A stretch of DNA of 64,000 nucleotides from positions 1 to 64,000 of the forward strand of contig JAURVI010000052.1 of the NCBI GenBank assembly GCA_030655515.1. The letters are read 5' to 3'. Made by a program: the position numbers and the translations under genes. This stretch comes from Polaromonas sp. Lineage in GTDB: Bacteria; Pseudomonadota; Gammaproteobacteria; Burkholderiales; Burkholderiaceae_C. The notes beneath the pieces were generated by a model. It saw only the letters and a program-made list of their open reading frames with translations, made no database searches and was not told where the DNA came from. Every line of letters begins with the position of its first letter. The stretch's first letter is position 1. Positions 1 through 64,000 of this stretch are shown in pieces.

Positions 1-535
1 CGACATGACGGCCCAGCTCACCAATCTGCGCCAGGCACCGGGCATCCAGGCCATATTGAACTGCGGCTTCGGCGAGCCGGCGGTGATCCTGACCAAGAAT
101 TACAAGCAGCTCGGCATCACGCTGCCGCATTACGGCACCCATGCGCTGGCCTCGGATGTGTTCATCAAGCTCGCCGGCGAGGCGGCCGAAGACATGGTGA
201 TGACCAACGGCCCCATCCTGGTATGGGACCAGTTGCCCGCCAATGACCCGCTGCAGCCGGTGGTGCAGGCTTACGTCAAGGCCTACCAGGCCAAGTACAA
301 CGAAGCGCCGTCATTTTTTGCCGGCAATGCGCATGACGCGATCATCGCGATCCGCGAAGCGCTGCGGCGAGCCGGCAGCATCGAGCCGGCCAAGCTGCGC
401 GACGCGATCGAAAAGAGCAGCTTCATCGGTGTGACCGGGCCGTTTCGCATGAGCGAGACCGACCATGTCGGCCTCAGCGCAGCCTCGCTGCGCATCGTGC
501 AGGTCAGGAGCGGGCGCTGGAAGCTGGTTGAATGA
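1..535 (+). CDS. ABC transporter periplasmic substrate-binding protein, C-terminal part
   Basis: This is the last ~178 codons of a type I periplasmic binding protein of the Leu/Ile/Val (Peripla_BP_6) family; the start and signal peptide lie before the window. The frame is open from base 2. It shows the family's C-terminal lobe: a GTHALASDVF strand/helix, an AYQAKYNEAPSFFAGNAHDA helix, and the closing VTGPFRMSETDH segment typical of these receptors. It would capture a solute in the periplasm and hand it to the permeases encoded immediately downstream. The ligand is unknown; beside ring-hydroxylating dioxygenase genes an aromatic acid is likelier than an amino acid (inference). Confidence 0.9.
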   Translation, partial: DMTAQLTNLRQAPGIQAILNCGFGEPAVILTKNYKQLGITLPHYGTHALASDVFIKLAGEAAEDMVMTNGPILVWDQLPANDPLQPVVQAYVKAYQAKYNEAPSFFAGNAHDAIIAIREALRRAGSIEPAKLRDAIEKSSFIGVTGPFRMSETDHVGLSAASLRIVQVRSGRWKLVE

Positions 536-553
536 ACCTGGCTTGAACCTTCA

Positions 554-1426
554 ATGGACGCTTTCATCCAGTTTTTGTTCTCGGGCCTGACCGAAGGCGC
601 ACGTTACGCGCTGGCGGCGCTGGGCTTCACGCTGATCTACAACGCCAGCGGGGCGCTGAACTTCTCGCAGGGTGAGTCCATCATGCTGGGCGGCATGACC
701 ACCGCCGTGCTGGTGCAGGCCGGCGCCCCGCTCGGCCTGGCCATGCTGGCGGCGGTGGTGCTGGTGCTGGTGATGTCGCTGGTGTTGCAAAAGCTATTCA
801 CGCGGACGCTGCAGCGCTCGGGTGTGCTGCCGGTGATCATCCTGACCGTGGCCTTCGGCATGATCGTGCGCGGCATCGTCCAGGTGACCTGGGGCACGCA
901 GACGCGCTCGATCCCGGCTTTCAGCGGCAGCGATCCGATCCGGTTGGGCGGGGCCACGATCCTGCCGCAGGCGCTGTGGGTGATTGGGGTCACAACAGTC
1001 GTTCTGGCCGGACTCGCCTGGTTCTTCCGCTACAGCCGGGTTGGCCGCGGCTTCGTCGCTGCGTCGCTCGATGCGAGCACGGCGCAACTGATGGGAATCA
1101 ACGTCAAGTACGTGCTGCTGCTGGCATTCGCCATCTCCGGTGTGCTGGGCGCGGTGGCGGGCATCGTGACAGCGCCCATCACCTACACCTACTACGACGT
1201 CGGCGTGATGGTCGGCCTGAAGGCGATCATCGCGGCGATCATCGGCGGCATGGGAAGCCCGTTGGGCGCCGTGTTGGGCGGACTGTTGATCGGGCTGGGC
1301 GAGGCGATGACCGCGGGCTATGTTTCCTCCGCCTATAAGGATGCGGTTCCCTTCCTGATGATCGTGGTGTTGTTTCTGGTCAAGCCCAGCGGCTTGCTCG
1401 GCAAACCGCCCGTGGAAAGGGTCTAG
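554..1426 (+). CDS. ABC transporter permease, LivH family
   Basis: A 290-residue inner-membrane permease of the branched-chain amino acid/urea ABC type. The N-terminal hydrophobic helix, the GALNFSQGES motif (family form: LNFAHG) and the late IIAAIIGGMGSPLGAVLGGL glycine-rich segment identify the LivH half. Roughly eight membrane spans are visible as hydrophobic stretches. It starts 18 bases after the binding-protein stop. Its stop is immediately followed by the ATG of the LivM partner with no spacer, so it is translated as part of the same operon. It would form the heterodimeric channel with the 1427-2443 product. The substrate is not deducible. Confidence 0.93.
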   Translation: MDAFIQFLFSGLTEGARYALAALGFTLIYNASGALNFSQGESIMLGGMTTAVLVQAGAPLGLAMLAAVVLVLVMSLVLQKLFTRTLQRSGVLPVIILTVAFGMIVRGIVQVTWGTQTRSIPAFSGSDPIRLGGATILPQALWVIGVTTVVLAGLAWFFRYSRVGRGFVAASLDASTAQLMGINVKYVLLLAFAISGVLGAVAGIVTAPITYTYYDVGVMVGLKAIIAAIIGGMGSPLGAVLGGLLIGLGEAMTAGYVSSAYKDAVPFLMIVVLFLVKPSGLLGKPPVERV

Positions 1427-2443
1427 ATGAAGGCGACCAGTCATGCGGCCGGTATCACGACAGGCTCTGTGCTGCTGCGCAAAGGCCCGTTGCCGTACAG
1501 GCTATCGCGCAGCACGCTGATCCTGCTGGCGCTGTGTGTGCTCGCAGCGCTGCTGCCGGTGGCCGTGCCGAACCCGTTTTATCTGGCCGTGGCCAACCTC
1601 GTTCTAATCAACGCGGTGGTTGCGATCTCTCTGACCTTGCTGATTGGCACCACCGGGCAGCTCAGCTTGGGCCATGCCGGATTTTTTGCTTGCGGCGCCT
1701 ACCTGTCGGCCTATTTCTCGGGTGCCAAGGCCTGGCCGGTGCCGGTGTCGATTTTGCTGGCGGTGCTGGGAACCGTGCTGCTGGCGTGGTGCGTCGGGCG
1801 TCTGTTTTTGCGGCTTTCTGGTTATTACCTCGCCGTCGCGACGCTGGGTTTCGGCCTGCTGCTCGGCATCGTGCTGCGCAACGAGCAGGGCTTTAGCGGC
1901 GGGCCGGACGGCATGTCAGTCGGGCCGCTGGAGGTGGCGGGTCGCGCGCTACGGGGCGACGCCGCCTGGTATTGGTTGCTGCTGACGGTGCTTCTGATCG
2001 TGATCGCCGTCGCCTACAACCTGCTGCGCTCGCCGGCCGGTCGCGCGCTGCGCGCCCTGCACGACGCCGAGATTGCCGCCACCACCGTGGGTGTCGATGT
2101 GCAGCGCTACAAGGTGCGCATCTTCGTGCTGTCGGCCACGCTGGCCGGGCTGATGGGGGCGCTGTACGCACACTACGCCGGCTTCATCACGCCCGCCGCG
2201 GCTTCGTTCATGCACTCGGTCCAGTACCTGATGATGGTGGTGGTGGGCGGCATCGGCTCCATCGCCGGCGCTGTGCTTGGCGCCTTGGTCGTCACGCTGT
2301 TGCCGAACCTGCTGGCCGGCGCCGCCGAATACGAGACCCTGGTGATCGGCAGCGTGTTGTTTGCCACCGTGCTGTTCATGCCGCGCGGCATCGTGCCCAC
2401 GCTCCAGACCTGGCTGCGCGTGCGCCTGGCGAGGAAGGCATGA
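1427..2443 (+). CDS. ABC transporter permease, LivM family
   Basis: A 338-residue permease of the LivM type, partner of the LivH-like protein just upstream. Diagnostic stretches are GQLSLGHAGFFACGAYLSA near residue 75 and the late VGGIGSIAGAVLGALVV segment. The first ~30 residues form a cytoplasmic tail rich in polar residues before the membrane spans start. Start and previous stop are adjacent (TAG-ATG). The stop overlaps the next ATG by four bases (ATGA), so coupling to the downstream ATPase is expected. That ATPase is frameshifted, so this permease pair may depend on a different nucleotide-binding subunit or be inactive. Confidence 0.93.
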   Translation: MKATSHAAGITTGSVLLRKGPLPYRLSRSTLILLALCVLAALLPVAVPNPFYLAVANLVLINAVVAISLTLLIGTTGQLSLGHAGFFACGAYLSAYFSGAKAWPVPVSILLAVLGTVLLAWCVGRLFLRLSGYYLAVATLGFGLLLGIVLRNEQGFSGGPDGMSVGPLEVAGRALRGDAAWYWLLLTVLLIVIAVAYNLLRSPAGRALRALHDAEIAATTVGVDVQRYKVRIFVLSATLAGLMGALYAHYAGFITPAAASFMHSVQYLMMVVVGGIGSIAGAVLGALVVTLLPNLLAGAAEYETLVIGSVLFATVLFMPRGIVPTLQTWLRVRLARKA

Positions 2444-3242
2444 GCCTGTTCTCGCACACCAGCCCGGTTGCCGCAGAGGGCGCGCAGGGCATCATCCGCG
2501 TCGAAAGCCTGCATAAGGATTTTGGCGGGCCGAAGGTGCTCGACGATGTGTCGTTCGTTCTCAGCCGCGGCCATGTGCATTCGTTGATCGGACCCAATGG
2601 CGCGGGCAAGACCACACTGCTCAACATCCTGAGCTGCCTGTACCGGCCGAGCGCCGGGCAGGTGTTTGTCGAGGGCTGCGACCTGGCGTTGCTCGCGCCG
2701 CACCAGTTGGCCGGTCTGGGCATGGCGCGCACGTTTCAAAACTTGAAGATCTGCCGGAACATGACGCTGGAGGAGAACGTGCTTCTGGGTGCACATATCG
2801 GTTTGCGCACCGGCCTCTGGGCCGGCATCTTCCGCTCGCCTGCCATGGCGCGGCGAGAGCGCGAACTGCGCTTGCGAGCGAGCTGCTGGCGCTGGTGGGT
2901 TTGGATGTTGATCCGACGGCGATGCCCGAGTCGCTGTCGTACGGCGCGCTCAAGCGACTCGAGGTGGCGCGCGCGCTAATGAGTGAACCGAAGCTGCTGC
3001 TGCTCGACGAACCGGCGGCAGGACTGAACCAGCGCGAGACGATGGAGATCGGACAACTGATCAAGCGCCTGTCGGCGCAGCAGATCACGGTGGTGCTGAT
3101 CGAGCACGACATGAAACTGGTGATGGGCATTTCCGACCATGTGGTGGTGCTCAACTACGGCCGCAGGATTGCCCAGGGTACGCCTTCCGAGGTGGCGCGC
3201 GACCCCGAGGTGATTGCGGCCTACCTCGGCACCCGCTACTGA
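2440..3242 (+). pseudogene. ABC transporter ATP-binding protein, LivG family, frameshifted
   Basis: Two frames together encode one LivG-type ATPase. The first frame (from ATG 2440) carries Walker A GPNGAGKT and the Q-loop stretch ARTFQNLKICRNMTLEENV. It loses family resemblance after residues RRERELRLR. The second frame carries the signature SYGALKRLEVARAL, Walker B LLLLDEP and the switch IEHDMKLV. The shift lies between about 2866 and 2889, where one base appears to be missing: reading ...RLR in one frame and ASELLALVGLDV in the other restores a normal helix. As written, the product would lack the signature, Walker B and the catalytic switch. Either a real inactivating mutation or a sequence error; no homopolymer stands at the site. 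Confidence 0.85.
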
Positions 3243-3254
3243 ACCCTGTTGACC

Positions 3255-4028
3255 ATGACACAGACGCTGACCAATTCATTCGCCTGCCCCACGGGTGAGC
3301 CGCTGCTTCGTGTGCGCGGGCTCGATACCTACTACGGCCACATCCACTGCCTGCACGACGTGACCATGGAGGTGATGCCCGGCAGTTTGGTGGCGCTCGT
3401 GGGTAGCAACGGGGCCGGCAAGACGACGCTGCTACAGACCATCTCCGGGTTGCAGCCGGCACAGCGCGGCAGCATCGAGTTCGACGGCTTGGTGCTGGCG
3501 AGTACACCGGCGCACCGGCGTGTGGCGATGGGTATTGCGCACTGCCCGGAGGGGCGGCGCGTGTTCGGCGATCTGTCGGTCGAGGAGAACATGCGCCTGG
3601 GCGGCTACCTGCGGCCACGCGCCGAGGTCGAGCGCGAGCTGCAGCGCATGTATGCCCTGTTTCCTTCGCTGGCAGGCAAGCGCGGCCAGTTGGCCGGGTT
3701 GCTGTCGGGCGGCCAGCAGCAGATGCTGGCGATTGCACGAGCGCTGATGAGCCAGCCGCGTCTGTTGCTGCTGGATGAGCCCTCGATGGGGTTGGCTCCT
3801 TTAATTGTCCAGGAGGTGTTTTCCATCATTGCCGGACTGCGGCGCGATGGCATGACGATCCTGCTGGTCGAGCAGAACGCCCATGAGGCGCTGCCGATAG
3901 CGGACTGGGCTTACGTCATTGAGACCGGTCGTATCGTGTGTGCCGGTGAGGGCAAGAGCCTGATGCAGGACCCAGCGGTTCGGGAAGCCTACTTCGGTTT
4001 GGGCGAATCACTGTCTACTCCCGCATGA
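3255..4028 (+). CDS. ABC transporter ATP-binding protein, LivF family
   Basis: A 257-residue ATPase of the LivF type, the second nucleotide-binding subunit of the first transporter. Walker A VGSNGAGKTT, Q-loop region, signature LLSGGQQQMLAIARAL, Walker B LLLLDEPSMGLAP and switch LLVEQNAHEAL are all in one frame. The HCPEGRRVFGDLSVEENMRLG stretch is characteristic of LivF. I chose ATG 3255; a TTG two codons earlier (3249) is also in frame. It lies 12 bases after the frameshifted LivG gene. Unlike its partner it is intact, so the first transporter's damage is confined to one subunit. A C-terminal tail of about 10 residues extends past the usual YFG end. Confidence 0.92.
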   Translation: MTQTLTNSFACPTGEPLLRVRGLDTYYGHIHCLHDVTMEVMPGSLVALVGSNGAGKTTLLQTISGLQPAQRGSIEFDGLVLASTPAHRRVAMGIAHCPEGRRVFGDLSVEENMRLGGYLRPRAEVERELQRMYALFPSLAGKRGQLAGLLSGGQQQMLAIARALMSQPRLLLLDEPSMGLAPLIVQEVFSIIAGLRRDGMTILLVEQNAHEALPIADWAYVIETGRIVCAGEGKSLMQDPAVREAYFGLGESLSTPA

Positions 4029-4057
4029 CGCAAGGCCAATAGAGGGGAGGGGCGAAC

Positions 4058-4266
4058 ATGAGTATGACCCTGCACATTGAAACAGCTTTATCTGGAAATC
4101 AGGAGTCTTTTGTGAGCAATGCCAAGTCAAGACCTTCATCGCGCGAACCGGTGCTGTGACCGCCTTTCCATGCACCAGGGCCTTGAGGGTGTACCCGGTC
4201 GAGGTGGAAAATGGTCAGGTTTTCGCGGCACTCGATGCCGGAACCTGCGCCGATGCCCCAGCCTGA
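4058..4266 (+). pseudogene. Rieske ferredoxin remnant, internally deleted
   Basis: This segment is a decayed copy of the ferredoxin gene at 17185-17535. Bases ~4079-4160 match ~17151-17225 almost base for base, including the ribosome-binding region CAGGAGTCTTTTGTGAG. Bases ~4161-4266 then match ~17421-17535. What is missing is a 195-base block, 65 codons, which held all four Rieske ligands (C48, H50, C67, H70 in the intact gene). In the intact gene the block is bounded by two copies of CGAACCGG (17218 and 17413), the likely deletion endpoints. A further single-base loss (AAGTCAAGACC against AAGTCAATGACC) puts the start out of frame. No functional product is expected. Confidence 0.88.
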
Positions 4267-4324
4267 TTGATTGCGTAGGCTTTGATTCCGATTTCCCTGA
4301 AAGTTGTTGTCGAAAAGAATTCCC

Positions 4325-4789
4325 ATGACTGAACAACATCCCGATTCGCAGGCGCTGGCCGAAAAGGTCTGCGCCGCCATGTGGTCTCGCGATCACGCCA
4401 CCCAGGCGTTGGCTATGCGGGTGCTCTGTGTCAAACCCGGCTACGCCATGATGTCCATGCCTGTGCGGGCGGACATGCTCAATGGGCACCATATCTGTCA
4501 CGGCGGCTACATCTTTACCCTGGCTGATAGTGCCTTTGCCTATGCTTGCAACAGTCACAACCAGAATTCGGTGGCATCGGCCTGTCATATCGACTTTTTG
4601 GCTCCGGCCAGAGAACATGACGTTCTGGAGGCCGAAGCCATCGAGCGGTCGCTATCCGGGCGCACCGGCGTCTATGACGTCACGGTGCGCATTCGTGACG
4701 GAAAAACCATCGCCCTGTTTCGGGGTAAGAGCTACCGTATTAACGGTGAAGTGGTCGCCGGCCTGCAGAAGGCCGGGCACGCTGAATAG
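4325..4789 (+). CDS. paaI: PaaI-type hotdog acyl-CoA thioesterase
   Basis: A 154-residue single hotdog-fold thioesterase of the PaaI family. The core HHICHGGYIFTLADSAFAYA matches the PaaI signature, in which the GG-x-x-F-x-L-A-D helix carries the catalytic aspartate. SACHIDFLAPA forms the next strand. PaaI hydrolyses ring-hydroxylated phenylacetyl-CoA thioesters and frees CoA from dead-end intermediates. No other paa genes are in the window, so here it may serve a different aryl-CoA. ATG 4325 is preferred to an upstream in-frame TTG at 4304 because it fits the family length. It follows the ferredoxin remnant by 58 bases and precedes the hemerythrin gene by 25. Confidence 0.88.
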   Translation: MTEQHPDSQALAEKVCAAMWSRDHATQALAMRVLCVKPGYAMMSMPVRADMLNGHHICHGGYIFTLADSAFAYACNSHNQNSVASACHIDFLAPAREHDVLEAEAIERSLSGRTGVYDVTVRIRDGKTIALFRGKSYRINGEVVAGLQKAGHAE

Positions 4790-4814
4790 ATAAATTACCA
4801 AGAGGAGATGCAGC

Positions 4815-5399
4815 ATGACTCATGAAAGTATTGGAATTATTCGCGACGAACACGCCGCGCTGGCGGCGATGCTGCGTTCGCTCGGCATGATGGTCGCGCG
4901 CGGGCCCGGTAACGAGCCGGAAAACTTCTTCGATGTGCTGCGGGCGATGCTGTTCTACATCGACGAGTTTCCCGAGCGTCTGCATCATCCCAAAGAGTCA
5001 AATCTGCTGTTCCCCCAGGTGGCCCGGATGGCGCCGGAGGTTATGGAGACGATTGTTCGGCTGGAACGGGAGCATGCGGGTGGCGAGGCGGCGGTGCGTG
5101 AGTTGCAGCACTTGTTGTTGGCCTGGGAGCTAGTGGGTGACTCAAGACGCGCCGCGTTTGACCATGCGGCAAAAAACTATCTTGATTTTTATCTGGAGCA
5201 CATGCGGCTGGAAGAAACCGTGATTCTCCCGGCCGCGCAAAGGGTGTTGAATGACGCAGATTGGGAAGAGCTCGACGCAGCCTTTGCCAGAAACTGTGAC
5301 CCCCTTACCGGCAAGTACCCGCGTGACCCGGCCTATGACCGGTTATTCACACGTATTGTGATGCGGGCGCCCGCGCCCATTGGTTTGGGCGCGGGCTGA
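4815..5399 (+). CDS. Hemerythrin HHE-domain protein
   Basis: A 194-residue cytoplasmic four-helix protein with the hemerythrin pattern: IRDEHAALAAML near the start, the FPERLHHPKESNLLFP helix junction (H-HxxxE), REHAGGEAAVREL, and DFYLEHMRLEETVILPAA as the fourth ligand helix. These carry the His and Glu ligands of a di-iron centre that binds O2, NO or senses iron/redox state. A clear AAGAGGAGATG ribosome site precedes ATG 4815. Its position among oxygenase and transport genes suggests oxygen or iron handling for the dioxygenases (inference). The last ten codons overlap a strong stem-loop. Confidence 0.88.
   Translation: MTHESIGIIRDEHAALAAMLRSLGMMVARGPGNEPENFFDVLRAMLFYIDEFPERLHHPKESNLLFPQVARMAPEVMETIVRLEREHAGGEAAVRELQHLLLAWELVGDSRRAAFDHAAKNYLDFYLEHMRLEETVILPAAQRVLNDADWEELDAAFARNCDPLTGKYPRDPAYDRLFTRIVMRAPAPIGLGAG
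5369..5396 (+). terminator. Stem-loop at the end of the hemerythrin gene
   Basis: Perfect 11-base arms GCCCGCGCCCA and TGGGCGCGGGC flank a 6-base loop. The structure sits just before the stop codon at 5397-5399. No T-run follows, so it is not a standard intrinsic terminator; it may act as a 3' stabiliser or a Rho-assisted stop. The fold is certain from the sequence, its function is inferred. Confidence 0.5.
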
Positions 5400-5870
5400 T
5401 CCGGTTTCCGGTCAGCGCGGAACAGTCGGTGCAGCGCTTCTGCGCCACCGCCGTAAACATGGTGCGGTCAGGCGTGTTGTGCGCCTCACCGTCACGTGGC
5501 GCCGCATAGTCAAACAGGCGGGTCACCCTGCATAGGGTCGCGTTCGTCATCGGCTACTGAGACGATGTGGGCATAACGGGCGTCATCGCTGTCGGGCACG
5601 GAAAAGAGAATCCCCCAGCGTACCGGCCAGGAAGGTCTGAAGTTGGATAATGTCGAATCTCGATAAATGTTAGGGTTATCGATTATATGAATATAAAAAA
5701 ATAAAAACAAAATATCACGATGACTCGTTTGAGGCATAGAAGGCTTGTCCGCTTCAACCCGGGTTTTGAGAATGTGGCGGCACTTAAACAGGCTAACCTG
5801 TTTGTTTTGTGTGCTGGTCGAGTTCAGAGTTGGTTCAAGCCCTTTCACAGCAACCACAAAAGGAGACAAC
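5400..5870. other. Intergenic region upstream of the second transporter
   Basis: No convincing gene is seen in this stretch. The middle (about 5640-5720) is strikingly AT-rich against the surrounding high-GC DNA and includes long runs of A and T, as expected for a promoter region. Several open frames cross it on both strands but none resembles a family I know. A perfect palindrome lies at 5786-5803 and a good ribosome site (AAAGGAGAC) at about 5859. Confidence 0.6.
5786..5803. promoter_or_regulatory. Palindrome upstream of second binding-protein gene, candidate operator
   Basis: AAACAGG-CTAA-CCTGTTT is a perfect inverted repeat with 7-base arms and a 4-base centre, 68 bases before the ATG at 5871. 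This size and symmetry fit a TetR-family operator, and a TetR-type gene lies in the same cluster at 15298. Pairing of the two is inference; I saw no second copy elsewhere in the window. Confidence 0.4.
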
Positions 5871-7067
5871 ATGAAAGCATTCAAAAATACTGTTTTGGCA
5901 TCTGCGATGGCTCTGTCGTTCGCGGTTTGCGCGCCCGTTGGCGCCCAAGGCAAAGACCTCAAGGTGGGTCTATTGCTCCCCTTTTCGCAAGTTTTTGCAG
6001 TGTATGGCGAGGCGGTCAAGGAGGGTTTTGACCTTGCCATCGAGGAAGCCGGCGGGCAAGTCGCGGGCCGGAAGATCGTTGTTCTCAAGGAAGACAACAA
6101 GGAAGACCCGAAGTTCTCATTGCAGTTGGTGCGCCGCTACACCAAGGATGACAACGTTGATTTCATCGTCGGGCCGATTGCCTCGCACGTGGTGGGAGCC
6201 ATCCGCGACGAGGTCCACCGGTCCAAGACTTTCCTGCTGGTGGCCAATGCCGGCAACAACGAGATCACCGGCAAGAACTGCAGCCCGTACATCGTGCGCA
6301 CCTCGTTCTCGAACTGGCAGGTCAATCACTCGATGGGTCAGTACGCGGCTGAAAACATCGGCAAGTCGGCGCTGACGGTCAGTGCCAACTACGATTCCGG
6401 CCGGGAGCAGGCGGGCGCGTTCCGCCAGGGCTTCATGGAAAAGGGCGGCAAGGCGCCGCAGGAGGAGTGGCCGGCCCTGGGCACGGCTGACTTCGCGCCC
6501 ATCATCACCAGCATCCGCGCCAAGCAGGCTGAGGTTGACATGGTGTGGTCCTTCCTGGCCGGCAGTGCCGCGCCGCGATTCATCACACAGGTCACGCAGG
6601 CCGGCGTGCGCGGACCCAAGCTCAAGCTCATGGGGCCGGTCTACATGGCCGATGAGCTGTTTTTCCCCGCGATGGGCGACGCGGCGCTCGGCGTGCTGGT
6701 CAGTGGCCACTACATGGCCAGCCTCGACACGCCGCGCAACCGCGCCTTCCAGGCCCGGTTCCAGAAAAAATACAACAAGGTGGCGCACGTCATGCACGTG
6801 CAGGGTTACGACACGGCCAAGCTGATGCTTGCCACCGTGGAGGCGCTCAAGGGTGATCTGAGCGACAAGGCCAAGGTGCGCAAGACTTTGACCAGCATCC
6901 AGGTGGACAGCCCGCGCGGCTATTTCCGAATCGACCCGAGGACCGGCAACGTGGTGCAGAACATCTATGTCGGCGAGGTCATCAAGCGCGCTGACGGCAC
7001 GCTGGGCCACAAAATCCTGAAAACCTATGAGCAGGTGACTGACAAGGGCGAGGGCTGCACGCTGTAA
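5871..7067 (+). CDS. ABC transporter periplasmic substrate-binding protein
   Basis: A 398-residue type I periplasmic binding protein (Peripla_BP_6). A signal peptide is clear: MKAFKNTVLASAMALSFAV followed by a cleavage-like AQG near residue 25. The mature N-terminus KDLKVGLLLPFSQVFAVYGE begins the first alpha/beta lobe, and GFDLAIEEAGGQVAGRKI continues it. It is preceded by AAAGGAGAC and starts an operon of five transport genes. The ligand is unknown; the family includes receptors for amino acids, urea and aromatic acids, and the directly linked oxygenase genes favour an aromatic acid. An upstream in-frame start at 5745 is rejected because it would bury the signal peptide. Confidence 0.93.
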   Translation: MKAFKNTVLASAMALSFAVCAPVGAQGKDLKVGLLLPFSQVFAVYGEAVKEGFDLAIEEAGGQVAGRKIVVLKEDNKEDPKFSLQLVRRYTKDDNVDFIVGPIASHVVGAIRDEVHRSKTFLLVANAGNNEITGKNCSPYIVRTSFSNWQVNHSMGQYAAENIGKSALTVSANYDSGREQAGAFRQGFMEKGGKAPQEEWPALGTADFAPIITSIRAKQAEVDMVWSFLAGSAAPRFITQVTQAGVRGPKLKLMGPVYMADELFFPAMGDAALGVLVSGHYMASLDTPRNRAFQARFQKKYNKVAHVMHVQGYDTAKLMLATVEALKGDLSDKAKVRKTLTSIQVDSPRGYFRIDPRTGNVVQNIYVGEVIKRADGTLGHKILKTYEQVTDKGEGCTL

Positions 7068-7083
7068 GTCGGACAAGCTGGCC

Positions 7084-7116
7084 CCCCGCGCGCCGGCGTT
7101 GCCGGCCTGCGCGGGG
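7084..7116 (+). promoter_or_regulatory. Strong stem-loop between binding-protein and permease genes
   Basis: CCCCGCGC-GCCGGC pairs with GCCGGC-CT-GCGCGGGG around a 3-base loop, leaving only a 2-base bulge. No T-run follows. Such hairpins directly after binding-protein genes usually protect the upstream message and lower expression of the permease genes, giving excess receptor. The pairing is seen; the role is inferred from other ABC operons. Confidence 0.5.
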
Positions 7117-7142
7117 TTCGGCCCTGAATACGTCAAATCACC

Positions 7143-8006
7143 ATGCAGATCATCATCGAGCAGATTCTCAACGCCTTGCAAATGGGTGTGCTGCTATTTC
7201 TCATCGCATCCGGGCTGTCGCTTATTTTCGGCCTGATGCACGTCGTCAACCTCGCGCATGGCGCGCTCTATATGGTGGGTGCGTATTTTGGCATCACGAT
7301 TGCACGTGGCATCGGCAACTTCTACCTTGCCGTGCTGCTGGCGCCGCTGCTCACGGCGGCGGTAGGCGTGCTGGTCGAGCGCACCTTGCTCTCGCGTACC
7401 TACGGCCGCGGCATGTATCCGCAGGTGCTGCTGACGCTCGGGCTGGTGTTCTGTTTTGACGAACTGGTGCGCATCATTTGGGGTGCCCCGATCCAGACGC
7501 TGACGCCGCCACCCGAGCTTGCCGGTTCGGTGGTGCTGGCCGGTGTGTCGCTGCCCACTTACCGCGTCTTCGTGGTGGTGGTTGGCATCCTGGTCATCGC
7601 GGCATTGCTGCTGGTGTTTGGTCGCTCTCGCCTGGGGGCCATGGTGCGCGCTGGCGTTGACGACCGTGAAATGGCCGAGGCCCTCGGCATCAATGTACGC
7701 CGGCTCTTCGGCGGCGTATTTGCCGTGGGCGCCGCGCTGGCCGGGCTGGCTGGCGTGCTGGCGGTGCCGATTTTCAACGCCTATCCCGGCATGGGCAGCG
7801 AGATACTGATCTCCGCGCTGGTGGTGGTGGTGGTCGGCGGCATGGGCTCGCTGGCCGGCGCCCTGATCGCGAGCCTGCTGATCGGCGCGGCGACCGTGGT
7901 CGGCCAGGTCTTTGCCGCCGAGTTCTCCACCGCGGTGATCTATCTGATCCTGGTGGCGGTGTTGCTGATTCGGCCGCAAGGCATCATGGGGAGCGTGGCC
8001 CGATGA
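7143..8006 (+). CDS. ABC transporter permease, LivH family
   Basis: A 287-residue LivH-type inner-membrane permease of the second transporter. The early segment LIFGLMHVVNLAHGALYMVG is the classical LivH signature, better conserved than in the first system. Late VVVVGGMGSLAGALIASLL completes the pattern. It follows the binding-protein gene by 75 bases that hold a strong hairpin. Its stop overlaps the LivM start (ATGA at 8003). It is too different in sequence from the 554-1426 permease for a recent duplication, so the two transporters were probably acquired separately. Confidence 0.94.
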   Translation: MQIIIEQILNALQMGVLLFLIASGLSLIFGLMHVVNLAHGALYMVGAYFGITIARGIGNFYLAVLLAPLLTAAVGVLVERTLLSRTYGRGMYPQVLLTLGLVFCFDELVRIIWGAPIQTLTPPPELAGSVVLAGVSLPTYRVFVVVVGILVIAALLLVFGRSRLGAMVRAGVDDREMAEALGINVRRLFGGVFAVGAALAGLAGVLAVPIFNAYPGMGSEILISALVVVVVGGMGSLAGALIASLLIGAATVVGQVFAAEFSTAVIYLILVAVLLIRPQGIMGSVAR

Positions 8007-9019
8007 ACCCCAAGTACAAGCACTGGCCGCTCCTGGCGCTGCTGGTCATCGCGGTCGCGCTGCCGCACCTCACGCGCGGCACGCAGACCGAGTTTGTGAT
8101 CGAGATACTGATCACCGGCATGTTCGCGTTGAGCCTGAACATCCTGATCGGCCGCCTCGGCCTGATCAGTTTCGGCCACGGCCTGTTTCTGGGCGTCGGC
8201 GCCTATCTGGCCGCCTTCATGCTGCGCCACGTGGCCGAGAACCTGTTTGTGTTGCTCGCGGCGGCGCTGCTGGTGGGTGTCGTGGTGTCGCTGGTCGTGG
8301 GGGCGATGGTGCTGCGGCTGGGGGGCGTCGGCTTTGTCATGATCACGATCGCCTTCTGCCAGTTGTTCTACGTGCTGGTGCTGTCCACGCAGGCCTGGTC
8401 GGGGGGCATCAACGGCATTTCGTCGATTCCGCGTCCTTCACTATGGGCGGGGGCTGACGTGCCTGCGTGGTTGTCGCTGGACAATGGCATCACGTTTTAC
8501 TACGTCGCCCTGCTGCTGTTGCTGGCCTTGCTGCGGGGCTTGAAGCGCCTGGATGCCTCGCCACTCGGCGCGGTCTTTGCCGGCATCCGCCAGAACCCCA
8601 TGCGCATGCGGGCGCTCGGCTACCCGGTGCGGCGCTTTCAGTTGATCGGCTTCGTGATGGCTGGGGCTGTTGCCGCGGTCGCGGGCGCCTTGCACGCCAG
8701 CCTGTTCAGTCTGGTAGACCCGGCGCTGCTGTTCTGGACCACGTCCGGCGAGGTCATTCTGATGGTGATTCTGGGCGGTATCGGCAGCCTGTACGGCCCG
8801 CTGGTCGGGGCCGCGCTGTTTCTGGCGCTGTTTCATTACCTGGGCGCGCTGACCGACCACTGGCGCCTGGTGCTGGGCATGGTGTTTGTGCTGATGGTGC
8901 TCTATGCACCCAACGGGCTGGTGCCGCTATTGGTCAACGCCTGGCACCGCTGGTGCCGCCCGGGCTCGCAGCGGTCTGGCGCCGACGCAGTACCGGCGTT
9001 GCCGAAAGAGGGTGGCTGA
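8003..9019 (+). CDS. ABC transporter permease, LivM family
   Basis: A 338-residue LivM-type permease. LNILIGRLGLISFGHGLFLG is the LivM signature near residue 50, and VILGGIGSLYGPLVGAALF is the conserved late glycine-rich span. It overlaps the preceding LivH gene by four bases and ends one base before the LivG start at 9021, so the four membrane and ATPase genes are translated together. Hydrophobic stretches suggest eight to ten membrane spans and a basic cytoplasmic C-terminus. The substrate presumably matches that of the 5871-7067 receptor. Confidence 0.94.
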   Translation: MNPKYKHWPLLALLVIAVALPHLTRGTQTEFVIEILITGMFALSLNILIGRLGLISFGHGLFLGVGAYLAAFMLRHVAENLFVLLAAALLVGVVVSLVVGAMVLRLGGVGFVMITIAFCQLFYVLVLSTQAWSGGINGISSIPRPSLWAGADVPAWLSLDNGITFYYVALLLLLALLRGLKRLDASPLGAVFAGIRQNPMRMRALGYPVRRFQLIGFVMAGAVAAVAGALHASLFSLVDPALLFWTTSGEVILMVILGGIGSLYGPLVGAALFLALFHYLGALTDHWRLVLGMVFVLMVLYAPNGLVPLLVNAWHRWCRPGSQRSGADAVPALPKEGG

Positions 9020-9020
9020 C

Positions 9021-9782
9021 ATGACGGCACCTGTGCTCGAAACCCGCGGTCTGACGCTGGCCTATGGCCGCTTCCTGGCCTTGCGCAACGTCGACCTGCA
9101 ACTGCTGCCCGGCCAGCGCTATGGCGTGCTCGGCCCGAACGGCGCTGGCAAGACCACGCTGCTGAACCTGCTGACCGGCACCTTGGCGGCGACCTCGGGG
9201 TCCATCCATCTCGACGGCGCTGACATCACGGCGCTGCCAGCCGAGCGGCGCAGCCATCTCGGCATTGGCCGCAGCTTCCAGAAGACCAGTGTGTTCCCTG
9301 AATTCAGTGTGCTGGAGAACGTGCGGCTGGCGGTGCAGTCGCGCGAGTTGCGGCGCAGTTTTGATTTCTGGACGCCGCGCTCGCGCGACCACCACCTCGA
9401 CCAGCATGCCATGACTTATGTCGAGAAGGTCGGTCTGGCCGTCAAGGCGGCGGCACCGGCCACGGCGCTGTCGTATGGCGAGCTGCGCCAACTCGAGATG
9501 GCCCTGGCGCTGGCGACCGAGCCCCGGCTGCTGCTGCTGGATGAGCCCACCGCCGGCATGAGCGAAGAGGAGACCCATGCGGTGGTCGACATGCTGCGCG
9601 CCAGCCTGCCCCAGGCGCTGACCTTGGTGATCATCGAGCACGACCTCAAGGTGATCGAGGGCCTGACCGACCACGTGTTCGTGTTCGAGCAGGGTGCTCT
9701 GTTTGAACAGGGAACGCCAAGTCAAATTCGCGACAGCGCGCGGGTGCAGGATATCTACTTCAAGGGGCGCCATCTTGATTGA
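9021..9782 (+). CDS. ABC transporter ATP-binding protein, LivG family
   Basis: A 253-residue intact LivG-type ATPase: Walker A GPNGAGKTTLLN near residue 36, Q-loop GIGRSFQKTSVFPEFSVLEN, signature ALSYGELRQLEMALAL, Walker B LLLLDEPTAG and switch VIIEHDLKVIEGL. Each of the elements split in the 2440-3242 pseudogene is present here in one frame. ATG 9021 is one base after the LivM stop. The C-terminus overlaps the LivF start by eight bases. With LivF it would power the second transporter and, if the subunits are exchangeable, might stand in for the broken first LivG (speculative). Confidence 0.95.
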   Translation: MTAPVLETRGLTLAYGRFLALRNVDLQLLPGQRYGVLGPNGAGKTTLLNLLTGTLAATSGSIHLDGADITALPAERRSHLGIGRSFQKTSVFPEFSVLENVRLAVQSRELRRSFDFWTPRSRDHHLDQHAMTYVEKVGLAVKAAAPATALSYGELRQLEMALALATEPRLLLLDEPTAGMSEEETHAVVDMLRASLPQALTLVIIEHDLKVIEGLTDHVFVFEQGALFEQGTPSQIRDSARVQDIYFKGRHLD

Positions 9783-10476
9783 GCTGCAGGATATTTGCGC
9801 TGCTTACGGTGTGACCCCGGTGCTGCACGGCGTCAGTCTGCGCGCCGACGCGTCGACCTTTCTCGGCCTGATCGGCCGCAACGGCGCGGGCAAGACCACC
9901 ACGCTGCGCAGCATGGTGGGCTTGATGCCGCTGGCCGCCGGCCGGGTGCTGTTCGACGGCCAGCCGCTGGCCGGGCGGGCCACGCACGAGATTGCGCGTC
10001 TGGGCATCGCGTATGTGCCCGAGAACCGCGGGGTGTTCCCATCCCTGACCGTGATGGAGAGCCTCACGCTGGCGGCGCGGCCGCCCGCCAACGGGGCGAC
10101 CGGCTGGACGCTGGAGCGCGTGCTGGACATCTTCCCCCGCCTTGGTGAGCGCCGGCGCAACCGCGGCGACGCCTTGTCCGGCGGCGAGCAGCAGATGCTG
10201 GCCATTGGCCGTGCGCTGCTCACCAACCCGCGCTTGCTGATTCTCGACGAACCGACCGAAGGACTGGCGCCGTTGATCGTCCACGAAATTCAGTCGGTAC
10301 TGCGCTCGCTGCGCGGCAGCGGCATGGCGATGATCGTGGTTGACCAGAATCTTGAGACCGTGTTCAACGTGGCCGATGAAATCGCGGTGATGTCGCGCGG
10401 CGCCGTGGTGGCGCAGGGGCCGAGTGCCACGCTGCGCGCCGATCAGGCCCTGTTGAACCACTACCTCGGGGTGTGA
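9775..10476 (+). CDS. ABC transporter ATP-binding protein, LivF family
   Basis: A 233-residue LivF-type ATPase. Walker [10 protein letters not shown], the [19 protein letters not shown] stretch, signature [17 protein letters not shown], Walker [14 protein letters not shown] and switch [11 protein letters not shown] are all present. The best start is TTG 9775, giving the family-typical beginning [11 protein letters not shown] and an 8-base overlap with livG. An upstream ATG at 9694 would add residues translated from within livG and is rejected. The Walker-B-adjacent TEGLAP and VDQN motifs match LivF rather than LivG. It is followed by 80 bases before the first oxygenase gene, with no obvious terminator, so read-through is likely. 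Confidence 0.92.
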
Positions 10477-10556
10477 CGCGCCGCCGCCGTACCCACACCC
10501 GCCTTGTCCCGAATTTCAGACCGCCATCTTACCCGCCTGCAAAAGGAAAACACTCC

Positions 10557-11831
10557 GTGAAAGACATTTCCAAAGTCATCAAGCTGCATGTCGACACCAC
10601 GCAAAACCTGTTCAAGGTGCCGCGCGCGTCCTTTGTCAGCACCGATGTGTTCGAAGCCGAGCGCGACGCCATCTTCAGCCACTGCTGGCTGTATCTGGGG
10701 CATGCCTCGGAGGTCACCGAACCTGCCCAGTTCGTCACCCGTACGGTGGCCGGGCGCAACCTGATCTTCAACCGCGATGCCGACGGCCGGGTCAACGCCT
10801 TCATGAACACCTGTCCGCACCGCGGCGCCACGGTGTGCCGCGACCGTGCGGGCAAGGCCAAGAATTTCCAGTGCTTCTACCACGGCTGGGTGTTCGGCAA
10901 CGATGGGGCACTCAAGAGCCAGCCGGGCAAGGAGTCCTACTGCGAGGGCTTCAACGACCACGGTGGCGCGAACCTGGTGCCGGCCCCCCGGCTTGAGGAA
11001 TACCGCGGGTTTTATTTTGTTGCCTTTGACAAGGACATCGTTGACCTGCCGACCTACCTGGGCAATGCGCGCGAATACCTCGACCTGGTGGCCGACCAGT
11101 CCGAGGCCGGCATGGATATCGTCGGCGGCACGCAGGAATACAGCATCCGCGCCAACTGGAAGCTGCTGGTCGAGAACAGCATCGATGGCTACCACGCCGC
11201 GACCACCCATGCGAGCTACCTCGACTACCTGAAAGGCACGGCCGGTTCGCTGGCGTCCGCGCCGCTCTCCGGCGTGGGTCGTGATCTTGGCAACGGCCAT
11301 GCGGTGATCGAATACACCGCCCCCTGGGGTCGTCCGATCGGCCAGTGGATTCCGGCCTGGGGCGAGCAGGGCAAGGCCGATATCGAGCGCATCGTCGCCG
11401 GTCTGACGCAACGCTTCGGCGAAGAGCGGGCCCAGCGCATCGCGCTGAACAACCGCAACCTGCTGATCTTCCCCAACCTGATCATCAACGACATCATGGC
11501 GATCACGGTGCGCACTTTCTATCCGCTGGCCCCTAACCAGTTGCATGTCAATGCCTGGGCGCTGGCCCCGGCGGACGAAAGCGAATGGTCGCGCAAGTCG
11601 CGGCTGGAGAACTTTCTCGAATTCCTGGGGCCGGGCGGCTTCGCCACGCCCGACGACGTCGAGGCGCTGCAGCAGTGCCAGGCGGGCTACGAGAACCTGC
11701 GCGAGGCCGGCTGGAACGACATCTCCAAGGGCATGGGCAAGGCGCAGCCGGCGATGGACGACGAAATCCAGATGCGCGCGTTCTGGACCGAGTGGAACGT
11801 CCGCATCGAACAAGCCAACAACGCACGCTGA
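10557..11831 (+). CDS. Rieske ring-hydroxylating oxygenase, alpha subunit (first)
   Basis: A 424-residue catalytic subunit of a Rieske non-heme iron oxygenase. The [2Fe-2S] site is C86-P-H88 and C106-x2-H109. The mononuclear iron site is shown by [14 protein letters not shown] with D210, H213 and H218. GTG 10557 is chosen: it has an AAAGGAAA ribosome site 8 bases upstream and fits the family length; an in-frame ATG at 10473 would overlap livF and add an unrelated arginine-rich leader. The small beta subunit follows. With ferredoxin and reductase it would add two hydroxyls to an aromatic ring. It is clearly different from the second alpha subunit at 17600. The substrate is unknown. Confidence 0.93.
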
Positions 11832-11847
11832 AGAGGGGTTCCCCATC

Positions 11848-12339
11848 ATGCAAGCACAAGCATTTACACGCAGCGAAATCGAAGACTTTCTGTACCACGA
11901 GGCGGCCCTGCTCGACGATTGGCAGCTCCCGGAGTGGCTGGCCCTCTACACCGCCGATGCCCGCTATGAGGTGCCGGCCACCGACCTGCCCAAGGACGCG
12001 TCCCCGGAAAACAACCTGTTCTACATCGCCGACGATGCCTTTCGCCTGAGCGAGCGCGTCAAACGTCTGATGAAGAAAACCGCTTTTTCGGAATACCCGC
12101 GCTCGAAGACGCGCCATCTGGTCAGCAATGTGCGAATTCTTGAGCGCAGCGGCGACTGCTGCCGGGTCAGCAGCGCCTTCGTGACCTACCGCACCAAGTC
12201 CGGGGTGACCGACACCTATATCGGAAGCAGCGAACATGCCATCGTGCGCACCGCGGCCGGCCTGCGCATCGCCAGCAAGCGCTGTACGCTTGACCTCGAT
12301 TCCTTGCGCCCGCAAGGGCGTGTGAGCATCATTCTTTAA
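11848..12339 (+). CDS. Rieske oxygenase beta subunit (first)
   Basis: A 163-residue small subunit of an aromatic-ring-hydroxylating dioxygenase (NTF2-like cone fold). The pattern EIEDFLYHEAALLDDWQLPE with WLALYTADARYEVPATD is the family N-terminus. RLMKKTAFSEYPRSKTRH and the final KRCTLDLDSLRP strand are also typical. It begins 16 bases after the alpha subunit behind a GAGGGGT ribosome site. Beta subunits hold the alpha3beta3 hexamer together and carry no metal. Pairing with the 10557 alpha subunit follows from adjacency. Confidence 0.92.
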   Translation: MQAQAFTRSEIEDFLYHEAALLDDWQLPEWLALYTADARYEVPATDLPKDASPENNLFYIADDAFRLSERVKRLMKKTAFSEYPRSKTRHLVSNVRILERSGDCCRVSSAFVTYRTKSGVTDTYIGSSEHAIVRTAAGLRIASKRCTLDLDSLRPQGRVSIIL

Positions 12340-12349
12340 GGCAGTTTGC

Positions 12350-13261
12350 ATGAGCATCCCCTTCCGCTATCGCAAGCTGGGCTACGTGGCCCTGAACGTG
12401 ACCGACATCGAACGCTCGATCCGTTTTTATACGGACATGGTCGGACTCGATCTGTCGGAGCCGCTCGGCGCCGGCCCGGTGTTTCTGCGCTGCGGCGCCG
12501 ACCACCACCATGTGGTGTTGTATCCGGCCGCCGCGCCGGGCGTCAAGCGCGTTGCGTTCGAACTCGAAAGCCGGGCCGAGATGGAGCACGCCCGCAAGCA
12601 CCTCGCGAGCCTGGGGCTGGCGGTCGAAGATATCCCGGTGCAAGAGCGCGCCGCGCTGCGCCAGGGCGACGGCCTGCGTTTCGTCGAGCCGAACTCGGGC
12701 CTGACCTTCGAGTTGTACACCCGGGTGTTGCAGATGGCGCTGCCGTTTCGCCAGAGCGTGACCAAGATCGTCCGCCTGGGTCATGTGGTGCTGTCGGTCG
12801 AGCGCTTTGACGAAATGACGGACTTCCTGACCACGCAGCTCGGCTTTGCGGTGTCCGATTTCGTCGAGGGCCGCTTCGCCTTCCTGCGCTGCCAGCCCAA
12901 CCCGCTGCATCACTCGTTCGCCATTGGCCGCTCGGTGGCGGGCAACCACCTCAACCACGTCAACTTCATGGTCAGCGATATGGATGACATCGGGGTCGCG
13001 ATGAACCGGATGCAAAAGCATGACGTGCCGATCGTCTTCGGGCCGGGCCGCCACAAGCCCTCGGGCAGCATCTTCCTGTACTTTCTCGATCCCGACGGCA
13101 TGACTATCGAATACAGCTTCGGCATGGAGGAGTTTCCGGAGAAGGGCGCGCGTGAGCCGCGCATGCTGGAGGCGCATCCGCTGGCGCTCGATACCTGGGG
13201 CGGTGTGCCCCAACCGGACTTCGGCAAGGTTGGCGCGATTGAGCCGGAGGCGCGGACATGA
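12350..13261 (+). CDS. Two-domain extradiol (meta-cleaving) ring dioxygenase, VOC superfamily
   Basis: A 303-residue type I extradiol dioxygenase with two VOC modules (about 8-130 and 140-265). The C-terminal module holds the expected iron ligands H145 (GHVVLS), H203 (NHVNF) and E254 (TIEYSF), at nearly the same spacing as BphC (146/210/260). An HH pair at 187-188 (LHHSFA) sits where BphC has its acid-base histidine. It should therefore be catalytically competent and open a catechol next to its hydroxyl pair. It overlaps the following SDR gene by four bases. The catechol it cleaves is probably made by one of the two Rieske oxygenases and a diol dehydrogenase encoded here. Confidence 0.87.
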   Translation: MSIPFRYRKLGYVALNVTDIERSIRFYTDMVGLDLSEPLGAGPVFLRCGADHHHVVLYPAAAPGVKRVAFELESRAEMEHARKHLASLGLAVEDIPVQERAALRQGDGLRFVEPNSGLTFELYTRVLQMALPFRQSVTKIVRLGHVVLSVERFDEMTDFLTTQLGFAVSDFVEGRFAFLRCQPNPLHHSFAIGRSVAGNHLNHVNFMVSDMDDIGVAMNRMQKHDVPIVFGPGRHKPSGSIFLYFLDPDGMTIEYSFGMEEFPEKGAREPRMLEAHPLALDTWGGVPQPDFGKVGAIEPEART

Positions 13262-14070
13262 ACACCACGAATACAGCGGACCCAGGGCCACAAGCGGCCC
13301 CCTGGGCCACCCAGGCCCAACCCCACCGCGGCCGGGTGGCGGTGGTGACCGGCGCGGCGCGCGGCATCGGGCTGGAGATCGCCTTGCGGCTGGCGCGCGA
13401 TGGTGCCCGCCTGGCGCTGGCCGATACCGATGGGGAGCGGCTTTCGGCCAGCGCCCTGGCGGTGCGAGAAGCCGGTGCCGAGGTGATCACGCAGGTCGGC
13501 GACCTGTCGCTCGAAGCCACGGCCAACGAATTGATGGCCGCCGCGCTGACCGCCTTTGGCCGCATCGACATTCTGGTCAACAACGCCGGCGGCGGCGTGA
13601 TCCTGCCGTTTCTCGAGCACACGCCACAAACACTGAAGCAGACCATTGACCGCAACCTGTGGACGGTGCTCTGGTGCTGCCGCGCCGCGCTGCCGACGAT
13701 GAAGGCGCAGCGTTATGGCCGCATCGTGACGTTGGGCGCCGACTCGGTGTACAGCGGCCTGTGGGACCACGCCGCCTACAACGCCGCCAAGGGCGGTGCG
13801 CATGCGCTGGCTACGGGTCTGGCGCGCGAGTTTGCGCGCGACGGCATCACGGTCAACACGGTGGCGCCCTGCGCGGTCAGCACGCCGCAACTGGTCGAGT
13901 TGGGTGTCAAGGACCCGGCGCTGGTGGAGCGTTTTATCAGCATCATTCCCATGGGTCGCGCCGCCGAGATGGCTGAGGTGGCCTCGATGGTCAGCTACGT
14001 CGCCTCGGCCGAAGCGTCGTTCGTGACCGGGCAGGTGATCAGCGTCAACGGCGGCAGCACGATGCCATGA
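13258..14070 (+). CDS. Short-chain dehydrogenase/reductase, candidate diol dehydrogenase
   Basis: A 270-residue classical SDR. The NAD(P)-binding motif TGAARGIGLE starts near residue 28, followed by D in the ALADTDGER strand (NAD preference), NNAGG, and the catalytic YNAAKGG tyrosine/lysine with an upstream serine in GADSVYSG. Its first 22 residues form a proline-rich, disordered-looking leader. In this cluster it would dehydrogenate the cis-dihydrodiol from the first Rieske oxygenase to a catechol (inference). It overlaps its neighbours on both sides by four bases, so it belongs to one tightly coupled unit from 12350 to 17045. Confidence 0.9.
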   Translation: MNTTNTADPGPQAAPWATQAQPHRGRVAVVTGAARGIGLEIALRLARDGARLALADTDGERLSASALAVREAGAEVITQVGDLSLEATANELMAAALTAFGRIDILVNNAGGGVILPFLEHTPQTLKQTIDRNLWTVLWCCRAALPTMKAQRYGRIVTLGADSVYSGLWDHAAYNAAKGGAHALATGLAREFARDGITVNTVAPCAVSTPQLVELGVKDPALVERFISIIPMGRAAEMAEVASMVSYVASAEASFVTGQVISVNGGSTMP

Positions 14071-15305
14071 TGACTGCCGTGAAAACCGCGATTGCCCTGG
14101 CAGATTCGACGGACACTGACTGGCCGCGGGTCGGCCTGTTGATGCTGTGTGGCGTGTTTGTGGCCACCCAGGTTGGCAAGCTGCCGCCCGCCATGCCGGC
14201 GTTGCGCGACCATTTTGGCGCGAGCCTGGTGCAGCTCGGCTGGATATCTTCAGTGTTCAACCTGATTGCCGCGCTCATCGCGCTGGCGGCCGGCCTGGTC
14301 GCTGACCGTGTCGGTCGGCGTACGGTGCTCAAGCTCGGCCTGCTGGCCTTGGGCATGGGCGCTCTGCTTGGCGCCGGCAGTGACGGCATCGGTCTGCTGT
14401 TCGTGTCGCGCGTGGTCGAAGGGCTCGGCTTTGTCGGCATTGTCGTGGCCGCTCCGGCGCTGATGCGCGAGGCGGCCGGACTGCCGCGCCAGCGCCTGGT
14501 ACTCGGGCTGTGGAGCAGCTACATGGCACTGGGCATGACGGCGATGCTGCTGGCCGCGCCGCTGCTGATCGGCTTGCTGGGCTGGCGCGGTGGCTGGTGG
14601 ATGGGGGTGCTTGGGTCGGCGCTGCTGTTGCTGGCGGTACTGCGCGCTTTCCCAGGCAGCGGGCGCGCGGCAGCGCAGCAGACCACGCCCGGCCTGTTGC
14701 ACGGTCTGCGCGTGACCACGCCGTGGCTGCTGGCCGGCTGCTTCACCGTTTACACGCTGCAATGGATGGCGATGATGGTGTGGCTGCCAACGTTCCTGCA
14801 CGATGAATTCCACCTGGGCCTGGGGCAGGCCACCGTCGTTGTCGCGGTCGTGATCATCGCCAACGCGCCAGGTAACTGGCTGGGCGGCTACCTGTCGCAA
14901 CGCGGCCTGGCACCCGCGCACCTGATTCTGGCCTCCGGTCTGGTCATGGGGGTCACCGGCTGGGCCGCTTTCGCAGCCGATCTCGATCCGGGGCTGCGCT
15001 TTGCGCTGTGCGTTGCCTTCTCCTTCATCGGCGGAGTGCTGCCGGCCTCCATCTATGCCTGTGTACCCGCCGTCGCCGCACGGCGGCAGAACTTTGGTTC
15101 CGTCAACGGCCTGGTGGTGCAGGCGTCGAATATCGGCGCGTTGCTGGGCCCGCCGCTGGCGGCGGCGCTGGTGGCGGCCAGCGGCTGGCGCGGAGTCGGA
15201 CCGGCCTATCTGCTGACCTCGGCGCTGTCGGCGCTGTTGATCGTGCTGGCCGCGCGGGCGCCTGAAATGCGGCCCGGTGCCGCCGCGAGGGTGTCCCATG
15301 GATAA
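14067..15305 (+). CDS. Major facilitator superfamily transporter
   Basis: A 412-residue MFS porter with about 12 hydrophobic spans. The loop 2-3 motif AGLVADRVGRRTVLKLG matches the MFS signature G-x3-D-R-x-G-R-R. A second, degenerate version (GGYLSQRGLAPAHL) lies halfway. ATGATG at 14067 overlaps the SDR stop. Its ends overlap the TetR gene by eight bases. In aromatic-acid clusters such proteins import the substrate or export toxic intermediates; which applies here cannot be told. It is a second uptake route beside two ABC systems. Confidence 0.9.
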   Translation: MMTAVKTAIALADSTDTDWPRVGLLMLCGVFVATQVGKLPPAMPALRDHFGASLVQLGWISSVFNLIAALIALAAGLVADRVGRRTVLKLGLLALGMGALLGAGSDGIGLLFVSRVVEGLGFVGIVVAAPALMREAAGLPRQRLVLGLWSSYMALGMTAMLLAAPLLIGLLGWRGGWWMGVLGSALLLLAVLRAFPGSGRAAAQQTTPGLLHGLRVTTPWLLAGCFTVYTLQWMAMMVWLPTFLHDEFHLGLGQATVVVAVVIIANAPGNWLGGYLSQRGLAPAHLILASGLVMGVTGWAAFAADLDPGLRFALCVAFSFIGGVLPASIYACVPAVAARRQNFGSVNGLVVQASNIGALLGPPLAAALVAASGWRGVGPAYLLTSALSALLIVLAARAPEMRPGAAARVSHG

Positions 15306-16023
15306 GACTTCACGCGCAGCGCGCGGGCATGATCGGGTCGGGTCCGGTTCGGCCACGCCGCAGCCCAGGGTGCGTCGCACGCAGGAGGCGCGCAGCGACG
15401 AGATGAAGCAGCGCATCCTCGCCGCCGCTTTCGAGGTATTGAAGGAGCGTGGCATTGCCGGCTTCACCACGTCCGAAGTGGCCCGGCGCGCGGGCGTTTC
15501 GCGGGGCGCGCAGGTGCATCATTTTCCGAGCAAACACGAACTCGTGGTCGCGGCCATGGAGCATGTGTTCGAACTGGCGCTGGCCCATGGGCTGGCGCTG
15601 GCGAAAACGGCGAAGCAGTCGAATCGACCGCTCGAAGCCTTGATCAAGGACGCGTCGGCGTTTTATTTCAGCGACTATTTTTATGTCGGGCTGGACATGC
15701 TGCTGGCCGGCGGCAAGGACCCGGCGCTGAAGAAATCCGCTGTGCGGGTGGTGCGCAACTACCGGCGGCCGGTCGAGCAGGCGTGGTTGTCGGTGATGCG
15801 CGAACTCGGCCTGCCCGAAGCGGTCTCCGAAGACCTGCTGCTGCTCACCGTCAGCCTGGTGCGCGGACTGGGCATTCGCGCGCTATGGTCCCCCGAACCC
15901 GAGCGCGTGACGCAACTGCTGTCGCTGTGGCAGGACATGGTGGGCGCCTACATCAAGTCCATCGACCCGTTGCCGCGCCAACCGGGCGCCGATGTCGATC
16001 CCCCCCTGGATATCCACCGATGA
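15298..16023 (+). CDS. TetR-family transcriptional regulator
   Basis: A 241-residue regulator with the TetR DNA-binding domain at about residues 35-85: ILAAAFEVLKERGIAGFTTS, then the recognition helix in VARRAGVSRGAQVHHFPSK and the LVVAAMEHVF connecting helix. A basic, low-complexity leader of ~30 residues precedes it. The C-terminal ligand domain is unlike any specific subgroup I can name. ATG 15298 overlaps the MFS stop. Being inside the catabolic operon, it probably senses the substrate or an intermediate and represses the cluster; the palindrome at 5786 is a candidate target. Confidence 0.92.
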   Translation: MDKTSRAARGHDRVGSGSATPQPRVRRTQEARSDEMKQRILAAAFEVLKERGIAGFTTSEVARRAGVSRGAQVHHFPSKHELVVAAMEHVFELALAHGLALAKTAKQSNRPLEALIKDASAFYFSDYFYVGLDMLLAGGKDPALKKSAVRVVRNYRRPVEQAWLSVMRELGLPEAVSEDLLLLTVSLVRGLGIRALWSPEPERVTQLLSLWQDMVGAYIKSIDPLPRQPGADVDPPLDIHR

Positions 16024-17045
16024 AACCCACCGCTCTTCTCGTCGGCAACGTCGATATTCATACGCACGTCGTGCCGGCGGAGTTTCCACCCTACCTTGGT
16101 CATCGGCTGGGCGCGCGCTGGCCGTCGATGACCGAGGCGCAGCCCTGCCACCGCCACGTGATGCTGGACGGGAAGGTCTATCGCACCGTGTCGCACCAGT
16201 GCTGGGACTGCGCCGTGCGGCTGGCCGACATGGACGCCATGGGCATCGCGCGGCAGGTGCTCTCGCCCATGCCCGAGTTGCTGTCGTATGGGCTGGACGG
16301 CGACGATGGGCAGGTCTTGTCACGCTTTCTGAATGAGGCGATCGCCGGGATGGTGCAGGCCGCGCCGGCCCGCTTCACAGGCCTGGGCGCAGTGCCGCTG
16401 CAAGATGTTGATCTGGCGATCCGGGAGCTTGATTTCCTGCTGCATCAGCTCGGTCTGGCCGGGGTGGAGATCGGCAGCAATGTCAGTGGCGTGAGCATCG
16501 GCGACGCGCGTTTTCTGCCGTTCTTCGAAGCCGCCGAACGTTGGGGTGCCGCCATCTTCGTGCATGCACTGCGGCCGGCTGGCATGGATCGGCTGGTTGG
16601 CCCACCCATTCTTGAGCAGGCGCTGGCTTTCCCGGGCGAGGTTGGCCTGGCGGCGGCTTCCATGCTCACCGGCGGCACGCTGGCGCACTGTCCGCGCCTG
16701 CGCATCGCCTTCAGCCATGGCGGCGGCACGCTGGCTCAGTTGCTGCCCCGCTTGCAGCATGTCTGGGAGTGCTTCCCGGCGCTGCAGGCGGCGATGCCGA
16801 CGGCGCCGCGCGAGGCCGCCCGCGCCATGTACTACGACGATCTGGTTTACGACGCATCCACCATCGCCTACCTGCTGCGCACATTCGGGCCGACGCAGCT
16901 CATGCTCGGCAGTGACTACCCGTTCGCGATCATGGACCCGGACCCGGTCGGCCGGTTGGCGGCGCTGGCGCTGGACGAGCCGGTGCTGGCGCTGCTGCGC
17001 CACGGCAACGCGGCGCGCTGGCTGGGCATGCAGGGGGCCGCATGA
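16020..17045 (+). CDS. Amidohydrolase of the ACMSD/decarboxylase family
   Basis: A 341-residue metal-dependent TIM-barrel protein of the amidohydrolase-2 (ACMSD) family. Visible metal and catalytic residues are D12-x-H14-x-H16, a histidine in IFVHALRP, a histidine in IAFSHGGGTLAQ and the aspartate of LGSDYPF. Members include aminocarboxymuconate-semialdehyde decarboxylase and several hydroxybenzoate or ring-cleavage-product decarboxylases. Next to an extradiol dioxygenase, non-oxidative decarboxylation of the ring-opened semialdehyde is the most reasonable role (inference). ATG 16020 overlaps the TetR stop (ATGA). An in-frame upstream start at 15783 would read through the TetR gene and is rejected. 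Confidence 0.88.
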   Translation: MKPTALLVGNVDIHTHVVPAEFPPYLGHRLGARWPSMTEAQPCHRHVMLDGKVYRTVSHQCWDCAVRLADMDAMGIARQVLSPMPELLSYGLDGDDGQVLSRFLNEAIAGMVQAAPARFTGLGAVPLQDVDLAIRELDFLLHQLGLAGVEIGSNVSGVSIGDARFLPFFEAAERWGAAIFVHALRPAGMDRLVGPPILEQALAFPGEVGLAAASMLTGGTLAHCPRLRIAFSHGGGTLAQLLPRLQHVWECFPALQAAMPTAPREAARAMYYDDLVYDASTIAYLLRTFGPTQLMLGSDYPFAIMDPDPVGRLAALALDEPVLALLRHGNAARWLGMQGAA

Positions 17046-17184
17046 TGGCTGACGCTGTTCAGTTTGTTTCGACGGTGGCATGCAACCGGGTGCCGGTTGG
17101 TGCTGCCGGGCGCGGCTTCGCAAGCTTGACATGAGCACGACCATGTGCCCTGAAACAACTTTATCTGGAAATCAGGAGTCTTTT

Positions 17185-17535
17185 GTGAGTAATTCCAAGT
17201 CAATGACCTTCATCGCGCGAACCGGAGATGTGGAACCCGGTTGCCCGCTTCAGGTCCATATCAGTGGCCGCCCACCTATTGCAGTGGTGCGCCTCGCCGA
17301 TGAGTTTTTCGTGATCAACGATACCTGCACGCACGGCGAAGCGTCTTTGTCGGAGGGCGACATTATCGACGGCGAGATCGAATGTCCGTTTCATAGTGGC
17401 CGCTTCGATATTCGAACCGGCGCCGCCACGATGTTTCCCTGTGTCAAGGCCTTGACGGTCTATCCGGTCAAAGTGGAAGATGACCAGGTTTTCGCGGCGC
17501 TCGATGCCGGCGCCTGTGCCGATACCCCGGTCTGA
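17185..17535 (+). CDS. Rieske [2Fe-2S] ferredoxin
   Basis: A 116-residue Rieske-type ferredoxin of oxygenase systems. Ligands are C48-T-H50 and C67-P-F-H70, in TCTHGEASLSEG and ECPFHSGRFD. It carries electrons from a reductase to the oxygenase alpha subunits. GTG 17185 is preferred because CAGGAG stands six bases upstream and because the same block is kept in the decayed copy at 4058; ATG 17203 and ATG 17131 are alternatives. It sits directly before the second alpha subunit. BenA-type enzymes normally take electrons from a combined reductase without a ferredoxin, so its presence points to a three-component chain. No reductase gene is in the window. Confidence 0.92.
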   Translation: MSNSKSMTFIARTGDVEPGCPLQVHISGRPPIAVVRLADEFFVINDTCTHGEASLSEGDIIDGEIECPFHSGRFDIRTGAATMFPCVKALTVYPVKVEDDQVFAALDAGACADTPV

Positions 17536-17599
17536 GTTTTTGTCACCATGGAAGAGGCCAATCCGCCTCCGGTCGATCAACCCTGAAGGAGAAAATGTC

Positions 17600-18934
17600 A
17601 TGGATGCTGCCCCGAACCCCCTGTTGGACGAGTTCATTCACCACGAAGAAAGTCTGCGCGCCGTTGACCGTCGCATCTTTGTTGACCCGGCGCTGTTCGA
17701 GCTTGAACAGCGCCAGATCTGGGAGAAGGTCTGGGTTTATGTGGCGCACGAAAGCCAACTGCCCAAACCCAAGGATTACCTCACCGGCTGGATCGGTCGC
17801 GCGCCGATTGTCGTCAACCGCGACAAGACCGGAAAGCTCAATGCCTTCGTCAATATTTGTTCACACCGCGGCGCCACGCTGTGCCGCACCTCCAAAGGCA
17901 GCGCCAGCAACTTCGTCTGCTCGTTCCACGGATGGGCCTACGACGCGCAGGGCAATCTGCTGGCGGCGATGAACGAGGAGGGGGCCGGCTACCCGGAGGG
18001 CTTTGACAAGAGCAAGCGCGGCCTGACGCGGGTGCGGCTGGAGAGCTACCGCGGTTTTCTGTTCGCCACGCTGAACCCCCAGGCCGAACTGCTGGAAGAC
18101 TACCTGGCCGAGAGCAAGACCTTTATCGACATCGTGGTCGAGCAGTCGCCCAATGGCATCGAGGTGCTCAAAGGTCGCTCGGTCTACACCTTCGAAGGCA
18201 ACTGGAAGCTGCAGGCCGAAAACGGCGTCGACGGCTACCACGTCGACTCGGTCCATGCCAACTACGTGCAGATGATCAAGAACCGCGCCAAGATCAACGC
18301 CGAGGGCAAGGCGCTCAAGGTCATGGCGGTGGGCGACTTCAACCGCTTCCGCGGTGGTTTCTACGATCTCGGCAAGGGCCACACGCTGCTGTGGTCCAGC
18401 ATCACCAATCCGCAGGACCGGCCCGTCTACGCCCGCCGCGAAGAGCTGGCCGAGCGCATGGGCCAGGAGAAGGCCGACTGGGCCGTCAACCGCTCACGCA
18501 ACCTGCTGCTTTACCCCAATATGTTCCTGATGGACCAGATGGGCACGCAGATACGCATGTTCCGGCCGCTGTCGGTCGACAAGACCGAGGTCACGATTTA
18601 CTGCTTTGCGCCGGTGGGTGAAGCGCCGATCGAGCGCGCCAAGCGCATCCGCCAGTACGAGGACTTCTTCAACGCCTCCGGCATGGCCACGCCCGACGAC
18701 CTGTCCGAGTTCAACGAGACGCAAAAGGGCTGCAGCAATTACAGCGTCATGCGCTGGAGCGACATGTCACGCGGCGTGGCGCACGAGATCGCCGGCCCCG
18801 ATGACCTCGCTACCGAACTCGGCATCGCGCCGGCGGCCAGCGGCGTGAAGGCGGCGGACGAGGGCATCTTCATTGCCCAGCACCAGCGCTGGGCCGAGTT
18901 GATGAAGACACAAACCAAGGGAGCCGAACAATGA
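17600..18934 (+). CDS. Rieske oxygenase alpha subunit (second), benzoate/toluate/anthranilate type
   Basis: A 444-residue oxygenase large subunit. Rieske ligands C87-S-H89 and C107-x2-H110; mononuclear iron residues D211, H214 and H219 in GNWKLQAENGVDGYH. Long stretches follow the BenA/XylX/AntA pattern: VYVAHESQLP, NICSHRGATLC, PEDRP-like NPQDRPVYARREELAERMG, SRNLLLYPNMFLMDQMGTQI and RIRQYEDFFNASGMATPDDL. It should therefore attack an aromatic carboxylate at C1/C2 or a related position. GAAGGAG stands before ATG 17600; an in-frame start at 17480 would overlap the ferredoxin. Its stop overlaps the beta subunit by four bases. Confidence 0.93.
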   Translation: MDAAPNPLLDEFIHHEESLRAVDRRIFVDPALFELEQRQIWEKVWVYVAHESQLPKPKDYLTGWIGRAPIVVNRDKTGKLNAFVNICSHRGATLCRTSKGSASNFVCSFHGWAYDAQGNLLAAMNEEGAGYPEGFDKSKRGLTRVRLESYRGFLFATLNPQAELLEDYLAESKTFIDIVVEQSPNGIEVLKGRSVYTFEGNWKLQAENGVDGYHVDSVHANYVQMIKNRAKINAEGKALKVMAVGDFNRFRGGFYDLGKGHTLLWSSITNPQDRPVYARREELAERMGQEKADWAVNRSRNLLLYPNMFLMDQMGTQIRMFRPLSVDKTEVTIYCFAPVGEAPIERAKRIRQYEDFFNASGMATPDDLSEFNETQKGCSNYSVMRWSDMSRGVAHEIAGPDDLATELGIAPAASGVKAADEGIFIAQHQRWAELMKTQTKGAEQ

Positions 18935-19425
18935 GCGATGCATCACTTCTGAACTCTGTGACGGCCTTGCTGCACCGCGAGGCGGAATATGTCGACGAGC
19001 GCCGCTGGGATGAGTGGCTTGCGCTGTTCGACCCCAAGGCTGAGTACTGGATACCGGCCTGGGACTCGGAAGACGAGTACACCCGCGACCCGCAGAACGA
19101 AGTCTCGCTGATGTACTACGGCGACCGCACCGGTCTTGAGGACCGCGTGTTCCGGCTGCGCACCGGCCGCTCGGCCGCTTCGACGCCGCTGCCGCGCACT
19201 TGCCACATGGTGGCCAATGTGCGCGCCACCCTGGATGCCGACGGCCGTTGCGCCGTCAAGGCGAACTGGGTCACGCATCTTTTCAGGAACAGCATCTCGC
19301 AGAGCTTCTACGGATACTACGAATACCTGCTGATCCCGCATGGGAGCGACTGGTGCATTCGCAAGAAGAAGATCATCGTCTTGAACGACCTGATCGAAAC
19401 GGTGCTCGACATCTACAGCGTCTGA
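18931..19425 (+). CDS. Rieske oxygenase beta subunit (second), BenB-like
   Basis: A 164-residue small subunit of the NTF2-like fold, partner of the alpha subunit that it overlaps by four bases. The pattern LLHREAEYVDERRWDEWLAL, YWIPAWDSEDEYTRDPQNEV, YYGDRTGLEDRVFRLRTG and the closing KKKIIVLNDLIETVLDIYSV follows benzoate/toluate dioxygenase beta subunits. It is structurally distinct from the first beta subunit (11848), which shows that the two oxygenases in the cluster are independent enzymes rather than a tandem duplicate. Confidence 0.93.
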   Translation: MSDASLLNSVTALLHREAEYVDERRWDEWLALFDPKAEYWIPAWDSEDEYTRDPQNEVSLMYYGDRTGLEDRVFRLRTGRSAASTPLPRTCHMVANVRATLDADGRCAVKANWVTHLFRNSISQSFYGYYEYLLIPHGSDWCIRKKKIIVLNDLIETVLDIYSV

Positions 19426-19427
19426 AC

Positions 19428-20252
19428 ATGGTGACAAGCAAAAAACGAACGCTGAAAAAGGCACTGATCGGCAGCCGATCACGTTTTGCCGGCAAGACCG
19501 CCGTGGTGACCGGGGCCGCCCAAGGCATAGGCCGCGCCGTCGCATGGGCCATGGCCGAAGAAGGCGCCCATGTGGTCATGCTGGATCGCTCCAAGATCGT
19601 GCAGGAAGTGCGCGATGAGCTGCTGGCCAAGGGCCACCAGGCCACCGCCCTGCTGGCCGATGTCGAGAAATACAAAGACTGCCAGAAGGCCCTGGCCAAG
19701 GCCCATGCGCTGAACGGGCGCATCGACGTTTTGGTCAACAACGTCGGCGGAACCATCTGGGTCAAACCTTACGAGCACTACAACGAAGAGCAAATCACGG
19801 CCGAGATTAACCGCTCGCTGTTTCCGACGCTGTGGTGCTGCCACGCCGTGCTGCCCTACATGATCACCCAGGGCAAGGGCAGCATCGTCAATGTTTCGTC
19901 AACCGCGACGCGCGCGATCTACCGCGTTCCCTACGCGGCGGCCAAGGGTGGCGTCAACGCCATCACCGCCTGCCTGGCGTATGAGTACTCGCACCAGGGC
20001 ATACGTGTCAACGCCGTCGCACCGGGCGGCACCGACGTGGGTCCGCGGCGCATTCCGCGCAACACCGCGCCCATGTCGGACCAGGAGCGTGTCTGGTACC
20101 AGGCCATCGTCGATCAGGCCATCGACGCCTCGTTTCTCAAGCGCTACAGCAATCCGAACGAGCAGGCCGCGGCCATTTTGTTTCTGGCATCCGACGAAGC
20201 CTCCTACATCACCGGAGTCACCTTGCCCGTGGCTGGCGGCGACCTCGGTTGA
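19428..20252 (+). CDS. BenD-like cis-diol carboxylate dehydrogenase (SDR)
   Basis: A 274-residue SDR resembling 1,6-dihydroxycyclohexadiene-1-carboxylate dehydrogenase (BenD/XylL). The motif TGAAQGIGRAVA starts near residue 27, followed by VVMLDRSKIVQEV, a close match to the BenD cofactor strand, then NNVGG and the active-site YAAAKGG. BenD oxidises the cis-diol carboxylate made by BenAB with loss of CO2 to give a catechol. It lies two bases after the BenB-like gene. A lysine/arginine-rich leader of about 20 residues before RFAGKTAVVTG is unusual; a later start is possible but no better ribosome site is visible. Confidence 0.88.
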   Translation: MVTSKKRTLKKALIGSRSRFAGKTAVVTGAAQGIGRAVAWAMAEEGAHVVMLDRSKIVQEVRDELLAKGHQATALLADVEKYKDCQKALAKAHALNGRIDVLVNNVGGTIWVKPYEHYNEEQITAEINRSLFPTLWCCHAVLPYMITQGKGSIVNVSSTATRAIYRVPYAAAKGGVNAITACLAYEYSHQGIRVNAVAPGGTDVGPRRIPRNTAPMSDQERVWYQAIVDQAIDASFLKRYSNPNEQAAAILFLASDEASYITGVTLPVAGGDLG

Positions 20253-20289
20253 GACCGAGCACCTGTCTGTGCGCACACCCGGCGATGGG

Positions 20290-20310
20290 CCGACCCGTCA
20301 GTTGGGTCGG
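20290..20310 (+). terminator. Stem-loop at the end of the catabolic cluster
   Basis: CCGACCC and GGGTCGG pair around a 7-base loop, and an outer CCGGC/GCCGG pair (20279 and 20316) can extend the stem. No T-run follows. It is placed between the last catabolic gene and pyrF and may end that transcript, probably with Rho. Confidence 0.4.
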
Positions 20311-20355
20311 CGCGTGCCGGAGCCGCAGCGCCACGCCCAGCCCTCCGTGGGTTCT

Positions 20356-20361
20356 TACAAT
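20356..20361 (+). promoter_or_regulatory. -10 element (TACAAT) for pyrF
   Basis: TACAAT ends only five bases before the pyrF ATG at 20367. If used, transcription would start at or within a base or two of the start codon, giving a leaderless message. No ribosome site is present in the remaining AGGGC spacer and no clear -35 box is seen 17 bases upstream. Confidence 0.45.
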
Positions 20362-20366
20362 AGGGC

Positions 20367-21191
20367 ATGACTTTCCTCGACATGCTGGACGCGGCTGAGC
20401 GTCAGAACCGCTCCATGCTGTGTGTGGGCCTGGATCCGGAGCCGACCCGATTTCCCGGAAAGCTCAAGGGCGATGCCAATAAAATTTACGATTTTTGCGC
20501 CGCCATTGTCGATGCCAGCGCCGACCTGGTGATTGCCTTCAAGCCGCAAATCGCCTACTTCGCCGCGCACCGTGCCGAAGGCCAGCTCGAACGCCTGATC
20601 GAACACATGCGCCGCGCCGCGCCGCGGGTGCCCATCATCCTGGACGCCAAACGCGGCGACATCGGCAGCACGGCCGGGCAGTACGCCATCGAGGCCTTCG
20701 AGCGATACGGCGCCGATGCGGTGACGCTGTCACCCTTCATGGGCTTCGACTCGGTCGCGCCTTACCTCCAGTACAAAGGCAAGGGTGCTCTTTTGCTGTG
20801 CCGCACCTCCAACCCCGGCGGTGACGATTTGCAGAACCAGCGTCTGGCCTCCGTTGCAGGCCAGCCCTTGCTTTACGAACATGTGGCCCGCCTCGCGCAA
20901 GGCCCGTGGAATCTCAATGGTCAGCTCGGCCTGGTGGTCGGCGCCACTTACCCGGCAGAAATTGAACGTGTGCGCGCGGTGGCGCCGACCTTGCCGCTGC
21001 TCATTCCCGGGATCGGTGCGCAAGGCGGTGATGCGGCGGCCACCGTAAAGGCTGGCTGGCGGCCGGGAGCGCCCATCATCGTGAACTCATCACGGGCCAT
21101 TCTTTACGCCTCTTCGGGCGACGATTTTGCCGAAGCGGCGCGGCGTGAAGCGATCAAAACCCGCGACGTGCTGCAGGCGGCGCGGGGTTGA
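20367..21191 (+). CDS. pyrF: Orotidine-5'-phosphate decarboxylase
   Basis: A 274-residue OMP decarboxylase of the longer, subfamily 2 type common in beta-proteobacteria, catalysing the last step of UMP synthesis. The catalytic D93-AKRGDIGST motif supplies the Asp-Lys-Asp charge network. [10 protein letters not shown] at the start and [16 protein letters not shown] [13 protein letters not shown] near the end form phosphate-binding strands. It marks the left border of conserved chromosomal genes after the catabolic island. It converges with uvrA, the two stops being separated by about 20 bases with no obvious terminator. Confidence 0.96.
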
Positions 21192-21212
21192 GCCGCTATT
21201 TCTCGCAAGTTC

Positions 21213-24200
21213 TTATAAAAGCCGCTTCAGATAACGCCCGGTGTGGCTGGCCGGGTTGGCCGCCAGCGCTTCCGGTGTGCCCACGCCCACCACCGTGCCG
21301 CCGCCGCCGCCGCCTTCCGGACCCAGGTCGATCAGCCAGTCGGCGGTCTTGATCACGTCCAGGTTGTGCTCGATCACCACAATCGTGTTGCCGGCGTCGC
21401 GCAACTGGTGCAGCACCTTGAGCAGCAAAGCAATGTCGGCAAAGTGCAGGCCGGTGGTCGGCTCGTCCAGGATGTACAGGGTGCGGCCGGTGTCGCGCTT
21501 GGAGAGTTCAAGCGCCAGCTTCACGCGCTGCGCCTCGCCGCCCGACAGGGTGGTCGCGGCCTGGCCGAGATTGATGTAGGACAGGCCGACGTCGAGCAGG
21601 GTGTGCAGCTTGCGCGAGATGTTCGGCACCGCCTTGAAGAATTCGGCGGCAACCTCGACCGTCAGGTCCAGAATCTGCGCGATGTTTTTGCCCTTGTACT
21701 GCACTTCCAGCGTCTCGCGGTTGTAGCGCTGGCCGTGGCAGATGTCGCAAGGCACGTACACATCGGGCAAGAAGTGCATCTCGACCTTGACCACGCCGTC
21801 GCCCTGGCAGGCTTCGCAGCGGCCGCCGGCCACGTTGAAGGAAAAACGCCCCGGGCCGTAGCCGCGTTCGCGCGCGCTGTTCATCTCGGCCATCAGCTCG
21901 CGGATCGGCGTGAACAGGCCGGTGTAGGTGGCCGGGTTGCTGCGCGGCGTGCGGCCAATCGGCGATTGATCCACGTTGATGACCTTGTCGAAATGCTCGA
22001 TGCCTTCCATTGCCTCATGCGGCGCCGGCTCTTCATGCGCGCGGTAAAGCGTGCGCGCGACGGCGGCATACAGCGTGTCGTTGACCAGCGTCGATTTGCC
22101 CGAGCCCGATACGCCGGTGACGCAGGTCAGCAGGCCCACCGGAAAATCGACACTGACGCCTTGAAGGTTGTGGCCCGTGGCGTTGACGACCTTGATGGCC
22201 TGCAGGTCGCCTTGGTTCAAGAGGTGCGCGGCTTCGCGCGCCGCGCGTTTGACGCCGGCGGCGCTGGGTGCGAATTTTGACGGCTTGTCCGGGTCGCGGT
22301 AAGGGGCTTTGACAATCGTCGGCAGCCAGGGTGTGCGGCGCTTGGGCACGGGGATGGTCAAGGTCCGCGCCAGGTATTGACCGGTCAGCGAATCGGGGTT
22401 GGCCAGCACGTCTTCAAACCTGCCCTGGGCCATCACGCGCCCGCCGTGGATGCCGGCGCCCGGCCCCATGTCGATCACATGGTCGGCGGCGCGGATCATG
22501 TCCTCGTCGTGCTCGACCACCAGCACGCTGTTGCCGATATCGCGCAGGTGTTTGAGGGTGGCTATCAGCCGGTCGTTGTCGCGCTGGTGCAGGCCGATGC
22601 TGGGCTCGTCGAGCACATACATCACGCCGGTCAGGCCCGAGCCGATCTGCGAGGCCAGCCGGATGCGCTGCGACTCGCCGCCCGACAGCGTTTCGGCGCT
22701 GCGGTCCAGGCTCAGGTAGTTCAGCCCCACGTCATTGAGAAACTTCAGGCGCAGGCCGATTTCGCGCACCACCTTGGCGGCAATCTCGGCCTTGGCGCCC
22801 GCCATGGCCAGCGTGTTGAAATAGTCAAAACTTTCACGCAGGGTGACGCGGCTGATTTCGTAAATCGCCTTGCGGCCGGCGGCGCCGACGAGGTAGACAT
22901 GGCGTGCCTCCCGGCGCAGGCGTGTGCCTTTGCAGTCCGGGCAGGGCTGCACGCTGCGGTAGCGCGCGAGCTCTTCGCGCACGGCGGACGAATCGGTTTC
23001 GCGGTAGCGCCGCTCGAAATTGGTGATCACGCCTTCGAACGGATGCTTTTTGCTCTGCTTCCTGCCGGCGGCGGCGCCTGAATCCATCACGTAGCTGAAC
23101 CTGATTTCTTCGTCGCCCGAACCATGCAGCACCACCTGCTGCACTTGGGCGGGCAGTTTCTCAAACGCGGTGTCGATGTCGAAGCCGTAGTGTTTCGCCA
23201 GGCTCTCGAGCATGGCGAAGTAATAGGCATTGCGCCGGTCCCAGCCCTTGACGGCGCCGCTGGCCAGGCTCAGCGAGGGGAACGCCACCACGCGCGACGG
23301 GTCGAAAAATTCCCTGTGGCCCAGGCCGTCGCAGCTTGGGCAGGCGCCCACCGGCGAGTTGAACGAAAACAGGCGCGGCTCCATCTCGCTGAGCGAGTAG
23401 CTGCAGACCGGGCAGGAAAATTTCGCGCTGAAGAGATGCTCCTTGCCCGAGTCCATTTCCATCGCCAGCGCCTTGCCGTCAGCCAGGCGCAGCGCAGCCT
23501 CGAAACTCTCGGCCAGACGCTGCTGCATGTCGGGCCGCACCTTGAGGCGGTCGATCACCACGTCGATGTCGTGCTTCTCGGTTTTTTTGAGCTTGGGCAG
23601 TTCGTCAAACTCACAGGCCTGGCCGTCGACCCGGAAACGCACATACCCCTGGGCCTGCATCTCGGCGAACACGTCGGAAAATTCGCCCTTGCGGTCGCGC
23701 GCCACCGGCGCCAGGATCATCAGCTTGGTGTCCTCCGGCAGGGCCAGCACGGCGTCCACCATCTCGCTGACGCTTTGCGCCTGCAGCGGCAGGTCGTGCT
23801 CGGGGCAATAGGGCGTGCCGGCGCGGGCAAACAGCAGGCGCAGGTAGTCGTGGATTTCGGTGACGGTACCCACGGTGGAGCGCGGGTTGTGCGAGGTGGC
23901 CTTCTGCTCGATGGAAATCGCGGGCGACAGGCCCTCGATCATGTCCACATCGGGCTTGTCCATCAGTTGCAGAAACTGCCGCGCGTAGGTGGACAGGCTT
24001 TCCACATAACGGCGCTGGCCTTCGGCGTACAGGGTGTCAAAGGCCAGGCTCGACTTGCCCGAGCCGCTCAGGCCGGTGATCACCACCAACTGGTTGCGCG
24101 GAATGTCCAGGTCGATGTTCTTGAGGTTGTGCGTGCGCGCCCCGCGGATGCTGATCCGTTGCGCAGCCAGTGAATTGGCCCCCACGCTTGTCACTTCGTG

Positions 24201-24383
24201 TAATGCGCTGCCTCCCGAGGGGGCTCTCGCGCCTTGGAACGGCCCGGCGTCGCTCGATGCGGCGGGCGATGGCGCGGGGTGGCGGGGCGCGCTCACCGGC
24301 CTGCCGTCTGCTGCTGCGGGTACGAGGTATTTGCCATCGGTGGAAGAATTCACTGTATAGGGCGCCGCAAAACCCTCCATCAT
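21213..24383 (-). CDS. uvrA: Excinuclease ABC subunit A with repeat-derived N-terminal extension
   Basis: UvrA, the damage-sensing ATPase of nucleotide excision repair. Both ABC modules are complete: Walker [14 protein letters not shown] and [13 protein letters not shown], signatures [15 protein letters not shown] and [15 protein letters not shown], plus the zinc-binding CPVC...CPSC and CEAC...CDIC pairs. The core begins at [19 protein letters not shown]. The ~70 residues ahead of it (from the ATG ATG pair at 24383/24380) are low-complexity, and part of them is the translation of an intergenic repeat (24178-24249). No ATG lies nearer the core, only GTG codons, so the true start is uncertain; ATG 24416 is also in frame. 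Confidence 0.93.
24178..24249 (+). repeat. Dispersed palindromic repeat, copy A (inside uvrA)
   Basis: It shares the framework GCCCCCACGCTTGTCACT, a CTGCC-TCCCGAGGGGGC palindrome and a trailing GGCCCGGCG with copies at 25706 and 42992. This copy is the most diverged and has lost the AATTTTCC/GGAAAATT outer stem. Read on the minus strand it is translated as part of the UvrA leader ([14 protein letters not shown]). Confidence 0.75.
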
Positions 24384-24545
24384 AGACTGATACGTATTTT
24401 CCGGCGCCTCCGGCATTCGTCGCGAGGCCAGGCCCCAATTCAAAGACAATAGGGCACTTTGCACCGCTCGTTCATACCCCGAAACCCCACGCTTTTCTAT
24501 TTTTTGACCGTGCCCCCCCTCCTCCCCGCCCTGCCGTCCTACCCC

Positions 24546-25838
24546 ATGACCGCCACCGAGCGGCGCGCCAGCGTGTCGCTGGCCATGATTTTTGCGTTGC
24601 GCATGCTCGGGCTGTTTCTGGTGTTGCCGGTGTTCGCGCTGGAAGCGGCGCGTTACCCCGGCGGTGACGACCCGGCGCGCGTGGGCCTGGCGATGGGCAT
24701 TTACGGCCTGACGCAAGGCATCTTGCAAATTCCCTTCGGCATGGCCTCGGACTGGCTGGGCCGCAAGAAAGTCATCGTTTTTGGCCTGGCGGTGTTTGCC
24801 TTGGGCAGCTTTGTCGCCACCTGGGCACCCGACCTGAACTGGTTGATCATCGGCCGGTCGCTGCAGGGCGCCGGCGCCATTTCGGCGGCCGTCACCGCGC
24901 TGCTGGCCGACACCACCCGCGACGAGGTGCGCACCAAGGCCATGGCGCTGGTGGGCGCCAGCATCGCCCTGATGTTTGCGCTGTCGCTGGTGCTGGCCCC
25001 GGTGCTGGCGACGCATATCGGCCTGGGCGGCCTGTTTGCGTTGACCGGTTTGCTGGCGCTGACCGGCATCGCCGTGGTGATCTGGTGGGTGCCGCCTGAG
25101 CCGCGACATCACGTGAACCGTCCCCGCGGCAGCCTGGCCGAAGTCCTGAAACACGGCGCCTTGCTGCGGCTCGATTTCGGGGTGTTTGTGCTGCACGCGG
25201 TGCAACTGGCGATGTGGGTGGCGATCCCTGCGCTGCTGGTGCAGGCCGGGCTGGACAAAAACGACCATTGGCAGGTTTACCTGCCGGCGGTGCTGGCGTC
25301 TTTTGCGGTGATGGGCTTCACGCTGTTTCCGCTGGAAAAACGCGGCTACCTGCGCGCCGTTTTCCTGGCCGCCGTCACGCTGATCGCGCTGGTGCAGTTC
25401 GGCCTGATGGTCTCGGCCGCAGCGCAGGGCACGCCCAGTCTGGCTTGGCTGGCCGCCTGGCTCTTCCTGTTTTTCTGCGGCTTCAACGTGCTCGAAGCCA
25501 GCCAGCCCAGCCTCGCTTCGCGGGTGGCCCCGGCCCATTCGCGCGGTGCGGCGCTCGGTGTCTACAACACCTTGCAGTCGCTCGGATTTTTTGCCGGCGG
25601 CGCCTTGGGCGGCTGGCTGACCAAAACCGCGGGTGCGCAGGCCCTGTTTGCCGCCTGCGGCGCGCTGATGCTGTTGTGGCTGCTGGTGGCTTGGCCGATG
25701 ACTGTGCCCCCACGTTCGCTCCCTGCGGGTAGCTCTCTGCCCCCCGAGGGGGCTAATTTTCCTAGGGGCGGCCCGTCGGAAAATTCCACTGCGCTGCCGG
25801 ACGCTGAATCTGCAGGGCCCCGGCCAGTTAAACTGTGA
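24546..25838 (+). CDS. MFS transporter, YajR-like, with repeat-derived C-terminus
   Basis: A 430-residue MFS permease diverging from uvrA, the usual neighbour of uvrA and ssb in Burkholderiales. About 12 spans are visible. [15 protein letters not shown] is the loop 2-3 signature and [19 protein letters not shown] the span 4-5 motif of drug/proton antiporter-like members. The family part ends at LLVAWPMTV. The last ~44 residues (from PPRSLPAG) are proline/serine-rich and encoded by a dispersed repeat, so they were probably gained when the repeat removed the original stop. ATG 24546 is preferred; an in-frame ATG at 24459 would add a leader. The substrate is unknown. Confidence 0.9.
25706..25788 (+). 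repeat. Dispersed palindromic repeat, copy B (inside the MFS gene end)
   Basis: It holds GCCCCCACGTTCGCTC, the CCCCCCGAGGGGGC palindrome and a hairpin made by AATTTTCC and GGAAAATT around GGGGCGGCCC. It closely matches copy C at 42992-43076 in the opposite orientation. Here it is read as protein, forming the last part of the MFS product. Confidence 0.85.
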
Positions 25839-25857
25839 AAAATTAGGAGAACACGCC

Positions 25858-26343
25858 ATGGCATCCGTCAATAAAGTCATTCTCGTCGGCAACCTGGGCC
25901 GCGACCCCGAAGTGCGTTACATGCCCAGCGGCGACGCGGTGGCCAACATCACGCTGGCCACCAGCAGCAAGTACAAGAACAAGGCCGGTGAGATGGTCGA
26001 AGAGACCGAATGGCACCGCGTCAGTTTTTTTGGCCGTCAGGCCGAAATCGTCGGCGAATACCTGAAGAAAGGCCGCTCGGTCTACATCGAGGGGCGGCTG
26101 AAGACGCGCAAGTACACCGACAAGGATGGCGTTGAAAAATACGCGACCGACATCATCGCCAGCGAAATGCAGATGCTGGGCAGCCGCGAAGGCATGGGCG
26201 CGCCCGGTGGCGACAGTGAGGGCGGTAGCGGCGGCGAGCGCCAGCCTTCGCGTCCGCCGGCGCCTGCCGCAGCGCGTCCCGCCCCCGCCCCGTCCAAGGC
26301 CGCCAGCGGCTTTGACGACATGGACGACGACATTCCGTTCTAA
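25858..26343 (+). CDS. ssb: Single-stranded DNA-binding protein
   Basis: A 161-residue SSB. The OB fold occupies residues 1-110 ([20 protein letters not shown], then [20 protein letters not shown] and [17 protein letters not shown]). A glycine/proline/alanine-rich linker follows, ending with the acidic tip DDDIPF that recruits repair and replication proteins. AGGAG stands 8 bases before ATG 25858. It is placed just after the MFS gene, 19 bases downstream, a standard arrangement in this order. It coats single-stranded DNA during replication, recombination and repair. Confidence 0.97.
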
Positions 26344-26360
26344 GGCTACGCTGAATAAGT

Positions 26361-26441
26361 CCGTTCGCGTTGAGCCTGTCGAAACGCTGCCCTTGCAAAT
26401 CAACAACTTGCGAAGGACTTCGACAGGCTCAGGGCGAACGG
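26361..26441. repeat. Inverted repeat (CCGTTCG...CGAACGG family), copy 1
   Basis: Two 23-base arms (26361-26383 and 26419-26441) are inverted copies with two mismatches. The arms read CCGTTCG, then TGAGCCTGTCGAA. It lies between the convergent ends of ssb and mnmA, a place where it could stop transcription from both sides. A second copy is at 32209-32280. The CTTCGACAGGCTCAGGG arm is a type of REP sequence found across many proteobacterial genomes. Confidence 0.85.
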
Positions 26442-26472
26442 GGTTGTAGCGCTTCAATGAACAGCATTGGTT

Positions 26473-27624
26473 CTAAGCCGGGTTGGGGGCGTTGCTGGCC
26501 GCAATCACGCCGCCGCCCAGGCACACCTCGCCCTGGTAGAGCACGGCCGACTGGCCTGGCGTCACGGCCCACTGGGGCTGCTCGAAATGCAGCTCGGCCT
26601 GGGTCAGCGAAGGCTGAACCAGCGTGCAGGCCGCATCGAGCTGGCGGTAGCGCGTCTTGGCGGCCATTTTCCCCGCCGCGGGCGGCGGGCCGGCGACCCA
26701 GTTGCAGTCCTGCGCCTGCAGCACCGTGGACAGCAGCCAGGGGTGGTCGTGGCCCTGCACCACCCACAAGGTGTTGCTTGCCATGTCCTTGCGTGCGACA
26801 AACCAGGGTTCATGCTCGCCGACGCCGCGCTGCCCGCGCGCCTGCGCGGCCTTGAGTTCGGCGCCGCGCGCTTTCACGCCGCCTATGCCCAGGCCCTGGC
26901 GCTGGCCCAGCGTGTAAAAACTCAGGCCCACATGTTCGCCCAGCACCCGGCCCTTGTCGTTTTTGATCGGCCCCGGCGCCTTGGCGATGTAGCGGTTCAA
27001 AAACTCGCGGAAGGGGCGTTCGCCGATAAAACAGATGCCGGTCGAGTCCTTTTTCTTGGCATTGGGCAGGCCGATTTCGTCGGCGATGCGCCGCACCTCG
27101 GTCTTGTGCAGCGCACCGACCGGGAACAGGGTTTTGGCCAGTTGGGCCTGGTTCAGGCGGTGCAAAAAGTAGCTCTGGTCTTTGGCCGGGTCCAGGCCCT
27201 TGAGCAGTTCGTGCAGGCCGGTGGCTTCATTGAGCCGCACGCGGGCATAGTGGCCGGTGGCAATCTTTTCAGCGCCCAGCCGCATCGCGTGGTCCAAAAA
27301 CGCCTTGAACTTGATTTCAGCGTTGCACAGGATGTCGGGGTTGGGCGTGCGGCCGGCCTGGTACTCGCGCAAAAATTCGGCGAACACCCGGTCTTTGTAG
27401 TCGGCGGCGAAGTTGACATGCTCGATCTCGATGCCGATCACGTCGGCCACCGCGGCGGCGTCGACAAAGTCGATGTTGGCCGAGCAGAACGCGCTGTCGT
27501 CATCATCCTCCCAGTTCTTCATGAAAATGCCGATGACCTCATGCCCCTGCTGTTTGAGCAGGTGCGCCGTCACCGCCGAATCCACGCCTCCGCTTAAACC
27601 GACAACAATACGCTGCTTGTGCAT
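26473..27624 (-). CDS. mnmA: tRNA-specific 2-thiouridylase
   Basis: A 383-residue enzyme that thiolates U34 of Lys, Glu and Gln tRNAs. The ATP-pyrophosphatase P-loop [10 protein letters not shown] begins at residue 9. The nucleophilic cysteine lies in [12 protein letters not shown] and the second catalytic cysteine in [12 protein letters not shown]. The [17 protein letters not shown] segment and the C-terminal beta-barrel region ([23 protein letters not shown]) complete the family layout. It is encoded ahead of a NUDIX gene on the same strand in reverse order of transcription, with 37 bases between. Confidence 0.96.
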
Positions 27625-27661
27625 GGCGGAATTTTAGAGGGAGGGGCCGGGGCCGGTCGAG

Positions 27662-28159
27662 TCAGGTCTTGGCGCCGTAGACACTGGGGTCGGTCGTGAT
27701 CAGGCCCAGCGGATAACGTTTGCCGGCCAGGTAGTCTTCCAGGCAGGTCAGAAGCAATGGACTGCGGTGCAAGTGTGTACAGGCCCGGATCTCATCAAGG
27801 GTCAGCCACACCGTGCGCACAATGCCTGCGTCAAGCGCCCGGCCAGCCACCTGCTCGCCGAGTTCACCGCAAAATGCAAAGCGCAGGTAGGTGATATCTT
27901 GTCCGGGGACGGCCCGATCACGACGCGACAGGTAAACGCCGACCAGCGCCGTCGGGGTGAAGTGAAAGGCGGTTTCCTCCAGCGTTTCGCGGGCGCAGCC
28001 CCGTAGCGGGCTTTCGCCGGGGTCCAGGTGGCCGGCGGGGTTGTTGAGCTTCAGCCCGTCGCGGGTTTCTTCTTCCACCAGCAGGAATTTCTGGGTGCCG
28101 TCAACAGGGCGGGCTATCACCGCGGCGACCGTGACGCTGGGTTTCCATCGTGTGTTCAT
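27662..28159 (-). CDS. NUDIX hydrolase
   Basis: A 165-residue NUDIX protein. The catalytic box is GHLDPGESPLRGCARETLEE, matching G-x5-E-x7-R-E-x2-E-E. Proteins at this locus beside mnmA are usually phosphatase NudJ-like enzymes that hydrolyse nucleoside or thiamine-precursor diphosphates; the exact substrate cannot be read. Its start codon overlaps the stop of the LysR-type gene by four bases (28156-28159), so the two are coupled, and mnmA follows 37 bases downstream. Confidence 0.9.
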   Translation of the reverse strand: MNTRWKPSVTVAAVIARPVDGTQKFLLVEEETRDGLKLNNPAGHLDPGESPLRGCARETLEETAFHFTPTALVGVYLSRRDRAVPGQDITYLRFAFCGELGEQVAGRALDAGIVRTVWLTLDEIRACTHLHRSPLLLTCLEDYLAGKRYPLGLITTDPSVYGAKT

Positions 28160-29121
28160 GGCGTGATTATCCGTGCCGGTTGAAAACCTTCCGAAAAACT
28201 CTCGCGCAAGTGTTCAACAAAACACCGAACCGCCTTGGGCACTTGCGGCGACCCCGGCCGGAGGGCATAGATGCGGTCGCCAAAAAATCCCTGAACCTGC
28301 CAGTCGGGCAAAACCCGGACCAGTTGGCGGCGATCCTCCCGGTTGGCGGCGGACGGCATGCTGAAGTCCGGCAGCAGACCTATGCCCAGGCCGGCGAGCA
28401 GCGCGTGGCGAAGCACTTCGCTGTTGTTGGCCTTGAGCGTGCCCGCAATGCCGACGCTCACCCGTTCCGCGGATTTGCGTTTTGCATGGCGCTCAAAAGT
28501 CCAGCTTGCGGCCTGGTTGCCACCCAGGTAGAGCAGGCAGTCGTGCGCGGTCAGCTCCGAGGGGTGTGACGGCACGCCGCGCCGCTTCAGGTACTGCGGG
28601 CTCGCCAGCAGGACGGAGCGCGTTTCGCACAACACCCAGGCCACATGGGTTTGCGGCGGTGCGTTGGTGTGCCGGATCGCCAGATCGAAGCCTTCGCTGG
28701 CCAGATTCACGAAGCGGTCGGTCAACGCCAGCTCGATGTGGATGTCGGGGAAGCGCTTGAGGAATGCGGCCACGCAGGGCGCCAGGTGCTGGCGCCCCAG
28801 CGCAACCGGCGCGGTCACCCGGATCAGGCCGCGCGGGGTGCCGACGAGGTCCTTGACCGCGGTATAACTCTCGCTGATCCGGTTGAAGGCCGGCTGCATG
28901 TCGTTGACCAGTTGCTGCCCGGCTTCGGTCAGACCGACGGAGCGGGTGGTGCGGCGCACCAGCGATACGCCGGCCGCGCGCTCCAGCTCGCTGAGGCGCA
29001 TGCTGGCCGAGGCTTTGGAAATGCCCAGGCGGCGCGCGGCCTCGGTAAAACTCCGGGTGGCGGCCAACACGGTCAGAAGGTGAAGATCGGCCACCAGCGG
29101 CGAGAGTTGATCAGAGGACAT
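28156..29121 (-). CDS. LysR-family transcriptional regulator
   Basis: A 321-residue LTTR. The N-terminal helix-turn-helix is FTEAARRLGISKASASMRLS, followed by LERAAGVSLVRRTTRSVGLTEAG and a periplasmic-binding-like effector domain (GLIRVTAPVALGRQHLAP, IELALTDRFVNLASEGFDLAIR). It belongs to the DsdC/CrgA-like group that controls a divergent target. I chose ATG 29121; an alternative ATG at 29154 would start inside a perfect palindrome likely to be the operator. Divergent mmsA is the obvious candidate target. Confidence 0.92.
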   Translation of the reverse strand: MSSDQLSPLVADLHLLTVLAATRSFTEAARRLGISKASASMRLSELERAAGVSLVRRTTRSVGLTEAGQQLVNDMQPAFNRISESYTAVKDLVGTPRGLIRVTAPVALGRQHLAPCVAAFLKRFPDIHIELALTDRFVNLASEGFDLAIRHTNAPPQTHVAWVLCETRSVLLASPQYLKRRGVPSHPSELTAHDCLLYLGGNQAASWTFERHAKRKSAERVSVGIAGTLKANNSEVLRHALLAGLGIGLLPDFSMPSAANREDRRQLVRVLPDWQVQGFFGDRIYALRPGSPQVPKAVRCFVEHLRESFSEGFQPARIITP

Positions 29122-29144
29122 ATATAGGGAGGATAGGGGGGGCT

Positions 29145-29168
29145 CATTGTTCATGAATATGAACAATG
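29145..29168. promoter_or_regulatory. Palindromic operator between lysR and mmsA
   Basis: CATTGTTCAT-GAAT-ATGAACAATG is a perfect inverted repeat with 10-base arms and a 4-base centre. It contains the T-N11-A core expected of a LysR-type binding site and lies in the divergent promoter region, 24 bases upstream of the regulator start and about 100 upstream of mmsA. Confidence 0.65.
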
Positions 29169-29267
29169 TAATCACTAAACAGGGGATTATCAAATCAGGC
29201 GGGGCGTCATAGACTGCGCTGCGAAAGTTGCCGATTCACGTCCCACCCGCGTCCCCAAGGATTGCCC

Positions 29268-30803
29268 ATGTCTTTATCGCCCGCCGCAACCGCTCCGCAA
29301 GCAACGATAGGCCACTACCTCAATGGGCGCGTCACGGCTGAGGCATCGGGGCGCAGTCAAGAAGTCTTCAACCCCGCGACGGGTGCCGTATCGGGTCACG
29401 TCGCGCTGGCCGGTTCAGCGCAAGTCGATGCCGCAGTTGCCGCGGCGCAGGCCGCCTTCCCGGCCTGGGCGGACACGCCGCCCATCCGCCGCGCCCGCGT
29501 GTTGTTCAGGTTTCTGGCGTTGATCAACACGCACAAAGACAAGCTGGCCCACCTGATCACCGCCGAACACGGGAAGGTTTTCACCGACGCCCAGGGCGAA
29601 GTCGCGCGCGGCATCGACATCGTGGAGTTTGCCTGCGGCATCCCGCAGTTGCTCAAGGGCGACTTCAGCGACCAGGTCTCCACCGGCATTGACAACTGGA
29701 CGCTGCGCCAGCCGCTCGGCGTGGTCGCCGGCATCACCCCGTTCAATTTCCCGGTGATGGTGCCGATGTGGATGTTCCCGCTGGCCATTGCCGCCGGCAA
29801 CTGCTTTGTGCTCAAGCCCAGCCCGATCGACCCCAGCGCCAGCCTGTTCATGGCCGAACTGCTGCAACAGGCCGGCCTGCCCGATGGGGTCTTCAACGTG
29901 GTGCAGGGCGACAAGGAAGCGGTCGATGCCCTGCTCGTGCATCCGGACGTCAAAGCCGTGTCTTTTGTTGGTTCAACGCCGATTGCCAACGACATCTATG
30001 AAACCGGCGCGCGCCACGGCAAGCGCGTGCAGGCCTTGGGCGGCGCCAAGAACCACATGGTGGTCATGCCCGATGCCGACCTGGCGCAGGCGGCTGACGC
30101 CCTGATCGGTGCGGGCTACGGCTCGGCCGGCGAGCGCTGCATGGCGATTTCGGTGGCCGTGCTGGTGGGCAATGTGGCCGACAAACTGGTTCCCATGCTG
30201 CAGGCCAGGGTCAAAACGCTGGTCATCAAAAACGGTGTGAATCCGGACGCCGAAATGGGCCCCATCGTGACGGCCGCCGCGCACCAGCGCATCACGGGCC
30301 ATATCGCGCAGGGCGTCAAGGAAGGCGCCAGGCTGCTGGTGGACGGGCGCACATTCACCGGCGCGAACGCAGGCGGCGGATGTGAAAATGGTTTCTGGAT
30401 GGGCGGTACGCTGTTCGACCATGTGACACCGGACATGCGGATTTATAAAGAAGAAATCTTTGGCCCGGTGCTCGGCTGCGTGCGAGTGGAAAACCTTGCC
30501 GAGGCCGTGAACCTGATCAACGCCCACGAGTTTGGCAATGGGGTGAGCTGCTTTACCCGCGACGGCCATGTGGCGCGAGAGTTCAGCCGGCGCATCCAGG
30601 TCGGCATGGTGGGCATCAATGTGCCGATTCCGGTGCCCATGGCCTGGCATGGCTTTGGCGGCTGGAAGAAAAGCCTGTTCGGTGACATGCATGCCTATGG
30701 CGAAGAGGGTGTGCGCTTTTACACCAGGCAGAAGTCCATCATGCAGCGCTGGCCCGAGAGCATCGGCGAGGGGGCGGAGTTTGTGATGCCGACTGCGAAA
30801 TAG
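29268..30803 (+). CDS. mmsA: CoA-acylating methylmalonate-semialdehyde dehydrogenase
   Basis: A 511-residue aldehyde dehydrogenase of the MmsA type. The cofactor and active-site stretch [20 protein letters not shown] is characteristic, the nucleophile is C291 in [10 protein letters not shown], and the C-terminal [20 protein letters not shown] is diagnostic of this subfamily. It converts (methyl)malonate semialdehyde to propionyl- or acetyl-CoA in valine, inositol or beta-alanine breakdown. ATG 29268 is used; a TTG two codons upstream is in frame. It is likely regulated by the divergent LysR protein. No other valine-degradation genes follow. Confidence 0.94.
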
Positions 30804-31085
30804 CCGCTGGTTTGGGAGATTCGGCATCACCTCCCATGGGCCGCCCATCCCTGTTCCCATGCCCGTTCGCCAGTCTGCAAGCCCTCTGCGGGGCACATTC
30901 CTGCCTGGGCGCCCGGAGGTGAGGTTGTCGCAGCGCGTCATCCGCCTCGAAAAACGATAGACGACCCTGGCAAAAAATTCCAAAAATCTCATGTAAGCTT
31001 CCTGACAGCTACAAATTTCCATACAAGCTCGTTGAAGAGCCCAGGTCAATCAAGTCAAAAAAACCGATGCACTGAGGAGAGACCC

Positions 31086-32201
31086 ATGCTGATTGGGGTA
31101 CCAGCCGAAATCACGGCAGGGGAAACACGCGTCGCCGTCACGCCCGAGACGGCCAAAAAACTCAGGGGCCAGGGCCACACCGTGCGCATCCAGTCCGGCG
31201 CCGGCGTGGCTGCCAGCGTTCCGGACGCCGCCTACGCCGCCGCGGGCGCTGAAATCACCGATGCCGCCGGCGCCTATGGCGCCGACATCGTGCTCAAGGT
31301 CCGCTGTCCGCTGGACAGCGAAATGGCGTTCACCAAGCCGGGCAGCGTGCTGGTCGGGATGCTCAATCCCTTCGACGCCGCCGGCCTGCAGCGCCTGGCC
31401 GGCGGCGGACTGACCGCGTTTGCGCTGGAAGCCGCGCCGCGCACCAGCCGCGCGCAAAGCATGGACGTGCTGTCGTCGCAGGCCAATATCGCCGGTTACA
31501 AAGCCGTGATCATGGCGGCCGACAAGTATCAGCGCTTTTTCCCGATGCTGATGACCGCCGCCGGCACCGTCAAGGCCGCCCGCGTGGTGATCCTTGGCGT
31601 GGGGGTGGCCGGCCTGCAGGCCATTGCCACGGCCAAACGCCTGGGTGCGGTGATCGAGGCCAGCGACGTGCGCCCCAGCGTCAAGGAGCAGGTCGAGTCG
31701 CTCGGCGCCAAGTTCATCGACGTGCCTTACGAGACCGACGAAGAGCGCGAGGCGGCCGCAGGCAGCGGCGGCTACGCCAAGCCCATGCCGCCGAGCTGGC
31801 TGGAACGGCAAAAAGCCGAGGTCGCCAAACGCGTGGCGCAGGCCGACATCGTGATCACCACCGCGCTGATTCCGGGCCGCCCCGCGCCGGTGCTGGTGAC
31901 CGAAGACATGGTGAAGGCCATGAAACCCGGCAGCGTGATTGTCGATCTGGCCGCCCCGCAGGGCGGCAACTGCCCGCTGACCGAGCCCGGCAAAACGGTG
32001 GTGAAGCACGGCGTCACGCTGATCGGCGAGACCAATGTGCCGGCGCTGGTGGCCGCCGATGCCAGCGCGCTGTATGCCCGCAACCTGCTGGACTTCCTCA
32101 AGCTGATCGTCAGCAAGGACGGCGCGCTCACCATCGACCTCGAAGACGACATCGTGGCGGCCTGCCTGATGACCCAAGCCGGCGAAGTGAAAAGGAAATA
32201 A
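31086..32201 (+). CDS. pntAA: NAD(P) transhydrogenase alpha subunit, soluble part
   Basis: A 371-residue domain I protein of the proton-translocating transhydrogenase, in the split form where the membrane part is separate. The start LIGVPAEITAGETRVAVTPE and the NAD-binding VVILGVGVAGLQAIATAKRL, followed by ASDVRPSVKEQVESLGAKF, are diagnostic. It binds NAD(H) in the cytoplasm and passes hydride to PntB. GAGGAGAGA precedes ATG 31086. It is the first gene of pntAA-pntAB-pntB. About 280 bases upstream are without a gene and probably hold its promoter, but I could not pick a convincing -35/-10 pair. Confidence 0.96.
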   Translation: MLIGVPAEITAGETRVAVTPETAKKLRGQGHTVRIQSGAGVAASVPDAAYAAAGAEITDAAGAYGADIVLKVRCPLDSEMAFTKPGSVLVGMLNPFDAAGLQRLAGGGLTAFALEAAPRTSRAQSMDVLSSQANIAGYKAVIMAADKYQRFFPMLMTAAGTVKAARVVILGVGVAGLQAIATAKRLGAVIEASDVRPSVKEQVESLGAKFIDVPYETDEEREAAAGSGGYAKPMPPSWLERQKAEVAKRVAQADIVITTALIPGRPAPVLVTEDMVKAMKPGSVIVDLAAPQGGNCPLTEPGKTVVKHGVTLIGETNVPALVAADASALYARNLLDFLKLIVSKDGALTIDLEDDIVAACLMTQAGEVKRK

Positions 32202-32208
32202 AAACTAA

Positions 32209-32280
32209 CCGTTCGGGCTGAGCCTGTCCAAGCCCACGGATGCTTGGCAGAAAACCCTTCGACAAGCTCAGGGCGAACGG
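32209..32280. repeat. Inverted repeat (CCGTTCG...CGAACGG family), copy 2
   Basis: Arms 32209-32231 and 32258-32280 are inverted copies of each other with four mismatches and match the arms of the copy at 26361. It is inserted inside the pnt operon, between pntAA and pntAB, where it leaves only 14 bases before the pntAB start and could lower downstream expression or mark an mRNA processing site. Confidence 0.8.
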
Positions 32281-32294
32281 AACTGGAGACCCCT

Positions 32295-32633
32295 ATGGAA
32301 GCAGTATCCCCCACCCTCATCAACCTCATCATCTTTGTGCTGGCCATCTACGTGGGTTACCACGTGGTGTGGACCGTCACGCCTGCCCTGCACACGCCGC
32401 TGATGGCGGTGACCAACGCGATTTCAGCGATTGTGATCGTCGGCGCCATGCTGGCCGCTGCGCTGACTGTCACGCCGCTGGGCAAGACCATGGGCGTGCT
32501 GGCCGTGGCGCTGGCCGCGGTCAACGTGTTCGGCGGCTTTCTGGTCACGCGCCGGATGCTGGAGATGTTCAGGAAGAAAGAAAAGAAAGTCGTCGCTGCT
32601 GACCCCGCAGCCACCGCAGGAGTGGCCAAATGA
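32295..32633 (+). CDS. pntAB: NAD(P) transhydrogenase alpha subunit, membrane part
   Basis: A 112-residue membrane protein with three or four hydrophobic spans (LINLIIFVLAIYVGYHVVW; AISAIVIVGAMLAAALTV; MGVLAVALAAVNVFGGFLVT) ending in TRRMLEMFRKKEKK, the normal C-terminus of the alpha-2 subunit. It forms the proton channel with PntB. ATG 32295 follows CTGGAGAC. An in-frame upstream ATG at 32244 would translate the inverted repeat and is rejected. Its stop overlaps pntB by four bases. Confidence 0.95.
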   Translation: MEAVSPTLINLIIFVLAIYVGYHVVWTVTPALHTPLMAVTNAISAIVIVGAMLAAALTVTPLGKTMGVLAVALAAVNVFGGFLVTRRMLEMFRKKEKKVVAADPAATAGVAK

Positions 32634-34063
32634 GCATGAATCTGGTCACGCTGCTGTACCTGGTGGCTTCGGTCTGTTTCATCCAGGCCCTCAAGGGCCT
32701 GTCGCATCCGACCACCTCGATTCGCGGCAACCTGTTCGGCATGGTCGGCATGGGCATTGCCGTGCTGACGACCGGTGCGCTGATTGTTGAAATTTCGGGC
32801 GGCAAGGTGGTCGGCATGGTCTATGTACTGGGTGCCCTGGTGGTTGGTGGCAGCGTGGGCACACTGATGGCCAAGCGCGTCGAGATGACCAAGATGCCGG
32901 AGCTGGTCGCCTTCATGCACAGCATGATCGGTCTGGCGGCGGTGTTTATTGCCGTGGCGGCCATGGCCGAGCCCGACGCCTTCGGCATCGTGGCCCAGGG
33001 TTTGAGCACGGCGGCCATTCCGGCCGGCAACCGGCTGGAGCTGTTCCTCGGCGCGGCCATTGGCGCGATCACCTTCAGCGGCTCGGTCATTGCTTTCGGC
33101 AAGCTCAGCGGCAAATACAAATTCCGCCTGTTCCAGGGCGCACCGGTCACGTTTTCGGGCCAGCACATGCTCAACCTGATGCTGGGGCTGGTCACGCTGG
33201 TGCTCGGTCTGGTGTTCATGTTCACGGGCAACTGGACGGCGTTTTTTGCGATGCTGGCGCTGTCCTTCGTGCTGGGCGTGCTGATCATCATCCCGATCGG
33301 CGGCGCCGACATGCCGGTGGTGGTGTCCATGCTCAACAGCTATTCGGGCTGGGCCGCGGCGGGCATCGGTTTTTCGCTGAACAACGCCATGCTGATCGTC
33401 GCCGGTTCCCTGGTCGGCTCCTCCGGCGCCATCCTGTCCTACATCATGTGCAAGGCGATGAACCGCTCCTTCTTCAACGTGATCCTGGGCGGCTTCGGCG
33501 GCGAGGCGGGCACGGCGGCGGCCGGCGCGAAAGAGCAGCGCCCGGTCAAGTCGGGCTCGGCCGACGATGCGGCCTTCATTCTGGGCAATGCCGAAACCGT
33601 CATCATCGTGCCGGGATATGGCCTGGCCGTGGCGCGTGCGCAGCACTCGGTCAAGGAGCTGGCGCAAAAGCTCACGGACAAGGGTGTCAACGTCAAATAT
33701 GCGATTCATCCGGTGGCGGGCCGTATGCCCGGCCACATGAACGTGCTGCTCGCCGAGGCCGAAGTGCCTTACGACCAGGTGTTCGAGATGGAAGACATCA
33801 ACGCCGAGTTCGGCCAGGCCGACGTGGCCATCATTCTGGGCGCCAACGATGTGGTGAACCCTGCCGCGCACGTCAAGGGCAGCGCCATTTACGGCATGCC
33901 GATCCTGGAGGCCTACAAGGCCAAGACCGTGATCGTCAACAAACGCTCCATGGCGGCAGGTTATGCCGGCCTGGACAACGAGCTGTTCTACATGGACAAA
34001 ACCATGATGGTGTTTGGCGATGCCAAAAAAGTAATTGAAGACATGGGCAAGGCGATCGAATAA
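32630..34063 (+). CDS. pntB: NAD(P) transhydrogenase beta subunit
   Basis: A 477-residue PntB. The N-terminal ~280 residues are membrane spans with FSGSVIAFGKLSGKYKF; the C-terminal ~180 residues form NADP-binding domain III, with VIIVPGYGLAVARAQH, IHPVAGRMPGHMNVLLAEA and ILGANDVVNPAA. The enzyme makes NADPH from NADH at the expense of the proton gradient, useful for oxygenases and biosynthesis. It overlaps pntAB by four bases and lies 52 bases before fadD. Confidence 0.97.
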   Translation: MSMNLVTLLYLVASVCFIQALKGLSHPTTSIRGNLFGMVGMGIAVLTTGALIVEISGGKVVGMVYVLGALVVGGSVGTLMAKRVEMTKMPELVAFMHSMIGLAAVFIAVAAMAEPDAFGIVAQGLSTAAIPAGNRLELFLGAAIGAITFSGSVIAFGKLSGKYKFRLFQGAPVTFSGQHMLNLMLGLVTLVLGLVFMFTGNWTAFFAMLALSFVLGVLIIIPIGGADMPVVVSMLNSYSGWAAAGIGFSLNNAMLIVAGSLVGSSGAILSYIMCKAMNRSFFNVILGGFGGEAGTAAAGAKEQRPVKSGSADDAAFILGNAETVIIVPGYGLAVARAQHSVKELAQKLTDKGVNVKYAIHPVAGRMPGHMNVLLAEAEVPYDQVFEMEDINAEFGQADVAIILGANDVVNPAAHVKGSAIYGMPILEAYKAKTVIVNKRSMAAGYAGLDNELFYMDKTMMVFGDAKKVIEDMGKAIE

Positions 34064-34115
34064 ATCGCGGAATGAAAATTCCTGGCAGTGGTTCAATCAT
34101 CTGGAGAAGACAAGC

Positions 34116-35804
34116 ATGAAAGCATCCACCCTTGAGCGTCCCTGGCTGAGCGCCTATCCCTCGGGCGTGCCTGCCGACATTGATGCGTCCCAGTACACTT
34201 CGCTGGTGGCCCTGATGGAAGAAAGCTTCCAGAAAAACAGCGCCAGCGTGGCTTACAGCTTCATGGGAAAAGACATCAGCTATGCACAGACCGACAGTCT
34301 GTCGCAGGCTTTCGCTGCGTATCTGCAGGGGCTGGGCCTGGCCAAGGGCGACCGTGTGGCCGTCATGATGCCCAATGTGCCGCAATACCCGGTGACGGTG
34401 GCTGCGATTTTGCGGGCCGGTTTTGTGGTGGTGAACGTCAACCCGCTGTACACACCGCGCGAGCTGGAGCATCAGCTCAAGGACTCCGGGACCAAGGCGA
34501 TTGTCATCGCCGAAAACTTTGCCCATACGCTGGCGCAGTGCATCGCGAACACGCCGGCCAAACATGTGGTGCTCGCGGCGATGGGCGACCAGCTCGGCCT
34601 GCTCAAAGGGGCGCTGGTCAATTACGTGGTGCGCAAGGTCAAGAAAATGGTGCCCGCCTTCAATTTGCCAGGCGCGGTGCGTTTCAACGATGCGCTGGCC
34701 CAGGGCAGGCGCGGCACGCTCAAACGCCCCGACATCAAACCCGACGACGTGGCCCTGCTGCAATACACCGGCGGCACCACCGGGACCCCCAAGGGGGCGG
34801 TGCTGCTGCATCGCAATCTGATTGCCAACGTGCTGCAATCCGAAGCCTGGAACCGCCCGGCGATGGCCAGCCTGGCGCCCGGCGTGCAGTTGGTCTATGT
34901 CTGCGCGCTGCCGCTGTACCACATCTTTGCGTTCACCGTGAACATGCTGCTGGGCATGCGCACCGGTGGCAAAAACATCCTGATCCCGAACCCGCGCGAT
35001 CTGCCTGCCGTGCTCAAGGAACTGTCCAAGCACAAGGTACACAATTTCCCGGCGGTCAACACGCTGTTCAATGGCCTGGTCAACCACCCCGACTTCAACA
35101 CCGTGGACTGGTCGCACCTGAGAGTTTCGCTGGGCGGCGGCATGGCGGTCACGAGCGCGGTAGCCAAACTGTGGCTGGAAAAAACCGGCTGCTCGATTTG
35201 CGAAGGTTACGGCCTCTCGGAAACCTCGCCGTCGGCCAGTTGCAACCCGACCGATAGCAAGACCTTCACCGGCACCATCGGGGTGCCCATCCCCAGCACC
35301 TGGTTCAAGCTGCTGGACGACGACGGCAACGAAGTGCCGGCCGGCCAGCCGGGCGAGATCGCCATCAAGGGTCCGCAGGTGATGGCCGGCTACTGGCAGC
35401 GCCCCGACGAGACCGCCAAGGCCATGACGCCCGATGGCTACTTCAAATCCGGCGACATCGGCACCATGGACGAGCGCGGCTTTTTCAAGATCGTGGATCG
35501 CAAGAAAGACATGATTCTGGTCAGCGGTTTCAAGGTCTACCCGAACGAGGTGGAAGAGGTGGTGGCCGGGCTGGCGGGCGTGTTGGAGTGTGCCTGTGTC
35601 GGCATGGCGGACGACAAGTCGGGCGAAGCCGTCAAGCTGATCATCGTCAAGAAAACCCCGGACCTGACAGAAGCGCAGGTGCGTGAGTTTTGCAAGATCA
35701 ACCTGACCGGCTACAAGCAGCCCAAAGTGGTGGAGTTCCGCACCGAGCTGCCGAAAACACCGGTCGGCAAAATTTTGCGCCGCGAACTGCGCGACAAGAA
35801 ATAA
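34116..35804 (+). CDS. fadD: Long-chain fatty-acid--CoA ligase
   Basis: A 562-residue adenylate-forming acyl-CoA synthetase of the FadD type. The AMP-binding P-loop is YTGGTTGTPKGAVL, followed by EGYGLSETSP, the YFKSGDIGTMDERGFFKIVD segment and the FACS-type signature DRKKDMILVSGFKVYPNEVE. The C-terminus NLTGYKQPKVVEF and KTPVGKILRRELRDK holds the catalytic lysine. It activates fatty acids for beta-oxidation or membrane lipids at the inner membrane. GGAGAAG precedes ATG 34116; an in-frame start at 34035 would overlap pntB. Confidence 0.93.
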   Translation: MKASTLERPWLSAYPSGVPADIDASQYTSLVALMEESFQKNSASVAYSFMGKDISYAQTDSLSQAFAAYLQGLGLAKGDRVAVMMPNVPQYPVTVAAILRAGFVVVNVNPLYTPRELEHQLKDSGTKAIVIAENFAHTLAQCIANTPAKHVVLAAMGDQLGLLKGALVNYVVRKVKKMVPAFNLPGAVRFNDALAQGRRGTLKRPDIKPDDVALLQYTGGTTGTPKGAVLLHRNLIANVLQSEAWNRPAMASLAPGVQLVYVCALPLYHIFAFTVNMLLGMRTGGKNILIPNPRDLPAVLKELSKHKVHNFPAVNTLFNGLVNHPDFNTVDWSHLRVSLGGGMAVTSAVAKLWLEKTGCSICEGYGLSETSPSASCNPTDSKTFTGTIGVPIPSTWFKLLDDDGNEVPAGQPGEIAIKGPQVMAGYWQRPDETAKAMTPDGYFKSGDIGTMDERGFFKIVDRKKDMILVSGFKVYPNEVEEVVAGLAGVLECACVGMADDKSGEAVKLIIVKKTPDLTEAQVREFCKINLTGYKQPKVVEFRTELPKTPVGKILRRELRDKK

Positions 35805-35853
35805 GGCCTCGCCTCTTCGAGCTTGTTCAAGGCGGCCCGGGCCAACTTCCGCG

Positions 35854-36600
35854 ATGACCCGAACCGCCATTGTCAGCGCCCTGGCTGAAGAGCAGTTCGG
35901 CCTGCTGGAGCTGCTGCAGCAGCCGCAAAAAGTCAGCCATGCCGGGCGCGACTTCTGGCAGGGACAATTGCACGGGCAAGCGGTGGTGCTGGCACTGTCA
36001 CGCATCGGCAAGGTGGCGGCGGCCACCACCGCCACCGCGCTGATCGAGCGCTTCAAGGTGAGCCGCATGGTCTTCACCGGCGTGGCCGGCGGCATGGCGG
36101 ACGGTGTTCATGTCGGCGATGTCGTGGTGGCGACCGAATTTTTGCAGCATGACCTCGATGCGTCGCCAATCTTCCCGCGCTACGAGGTGCCGCTGTACGG
36201 GCAGGCCCGGTTTCGCTGCGACGAGGCGCTGACGGCGCTGCTGTTCGAGGCCAGCCAGGCCGGCCTGACGGGGTTGGCCCGCGGCCCGCGGGGGGCATGG
36301 TCGGACGCCGCGGTTCACCGCGGCCTGATCGCCAGCGGCGACCGTTTCGTTTCGGGGGCGACGGAGTCGCGGGCGCTACGGTTGGCGCTGCAGGACGGCG
36401 GCCACGCGGTGCTGGCGGTGGAAATGGAAGGCGCGGCGGTGGCGCAAGTGTGCTTTGACTATGGGGTGCCTTTTGCGGCGGTACGCACCATTTCCGACCG
36501 CGCCGATGACCAGGCGCACGTGGACTTTCCGGTTTTCGTCAAAGACGTGGCCAGCCGCTACGCCCAGGCGATTGTTCATCGCTGGCTGAAGTCGCTATAA
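35854..36600 (+). CDS. mtnN: 5'-methylthioadenosine/S-adenosylhomocysteine nucleosidase
   Basis: A 248-residue nucleoside phosphorylase-fold enzyme. Family markers are ALAEEQFGL at the start, VFTGVAGGMADGVHVGDVVV, LAVEMEGAAVAQVCFDYGVP with the substrate-binding Met-Glu, and RTISDRADDQAHVDF with the catalytic aspartate. It removes adenine from MTA and SAH, by-products of polyamine synthesis and methylation. The family part is somewhat longer than E. coli MtnN (232 residues) because of an insertion near GLARGPRGAWSD. It converges with corA. Confidence 0.88.
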   Translation: MTRTAIVSALAEEQFGLLELLQQPQKVSHAGRDFWQGQLHGQAVVLALSRIGKVAAATTATALIERFKVSRMVFTGVAGGMADGVHVGDVVVATEFLQHDLDASPIFPRYEVPLYGQARFRCDEALTALLFEASQAGLTGLARGPRGAWSDAAVHRGLIASGDRFVSGATESRALRLALQDGGHAVLAVEMEGAAVAQVCFDYGVPFAAVRTISDRADDQAHVDFPVFVKDVASRYAQAIVHRWLKSL

Positions 36601-36645
36601 AAGTAATAGCTGATCGCGCTTGTATTAAAAGGGATGAAGATTGAC
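36601..36645. repeat. Possible short dispersed repeat after mtnN
   Basis: AGTAATAGCTGATCGCGCTT followed by a short A/T run and AAGGG resembles a small intergenic element I recall from Comamonadaceae genomes (an AATAGTAGCTG-GCGCTT pattern). There is no second full copy in the window, so the identification rests on memory only. Confidence 0.3.
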
Positions 36646-36648
36646 TTC

Positions 36649-37635
36649 TTACTTCAGCCAGCCGCGTTTCCTGAAATACCACATCGGCACCACCGCGCTG
36701 GCCGCCATCAGCGCCAGCGCATAGGGGTAGCCCAGCGTCCAGTCGAGTTCCGGCATGAGCTTGAAATTCATGCCATACACGCTGGCAATCAGGGTCGGCG
36801 GCAGCAGCGCGACGCTGGCCACCGAGAATATCTTGATGATCTTGTTCTGGTTGATGTTGATGAAACCGACCGTGGCATCCATCAAAAAGTTGATCTTGTC
36901 GAAGAGAAAAGCCGTGTGCGAATCCAGTGAGTCGATGTCGCGCAAAATCTGGCGCGCTTCCTCGAACTGCTCACTATTCAACATCTTGCTGCGCATCATG
37001 AAGCTGACCGCGCGGCGAGTGTCCATCACGTTGCGGCGAATGCGGCCGTTCAAGTCCTCGTGGCGTGCAATCGCACCCAGCACCTCGCCGGCCAGCGCAT
37101 CGGTCACGTCGCCCGACAGCACCTTGGTGCTGACCTTTTCCAGCTCGTCGTAAATGCCTTCGAGGGTGTCGGCGGAGTATTCGGCATCGGCGTCAAACAG
37201 CTTGAGCAGCACTTCCTTGGCATCTTCGATCAACCCCGGCGCGCGGCGCGCCCGCATGCGCAGCAGCCGGAACACCGGCACGTCTTCGTCGTGAATCGAA
37301 AACAGCACGCCCTTGCTTTTGAGGTTGTCGTTGATCAGGTTCAGGATGAAAGCCACGCGCACCGTGCGCGGCTCGGCATCGTCGGCGATCAGGAAGTCGG
37401 AACGGATGTGCAGCTCGCCATTGTCTTCTTCGTAAAAGCGGGCGGACTCCTCGATGTCTTCGTCCATCGCGTCTTCGGGAATCGACAGGCCGTAGTACTG
37501 TTTGATCCAGCGTTTTTCTTCCAGCGTGGGGGATTCCAGATCGACCCAGATCGGCTGGAATTTGGAGAGCTCTTCCAGCGATTCGATCTCTTCCTGAAAG
37601 AGGCGCCCATTGGCGAGCGTGAAAATATTGAGCAT
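36649..37635 (-). CDS. corA: Magnesium/cobalt transporter CorA
   Basis: A 328-residue CorA-type Mg2+ channel. The long cytoplasmic N-terminal domain (about 1-260) is acidic and helical. The stalk helix runs into two membrane spans: one ending in the signature YGMNF and one near the C-terminus (YALALMAASAVVPMWYFRKRG). The selectivity motif GMN is intact. The gene converges with mtnN, with 48 bases between. A 560-base gene-free stretch lies upstream of its start. Confidence 0.95.
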   Translation of the reverse strand: MLNIFTLANGRLFQEEIESLEELSKFQPIWVDLESPTLEEKRWIKQYYGLSIPEDAMDEDIEESARFYEEDNGELHIRSDFLIADDAEPRTVRVAFILNLINDNLKSKGVLFSIHDEDVPVFRLLRMRARRAPGLIEDAKEVLLKLFDADAEYSADTLEGIYDELEKVSTKVLSGDVTDALAGEVLGAIARHEDLNGRIRRNVMDTRRAVSFMMRSKMLNSEQFEEARQILRDIDSLDSHTAFLFDKINFLMDATVGFININQNKIIKIFSVASVALLPPTLIASVYGMNFKLMPELDWTLGYPYALALMAASAVVPMWYFRKRGWLK

Positions 37636-38198
37636 GACGGCGTGCCTGTTGGTTCAAGGCCGACGCCATGGATGCGGGCCTTGTGCAAGAAGGGGTGGGT
37701 GGATATGGGTGCTATCGCTTTCAACCCCCCCAACGACATTGAGCGTCAGTCTGCGGTGTTGAAAGCTAGCAAGGACTGCTGCTTTCCAAGGATTTCTCCG
37801 TAGTGGATCTGCCGCGATTATGGCACTTGGGAACTTATTTATCCACCCGTACCGCGACCCAAAAAGCGTATCAACTCGTCTTGCCGCGCACAGGCGTCCC
37901 GTCCTCCCAGGGCCGCCCCGCTCGGGCGCTCACCGGCCTGCGCCTATGCATGGCATTTTTTTCGGGATTTCCAGAAAATCCTTACGAATCAACAGCCTGT
38001 ATTCATCGCCGGCGCCTGCGCGACGCGGCGGTCCAGCGCCATGCCAGACCGTTGAATTTTTTTGTTGCGCTACATCATTGCGTTTGCACGGGTTCGGGTG
38101 CATAGTGAAACCGAGAAAGTTGTCCCGTCTGCCGCTTTGGTGCTAGTACCGATGCGGTGTTTTTAACCCCAATCCAGCGATGGAAAAGGAGTCTCTTT
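37636..38198. other. Gene-free region between corA and hpf
   Basis: No gene or RNA can be supported here. Short open frames exist (for example 37803-38105) but their translations are arginine/proline-rich and unlike any family. A 15-base string, CGCTCACCGGCCTGC, is shared with the uvrA leader at about 24290, hinting at more repeat remnants. Promoters for both divergent neighbours must lie here. In many relatives rpoN precedes hpf; it is absent at this place. Confidence 0.5.
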
Positions 38199-38528
38199 AT
38201 GAACTTGACGATCAGCGGCCACCATCTTGAAGTTACCCCCGCCTTGCGCGGCTATGTGACAAGCAAGCTGGATCGAATTACCCGGCATTTTGACCAGGTT
38301 GTGGATGTCAAAGTCTTGTTGACGGTCGATAACATGAAGGAAAAGGAGCGGCGCCAGAGAGCAGAGTGCAATGTGCATGTCAAGGGCCGCGACCTGTTTG
38401 CCGAGAGTTCGCATGCTGATCTGTATGCGGCGGTCGATGAGCTGGCCGACAAGCTGGACCGTCAGGTCGGGCGTTACAAAACCAAAACCCAGGACCACCA
38501 CCACGTCGCGGCCAAGCGGCAGATATAA
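38199..38528 (+). CDS. hpf: Ribosome hibernation promoting factor (short type)
   Basis: A 109-residue HPF/YfiA-family protein. [19 protein letters not shown] begins the domain; [17 protein letters not shown], then [18 protein letters not shown] and the basic KTKTQDHH end match the short form. It binds the small subunit and promotes inactive 100S ribosomes in stationary phase. AAAGGAG precedes ATG 38199; an upstream in-frame ATG (38157) is rejected because it lacks a ribosome site. A clean terminator separates it from ptsN, so hpf is probably transcribed on its own. Confidence 0.94.
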
Positions 38529-38640
38529 CGTCACGGGTCCGCAGGCAGCGCTTTTACCGGCCGAAAAGGGCCACGCAGTCTAGCCGGGCTGCACGCGGCG
38601 GGTTTCTATGTCCCGCCAGTGCCTCGCCGCATGGCTGAAG

Positions 38641-38670
38641 GCCGCCTGCGCAGTCAGGCGGCTTTTTTTA
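38641..38670 (+). terminator. Rho-independent terminator after hpf
   Basis: GCCGCCTG pairs perfectly with CAGGCGGC around a 6-base loop (CGCAGT), followed directly by seven T. It is about 110 bases after the hpf stop and 55 before the ptsN start. The clearest intrinsic terminator in the window. Confidence 0.9.
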
Positions 38671-38724
38671 TGGTGCGGATGGCCGCTCGCTGATTGAAAG
38701 TGCATAATTCGGCGTCTAAAAGTC

Positions 38725-39198
38725 ATGAACCGTCTTTCGCAAATTTTGCCCCCTGCCCAAGTGCTGGTGAATGTCGAAGCCACCAGCAAAAAGCGCGCTT
38801 TTGAAGAAGCCGGCCTGCTGTTTGAAAATCAGCATGGGCTGAACCGCGCCTTGATCACCGACAGCCTGTTCGCGCGTGAGCGCCTGGGCTCGACCGGCCT
38901 GGGCCACGGCGTGGCGATTCCGCACGGACGGATCAAGGGCCTGAAGGCGCCGATGGCGGCAGTGTTGCAGTTGCGGGACCCGATTGGTTTCGATGCGCCC
39001 GACGAGCAGGCGGTCGGGTTGCTGATCTTCCTGCTGGTGCCCGAGGCGGCCACCCAGAAACATCTCGAAATCCTGTCCGAAATCGCCGAGCTGCTCAGCG
39101 ACAGCACGCTGCGTGAGCAACTCAAGGCCAGCACCGATGCCGCCGGGCTGCACCGCTTGATCGCATCCTGGCAATCCAGCCACGCCGTCAGTTCCTAA
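38725..39198 (+). CDS. ptsN: Nitrogen PTS enzyme IIA
   Basis: A 157-residue EIIA-Ntr protein. The phosphorylated histidine is H67 in [14 protein letters not shown], the family signature. [20 protein letters not shown] is the conserved C-terminal helix region. It accepts phosphate from the nitrogen PTS and regulates potassium transport, metabolism and stress responses rather than sugar uptake. hprK follows 37 bases on, a common pairing in beta-proteobacteria. Confidence 0.96.
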
Positions 39199-39235
39199 GC
39201 CTGCCCGTGACACAGGTTTCTTCGCATCCGTTGGC

Positions 39236-40186
39236 ATGAAGCCCACCGTCGTCAGCGCCGACGTCCTGTTTGAGGATCACCGCGCCGCACTGAAGTGGGA
39301 GTGGGTGGCCGGATTGGGCGCCTCGGAGCGTCGCTTCGACGAAGTGGCGGTGCGCGCCGCCCGCTCCGGCGCCGACCTGGTGGGCTACCTCAACTACATC
39401 CACCCCTACCGGGTGCAGACTCTGGGTGAGCGGGAAATCGCCTACCTGAGCGCGGGCAGTCCGGACGACTGCGCCCGCCGCATTTCACGCATTGTCACGC
39501 TGGAGCCGCCGGTGCTGATCATTGCCGACGGGCAGGTCGCGCCCGACACGCTGCTGTCCATGTGCGAGCGCGCCCAGATTCCGATGTTCGCCACCCGGGA
39601 GTCGGCCGCGTTTGTGATTGACGTGCTGCGGGCCTACCTGTCCAAGCATTTCGCCGAGCGCACCTCCATGCATGGCGTGTTCATGGACATTCTCGGCGTG
39701 GGCCTGATGATCACCGGCGAATCGGGCCTGGGCAAAAGCGAGCTGGGTCTGGAGCTGATTTCGCGCGGCCACGGCCTGGTGGCTGATGACGCGGTCGACC
39801 TGTACCGCATCAACCAGACCACGATCGAGGGCCGCTGCCCGGAGCTGCTGCAAAACCTGCTGGAAGTGCGCGGCATCGGCCTGCTCGACATCAAGGCGAT
39901 TTTTGGCGAGACCGCGGTGCGGCGCAAGATGCGGCTCAAGCTCATCGTGCATCTGGTGCGCCGCGAGACGCTGGAGCGCGAATACGAGCGCATTCCCTAT
40001 GAGCCGTTGACGCAGGACGTGCTGGGCATTCCGGTGCGCAAGGTGGTGATCCAGGTGGTCGCCGGGCGCAACATCGCGGTGCTGGTGGAGGCGGCGGTGC
40101 GCAACGTCATTTTGCAGTTGCGCGGCATAAACACCTACCAGGAGTTTGTCGAGCGGCACCGCCAGGCGATGGAGCGGGGTGGCTAG
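39236..40186 (+). CDS. hprK: HPr kinase/phosphorylase
   Basis: A 316-residue HprK. The Walker A loop is [15 protein letters not shown], and the HprK signature is [20 protein letters not shown] followed by [18 protein letters not shown]. The N-terminal ~125 residues form the substrate-domain. It phosphorylates or dephosphorylates HPr at serine, coupling the PTS relay to energy status. Its companion ptsN is directly upstream. It converges with fur; the T/A-rich 40215-40245 between them could end both transcripts but the stem is weak. Confidence 0.95.
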
Positions 40187-40254
40187 TAGTCCGTTTCGCC
40201 AAGGATGCAAGCCTATTTTTTAGAATTTTTTAAAAAGGCGCGAGCCAGACGGGC

Positions 40255-40701
40255 TCAGCCAGGGTGCCGCGGGGATATCGGACGGTTCGGGCATTTGTCC
40301 CTGGTGCAGTTGGCGTACATCGACAGCGAATGGTCCGCAATGGCAAAGCCCTTGGCCTTGGCGACCGCGTGTTGCCGCTTTTCAATTTCGGCATCGTAAA
40401 ACTCTTCGACCTTGCCGCAATCGAGGCACACCAGGTGGTCGTGGTGCTGGCCTTCGTTGATTTCATAGACGGCTTTGCCGGACTCGAAATTGCTGCGGCT
40501 GATCAGGCCGGCCTGTTCGAACTGTGTCAACACCCGGTAAACAGTGGCCAGCCCGATATCGGAGCGGTCTTCCAGCAATACCCTGAAAACATCTTCGGCC
40601 GTCATGTGGCGCTGCTTGCCGGCCTGAAAAATCTCAAGAATTTTAAGGCGTGGCAAAGTCGCTTTCAATCCGGTGCTTTTGAGTTCGTCGATGTTGCTCA
40701 T
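40255..40701 (-). CDS. fur: Ferric uptake regulator
   Basis: A 148-residue Fur. The winged helix is ATLPRLKILEIFQ with LATVYRVLTQFEQAGLISR; the metal-binding part is EGQHHDHLVCLDCGKVEEF, with the CxxC of the structural zinc, and a second cysteine pair at CTRDKC near the end. It represses iron-uptake genes when Fe2+ is bound. It is divergent from bamE, the arrangement conserved in Burkholderiales. I saw no convincing Fur box in its own promoter region. Confidence 0.96.
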   Translation of the reverse strand: MSNIDELKSTGLKATLPRLKILEIFQAGKQRHMTAEDVFRVLLEDRSDIGLATVYRVLTQFEQAGLISRSNFESGKAVYEINEGQHHDHLVCLDCGKVEEFYDAEIEKRQHAVAKAKGFAIADHSLSMYANCTRDKCPNRPISPRHPG

Positions 40702-40881
40702 AGGAAGTATCCTGGGGAAAAGTGGGCCCTGGTGCGCCGACCCGGAAATATCAAAACATGAAAGTGCGCCTTCGCACCCATGGTGTTCCGATACCTCTGT
40801 GTCGAAGCACTGGTTGGGGGGGGCCGTTCAAGCTGGCCATCCGGAGGGTGGGGGTGCCCGCGCAGGGCGGCACCCTGCCGC

Positions 40882-40887
40882 TACAAT
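40882..40887 (+). promoter_or_regulatory. -10 element (TACAAT) for bamE, with adjacent small hairpin
   Basis: TACAAT lies 28 bases before the chosen bamE ATG (40916), so transcription would start near 40894. Directly upstream, GCAGGG-CGGCA-CCCTGC (40862-40878) can form a hairpin or serve as a protein site. No clear -35 hexamer is visible. Confidence 0.45.
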
Positions 40888-40915
40888 GATCCATCATATC
40901 GCTACACCCTATTCC

Positions 40916-41482
40916 ATGTCTGCAAAATACCGCCACGGCATCCAAACTGTTCTTACCGTTTTAGCGTGTGCCGTGCTGGCCGCCTGCGGCAGCGTCAAAG
41001 GCATGGGCAGCGGGCTGAGCGAGAGCAAGATCAACCCTGTCAACTGGATCACGCCCTACAAGATCGAGGTCGTTCAGGGCAATTTTGTGTCCAAGGAGCA
41101 GGTAGAACTGCTCAAGCCCGGCATGCCCAGGACGCAGGTGCGCGAGGTGCTGGGCACGCCCTTGCTGGCCAGCGTGTTCCACGCTGATCGCTGGGACTAT
41201 GTTTTCACGCTCAAGCGGCAGGGGGTAGCGCCGCAGGCGCTCAATCTCACGGTATTTTTCAAGGGAGATGTGCTTGACCGGTTTGAAGGCGACGACATGC
41301 CCAGCGAAGCGGATTTTGTCGCCAAGCTCGATTCCCGCCGCAAGCTGGGCAAGGTGCCGGTGCTGGAACTGACGCAAGATCAGCTCAAGGTCACCGAAAA
41401 GAAAACGCCGGACAGCGCCACCGCTTCCCCGGCGCCGCCGCCGGCGGCCAATTATCCGCCGCTGGAAAGCGCGGCCAGGTGA
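40916..41482 (+). CDS. bamE: Outer membrane protein assembly factor BamE (lipoprotein)
   Basis: A 188-residue BamE/SmpA-type lipoprotein. A type II signal peptide ends at LAAC with the lipidated C24. The mature domain has the BamE fold: [38 protein letters not shown] and the HADRWDYVF strand. A C-terminal ~40-residue tail rich in proline and alanine exceeds the usual length. ATG 40916 is chosen because it gives a normal signal sequence and fits the TACAAT promoter; ATG 40886 is in frame but overlaps that promoter. BamE supports folding of beta-barrel proteins. Confidence 0.92.
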
Positions 41483-42312
41483 GTGCGGTGAATCCGGACG
41501 GCGGCGAGTCTCGCCACCGCATCGCGGTTGCCGGCGCTGGCGGCCGCATGGGCCAGATGCTGGTCGAGGCCGTGTACGCCAGCAGCGACTGCCGGTTGAC
41601 CGGCGCACTCGATGTGGCCGCCAGCCCCGGCCTGGGGGCCGATGCGGCGGCATTCCTGGGGAAAACCAGCGGGATCAAAATCACCGCCGACCTCGCCGCG
41701 GGTCTGACCGGCTCGCAGGTGCTGATTGATTTCACCCGGCCCGAAGGCACGCTGGCCCACCTGCGCAAGTGCCGCGAGCTCGGCGTCAAGCTGGTCATCG
41801 GCACCACCGGCTTTTCAGACGCGCAGAAGGCCGAAATAGCCGCCGCCGCCAAAGACATTGCCATCGTCATGGCGCCCAACATGAGTGTCGGCGTCAATGT
41901 CACGCTCAAGCTGCTGGAGATGGCCGCCAAGGCGCTGTCCACCGGTTACGACATCGAGATCATCGAAGCCCATCACCGCCACAAGGTCGATGCGCCTTCC
42001 GGCACCGCGCTCAAAATGGGCGAGGTGATTGCCGGCGCGCTGGGCCGCGACCTGAAAGACTGCGCGGTGTACGCCAGGCAAGGCGTGACCGGCGAGCGCG
42101 ATCCCTCGTCCATCGGTTTTGCCACCATTCGCGGTGGTGATATCGTGGGCGACCACACCGTGCTGTTTCTAGGTGCCGGCGAGCGCATCGAAATCACCCA
42201 CAAATCCTCCAGCCGGGCCACCTACGCCCAGGGCAGTTTGCGGGCTGCGCGTTTCCTGGCAGGCCAATCGGCCGGCCTGTACGACATGTTCGATGTGCTC
42301 GACCTGAAATGA
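41479..42312 (+). CDS. dapB: 4-hydroxy-tetrahydrodipicolinate reductase
   Basis: A 277-residue DapB. The NAD(P)-binding [10 protein letters not shown] begins near residue 19 and the signature [20 protein letters not shown] holds the catalytic His and Lys. It reduces the dipicolinate precursor for lysine and peptidoglycan. The start is GTG 41479, overlapping the bamE stop; GTG 41488 is an alternative that would cut four residues. The stop overlaps the exbB-like start by four bases. Confidence 0.95.
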
Positions 42313-42953
42313 ACGTGCTGATGCTGGTCACCGAAGGCGACGCCGTGACCGGGCTCGTGGCCGTGCTGCTGCTGGCGATGTCGGTGGCCAGTTGGGTCGT
42401 GATTGTCTGGAAAGCCTGGCTGCTCCAGCGTGCGGTCGGCGATGTGGCCCGCAGCACGGCGGTGTTCTGGCAGTCCACGGCCATGGCCGACGCGCAGCCG
42501 AAAGTCGCCGCCTTCGACCGCGAAGGGCTGGTGCTGCCGCTGATCCTCGCCACCCACATCCAGGCCAATGGCACGCTGGCATCGGCCGGCGACAAGTCCC
42601 AGCAACTGACGCGTGTTTTGCGCGATGCGCTGCATGCGGTGCTGCACAAGCTGCAGTACGGCCAGGTCCTGTTGGCCACCGTCGGCTCCACGGCGCCGTT
42701 TGTGGGCCTGCTGGGCACGGTCTGGGGCATTTACCACGCGCTGGTGGGCATCTCCGCCGCCGGCCAGATCACCATCGACAAGGTCTCCGGCCCGGTCGGC
42801 GAGGCGCTCATCATGACGGCCGCCGGCCTGGCGGTGGCAATACCGGCGGTGCTGGCCTACAACGTTTTTGGCCGCAGCATTGGCCGCATCGAGGCCGACC
42901 TCGAAGGTTTCGCGCGCGACCTGCGGGAACTGTTGCTCAGTCGCAAAGACTGA
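42309..42953 (+). CDS. exbB: TolQ/ExbB-family proton channel protein
   Basis: A 214-residue inner-membrane protein of the MotA/TolQ/ExbB family. Three spans are visible: near 12-32, then [20 protein letters not shown] and [20 protein letters not shown]. The proline-glycine-rich [18 protein letters not shown] and [14 protein letters not shown] are diagnostic. With ExbD it converts proton motive force into work on TonB or Tol. It is coupled to dapB by a 4-base overlap. A dispersed repeat separates it from exbD. No tonB gene follows. Confidence 0.9.
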
Positions 42954-42991
42954 CCATGCGCAGCGCTTCATACAAAGCGGCAAGCGAGGAA

Positions 42992-43076
42992 GGCCATTTT
43001 CCGCCGGGCCGCCCCAAGGAAAATGACGGCCCCCCCGGGGGGCAGCGAAGTACACGCAGTGACGAGCGTGGGGGCC
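42992..43076 (-). repeat. Dispersed palindromic repeat, copy C (exbB-exbD gap)
   Basis: In reverse orientation it contains GCCCCCACGCTCGTCACTG, the CCCCCCGGGGGGG palindrome and the ATTTTCC/GGAAAAT outer stem around GGGGCGGCCC, matching copy B at 25706. It fills most of the 130 bases between exbB and exbD and ends eight bases before the exbD ATG. Confidence 0.85.
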
Positions 43077-43083
43077 ATTCATC

Positions 43084-43530
43084 ATGAGTTTTGGCCGGCT
43101 CGAACGCACCCAGGGCGCCCAGCCCATGAGCGAGATCAATGTCACGCCGCTGGTCGATGTGATGCTGGTGCTGGTGGTGATCTTCATCATCACCGCGCCC
43201 TTGCTGGCCAGCTCGATCAGGCTCGACCTGCCAAAAAGTGATGCCGCCAGACCGAACGAGGCGCCGCAATACGTCACGCTGGTGGTCGACCGGGCCGGCC
43301 AGGCTTTTCTGAACGACCAGCCGGTATCCAGCGCCCAGATGGACCAGCGCCTCAGGCAAAGCGCTGCGCTGAACCCCGACACCGAAGTGCAACTGCGTGC
43401 CGACGAGGCCGTGCCTTATGGCCGCATCGTCGAGGTCATGGGCATCGCGCAAAAAGCCGGCCTGAACCGCATCGGCTTTGTCGCGAACGCCCCCGCCGCC
43501 GCAGCGCCAGCCCCTGCGACCCGGCCCTGA
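43084..43530 (+). CDS. exbD: ExbD/TolR-family protein
   Basis: A 148-residue protein with a short cytoplasmic start, a single membrane span and a periplasmic domain. MSEINVTPLVDVMLVLVVIF holds the essential aspartate in the span (PLVDVMLVL). The C-terminal ~20 residues are alanine/proline-rich and dispensable-looking. It works with the ExbB-like protein. No purine-rich ribosome site stands directly before ATG 43084 because a repeat occupies that region; translation may depend on coupling or on the second ATG (43126). Confidence 0.92.
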   Translation: MSFGRLERTQGAQPMSEINVTPLVDVMLVLVVIFIITAPLLASSIRLDLPKSDAARPNEAPQYVTLVVDRAGQAFLNDQPVSSAQMDQRLRQSAALNPDTEVQLRADEAVPYGRIVEVMGIAQKAGLNRIGFVANAPAAAAPAPATRP

Positions 43531-43623
43531 AGGCGCTCCGGCGGGGAAACCCCGGCCCAACGCCTAAAATCCCTGCAACCGGCAGCAACGGGCTGCTTCA
43601 TCCCTTTCCATTTTCCGTGCGCC

Positions 43624-46272
43624 ATGCAAGACAAATACAACCACCTCGACGTTGAGCGCAGTGCGCAAACCCACTGGAACGCGGCCGACGCCTACCGCGT
43701 GACCGAAGACGCGTCCAAAAAGAAGTACTACGCCTGCTCCATGCTGCCTTACCCCAGCGGCAAGCTGCACATGGGCCATGTGCGCAACTACACCATCAAC
43801 GACATGCTCACGCGTTACCTGCGCATGAAGGGTTACAACGTGCTGATGCCCATGGGCTGGGACGCGTTCGGCCTGCCGGCCGAAAACGCCGCGATGAAAA
43901 ACGGCGTGCCGCCCGCGCAGTGGACTTACGACAACATCGCCTACATGAAAAAGCAGATGCAGGCGATGGGGCTGGCGATCGACTGGAGCCGCGAGGTCGC
44001 CACCTGCGACCCGAGTTATTACAAGTGGAACCAGTGGCTGTTTTTGAAGATGCTCGACAAGGGCATTGCCTACCGCAAGACCCAGGTCGTGAACTGGGAC
44101 CCGGTGGACCAGACCGTGCTGGCCAACGAGCAGGTGATCGACGGCAAGGGCTGGCGCACCGGCGCGGTCGTCGAAAAACGCGAGATCCCGGGCTACTACC
44201 TCAAGATCACCGACTACGCCGAAGAGCTGCTCGACAGCGTCAGCAACAAGCTGCCCGGCTGGCCAGAGCGCGTCAAGCTGATGCAGGAAAACTGGATCGG
44301 CAAGAGCGAAGGCGTGCGCTTTGCGTTTCCGCATGAGATCAGGGATGCCTCCGGCGCGCTGATCGGCGACGGCAGGATGTACGTCTTCACCACGCGCGCC
44401 GACACCATCATGGGCGTGACTTTCTGCGCCGTGGCGCCCGAACACCCGATCGCGCTGCATGCCGCCACATCGAACCCCGGGCTGGCGGCCTTCATCGAAG
44501 ACTGCAAGTCCGGCGGCACGACCGAAGCCGAGCTCGCCACGCAGGAGAAAAAAGGCGAACGCACCGGCCTGTTCGTCACGCATCCGCTGACCGGCGACAA
44601 GGTCGAGGTCTGGGTGGGCAATTACGTGCTGATGAGTTACGGCGACGGCGCGGTCATGGGCGTGCCGGCGCATGACGAACGCGACTTCGAGTTCGCCAAA
44701 AAATACGGCCTGCCGATCAAGCAGGTCACGGACGTGAAAGGCCAGCCCTACAGCCTGGAGGCCTGGGCGGACTGGTATGCCGACAAGCAGCAGGGTGTGG
44801 CGATCAACTCCGGAAAATACGACGGCCTGTCTTTCAAGACGTGCGTCGATGCGGTCGCGGCCGACCTGGCCGCCAAAGGCCTGGGCGAGAAAAAAACCAC
44901 CTGGCGCCTGCGCGACTGGGGCGTGAGCCGCCAGCGCTACTGGGGCACGCCGATTCCCATCATCCACTGCGACGAACACGGCGCGGTGCCCGTGCCGGAA
45001 AAAGACCTGCCCGTGGTGCTGCCGCAGGACTGCGTGCCCGACGGCTCGGGCAACCCGCTGCACAAGCACGAAGGCTTTCATGCCGGCGTGACCTGCCCGG
45101 TCTGCGGCAAGCCGGCGCGGCGCGAGACCGACACCATGGACACCTTTGTCGATTCGTCCTGGTACTACATGCGTTACTGCGACCCGAAGAACGATGAAAA
45201 AATGGTCGCCGGGGGCGCCGACTACTGGATGCCGATGGACCAGTACATCGGCGGCATCGAACACGCCATCCTGCACCTGCTGTATGCGCGCTTCTGGACC
45301 AAGGTCATGCGCGACATGGGCCTGGTCAAGGTCGACGAGCCTTTCACCAAGCTGCTGACGCAGGGCATGGTGCTCAACCACATCTACTCGCGCAAGGGCG
45401 ACAAGGGCGGCGTCGAATACTTCTGGCCGGCCGATGTCGATGATGTGCATGACGAGCACGGCAAGGTCATTGGCGCCAGGCTCAAAAGTGACGGCTCGAT
45501 GGTGAACTACGAAGGCGTGGGCACCATGAGCAAAAGCAAGAACAACGGCGTCGATCCGCAGGACCTGATCGAGAAATACGGCGCCGACACCGCGCGGCTG
45601 TACACCATGTTCACCTCGCCACCGGAGGCGACGCTGGAGTGGAACGACGCGGGCGTCGAGGGCGCCTACCGTTTTCTGCGCCGCGTCTGGAACTTCGGCG
45701 TCAAGTTCGACGCCATGAATTTGGGCGCTGGCGGCACCCGCCCCCAAAAGGCCGGAACCGTCTTTGACAAGGAAACGCAGGCGCTGCGGCGCGAGATCCA
45801 CGCGGTGCTCAAGCAGATCGACTACGACTACCAGCGCATGCAGTACAACACCGTCGTGTCGGGCAGCATGAAGCTGCTCAACGCGCTGGAGGATTTCAAG
45901 GGGCCGGCGACTGCGGGTTCGGCGTTTGCCCTGCGTGAAGGCCTGGGCATCCTGCTGCGCTGCCTGTACCCTGCAACGCCGCATGTGGCGCACGCCTTGT
46001 GGAATGACCTCGGCTTTGCACAGGAGCACGGCGGCCTGCTCGACGCCCCCTGGCCGGAAGTCGATGCCGCCGCGCTGGTGCAGGACGAGATCGAGCTGGT
46101 GCTGCAGATCAATGGCAAGCTGCGCGGTTCCATCACCGTCAGCGCCGGGGCCGACAAGACCGTGATCGAAGCGGCTGCGCTGGCATCCGACGCCTTTATC
46201 AAACAGGCCGCCGGCGCGCCGGCGAAAAAAGTCATCGTCGTGCCAGGCCGTCTGGTCAACATCGTCGTCTGA
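43624..46272 (+). CDS. leuS: Leucyl-tRNA synthetase
   Basis: An 882-residue class I synthetase. The HIGH motif is H49-M-G-H52 in [16 protein letters not shown], and KMSKS appears as M635-SKS in [13 protein letters not shown]. The CP1 editing domain (about 230-420) includes the [11 protein letters not shown] proofreading segment. C-terminal [14 protein letters not shown] is the tRNA-binding part. It charges tRNA-Leu. It leads the conserved group leuS-lptE-holA. The coding sequence is closely spaced (11 bases) from lptE. Confidence 0.98.
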
Positions 46273-46283
46273 AGGGGAACACC

Positions 46284-46784
46284 ATGCAACGTCGCGTCTT
46301 TCTGCTGGCCGCCGTGGCGGCTTCAAGCCTGAGCGCTTGCGGTTTTGCACTGCGCACGGCGCCCAACTATGCGTTCCGCACTATTTACAGTGGCGCGGCC
46401 GAAACTTCCACCCTGGGCACCGAGCTCAACCGCAACCTCGAAGCCAGCGGCACGGTGAAGGTGATCCGCGATGTGCGCCAGATCGATCAGGCGCAGGCGA
46501 TTCTGGACGTGCTGCTCGACCAGCGTGAAAAAACCGTGGTCGGCGTCAACGCCGTCGGCCAGGTGCGTGAGTTTCAGTTGCGCACCCGTTTCAGGTTCCA
46601 GTTGCGCACGCTGCAGGGCAAACTGCTGATTCCCGCCACTGAAATTGTGCTCCATCGCGACATCAGTTTCAACGAGTCCGCCGTGCTGGCCAAAGAAACG
46701 GAAGAGCAGTTGCTGTACCGCGACATGCAAAGCGACATCGTGCAGCAGGTCCTGCGCCGGCTGGCGGCGGTCAAGGAGCTGTGA
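46284..46784 (+). CDS. lptE: LPS-assembly lipoprotein LptE
   Basis: A 166-residue outer membrane lipoprotein. The signal peptide ends at LSAC with C19 lipidated. FALRTAPNYAFRTIYSG and the later FRFQLRTLQGKLLIPATEIV follow the LptE/RlpB pattern. It plugs and stabilises the LptD barrel that inserts lipopolysaccharide in the outer leaflet. It lies 11 bases after leuS, a conserved pair. Its stop overlaps the GTG of the following gene. Confidence 0.93.
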   Translation: MQRRVFLLAAVAASSLSACGFALRTAPNYAFRTIYSGAAETSTLGTELNRNLEASGTVKVIRDVRQIDQAQAILDVLLDQREKTVVGVNAVGQVREFQLRTRFRFQLRTLQGKLLIPATEIVLHRDISFNESAVLAKETEEQLLYRDMQSDIVQQVLRRLAAVKEL

Positions 46785-47713
46785 AAGCGCAGGCAACGAT
46801 CAATTCGGGAGCGGCTTCAGCCCAGCCGGACATTGCAGCGGTGGCCGGCGCCACTCCGGCGCCGCAACTGTTGATGAGCCCGCCGGATTTTTTCGAGGTG
46901 AGTTACGCCATCAATCCCTGGATGGACCCGGCCCAGTGGGCGCTCGATGCGAAACAGTTGGCGCAGGAGGCGCGCAGCGGTTGGGCCGCGCTCAAGGCCA
47001 AGTACGAGGCGCTGGGTGCGCAGGTCGTGATCCAGCCGGCAGTGCGCGGGTTGCCGGATCTGGTGTTTACCGCCAATTGCGCGGTGGTGCTGGACGGCAA
47101 GGTGTTGCTGGCGCGTTACCTCAAGCCCGAGCGGGCGGGTGAAGAAGTGCATGGCCGCCGCCTGTTTGAGCAACTGCGCTTGCGCGGCGAGGTCGACTCG
47201 CTGCACCAGCCGCCGCCCGACGTATTTTTTGAAGGCGCGGGCGACGCTATTTTTGATGCCGGTCGCGGCATCGTCTGGATGGGCCACGGCCAGCGTTCCT
47301 GCCTGAAGGCGCGCGAAACGGTCGCGCAGGTGTTCGGCATTCCCACGCTGTCGCTGGAACTGAGCGACCCGCGTTTCTACCACCTGGACACCTGCTTTTG
47401 CCTGCTCTCGGGCGGCGAGGTGCTGTACTATCCGCCGGCCTTTACCGAAGCCGGACGCGCGCAGATCAGGGCGGTGGTGGGCGAGCGCCTGATGGAAGCG
47501 CCCAGAGACGACGCGCTGCACCTGGGCGTCAATTCGGTGTGCCTGGGCCGCGACGTGGTGATGTGCCACTGCAGCGAGCCGACCCGGCAGGCCCTGACGG
47601 CACGGGGCTACCGCGTGCATGTGGTGCCGCTCGGTTCGTTCAACCGGTCCGGCGGCGCGGCTTACTGCCTGACGCTCAAACTCAACAACCGGTACCACGG
47701 CCGGGCCGCGTAA
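46781..47713 (+). CDS. Dimethylarginine dimethylaminohydrolase/amidinotransferase-family protein
   Basis: A 310-residue protein with the five-bladed pentein fold. DLVFTANCAVVLDGKVLLAR, FFEGAGDAIFDAGR, the YHLDTCFCLLSGGEVLYYP segment with the catalytic histidine, and a final GGAAYCLTL carrying the nucleophilic cysteine resemble DDAH and related arginine-modifying hydrolases. The substrate is unknown. It starts with GTG 46781, overlapping the lptE stop, and lies between lptE and holA, which are neighbours in most proteobacteria. The first ~30 residues are a non-conserved Ala-rich leader. Confidence in the fold is high, in the reaction low. Confidence 0.82.
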   Translation: MKAQATINSGAASAQPDIAAVAGATPAPQLLMSPPDFFEVSYAINPWMDPAQWALDAKQLAQEARSGWAALKAKYEALGAQVVIQPAVRGLPDLVFTANCAVVLDGKVLLARYLKPERAGEEVHGRRLFEQLRLRGEVDSLHQPPPDVFFEGAGDAIFDAGRGIVWMGHGQRSCLKARETVAQVFGIPTLSLELSDPRFYHLDTCFCLLSGGEVLYYPPAFTEAGRAQIRAVVGERLMEAPRDDALHLGVNSVCLGRDVVMCHCSEPTRQALTARGYRVHVVPLGSFNRSGGAAYCLTLKLNNRYHGRAA

Positions 47714-47723
47714 ACTTCAGGGC

Positions 47724-48806
47724 ATGCAGCTCGCGCCGACCCAACTTCAGCAACACCTCCAGCGTGGCCTGAAATCCCTGTACACCCTGCACGGCGACGA
47801 GCCGCTGCTGGCGCAGGAGTTTGCCGATGCGCTGCGCGCCGCGGCGCGTGCGCAGGGCTACACCGAGCGCACGGTACACACGGTGGCGGGCGCGCATTTT
47901 GACTGGAGCGAGGTGCTGGCCAGCGGCGGCTCGCTCAGCCTGTTCGCCGACAAACAGATCATCGAAATTCGCATTCCCAGCGGCAAGCCCGGCAAGGACG
48001 GCTCGGCCGCGCTGCAGCAGATTGCCGAACGCGCGCAGGGCGACGACGCCACGCTCACGTTGGTTATCCTGCCCAAGCTCGACAGCATGACGACCAAGGG
48101 CGCCTGGTTTGGCGCGCTGGAGAGTTTCGGCGCCACCGTCAAGTTCGACCCGATTGACCGGCGCACCTTGCCGCAGTGGATTGCACAGCGCCTGCAGCAG
48201 CAGGGCCAGCGGGTGGCGGCCGGCGAGGAAGGGCAGCGCACCTTGCAGTTTTTTGCCGACCGGGTCGAGGGCAACCTGCTGGCCGCGCACCAGGAGATCC
48301 AGAAGCTGGGCCTGCTCTACCCGCCCGGCGCAGACGATGCGTCCGCGGTGCTCAGTTTCGACCAGGTTGAAAATGCGGTGCTCAATGTCGCGCGTTACGA
48401 CGTGTTCAAGCTGTCCGAAGCGGTGCTGAGCGGCCAGTCGGTGCGCGTGGCGCGTATGCTTGACGGCCTGCAGTCCGAAGGCGAGTCCGAAGTGCTGGTG
48501 CATTGGGCGCTGGCCGAAGACATTCGCAGCATGAAGCGCGTGAAAGATGCCCTGAGTGCCGGCCGGCCCATGCCCATGGCCTTGAGAGAAAATCGGGTGT
48601 GGGGCGTGAAAGAAAAGCTGTTCGAGCGGGTGCTGCCCCACATCGGCGACAGCACACTGGCCCACCTGCTTCATGCCGCGCACAAAGTCGACGGCATCGT
48701 CAAAGGCATGAAGCAGCCCGACTGGCCGGCCGAGGGCTGGCAGGCGCTGCACCGGCTCGCTGGCATGGTGTGTGTGCAGTGCGCCGGGCCTGCGGTGCGG
48801 CGTTGA
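47724..48806 (+). CDS. holA: DNA polymerase III delta subunit
   Basis: A 360-residue HolA, the clamp-loader subunit that opens the beta ring. YTLHGDEPLLAQEFADALR near residue 18 is the family beginning; a P-loop is absent as is usual. AARLQ-like LQQQGQRVAAGEEGQRTLQF and FADRVEGNLLAAHQEIQKLGLLYP match the middle helical domain, and WALAEDIRSMKRV the collar domain. It follows the pentein gene by 10 bases. C-terminal 20 residues (VCVQCAGPAVRR) look species-specific. Confidence 0.94.
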   Translation: MQLAPTQLQQHLQRGLKSLYTLHGDEPLLAQEFADALRAAARAQGYTERTVHTVAGAHFDWSEVLASGGSLSLFADKQIIEIRIPSGKPGKDGSAALQQIAERAQGDDATLTLVILPKLDSMTTKGAWFGALESFGATVKFDPIDRRTLPQWIAQRLQQQGQRVAAGEEGQRTLQFFADRVEGNLLAAHQEIQKLGLLYPPGADDASAVLSFDQVENAVLNVARYDVFKLSEAVLSGQSVRVARMLDGLQSEGESEVLVHWALAEDIRSMKRVKDALSAGRPMPMALRENRVWGVKEKLFERVLPHIGDSTLAHLLHAAHKVDGIVKGMKQPDWPAEGWQALHRLAGMVCVQCAGPAVRR

Positions 48807-48863
48807 TGCGGCAGCAGCCTGCGCTTTTTGCCTTCCCTTTGTGATTGCGGGCAAAATACATCC

Positions 48864-50174
48864 ATGAACGCGCCCGACTCTTCCAACGCCCTGGCTGCCC
48901 GCAGCGAACTCCCGGCCCTGATGCAGGCCCTGGGTTCAAAGGCAAAAGCGGCCTCAGCGCTGATGGCGCGGGCGCCTGCGGCGATCAAAAACAAAGCATT
49001 GCTGGGGCTTGCCACACGGCTGCGCAGCCAGACCGGGTCTTTGCAGGCGGCCAACGCCATGGATGTGGAACGCGCTCGGGCCGCCGGCCTGGCCGCACCG
49101 CTGGTCGACCGGTTGATCCTGAGCCCGAAAATCATTGAAACCGTCGCCGTCGGCTGCGAGCAGTTGGCCGCCATGCCCGACGTGATTGGCGAGATCATTG
49201 GCATGAAGCAACAGCCCAGCGGCATCCGCGTGGGCCAGATGCGGGTGCCCATCGGTGTGTTCGGCATGATTTACGAAAGTCGGCCCAACGTCACCATCGA
49301 AGCCGCCTCGCTGGCGATCAAAAGCGGCAACGCCTGCATTTTGCGCGGCGGCTCTGAAGCGATTGAGTCGAACAAGGCGCTGGCTGCGCTGGTGCAAGAG
49401 GCCCTGGCACAAGCCGGGTTGCCTCAAGAGGCGGTGCAGTTGGTGCCGACCACCGACCGCGAAGCCGTTGGCCTGCTGATCACGATGCCGCAGCATGTGG
49501 ACGTGATCATTCCGCGCGGCGGCAAGGGCCTGATCGAACGCGTCAGCCGCGACGCCAAAGTGCCGGTCATTAAGCACCTGGACGGCAACTGCCATGTGTA
49601 TGTCGATGACCCCTGCGACATGGCCATGGCCGTGACGGTGGCCGACAACGCCAAAACGCAGAAATACAGCCCCTGCAATGCCAGCGAAGGTCTGCTGGTG
49701 GCGCGGGGAGTGGCCGCTGACTTCCTGCCGAAAATTGGCGCGATTTACGCGGCCAAAGGGGTCGAAATGCGCTGCGATGCCGAAGCGCGGGTTCTCCTCG
49801 CCGCCGTGTCGGGCGCCAATATCCAGGCCGCCTCCGAGCAGGACTGGTACGAGGAATACCTGGCGCCCATCATCAGCATCAAGGTGGTCGCCGGTGTGGA
49901 CGAAGCGATCGCCCACATCAACCAGTATTCCAGCCATCACACCGATGCCATCCTCACGCGGGACCACATGCACGCCCAGCAGTTTCTGCGCGAGGTCGAT
50001 TCAGCCAGCGTCATGGTGAATGCGAGCACCCGCTTCGCCGACGGCTTCGAGTTTGGCCTGGGCGCTGAAATCGGCATCAGCACCGACAAGTTCCATGCCA
50101 GAGGCCCGGTCGGCATCGAGGGCCTGACTTCGCTGAAGTATGTGGTGCTGGGCAATGGCGAAGTGCGCACCTGA
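48864..50174 (+). CDS. proA: Gamma-glutamyl phosphate reductase
   Basis: A 436-residue aldehyde dehydrogenase-fold enzyme of proline synthesis. It reduces glutamyl-5-phosphate to the semialdehyde with [39 protein letters not shown], and the catalytic cysteine C271 in [12 protein letters not shown] are family markers, and [14 protein letters not shown] ends the domain. CAAAAT six bases before ATG 48864 may be a -10 box for a leaderless message. It precedes gshA by 52 bases. Confidence 0.96.
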
Positions 50175-50226
50175 GCATCCAGCAGGACTGAATCAAACAA
50201 CAAAACACCCTTCTGAAAGTGGCCGC

Positions 50227-51522
50227 ATGGTTCCGCACCTCATTACCGCCCTGAACGGCTCCATCAACGAGCTGGAGCAGCGCATCCTGGACATGACGCC
50301 GGCCATTGAACGCTGGTTTCGGCTGGAGTGGATGGAGCACACGCCGCCGTTTTACAGTTCGGTCGATATCCGCAACGCCGGCTTCAAGCTGGCCCCGGTG
50401 GACACCAACCTCTTTCCCGGCGGCTGGAACAATCTGACGCCCGAGATGCTGCCGCTGGCCGTGCAGGCGGCGATGGCCGCCATTGAAAAAATCTGCCCGG
50501 AAGCGCGCAATCTGTTGGTCGTGCCCGAGAACCACACGCGCAACACCTTTTATCTGGCCAATGTGCTGCAGCTCAAACGCATCTTTCACCAGGCCGGCCT
50601 CAATGTGCGGTTTGGCTCGCTCTCCCCCGAGATCAAGGCGCCGACGACGCTGACCCTGCCGACCGGCGAGACCATCACGATCGAGCCGCTGATCCGCAGC
50701 GACCGGCGCCTGGGCCTGAAGGACTTCGACCCCTGCACCATTTTGCTGAACAACGACCTGTCGGCCGGCATTCCCGGCATTCTGGAAGACCTGCACGAGC
50801 AGCACCTGCTGCCGCCGCTGCATGCAGGCTGGTCGGTGCGGCGCAAGTCGCGTCATTTTCAGGCGTATGAAGAAGTGTCCAAGCGTTTCGGCAAGCTGCT
50901 GGGCGTGGACCCCTGGCTGATCAACCCGATGTTTGCCAAGTGCGGCGAAGTCAATTTTGCCGAGGGCGCCGGCATGGACTGCCTGAGCAGCAACGTCGAT
51001 GCGCTGCTGACCAAAATCAGGCGCAAGTACAAGGAATACGGCATCAACGAAAAACCGTTTGTCGTGGTCAAGCCTGACAACGGCACCTACGGCATGGGCA
51101 TCATGACGGTGCGCGACGTGAAGGACCTGGACGACATCAACCGCAAGACCAAAAACAAGATGAGCACCACCAAGGACGGCCAGGCGCTGTCCGAGGTCAT
51201 CATCCAGGAAGGTGTGCAGACCCACGAACGCATCAACGACGCGGTGGCCGAGCCGGTGGTCTACATGCTGGACCGTTATGTGGTCGGCGGTTTTTACCGT
51301 GTGCATGCCGGCCGCGGCATTGACGAAAACCTCAACGCGCCGGGCTCGAGTTTTGTGCCGCTGGCTTTTGCCGACAGCGGCCGTCTGCCGCAACCGGGGG
51401 AAAAACCCGGCTCCAGCGGGCCGAACCGCTTTTATATGTACGGCGTGATCGGCCGCCTGGCCATGCTGGCGGCCAGCTACGAGCTGGAAGCCACCGACCC
51501 GGACGCCGAAGTCTACGACTGA
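50227..51522 (+). CDS. gshA: Glutamate--cysteine ligase (proteobacterial type)
   Basis: A 431-residue ATP-dependent ligase making gamma-glutamylcysteine, the first step of glutathione. The sequence is of the thiobacillus/Burkholderiales form rather than the E. coli form: VDTNLFPGGWNNL, CTILLNNDLSAGIPGILEDL, VVVKPDNGTYGMGIMTVRDV and YMLDRYVVGGFYRVHAG. ATG 50227 is chosen because upstream in-frame codons overlap proA. The partner gshB is 2 kb downstream with kup between them, which links glutathione to potassium transport by position. Confidence 0.95.
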   Translation: MVPHLITALNGSINELEQRILDMTPAIERWFRLEWMEHTPPFYSSVDIRNAGFKLAPVDTNLFPGGWNNLTPEMLPLAVQAAMAAIEKICPEARNLLVVPENHTRNTFYLANVLQLKRIFHQAGLNVRFGSLSPEIKAPTTLTLPTGETITIEPLIRSDRRLGLKDFDPCTILLNNDLSAGIPGILEDLHEQHLLPPLHAGWSVRRKSRHFQAYEEVSKRFGKLLGVDPWLINPMFAKCGEVNFAEGAGMDCLSSNVDALLTKIRRKYKEYGINEKPFVVVKPDNGTYGMGIMTVRDVKDLDDINRKTKNKMSTTKDGQALSEVIIQEGVQTHERINDAVAEPVVYMLDRYVVGGFYRVHAGRGIDENLNAPGSSFVPLAFADSGRLPQPGEKPGSSGPNRFYMYGVIGRLAMLAASYELEATDPDAEVYD

Positions 51523-51679
51523 CGCAAAGGCCTGCCCGGCACCCGCAAGGCTGCGGCCAGCGCCGGCCCGTGTTACAAGTTGTTGCACTGCAACAGAACG
51601 CCGAATTCTTGCGTTTAGGCGTTCTTGCCGACTTGCTTCGGCCAGCCCGAGGCGCAAAATAGCGTTCCTCAAGGTAACC

Positions 51680-51732
51680 ATTCCCGCCGCCGGGGCCAAC
51701 TCCTGGCCGCCAGTCCCCGCGGGAATTTTTTT
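51680..51732 (+). promoter_or_regulatory. Terminator-like hairpin abutting the kup start codon (candidate attenuator)
   Basis: ATTCCCGC (51680-51687) pairs perfectly with GCGGGAAT (51719-51726); an inner GGCC/GGCC stem forms at about 51694-51708. Seven T follow at 51726-51732 and the kup GTG comes next. A -10-like CAAAAT lies near 51654. The hairpin would also hide the only purine-rich segment usable as a ribosome site. It could end gshA transcripts, attenuate kup, or both. Confidence 0.55.
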
Positions 51733-53601
51733 GTGTCAAATAAAAAATCATCTCTTGCGGCGCTGACCCTCGGCGCCATCGGCGTCGTCTACGGTGACAT
51801 CGGAACCAGCGTCCTGTATGCCATCAAGGAAGTCTTTGGCGCAGGGCACGTGGCTTTCACGCCCGACAATGTTCACGGCATCCTGTCCATCTTTTTCTGG
51901 ACACTGACCGTCATTGTGTCGATCAAATACGTGGTGCTGGTGCTGCGCGCCGACAACAACGGCGAGGGCGGGCTGGTCGCCATGCTGGCGCTGGCCTCGC
52001 AGGCGGTCAAGGACAAACCCCAGTTGCGGCGCGTGTTGCTGGTCATCGGCATTTTCGGTACCGCGCTGTTTTATGGCGATGGCGTCATCACCCCGGCCAT
52101 CTCGGTGCTGTCGGCGGTCGAGGGCCTGGAGGTTATTTCTCCGGCCTTCAAGCAGTACGTGATTCCGGCCACGCTGGTGATCCTGTTCGTCTTGTTTGCC
52201 GTGCAAAAGCGCGGCACCACCGGCATAGGCAGGTTTTTCGGCCCGATCACGCTGGTCTGGTTTGTCGTGCTGGCGCTGCTGGGCGTGGCGCAAATCATCA
52301 CCCACCCCGCCATCCTGAAGGCGCTGAGCCCGCACTACGCGCTGATGTTCATGTGGTTCAATCCGGGCACGACCTTCATCATTCTGGGGGCCGTGGTGCT
52401 GTGTGTCACCGGCGCCGAGGCACTGTATGCAGACCTCGGCCACTTTGGCAAAAAGCCGATCCGGCTGGCCTGGTTTTCCATCGTCATGCCTTCGCTGACC
52501 CTCAATTATTTCGGCCAGGGCGCGCTGCTCTTGAGGAACCCGGAGGCCGTCAAGAACCCGTTTTACCTGATGGCCCCGGAATGGGCGCTGATTCCGCTGG
52601 TGCTGCTGGCCACCATGGCGACGGTGATCGCCTCGCAGGCGCTGATTTCAGGCGCCTTCAGTGTGACCAAGCAGGTGATCCAGCTCGGCTACCTGCCGCG
52701 CCTGAAAATTCAGCACACCAGCGTGCGCGACACCGGGCAGATCTACATACCGATGGTCAACTGGGGCCTGTTTGTCACCATCGTGCTGGCCGTGGTGATG
52801 TTCCGCTCGTCGAGCAACCTGGCGGCGGCTTATGGCATCGCCGTGACGCTGGACATGCTGATCACCACGATTTTGACCTTCTATGTGATTCGCCATGCCT
52901 GGAAGTACCCGCTGTGGCTGTGCTTTGCCGCCACCGGTTTTTTCTTCGTTGTCGACGTCGCCTTCTTCGCGTCCAACATGATGAAGCTGTTTGCCGGCGG
53001 CTGGTTCCCGCTGCTCATTGGCGGCGTCATCTTCACCCTGATGATGACCTGGCAGCAGGGGCGAGCGCTGCTCAACGACAAGTTGCGCGCCGACGCCATC
53101 GACCTGCCCGGCTTTTTGAAGGCGGTTTTTATCAGCCCGCCGGCTCGCGTCGAAGGCACGGCGGTGTTTCTGACCGCCGAACCCGGCGCCGTGCCCAACG
53201 CGCTGCTGCACAACCTCAAGCACAACAAGGTGCTGCATGAGCAAAACCTGTTCGTCACGGTGCGCAACCATGAGGTGCCCTGGATCGGCCTGGACAAGCG
53301 GCTGGCGATCGAGTCGCTGGGCCACAACTGCTGGCAGGTGGTGATTCACTACGGCTTCAAGAACGACCCCGACGTGCCCACCGCCCTGCAGCAGATGCGC
53401 GGGCGCGGCTGCGATCTGGACGCCATGACCACCAGCTATTTTCTGTCGCGCGATGTGGTGGTGCCAACGATAGGCGGCGGCATGGCGCCATGGCGCGAGA
53501 AGCTGTTTGCGCAGATGCACCATAACGCCAGCGGCGCGGCGGGCTTCCTCAATTTGCCCAACAACGCTGTGGTGGAGTTGGGCAGCAAAATCGAGATTTG
53601 A
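51733..53601 (+). CDS. kup: Low-affinity potassium transporter Kup
   Basis: A 622-residue K+/H+ symporter, exactly the family's usual length from GTG 51733. The start [20 protein letters not shown] and [11 protein letters not shown] are the Kup signature. [21 protein letters not shown] [17 protein letters not shown] and [20 protein letters not shown] follow. About 12 spans and a ~130-residue cytoplasmic tail are visible. No ordinary ribosome site is free: the preceding T-run and hairpin occupy that place. The neighbours gshA and gshB suggest coordination with glutathione, which gates potassium efflux systems. Confidence 0.95.
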
Positions 53602-53630
53602 AGTTTTTTGTTTTTATTGGCTGAACCGTC

Positions 53631-54587
53631 ATGAACATTCTTTTTGTTGCCGACCCGCTGGCGTCCTTCAAGACCTACAAAGACACCACCGTCGCCATGA
53701 TGCGTGAGGCGCAAAGGCGCGGGCACCGCATCAGCGCCTGTGAGCCGCAAGACCTGAGCTGGAAAACCGGCGGCAAAGTCATGGCCCAGGCGCGTCACAT
53801 CACCCTGACGGGCGACGCTGACCACTGGTTTGTGGCCGATGCCACACGCCCCGACGGCCGCGATGTGGTGGCGGATTTTGATGCCGTGCTGATGCGCAAG
53901 GACCCGCCTTTTGACAGTGAGTATTTCTACAGCACCCATCTGCTGGAACAGGCCGAGCGTGATGGCGCCCGGGTCTTCAACAAGCCGCGCGCCCTGCGCG
54001 ACCACCCCGAAAAACTCGCGATCATGGAGTTTGCGCAGTTCATCGGCCCCACGCTGGTGACGCGCGACCCCGAGGACATCAGGCGCTTTCATGCCCAACA
54101 CGGCGACATCATCCTCAAGCCGCTGGACGGCATGGGCGGCATGGGCATTTTCCGCGTCGGACCCGACGGGCTGAACCTCGGCTCGATCACCGAGACGCTG
54201 AACCGCCACGGCGCTCAAAGCCTGATGGTGCAGAAATTCCTCCCGGAAATCACGCTGGGTGACAAGCGCGTGCTCATCATCGGCGGCAAACCGGCGCCGT
54301 TCTGTCTGGCGCGTATTCCGCAGGGCAGCGAAGTACGCGGCAACCTGGCGGCGGGCGGCCTGGGCGTGGCGCAAAAACTCTCGGCACGCGACCAGGAAAT
54401 CGGCGCTGCACTCGGCCCGGTGCTGGCCGGGCGCGGCCTGCTGCTGGCCGGCGTGGACGTGATCGGCGACTGCGTGACCGAGATCAACGTCACCAGCCCG
54501 ACCTGCTTTCAGGAAATTTTTGACCAGACCGGATTTGATGTGGCGGCGATGTTCCTCGACGCGCTGGAAGCCGCCCTCAAAAACTGA
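53631..54587 (+). CDS. gshB: Glutathione synthetase
   Basis: A 318-residue ATP-grasp ligase adding glycine to gamma-glutamylcysteine. FVADPLASFKTYKDTTVAMM begins the domain, DAVLMRKDPPFDSEYFYSTH is strongly diagnostic, ILKPLDGMGGMGIFRV is the grasp loop, and CVTEINVTSPTCFQEI carries magnesium ligands. It follows kup by 29 bases. It converges with a minus-strand MFS gene; a short TGCTGGCGCCAGCA palindrome lies between but no T-run. Confidence 0.96.
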   Translation: MNILFVADPLASFKTYKDTTVAMMREAQRRGHRISACEPQDLSWKTGGKVMAQARHITLTGDADHWFVADATRPDGRDVVADFDAVLMRKDPPFDSEYFYSTHLLEQAERDGARVFNKPRALRDHPEKLAIMEFAQFIGPTLVTRDPEDIRRFHAQHGDIILKPLDGMGGMGIFRVGPDGLNLGSITETLNRHGAQSLMVQKFLPEITLGDKRVLIIGGKPAPFCLARIPQGSEVRGNLAAGGLGVAQKLSARDQEIGAALGPVLAGRGLLLAGVDVIGDCVTEINVTSPTCFQEIFDQTGFDVAAMFLDALEAALKN

Positions 54588-54622
54588 TGCTGGCGCCAGC
54601 AGGCTGGCACAGGGTTGGTGGC

Positions 54623-56098
54623 TCAGTCTTGAGGCGGGACGGGTTGGGCCGCAGGGGCGCCGCGCAGCCGCCATGACGCCACCATCGCCAATGCGCACAG
54701 CGCCGCCAGCATCATGAAAGACTCGTTGAAGGCAGCGAGCCGGGCCGGGCTGCTGGCCGCCTGCGTCAGCGAATCACCGTGTGCGGCCAGCCGCCATTCG
54801 AGCACGATGCCGCACAGGCTCACGCCGATGGCGCCGCCCAGCATGCGCAAAAAACTGATTGCGCTGGAGCCCTGCGAAATCAGCTTGTCGTCCAGCGCCT
54901 GCAGTGAGCCGAGGTTGAGCGAGGGCAAAATAAAGCCGAGGCCGATGCGTCCCAGAATGGCCCAGGCCACCAGCAACCAGATCGCGCTGCTCAGCGTGAT
55001 TGTCAGCATCAGCGCAAAAGACAGGGCCAGCAGCGCCAGCCCGATGCTGACCAGCAGGTAGGTGGGCTGGCGGTCGGCGAGACGGCCGACCAACGCAATC
55101 GTGATGGCCAGGACCAAACCGGCGGGCAGCAGGATGCTGCCGACAGACGAGGCCGACAGGCCCAGGCCCAGTTGCATGTAGACCGGCAGCAGGTAGGTCG
55201 AACCAAACAGCGCAATGCCGTAAATAAACGCGACGATGCTGCCCATTGCGAACTGGCGGTAGCCAAACAATGCCAGGTTCATCAGCGGTTCCCGGCCGGT
55301 GTTGCTCATGCGCCGCTGCCAACTGACAAAAGCCACCAGCGCCAGCACGGCCGCGCCCAGCAGCAGCGCCGCTTGGCCCGGTGCGCCGCCATGCAACTCG
55401 ACCATGCCGTTGAGCAGGCACAAGGTGCCGACACTGCCCAGCAGCAGGCCGCGCCAGTCCAGTGTCGCGCCGTGGCGGCTGGCCGCTACGCCGCCCGGCG
55501 CGGTGGCCGGCACATAACGGTAGGCCAGCCACAGCGAGGCCAGGCAAAAAGGCACGACCATGAAAAAAATCGAGCGCCAGCCAAACAAGTCGACCAGCAC
55601 GCCGCCAATGCTGGGTCCGATGGCGGGCGCCAGCACCACCCCCATGCCGAAGATGCCGCTGGCGCGCCCTTGCTCGTGCGGCTCAAAGATACGCATGATG
55701 ATGATGGCCGGAATCGGCAGCACCACACCGGCCGCCAGCCCCTCGGCCACACGCGCGGCGAGCACCAGCGTGAAGGTGCTGGCAAATCCGCCGACAATGC
55801 CGCCGAGCAGCAGCAGGGCCATGGCGCCCACATAAATCCGGCGGTAGCCGTAACGCCCCAGCAGCCAGGGCGTCGTCAGCAGGGACGCCGTCATGGCCAT
55901 CATGAAGCCGGAGCTGACCCATTGCGCCCGCTCCTGGCCCAGCGTGAAATGCTGGCTCATGTCGGGAATGGCCACGTTGACAATGGTCGAGGACATGTTG
56001 GACGCCATCGTGCCGACCATCACCGAGAGCAGCAATAGCCAGCGGTAACGTGGGCCGTAGCGTTCCCGCAGGGAAGCCGGGGTCGCGTCCTCGTTCAC
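54623..56098 (-). CDS. DHA2-family MFS multidrug exporter (EmrB-like)
   Basis: A 491-residue 14-span drug/proton antiporter. TIVNVAIPDMSQHFTLGQER and WVSSGFMMAMTASLLTTPWL are DHA2 motifs, LLGRYGYRRIYVGAMALL is the loop 2-3 signature and GVVLAPAIGPSIGGVLVDLF the span 5 antiporter motif C. GTG 56098 is the chosen start, since it overlaps the stop of the CWC gene (GTGA) and fits the family length; in-frame codons further upstream run through that gene. An adjacent membrane fusion protein (EmrA) is lacking, so it may pump alone. Confidence 0.9.
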   Translation of the reverse strand: MNEDATPASLRERYGPRYRWLLLLSVMVGTMASNMSSTIVNVAIPDMSQHFTLGQERAQWVSSGFMMAMTASLLTTPWLLGRYGYRRIYVGAMALLLLGGIVGGFASTFTLVLAARVAEGLAAGVVLPIPAIIIMRIFEPHEQGRASGIFGMGVVLAPAIGPSIGGVLVDLFGWRSIFFMVVPFCLASLWLAYRYVPATAPGGVAASRHGATLDWRGLLLGSVGTLCLLNGMVELHGGAPGQAALLLGAAVLALVAFVSWQRRMSNTGREPLMNLALFGYRQFAMGSIVAFIYGIALFGSTYLLPVYMQLGLGLSASSVGSILLPAGLVLAITIALVGRLADRQPTYLLVSIGLALLALSFALMLTITLSSAIWLLVAWAILGRIGLGFILPSLNLGSLQALDDKLISQGSSAISFLRMLGGAIGVSLCGIVLEWRLAAHGDSLTQAASSPARLAAFNESFMMLAALCALAMVASWRLRGAPAAQPVPPQD

Positions 56099-56319
56099 CG
56101 GGGCGTTTCTTCCCTGGTGCCGGCGCAGGCCTGGCAGATGCAGGCCAGGCGGCGCGCCTGCGGGGGGAGGCGTTCGAGCAGTGCCTGCTCGAACTTCACC
56201 TGCGCGCACCAGCAAGCCGGCTGCCTGACGCCGGTGTCGCGCTCGACTTCCATGGCGCAGCGGTTCGGCTGGCCGCACAGCGGGCAGCGTGAGGGGCAGC
56301 AAGCGGATGTTAAAGACAT
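56095..56319 (-). CDS. Small cysteine-rich CWC-family protein
   Basis: A 74-residue protein with paired cysteines: CCPSRCPLCGQPNRCAME, then PACWCAQVKFEQALLERLP and a final CICQACAG. This is the pattern of the cysteine-rich CWC domain (PF14375), a small zinc-ribbon-like family of unknown function. It is translationally coupled to the DHA2 exporter by a GTGA overlap. Its start lies 22 bases downstream (in its own direction) of the spermidine-synthase-like gene. Confidence 0.82.
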   Translation of the reverse strand: MSLTSACCPSRCPLCGQPNRCAMEVERDTGVRQPACWCAQVKFEQALLERLPPQARRLACICQACAGTREETPR

Positions 56320-56340
56320 ATCAGCAGTCTACCTTCGCAT

Positions 56341-57165
56341 TCAGGGAAGGTCTTTCATTTCCCAGGCAATGCGTACCAGCTCCGCCTTGAGCTGCATGCG
56401 CGCCTCCTCATCCAGACCCGACAGGCTGTGTGGCAGACTCATGTTGCGCGGTGAAATGGCGCTGCCTTTGGACGCAAACACAATGCTGTTGCTTTTTTCC
56501 ACGGCGAGGACTTCGACCGCGTTGCCGCCGAAACTGCGGCTGATGCGATCAGCAAACACCGGGTAGTCGGGGTGGTCGTAGTGCAGGTTGACCACCAGCA
56601 CGCCGTCGGACGACAGCGCCGCAAAGCAATCGTCGTAAAAACGCTGCGAGCACAAAGAAGCGGGCTGCCCCTGATGGTCAAAGCCATCGACCAGCAACAC
56701 ATCGAAGTCCGGTGTTTCGGTCTGCACAAACAGGGCGCCGTCGGCAGCAATCACCTGAAACCGTTCCTCATCGTCGGGCACCTGAAACTCCCGGCGCAGG
56801 GCAATCACATGCGGGTTGATCTCCAGCACGGTCATCCTGCACGCAGGCAATTGCCGATAACAGAATTTGGCGAGTGAGCCACCGCCCAGTCCGATCATGC
56901 CGATGTGCGCCGGCGCCGGTTTGAACAGCAGAAATCCCATCATGGTCCGGGTGTAGTCCACGTCCAGGCGCCAGGGCCTGCGCGTCAGCATGCGGCTTTG
57001 CAGTTCGCCCAGCGTGAAATGCAGCGACTTGGCTGCGCCGTCGTCAGACACAAACGGTTTGATGTATTGCAGCGACTGAAAACCGCCGGGCGCGGCGGTC
57101 TCCAGCGGCGCCTCCGGGGTCGGCTCCCCCGGCGCGATGGCGGATGCGTCAGGCCAGGGTTTCAC
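56341..57165 (-). CDS. Spermidine synthase-like methyltransferase-fold protein
   Basis: A 274-residue protein with the polyamine synthase/methyltransferase fold. GMIGLGGGSLAKFCYRQLP is the nucleotide-binding loop, MTVLEINPHVIALRREF holds the ribose-binding glutamate, and DVLLVDGFDHQGQP replaces the usual D-x-x-D-P active-site segment. The altered active site makes true spermidine synthesis doubtful; such genomic neighbours often annotate only as spermidine synthase-like. It starts at GTG 57165, overlapping the stop of the YoaK-family gene. A ~60-residue leader precedes the conserved part. Confidence 0.8.
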   Translation of the reverse strand: MKPWPDASAIAPGEPTPEAPLETAAPGGFQSLQYIKPFVSDDGAAKSLHFTLGELQSRMLTRRPWRLDVDYTRTMMGFLLFKPAPAHIGMIGLGGGSLAKFCYRQLPACRMTVLEINPHVIALRREFQVPDDEERFQVIAADGALFVQTETPDFDVLLVDGFDHQGQPASLCSQRFYDDCFAALSSDGVLVVNLHYDHPDYPVFADRISRSFGGNAVEVLAVEKSNSIVFASKGSAISPRNMSLPHSLSGLDEEARMQLKAELVRIAWEMKDLP

Positions 57166-57917
57166 GGCGAATTCGCCGCATTGCGCAGGTCAAGCGCGAT
57201 GGCCGGCAAAGCCATGGCGACCAGCAACAATGTGATCGGCAAGGTAGCGCTAAAGCCCATCGCCTTGAACGCAAGGGCGCCGGCGATGCCGCCCGCAAAG
57301 AACAGCCCGAGCAGGGTGGCATAAATGAACAGTTTGTCAGTGTCTGCCTTGACAAACTGGATGTGGTTGGCTTTTTTCGAATAATTCCAGTAAATCAGGC
57401 GCCCCAGCTCGATGCCCAAATCCGTGATGACACCCGTCATGTGCGTGGTGCGGATCTCGGCCTGCGAGATTTTCGTGACGATGGCGTTCTGCAAGCCCAT
57501 GATGAAGCACAGCAGCAGCACCGCCGTGGGAACCAGCAAGCTGGCCAGTGATTTCAGGTTGGCGCCCACCAGGCCAAACACCAGCAGCAGCGCCGCCTCC
57601 AGCAGCAATGCCAGCGCGTACTTGCTGCGCAGCGCATGGCGCCGCGCCCAACTGATGATCAGTGTCGTGGTGATGGCCCCGCCAATAAACGCCGCCAGAG
57701 ACACCACACCAGCCAGCGCCAGCGCTATGCTGCCGACAACCAGATCATCGGCGACGGACGAGACGATGCCCGTCATGTGCGAGGTGTAGCGCTGCACCGC
57801 CAGAAAACCGCCGGCATTGATGGCTCCGGCGACAAACGCCAATATCCCGCCAAACTGCAGGTTGCTGCGGCGCGTGCGTTCTTTGTCGGTAAGCTGGAGC
57901 AGAAATTTGAAAAACAT
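57162..57917 (-). CDS. YoaK-family (DUF1275) membrane protein
   Basis: A 251-residue protein with six or seven hydrophobic spans. FVAGAINAGGFLAVQRYTSHMTG is a typical DUF1275 stretch (I quote only part of it: AINAGGFLAVQRYTSHMTG), and FIMGLQNAIVTKIS with EIRTTHMTGVITDLGIELG its second half. Function unknown. I chose ATG 57917 (MFFKFLLQLTDKER); earlier in-frame ATGs to 57968 add up to 17 residues. It is followed directly by the spermidine-synthase-like gene with a GTGA overlap, so the four genes down to 54623 form one minus-strand operon. Confidence 0.85.
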   Translation of the reverse strand: MFFKFLLQLTDKERTRRSNLQFGGILAFVAGAINAGGFLAVQRYTSHMTGIVSSVADDLVVGSIALALAGVVSLAAFIGGAITTTLIISWARRHALRSKYALALLLEAALLLVFGLVGANLKSLASLLVPTAVLLLCFIMGLQNAIVTKISQAEIRTTHMTGVITDLGIELGRLIYWNYSKKANHIQFVKADTDKLFIYATLLGLFFAGGIAGALAFKAMGFSATLPITLLLVAMALPAIALDLRNAANSP

Positions 57918-58045
57918 GGAAACTCGCCAAGCAAGAAGCATGACAGGCTCCATTATCGACGGATGCAAACTGCTATGAAAATAGTAGTGAATCTGGGCGG
58001 GCGTTTTGGCTTCGGCAAGCCCGGACGAACAGACGCAGGCCTTCC

Positions 58046-60574
58046 TTATGCCGAAGTTCCCTCTGTGTCTGCCGGGACCGCGTCCTTGACCAGGGAGTCC
58101 AGCGCCTGGGCCACGACGCCGTGCGTCTCGACGGGACGCAGCAGGTGCCCCCTGATCAGGCGCTCGCAGCTACGCTTGGTCATCGAGTGCGGCTGGCCGC
58201 CCTGGCTGACAAACATGAACAGGGCGCCGCGGTTGCTGGTCCATATCAATTGCGCGCGCAGCCAGCGGCGTTTTGAATACAGGTCCACCCAACTGCCTTC
58301 GCGCAGGCCGAGCAAGATCTGTTCGGGGCTGGGCGTATCGCCGGCAGCAGACGTCTGCTGCACGCTGTCCTCAGCCGCCGGTGGCGGCGCCGGTTCGACA
58401 TCGGACGGCTCCAAGTTCAATTCGTCCGCCCCGGACGGCGCGGCCTCTTCAAACCCGGCGGCATCGAGCTCCCGTTGCGCCAGCCAGGGCTGGCTGGCCG
58501 CTCTGGCTTTTCTCTGTTCGGGCGTGGCCGGCAGGATGTCGCTCAGGTCGGACTCTTCGGCTTCGGCCTGCGCCACCTCCAGCGGCGCTGGCGCCGACTC
58601 CGCGGCATCGCGCCGGCTGCGGACGCGGCGCAGCTTGAGCACCGGGTGATGGAGTTTTTCCATGGTCTGGAAAAATGTTTCAGTTTCGCGCGCATCTTGC
58701 CCCAGAGAAGCCAGACCCGAATGCAGCTTGCTCAGCAGACCGGGAATCATCGCTATCAATTGAGCCGGGCGCTTGAGCGTGACCTGGGGCTTGACGCTCC
58801 ACAACAGATCGCTGACCAGCGCGCCGTAGCCTTCGGGGTCAATTTGGCGCGCCGGGTGGGTGAGCCGGGTGTGCGCCAGCACCAGCGCCCAGGGCCCGAA
58901 AAGAAAGTCCAGCACCACCCCCGGGACATGGTCCAGGTCGGGCCGCGTGCTGATGTCGAAGGCGATCTGGTCTGCCTGCGCTTGCCGCTCTTCGGCAAAC
59001 TGGAGGGTCTGGCGCATGTTGCGGCGTTGCGCTTGTTCCTGCTGTTCCTGCGCGGCCCACAGGTTTTGCAGCTTGCTCAGTGCCGCGTCGAAAGGCCGGG
59101 CGTCCTCAATGGTCAGCGCGTTGAGGGTGTTGACGGTTTCGGTCACCGACTGGAAAAATACACCGAACTCGGGACTCGATTCGTCGTTGTATTTAAAGCT
59201 GCGTTGCGCCACGCGCTCCATAAAGCGCCGTCCGGGGTGATTTTCTTCGCTGAAAAAACGCGAGTCCACCATCGCCAGGCGCAGCAGCGAAGGCTCCAGC
59301 GCGACAATCGCTTCGCGCACCGGCACCAGCAGGCGCGGGTCCTGTGCCACCTGGCTCACCAGCTTTTCCACCACCTCCATGCCCAGCACCTGGCCGACGC
59401 GGGTGGCGTCTTTTTTCAGTTGCGTGTGTACCAGAGCGCGCTCACGGGCGCGCCCGTACACGCCCCAAACCTGCGAGCTGAGCTGGCTCAACACGTCCAC
59501 CATGCGCGAAGGGCTGTCCATGCCCGTGTCATCGTCCAGCGCCGGCAGCGCCGGGCGGCCGGGGTCGCTACGGGTACCACGGTAGCCGCGGTCGGCGGGT
59601 GGCGGCTCGGGCTGCAAGGCGGCGTGGGCCGAGTCCCGCGCGGCCTTCAGCGCGATCAGTTCTTCTTCAATGGTCGCGTAATACGCCGGCGCCAGCCCGT
59701 GGCCGGCGTTGCTGCCGCCATGGAACAGAAAGTCCTGGAACAACTCGTCCTTGACGGCGTAGTTGGACAAATCGTGCCTGACCATCGGCTCGTCCGACAC
59801 ATAACCGATGGGGCCGGCTGGCGCGTTGCCGCCGGCAGTGGCTTTCGCCGGCGCAACGCTGGCATCTGCTTTGGGGCTGCCATTTTTTCTGCCGGTACTG
59901 GCCGACGTTGGCAAAACCCGGTAGTTCGCGGCACGAACCTGGGCCAGTTCCAGCAAATTGACCAACCGTTCGTACACCCGCTTGAGCTCGCGCCCCAGGG
60001 GTTCGGCCAGATGCTTGACCCACAAGGCGCTGATGGCCGGCGCGACCGGCGCGCCCGCCATCAGTGTGCGCAGCGCCTGCGTGTACACCTCGGGCCGCAC
60101 CGGGTTGAGCTCGGGACTGACGTTGCCCAGACCCTGCGCCGAACTCATCAAGCCATTGAGTTCGGCCAGGACCTGCTCGACCGCCGGCGCCACCTGCAGC
60201 AGCAGCCGTGAGGACTCGATGTCTTCCTCGACCTGGGCGTTATCGACCAGCGAGAACATGTCGTCCGCCGTCTTGGCGTGCATGGACGGGCGTGGCGGGG
60301 GAGGCTGAACAGCCTGCTGTTTGGCGGCGTCCGGCGTCATGCTGTTGAAGGCAGTTAGCAGATCATGCGGGTATTGCGCGCACCAACGGTCCTTGTGCTT
60401 GAGCAACTCCCGCCAGGCCAGGTCCAGCTCATCGCGCTCGGACGCCTTGATGCTTTGGGCTTCAGCCACCTGCAGCGCCGAAACCGCATGGTCAATGCAG
60501 TACTCAAGCGCAAGTGCCGAGGCGTTGGCGGCTTCCTGCAGACAGCGGTGAAAAACGTCGGAGTGCGATGCCAT
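58046..60574 (-). CDS. DUF1631-family protein
   Basis: An 842-residue cytoplasmic protein of the DUF1631 family, often mis-annotated as thymidine phosphorylase. It is largely helical, with acidic and proline-rich linkers near 100 and 690-760. The C-terminal ~80 residues (LREGSWVDLYSKRRWLRAQL, LFMFVSQGGQPHSMTKRSCE) resemble a PilZ-type beta-barrel, which may bind cyclic di-GMP in family members, though the RxxxR/DxSxxG motif is not intact. Function is not established. It stands alone on the minus strand, with 580 gene-free bases upstream. Confidence 0.82.
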   Translation of the reverse strand: MASHSDVFHRCLQEAANASALALEYCIDHAVSALQVAEAQSIKASERDELDLAWRELLKHKDRWCAQYPHDLLTAFNSMTPDAAKQQAVQPPPPRPSMHAKTADDMFSLVDNAQVEEDIESSRLLLQVAPAVEQVLAELNGLMSSAQGLGNVSPELNPVRPEVYTQALRTLMAGAPVAPAISALWVKHLAEPLGRELKRVYERLVNLLELAQVRAANYRVLPTSASTGRKNGSPKADASVAPAKATAGGNAPAGPIGYVSDEPMVRHDLSNYAVKDELFQDFLFHGGSNAGHGLAPAYYATIEEELIALKAARDSAHAALQPEPPPADRGYRGTRSDPGRPALPALDDDTGMDSPSRMVDVLSQLSSQVWGVYGRARERALVHTQLKKDATRVGQVLGMEVVEKLVSQVAQDPRLLVPVREAIVALEPSLLRLAMVDSRFFSEENHPGRRFMERVAQRSFKYNDESSPEFGVFFQSVTETVNTLNALTIEDARPFDAALSKLQNLWAAQEQQEQAQRRNMRQTLQFAEERQAQADQIAFDISTRPDLDHVPGVVLDFLFGPWALVLAHTRLTHPARQIDPEGYGALVSDLLWSVKPQVTLKRPAQLIAMIPGLLSKLHSGLASLGQDARETETFFQTMEKLHHPVLKLRRVRSRRDAAESAPAPLEVAQAEAEESDLSDILPATPEQRKARAASQPWLAQRELDAAGFEEAAPSGADELNLEPSDVEPAPPPAAEDSVQQTSAAGDTPSPEQILLGLREGSWVDLYSKRRWLRAQLIWTSNRGALFMFVSQGGQPHSMTKRSCERLIRGHLLRPVETHGVVAQALDSLVKDAVPADTEGTSA

Positions 60575-61155
60575 CGTGAGAACCGAGGTGTATGACGAGG
60601 TAAAAACGTGCGGGGTCGCTCTGTGGGTGAAAACGCCGGTTCAGACCGAGCAGGAAGTGTGGGCCGAACTGGGCCGCCGGTGGTGAAAACGCCGAAGTAT
60701 CTTGTAACGATTCCCAACCCGGCCAGTATCAAAAAGCCCCTGCCGACACTTGACGGGCTGGTTCCGGCGCGGGCGGATGAAGGGAATTTCCGCGCGCCGG
60801 CTGCTTCCATGCGGAATCCGGCTGCTTACGCCAGTCAACCTGCGGCTCTTTGGATATGAGTGCAGGGCGCTATTGTTTATATAGCATCTTCGGCACCCCG
60901 GCGGGCGCTTCATGGGCTTGCCGTCCCGGCCACGGCCACGCGGATGCGGCAGGGCCGGCACAGCAAAAAGCCGCAACAAATCGTTGCAGTTTGTTGCTTG
61001 TGCGCTGTCGATCAGTCCCTTGGACTGGCAAACGCTGACAATGCTCACCATGGCGGCGTACCGCCGAACCGTCGGATACCATCGACTGGTGTCTTGACGG
61101 AGTACCCATAAGCAAGCAAGTCCGCCAATCAGCCAGCAATCAAGGAGGTGTCCCC
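60575..61155. other. Gene-free region between the DUF1631 gene and dinD
   Basis: No gene is supported. It marks the border between core genes and the accessory operon. A small inverted repeat GCTAT-N7-ATAGC lies at 60869-60885. A strong ribosome site AAGGAGGTG (61142-61150) ends the region. I found no LexA box of the CTGT-N8-ACAG form, so damage induction of dinD is not evident. No attachment-site repeat or tRNA was seen. Confidence 0.5.
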
Positions 61156-62025
61156 GTGAGTGCCAAGCAAATAACACCGGTTGCCGCCGGATTCGAGGCG
61201 CTGAAGCAAACCAACGAGCACAACGCCGAATACTGGCGTGCCCGTGATCTGCAGCCCCTGCTGGGCTACACCCAATGGCGGCGGTTTGAGCAGGCTATCG
61301 AGCGCGCCATGGCCTCCTGCGAAACCTCCGGCAACAACCCGGACAACCATTTTGCCGGCGTTGGCAAAATGGTCGGTCTGGGCTCAGGCAGCCAGCGGCC
61401 CGTCAACGACTACCATCTCTCCCGTTTTGCTTGCTACCTCATCGTCCAGAACGGCGACCCCCGCAAACCCGAAATTGCCCAGGCCCAGCAATACTTCGCC
61501 GTTCAGGCCCGCCGCCAGGAGCTGAGCGACCAAGCTGCCGCAGATGTGGAAAGGCTTGAACTGCGCAAGCAGACCGCGGAAGAGTTCAAAGCCCTGTCGG
61601 GCGCTGCGCAAGACGCGGGCGTGCAGAGCAGGATGTTTGGCGTCTTTCATGATGCGGGCTACAAAGGCCTGTACGGCGGCCTGGGGCGCGACGCCATCAA
61701 ACAGCGCAAAACCATTGCCGGCAAAGACAACCTGCTCGACCGCATGAACGCCACCGAACTGGCCGCCAACCAGTTTCGCATGACGCAAACCCGCGACAAG
61801 CTGGCGCGTGGCGTCAGCGGCCAAACACAAGCCATCCAGACGCACGAGCAGGTGGGCAAAGAAGTGCGCGATGCCATCAAGCGCATCGGCGGCACGCTGC
61901 CGGAAGACATTCCACCGGCCGAGCACATCAAGGACGTTGAAAAACGCCTCAAGCAAGCGGCACCCAAACTGACGCTGGACGAGCGCGAGGCCGGTGGCTT
62001 GCTGGGGGAGGAGAAAAAACCATGA
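61156..62025 (+). CDS. dinD: DNA-damage-inducible protein D homologue
   Basis: A 289-residue DinD. FEALKQTNEHNAEYWRARDL and LLGYTQWRRFEQAIERAM form the BRO-N-like N-terminal domain; LSRFACYLIVQNGDPRKPEI and FAVQARRQELSDQ the middle; a helical C-terminus follows. E. coli DinD inhibits RecA-made filaments; homologues are often found near phage or defence genes. Start is GTG 61156 with the best ribosome site in the window (AAGGAGGTG, 5-base spacing). It overlaps the DUF2130 gene by four bases, so the two are coupled. Confidence 0.9.
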   Translation: MSAKQITPVAAGFEALKQTNEHNAEYWRARDLQPLLGYTQWRRFEQAIERAMASCETSGNNPDNHFAGVGKMVGLGSGSQRPVNDYHLSRFACYLIVQNGDPRKPEIAQAQQYFAVQARRQELSDQAAADVERLELRKQTAEEFKALSGAAQDAGVQSRMFGVFHDAGYKGLYGGLGRDAIKQRKTIAGKDNLLDRMNATELAANQFRMTQTRDKLARGVSGQTQAIQTHEQVGKEVRDAIKRIGGTLPEDIPPAEHIKDVEKRLKQAAPKLTLDEREAGGLLGEEKKP

Positions 62026-63323
62026 CCGAACCCACCATCATCTGCCCCAACTGCCGGGCAGAAATCAAACTCACCGAGTCGCTGGTCGCGCCGCTGATTG
62101 CATCCACCCGCCAGCAGTTCGAGGTGCAACTGGCCCAAAAGGACAGCGACATCGCGCAGCGCGAGCAGGCCATGCGCGAGAAGGAAAAAGCGCTGACGGA
62201 TGCAAAACGTGACCTGGACGAACAGGTGGCCGACCAGGTCGCGAGTCAGCTCAAAACCGAACGCGCGCGCGTAGCCGCAGAAGAAGCCAAAAAGGCCAAG
62301 GCGGCATCGGCCAACGAACTGGAAGCCAAAGCCCGCGAACTGGCTGAACTGCAAGACGTGCTGAAAGTGCGCGACGCCAAACTGCTTGAGGCCCAGCAGG
62401 CCCAGGCCGAGGTCATCAAAAAACAGCGTGAGCTGGATGACGCCCGGCGCGAGCTGGACCTGACCGTTGAAAAACGCGTGCAAGACGGCTTGAGCGAAGT
62501 GCGCACCCAGGCCCGGCGCGAAGCCGAAGACGGCATGAAGCTCAAGGTGGCCGAGAAAGACCAAACCATCGCTTCCATGCAGCAGAAGATTGAAGAGCTC
62601 AAGCAAAAAGCTGAACAAGGCTCCCAGCAACTGCAAGGCGAAGTGCAAGAGATGGAACTGGAAAACCTGCTGCGCGCCAAGTTCCCGTTTGACCTGATCG
62701 AGCCCGTGCCCAAGGGCGAGTTTGGCGGCGACGCCCTGCACCGCGTCAACAGTCAGGGCGGGGTGCCCTGCGGCAGCATCTTGTGGGAATCCAAACGCAC
62801 CCGCAACTGGAGCGACGGCTGGCTGCCCAAGCTGCGTGAAGACCAGCGCAGCGCCAAGGCCGAAGTCTGCGTGCTGGTCAGCCAGGTGTTGCCCAAAGGC
62901 GTGGAAACCTTTGACCTGGTGGATGGCGTGTGGATCACCTCCCCACGCGTGGCCATCCCCGTGGCCATCATGCTGCGCCAGGCCCTGCTGCAGTTGAGCC
63001 AGACCCGCGCCTTGAGCGAAGGCCAGCAAACCAAGACCGAGATGGTTTACCAGTACCTCACCGGCCCGCGCTTCAGGCAGCGGGTGGAGGCGATTGTGGA
63101 GTCCTTCTCATCCATGCAGGACGACCTGGACAAGGAGCGCAAAGTCATCATGAAACAATGGGCCAAGCGCCAGGAGCAGATTGAGCGCGTGATGGGTGCG
63201 ACGGTGGGGATGTATGGGGATTTGCAGGGGATTGCGGGGAAGTCGTTGCAGGAAATTGAGGGACTTAGTTTTCAAGCAATTGAATCGAGCGCTACAACTC
63301 AGAAAGTGTTGACTCAAGAATGA
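62022..63323 (+). CDS. DUF2130-family coiled-coil protein, candidate PD-(D/E)xK nuclease
   Basis: A 433-residue protein. Residues 8-11 (CPNC) suggest half a zinc ribbon. About 30-215 are a long charged coiled coil. The C-terminal DUF2130 domain holds FPFDLIEPVPKGEFGGD (D237) followed by SILWESKRTRNW with E256-S-K258. A D...E-x-K arrangement at this spacing is what PD-(D/E)xK nucleases such as RmuC show; whether it is catalytic here is my inference, since the family has no accepted function. It overlaps dinD and the SIR2-like gene by four bases each. Confidence 0.82.
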   Translation: MTEPTIICPNCRAEIKLTESLVAPLIASTRQQFEVQLAQKDSDIAQREQAMREKEKALTDAKRDLDEQVADQVASQLKTERARVAAEEAKKAKAASANELEAKARELAELQDVLKVRDAKLLEAQQAQAEVIKKQRELDDARRELDLTVEKRVQDGLSEVRTQARREAEDGMKLKVAEKDQTIASMQQKIEELKQKAEQGSQQLQGEVQEMELENLLRAKFPFDLIEPVPKGEFGGDALHRVNSQGGVPCGSILWESKRTRNWSDGWLPKLREDQRSAKAEVCVLVSQVLPKGVETFDLVDGVWITSPRVAIPVAIMLRQALLQLSQTRALSEGQQTKTEMVYQYLTGPRFRQRVEAIVESFSSMQDDLDKERKVIMKQWAKRQEQIERVMGATVGMYGDLQGIAGKSLQEIEGLSFQAIESSATTQKVLTQE

Positions 63324-64000
63324 ATACTAAAACTCACTGTCCCTATAGACAAACCAAAAACCTACAAGATGCACTCACCTCTGATAAGGTGAGAGTGGCT
63401 TTTTTGCTAGGCGCAGGCTGTCCAGTATCGATTCGCATGAAGGAGGGTGTTTTTTGTACCGATGAAACTGCGGCTGGCTCAGCGCCTTTGATTCCGGACA
63501 TTGCTGGCCTAACCGGATTAATAAAAGCAGAACTCAGGGGCAATGACAAGTACAAGACCAGTTTTGAGGCGGTACTAAAGCGGCTTGATGGCGACGCACC
63601 TGAAAGTAAGGTAACCATAGAGGACATTCTGAGTCATATTCGTTCACTACAAGATGTGATTCGCGAGGGCAGCATTGATGGGCTGGATAAGGCAAACCTC
63701 GCCGCACTTGACATCGCAATATGCGACATCACCACCAAGAAGGTGAACGTTCAATTGCCCCAGGCACGAACTGCGTATCACCAGTTCGCAACGTGGATTG
63801 GTGGAGTACCTCGCGCAAACGCGGTGGAAATATTTACGCCGAACTATGACTTGCTTCTTGAGCAAGGGCTTGAAGCTGGGCAAATACCTTATTTCGATGG
63901 ATTTGTTGGCTCCAAACAAGCCTTTTTTGATTTGACCTCAATGGAGGAAGAGGGTAAAAATGCATTGCCTGACCGTTGGGCGCGGTTGTGGAAAGTTCAT
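63320..64000 (+). CDS. SIR2-like NAD-binding protein, N-terminal part (runs off window)
   Basis: An open frame of 227 codons without a stop, continuing past the window. FLLGAGCPVSIRM has the NAD-binding G31-A-G33 loop of SIR2-like defence proteins, PLIPDIAGLTGLI follows as in that group, and TPNYDLLLEQGLE (N175, D177) matches the T-x-N-Y-D motif. The last codons, LWKVH, reach the place where the family has its catalytic His-Gly-Ser. Base composition is clearly lower in GC than dinD and DUF2130. Start overlaps the DUF2130 stop (ATGA). In known defence systems such proteins deplete NAD on phage infection. Confidence 0.82.
   Translation, partial: MNTKTHCPYRQTKNLQDALTSDKVRVAFLLGAGCPVSIRMKEGVFCTDETAAGSAPLIPDIAGLTGLIKAELRGNDKYKTSFEAVLKRLDGDAPESKVTIEDILSHIRSLQDVIREGSIDGLDKANLAALDIAICDITTKKVNVQLPQARTAYHQFATWIGGVPRANAVEIFTPNYDLLLEQGLEAGQIPYFDGFVGSKQAFFDLTSMEEEGKNALPDRWARLWKVH

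What the first reader, a model, noticed from the sequence alone, without database searches (positions are those of the whole stretch)
61156..64000. dinD - DUF2130 - SIR2-like operon: candidate undescribed defence system
Three genes are joined by two ATGA overlaps, so they are one translational unit. The third encodes a SIR2-like NAD-binding domain (GAG loop, TPNYD motif) of the type used in abortive anti-phage defence. The second is a coiled-coil protein with a possible PD-(D/E)xK site. The first is homologous to a RecA-filament inhibitor. Known SIR2 systems pair the domain with HerA, an Argonaute or other partners; I do not know one with DinD and DUF2130. The block sits at the edge of core genes, and GC drops in the SIR2-like gene, which suggests transfer.
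Basis: partly seen in the sequence, partly recalled or inferred. Interest (0 to 1): 0.87.

Follow-up and report, generated by a model that had tools for sequence, protein, structure and literature searches.

The report
SIR2-HerA defence nested in restriction operon
The three genes at the window's edge are the left end of an eight-gene anti-phage block: a known type of suicide defence (SIR2-HerA) sits inside a restriction-modification operon, with a little-studied, swappable nuclease-like gene at the front of the suicide unit.

Summary
In detail: dinD (61156-62025), DUF2130 (62022-63323) and a SIR2-like gene (from 63320) are joined by two 4-nt ATGA overlaps. The SIR2 frame stays open past the window (424 aa). 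The next genes, on the same strand, are HerA, a 69-aa KTSC protein, and type III Mod, YhcG/DUF1016 and Res. The effector is therefore a SIR2-HerA system, a known kind.

The closest DinDs sampled (76-80%) lie beside type III Mod with no SIR2 or DUF2130, so DinD belongs to the restriction operon. The low-GC SIR2-HerA-KTSC unit, with DUF2130, lies between DinD and Mod.

New points: KTSC follows HerA in 68 of 70 related loci with room for it. DUF2130, a predicted PD-(D/E)XK nuclease, lies directly upstream of SIR2 in 27 of 74. It behaves as a plug-in: two near-identical cassettes carry different DUF2130 subfamilies, and two others have lost it by deletion. DUF2130 also adjoins OLD/Gabija-like, RloC-like and type I R-M genes, or stands alone. 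No paper in the library searched names DUF2130 with SIR2. Verdict: new variant of a known kind; how DUF2130 acts is inferred.

The parts
61142..61148 (+). ribosome-binding site of dinD
   Evidence: AAGGAGG shortly before the GTG start, read directly
61156..62025 (+). dinD (289 aa, Bro-N domain); assigned here to the type III R-M operon further downstream
   Evidence: NCBIfam PRK11525.1 372.6 bits, cut-off 242; PADLOC PDC-S13 2.3e-111; DinDs 76-80% identical adjoin type III Mod (L239, L241) or a Mod remnant (L242)
62022..63323 (+). DUF2130 protein (433 aa): one CxxC, long coiled coil, PD-(D/E)XK nuclease-like core (about 204-325), helical tail; plug-in gene of the SIR2-HerA unit
63320..64000 (+). 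SIR2-like NADase gene, first 227 of 424 aa; it ends at 64594 outside the window. The same strand continues (window numbering) with HerA 64563-66497, KTSC 66510-66719, type III Mod 66764-68440, YhcG/DUF1016 68437-69645, Res 69603-72401
   Evidence: PADLOC SIR2 1.6e-121, HerA 6.5e-159, MTase_III 7.5e-210, REase_III 8.3e-203

Best explanation
The locus is two defence layers nested in one operon. The outer layer is a type III restriction-modification operon, DinD-Mod-YhcG-Res. The inner layer is a SIR2-HerA-KTSC abortive-infection unit, headed by DUF2130, placed between dinD and mod. Shown here: gene content, order, overlaps, families, intact catalytic motifs, the different GC of SIR2-HerA-KTSC, and the existence of each layer without the other elsewhere. 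Inferred: Mod marks host DNA and Res (with the YhcG nuclease and DinD as R-M accessories) cuts unmarked phage DNA. If the phage survives, the HerA ring ATPase engages its DNA and activates SIR2 to destroy NAD+, so the cell stops before phage release. KTSC is a fixed small component of the HerA-SIR2 unit, probably a nucleic-acid contact. DUF2130 is an exchangeable PD-(D/E)XK nuclease with a coiled coil that most likely supplies the trigger or DNA processing (recognising or opening particular phage DNA); it can be swapped or lost while the SIR2-HerA-KTSC core stays.
For: Order and families. DinD on type III Mod without a cassette: L239 (DinD 79%, 4-nt overlap with Mod 71%), L241 (76%, Mod there in two frames), L242 (80%, Mod remnant). 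DinD beside type I HsdM, HsdS or HsdR in six further loci. A second, decayed case of the nesting: in L011 a DinD remnant lies 86 nt before DUF2130 and a Mod remnant 51 nt after KTSC. GC contrast. KTSC directly after HerA in 68 of 70 loci with room; HerA after SIR2 in 72 of 74. DUF2130 directly upstream of SIR2 in 27 of 74. Closest solved SIR2 and HerA sequences (8w9l, 8wiv) share PDB entries. Swap: L017 and L018 are 94% identical from the end of DUF2130 through KTSC but carry DUF2130s of different subfamilies. Loss: L036 and L046 against L034 and L031. A near-full-length Mod follows KTSC after 49-85 nt in four other loci (L004, L005, L012, L026; 48 nt in the window), and after 0.75 and 2.1 kb, with other frames between, in L003 and L007.
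Against: No other genome was found with both an intact DinD and the SIR2 cassette; the full nesting is seen intact once and decayed once (L011). The genome is a draft (84.8% complete, 5.2% contamination). DUF2130 has GC like DinD and Mod (0.601), not like SIR2, so it need not have arrived with SIR2-HerA-KTSC. DUF2130 is absent upstream in 47 of 74 SIR2 loci. One DinD of 74% (L245, partial) has no Mod beside it. Nuclease, NADase and anti-phage activity were not tested.
Confidence: 0.72

Rival explanations
1. DUF2130 is an independent defence or mobile-element gene that merely lands next to other defence genes and does not work with SIR2-HerA.
For: DUF2130 stands without an adjacent annotated defence gene on a Mesorhizobium and a Bradyrhizobium plasmid, in a Helicobacter prophage record opened (7 such records matched) and relatives lie on 16 viral contigs (contexts not read). 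It adjoins OLD/Gabija-like, RloC-like, type I and type III R-M genes. In two Bradyrhizobium plasmids it lies about 1.5 kb after KTSC, behind another gene. SIR2-HerA-KTSC persists without it.
Against: Position is tight: all 27 lie directly upstream on the same strand, 5 with the start/stop overlap seen in the window. Two subfamilies about 25% identical occupy the same slot, and the pairing recurs with other SIR2 classes (L117, L294).
Confidence: 0.35
2. All eight genes act as one system in which the R-M part tells self from non-self and gates the SIR2 suicide effector in the slot before mod.
For: KTSC is followed within 85 nt by a near-full-length Mod in 4 of 74 other loci and within 2.2 kb in 2 more; the spacing is 48-52 nt in the window, L004, L005, L011 (Mod remnant) and L012. 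The same type of Mod-Res operon, often led by a DrmD-like SNF2 helicase, carries other suicide-type genes in that slot: DSR2 (L276), AbiU/AIPR (L280, L284), Schlafen AlbA_2 (L285).
Against: In 68 of 74 SIR2 loci no near-full-length Mod follows KTSC within 3 kb, and some Mod-Res loci have nothing in the slot (L281, L286, L288). Embedding for co-inheritance explains this as well. In L011 the R-M genes have decayed while DUF2130-SIR2-HerA-KTSC stays.
Confidence: 0.15
3. dinD-DUF2130-SIR2 is one undescribed three-gene system.
For: Translational overlaps; a DinD remnant before DUF2130-SIR2 in L011.
Against: An intact DinD is upstream in none of 74 other SIR2 loci (69 with more than 2.2 kb upstream). 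No DUF2130 or SIR2 in 19 DinD loci. HerA and KTSC, which are nearly constant, are left out of the proposal.
Confidence: 0.04

Closest known systems
SIR2-HerA two-gene defence (PADLOC SIR2/HerA models; PDB 8w9l with 8wiv; also 8j4u/8su9)
   Same: SIR2 NADase-type gene followed by a HerA ATPase, sequence motifs present; the best PDB matches for both proteins share entries
   Different: A KTSC gene follows HerA in nearly all relatives, and a DUF2130 gene often precedes SIR2. The one SIR2-HerA-citing paper whose passages I read for this, PMC11263360, names no KTSC in its main text
HerA-KTSC-endoDNase systems noted by Iyer et al. 2022 (PMC9503650, passages read)
   Same: HerA with a KTSC protein
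   Different: [quoted passage not shown] here a PD-(D/E)XK gene and the sirtuin stand together with HerA-KTSC
Type III R-M (Mod-Res) with YhcG and DinD accessories
   Same: PADLOC MTase_III and REase_III matches over nearly full length
   Different: Interrupted between DinD and Mod by a suicide unit
DinD beside type I R-M (Bibersteinia hsdS-dinD fusion, PMC4996451, passages read)
   Same: DinD as an R-M neighbour
   Different: Here it heads a type III operon

Membership tests
SIR2-HerA defence | SIR2-domain gene directly followed by HerA/DUF87 ATPase on the same strand | tested here: met
   32-nt overlap of the two frames if HerA starts at its first ATG
SIR2-HerA defence | SIR2 catalytic Asn and His | tested here: met
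   TPN175YD and H227 invariant in 20 of 20 aligned rows
SIR2-HerA defence | HerA P-loop and Walker B | tested here: met
   GTTGSGKST and LLIVLEEAH in the translation; PF01935 117.6 bits, cut-off 23.2
SIR2-HerA defence | NAD+ depletion and phage protection by a SIR2-HerA complex | not testable with these tools
   needs experiment
Type III R-M | Mod and Res subunits | tested here: met
   PADLOC MTase_III 7.5e-210, REase_III 8.3e-203; PF01555, PF04851
DinD | equivalog model above cut-off | tested here: met
   372.6 bits against 242
DinD | inhibition of RecA filaments | not testable with these tools
   stated for E. coli DinD in PMC10602874 (passages read)
PD-(D/E)XK nuclease superfamily (DUF2130) | D...E-x-K site on an alpha-beta core | tested here: met
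   [not shown]
PD-(D/E)XK nuclease superfamily (DUF2130) | DNA cleavage | not testable with these tools
   needs experiment
Hma (helicase, m5C methylase, ATPase) | m5C methyltransferase (HmaB) with helicase and ATPase | tested here: not met
   Hma definition from passages of PMC8565338; the methylase here is N6/N4 type (PF01555)
DISARM | DrmA/DrmB/DrmC genes | tested here: not met
   none is the best match of the seven genes scanned with PADLOC (KTSC was scanned with Pfam only); DrmD-like SNF2 is the best match only for genes of relatives, L003 and L276

The most novel reading that the evidence does not exclude
A modular suicide platform: type III R-M operons (led by DinD or a DrmD-like SNF2 helicase) hold a cargo slot before mod that takes interchangeable NADase or Abi effectors (SIR2-HerA-KTSC, DSR2, AbiU, Schlafen), with the R-M part as trigger. 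DUF2130 is a swappable nuclease module that sets what the effector senses, recruited in parallel by several unrelated defence systems.
Probability: 0.2. Interest if true: 0.82.

Novelty: new variant of a known kind. Interest (0 to 1): 0.55.

Why it matters
SIR2-HerA is usually described as a two-gene system (PADLOC models; PMC9503650, passages). Here its genomic form is mostly three genes (KTSC nearly constant) and often four (DUF2130). A PD-(D/E)XK gene that is swapped or deleted while the effector core stays 84-94% identical in DNA gives natural allele pairs (L017/L018, L034/L036) that make the question 'what triggers SIR2-HerA?' directly testable. It also gives a functional setting for DUF2130 and KTSC, and suggests that type III R-M operons host suicide effectors in a fixed slot.

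Tried and rejected
Rejected: one dinD-DUF2130-SIR2 system (DinD goes with R-M). Rejected: Hma (m5C methylase) and DISARM as names for the outer operon. Looked for the empty site with the flanking genes in 20 genomes of the family: the SNF2/SWIM gene was found in our own only, the DUF1631-type gene in 8 of 20 (our own and seven others at 32-43% identity), so no empty site was shown. A profile search of DUF2130 against PDB sequences gave only weak matches to coiled-coil stretches, and Foldseek alone gave no match at E <= 0.001; the fold case rests on the motif. SIR2 relatives in viral contigs: none confirmed. Searching for the paper behind 8wld/8woc by entry code gave nothing relevant. PMC9252829 was searched for six terms without a hit.

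Counting notes: the script counts 24 loci with DUF2130 because three low-identity matches (L023, L027, L074) end early; their open frames end 138-229 nt before the SIR2 match, giving 27. A repeat with a query of the second subfamily added none. The script also counts a Mod fragment in L011 as Mod; I do not. Of the 74 loci, L024 and L025 are near-duplicates (L025 left out of the tree). In one search the neighbours of 60 DUF2130 loci were listed; only neighbours picked by eye were scanned, so the counts are lower bounds. Named by resemblance, without a scan: the SIR2 of L169, the upstream HsdR of L121, the type I genes of L231, and the 603-aa gene of L287 and the AAA gene of L289, which are in no count of cargo. 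The SIR2-like look of the L123 neighbour was not supported by PADLOC (no match at 1e-10) and is not counted; L118/L119 (AAA plus subtilase) are not counted. L170's neighbour had no Pfam match. The samples include our own genome. Of the 19 DinD loci read, 18 are over the family cut-off and one (G536, L245) is below it; several stretches are short (3.9-4.5 kb).
Full report
What is there. The three frames are as described. Reading on in the same contig (L002 = contig 39, 58001-78000; window base = L002 base + 58000), the SIR2 gene is complete (424 aa) and overlaps a 644-aa HerA; then follow a 69-aa KTSC protein (PF13619, 79 bits, cut-off 25), type III Mod, YhcG/DUF1016 (PF06250, PF17761) and Res, all on the + strand, and an SNF2/SWIM-like helicase on the - strand. 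PADLOC gives SIR2 1.6e-121, HerA 6.5e-159, MTase_III 7.5e-210 and REase_III 8.3e-203.

Which known kind. The best sequence matches in the PDB are 8w9l for SIR2 (4.4e-91, residues 10-408) and 8wiv for HerA (3.7e-205); both sequences occur in entries 8wld, 8woc, 8wod and 8wof. So the effector is a SIR2-HerA system. Published work treats these as NADases, with SIR2 in a dodecameric arrangement (PMC11263360, passages read).

The conserved unit. One scan of bacterial and archaeal genomes gave 74 loci with a relative of this SIR2. HerA follows in 72 of 74 (in the other two, L058 and L072, the stretch ends); KTSC follows HerA in 68 of the 70 that have room (exceptions L016, L064). On annotated plasmids (360 records with some SIR2 match) I opened seven: the trio is complete in six (two Bradyrhizobium, Paracoccus, Sphingomonas, E. 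coli, Aeromonas) and KTSC was not found in one, where HerA is also short (Agrobacterium). Iyer et al. [quoted passage not shown] Of 13 papers in the library holding the word KTSC, two also name Sir2: that paper and PMC7824862, which I did not open.

DUF2130. It lies directly upstream of SIR2 in 27 of 74 loci: 9 of 16 with SIR2 at least 46% identical to ours, 18 of 29 at 40-46%, and 0 of 29 below 40%. A separate genome (L294) shows a DUF2130 of the second subfamily before a SIR2-HerA-KTSC closest to the below-40% class. In five loci the start/stop overlap with SIR2 is the one seen in the window. Four of the 27 (L017, L023, L027, L074) carry the second subfamily, about 25% identical to ours. On the SIR2 tree (74 rows including the window; quick method, SH-aLRT only) presence or absence needs 13 changes; starred branches force at least 5.

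Swap and loss. L017 and L018 are 94% identical over 3631 bases from the end of DUF2130 through KTSC, yet their DUF2130s belong to different subfamilies. L031 and L034 share upstream and downstream DNA with L036, and L034 with L046, at 84-89%, but L036 and L046 lack DUF2130 and keep only about 50 nt of its 3' end. This looks like gain, exchange and loss of a discrete module.

DUF2130 elsewhere. Sampling without reference to SIR2: over cut-off in 36 of 369 genomes (class) and 31 of 398 (phylum), our own included in each. Of 60 DUF2130 loci examined outside our own genome, by my sorting 16 belong to our subfamily, 21 to the second, 22 to more distant ones, and one is partial. A same-strand defence-type neighbour within 150 nt was found in at least 6 of 16 (L113, L116, L117, L121, L168, L169), 5 of 21 (L107, L112, L157, L160, L167) and 1 of 22 (L176) (L169 by resemblance): SIR2, OLD/Gabija-like ATPases, AAA_13/RloC-like, type I HsdR, an nSTAND3 protein and a DNA methylase. 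No background of random genes was measured; the distant subfamilies serve as a rough control. On plasmids (46 records matched; seven opened) it precedes an ATP-dependent endonuclease and a UvrD helicase gene (Aliarcobacter) and a methyltransferase-specificity pair (Chryseobacterium), or has no adjacent annotated defence gene. In metagenome protein lists, close relatives of both genes have the same longest-contig length (29125: P0015 and P0139; 4247: P0020 and P0126), which suggests, but does not prove, shared contigs.

DinD. In 299 genomes, 19 are over cut-off, our own included; 19 other DinD places were fetched more widely (18 over cut-off, one below). None has DUF2130 or SIR2-HerA in the stretch fetched. 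Six adjoin type I R-M genes (L229, L230, L231, L236, L238, L240; Pfam for ten neighbours of five of these, L231 by resemblance) and five adjoin type III-like Mod or Res (L234, L235, L239, L241, L242). The closest DinDs, L239 (79%), L241 (76%) and L242 (80%, followed by a Mod remnant), lie next to relatives of our own Mod (71% in L239, with a 4-nt overlap between DinD and Mod; Res 64%); a partial one at 74% (L245) has none. A dinD-hsdS fusion is in print (PMC4996451, passages read). Hence DinD is most simply the head of the R-M operon, and the DUF2130-SIR2-HerA-KTSC block lies between it and Mod. L011 (Candidatus Nitrotoga) looks like a decayed second case: DinD remnant, intact DUF2130-SIR2-HerA-KTSC, Mod remnant. 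The GC profile agrees for SIR2-HerA-KTSC (0.46-0.52) but not for DUF2130 (0.60), so DUF2130 may have a separate history.

The slot before Mod. Relatives of this Mod were found in 37 of 398 genomes; of 20 loci read more widely, 9 have a SNF2 helicase upstream. Between SNF2 and Mod lie DSR2 (L276, PADLOC 1.4e-143), AbiU/AIPR (L280, L284), Schlafen AlbA_2 (L285), genes not scanned (L287, L289), or nothing (L281, L286, L288). In three SIR2 loci SNF2 directly precedes DUF2130-SIR2-HerA (L003, L010, L026); in L003 it is DrmD-like (1.2e-208). Four of the 74 SIR2 loci have a near-full-length Mod 49-85 nt after KTSC and two more have one within 2.2 kb; the spacing in the window is 48 nt. Embedding of suicide genes before Mod is thus recurrent; whether it is functional coupling is open.

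Novelty. SIR2-HerA, type III R-M, DinD and YhcG are known. Not found in print: DUF2130 with SIR2 (0 papers) or DUF2130 in defence (the 3 papers holding the word concern other topics by title; not opened). The library holds open-licence papers only, so this is not proof of absence.

Noticed in passing
L002:14458-16941 (window numbering 72458-74941), - strand: SNF2 helicase with a weak SWIM match, convergent with Res, GC 0.70; found in no other of 20 family genomes at E <= 1e-100, so it may also be accessory.
   Followed up: partly
L276:1799-13787: SNF2-DSR2-Mod-YhcG-Res on one strand: a DSR2-type NADase embedded in a type III R-M operon.
   Followed up: partly
L118:4742-8072 and L119: DUF2130 followed by an AAA ATPase and, in L118, a subtilase-family peptidase (Pfam; L119 has genes of the same lengths), a possible defence pair.
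   Followed up: no
L013:2385-7050: HerA gene interrupted by about 1.5 kb of other sequence between SIR2 and KTSC.
   Followed up: no
L190 and L191: Two Bradyrhizobium plasmids with SIR2-HerA-KTSC, an AbiEi-type gene on the opposite strand, then DUF2130.
   Followed up: no
L311-L326; L189: DUF2130 relatives on 16 viral contigs and in Helicobacter heilmannii prophage records; no SIR2 relative was confirmed in the viral collection.
   Followed up: no
G000 contig 20, 61557-62651 (-): A second Mod relative (53%) elsewhere in the same genome.
   Followed up: no
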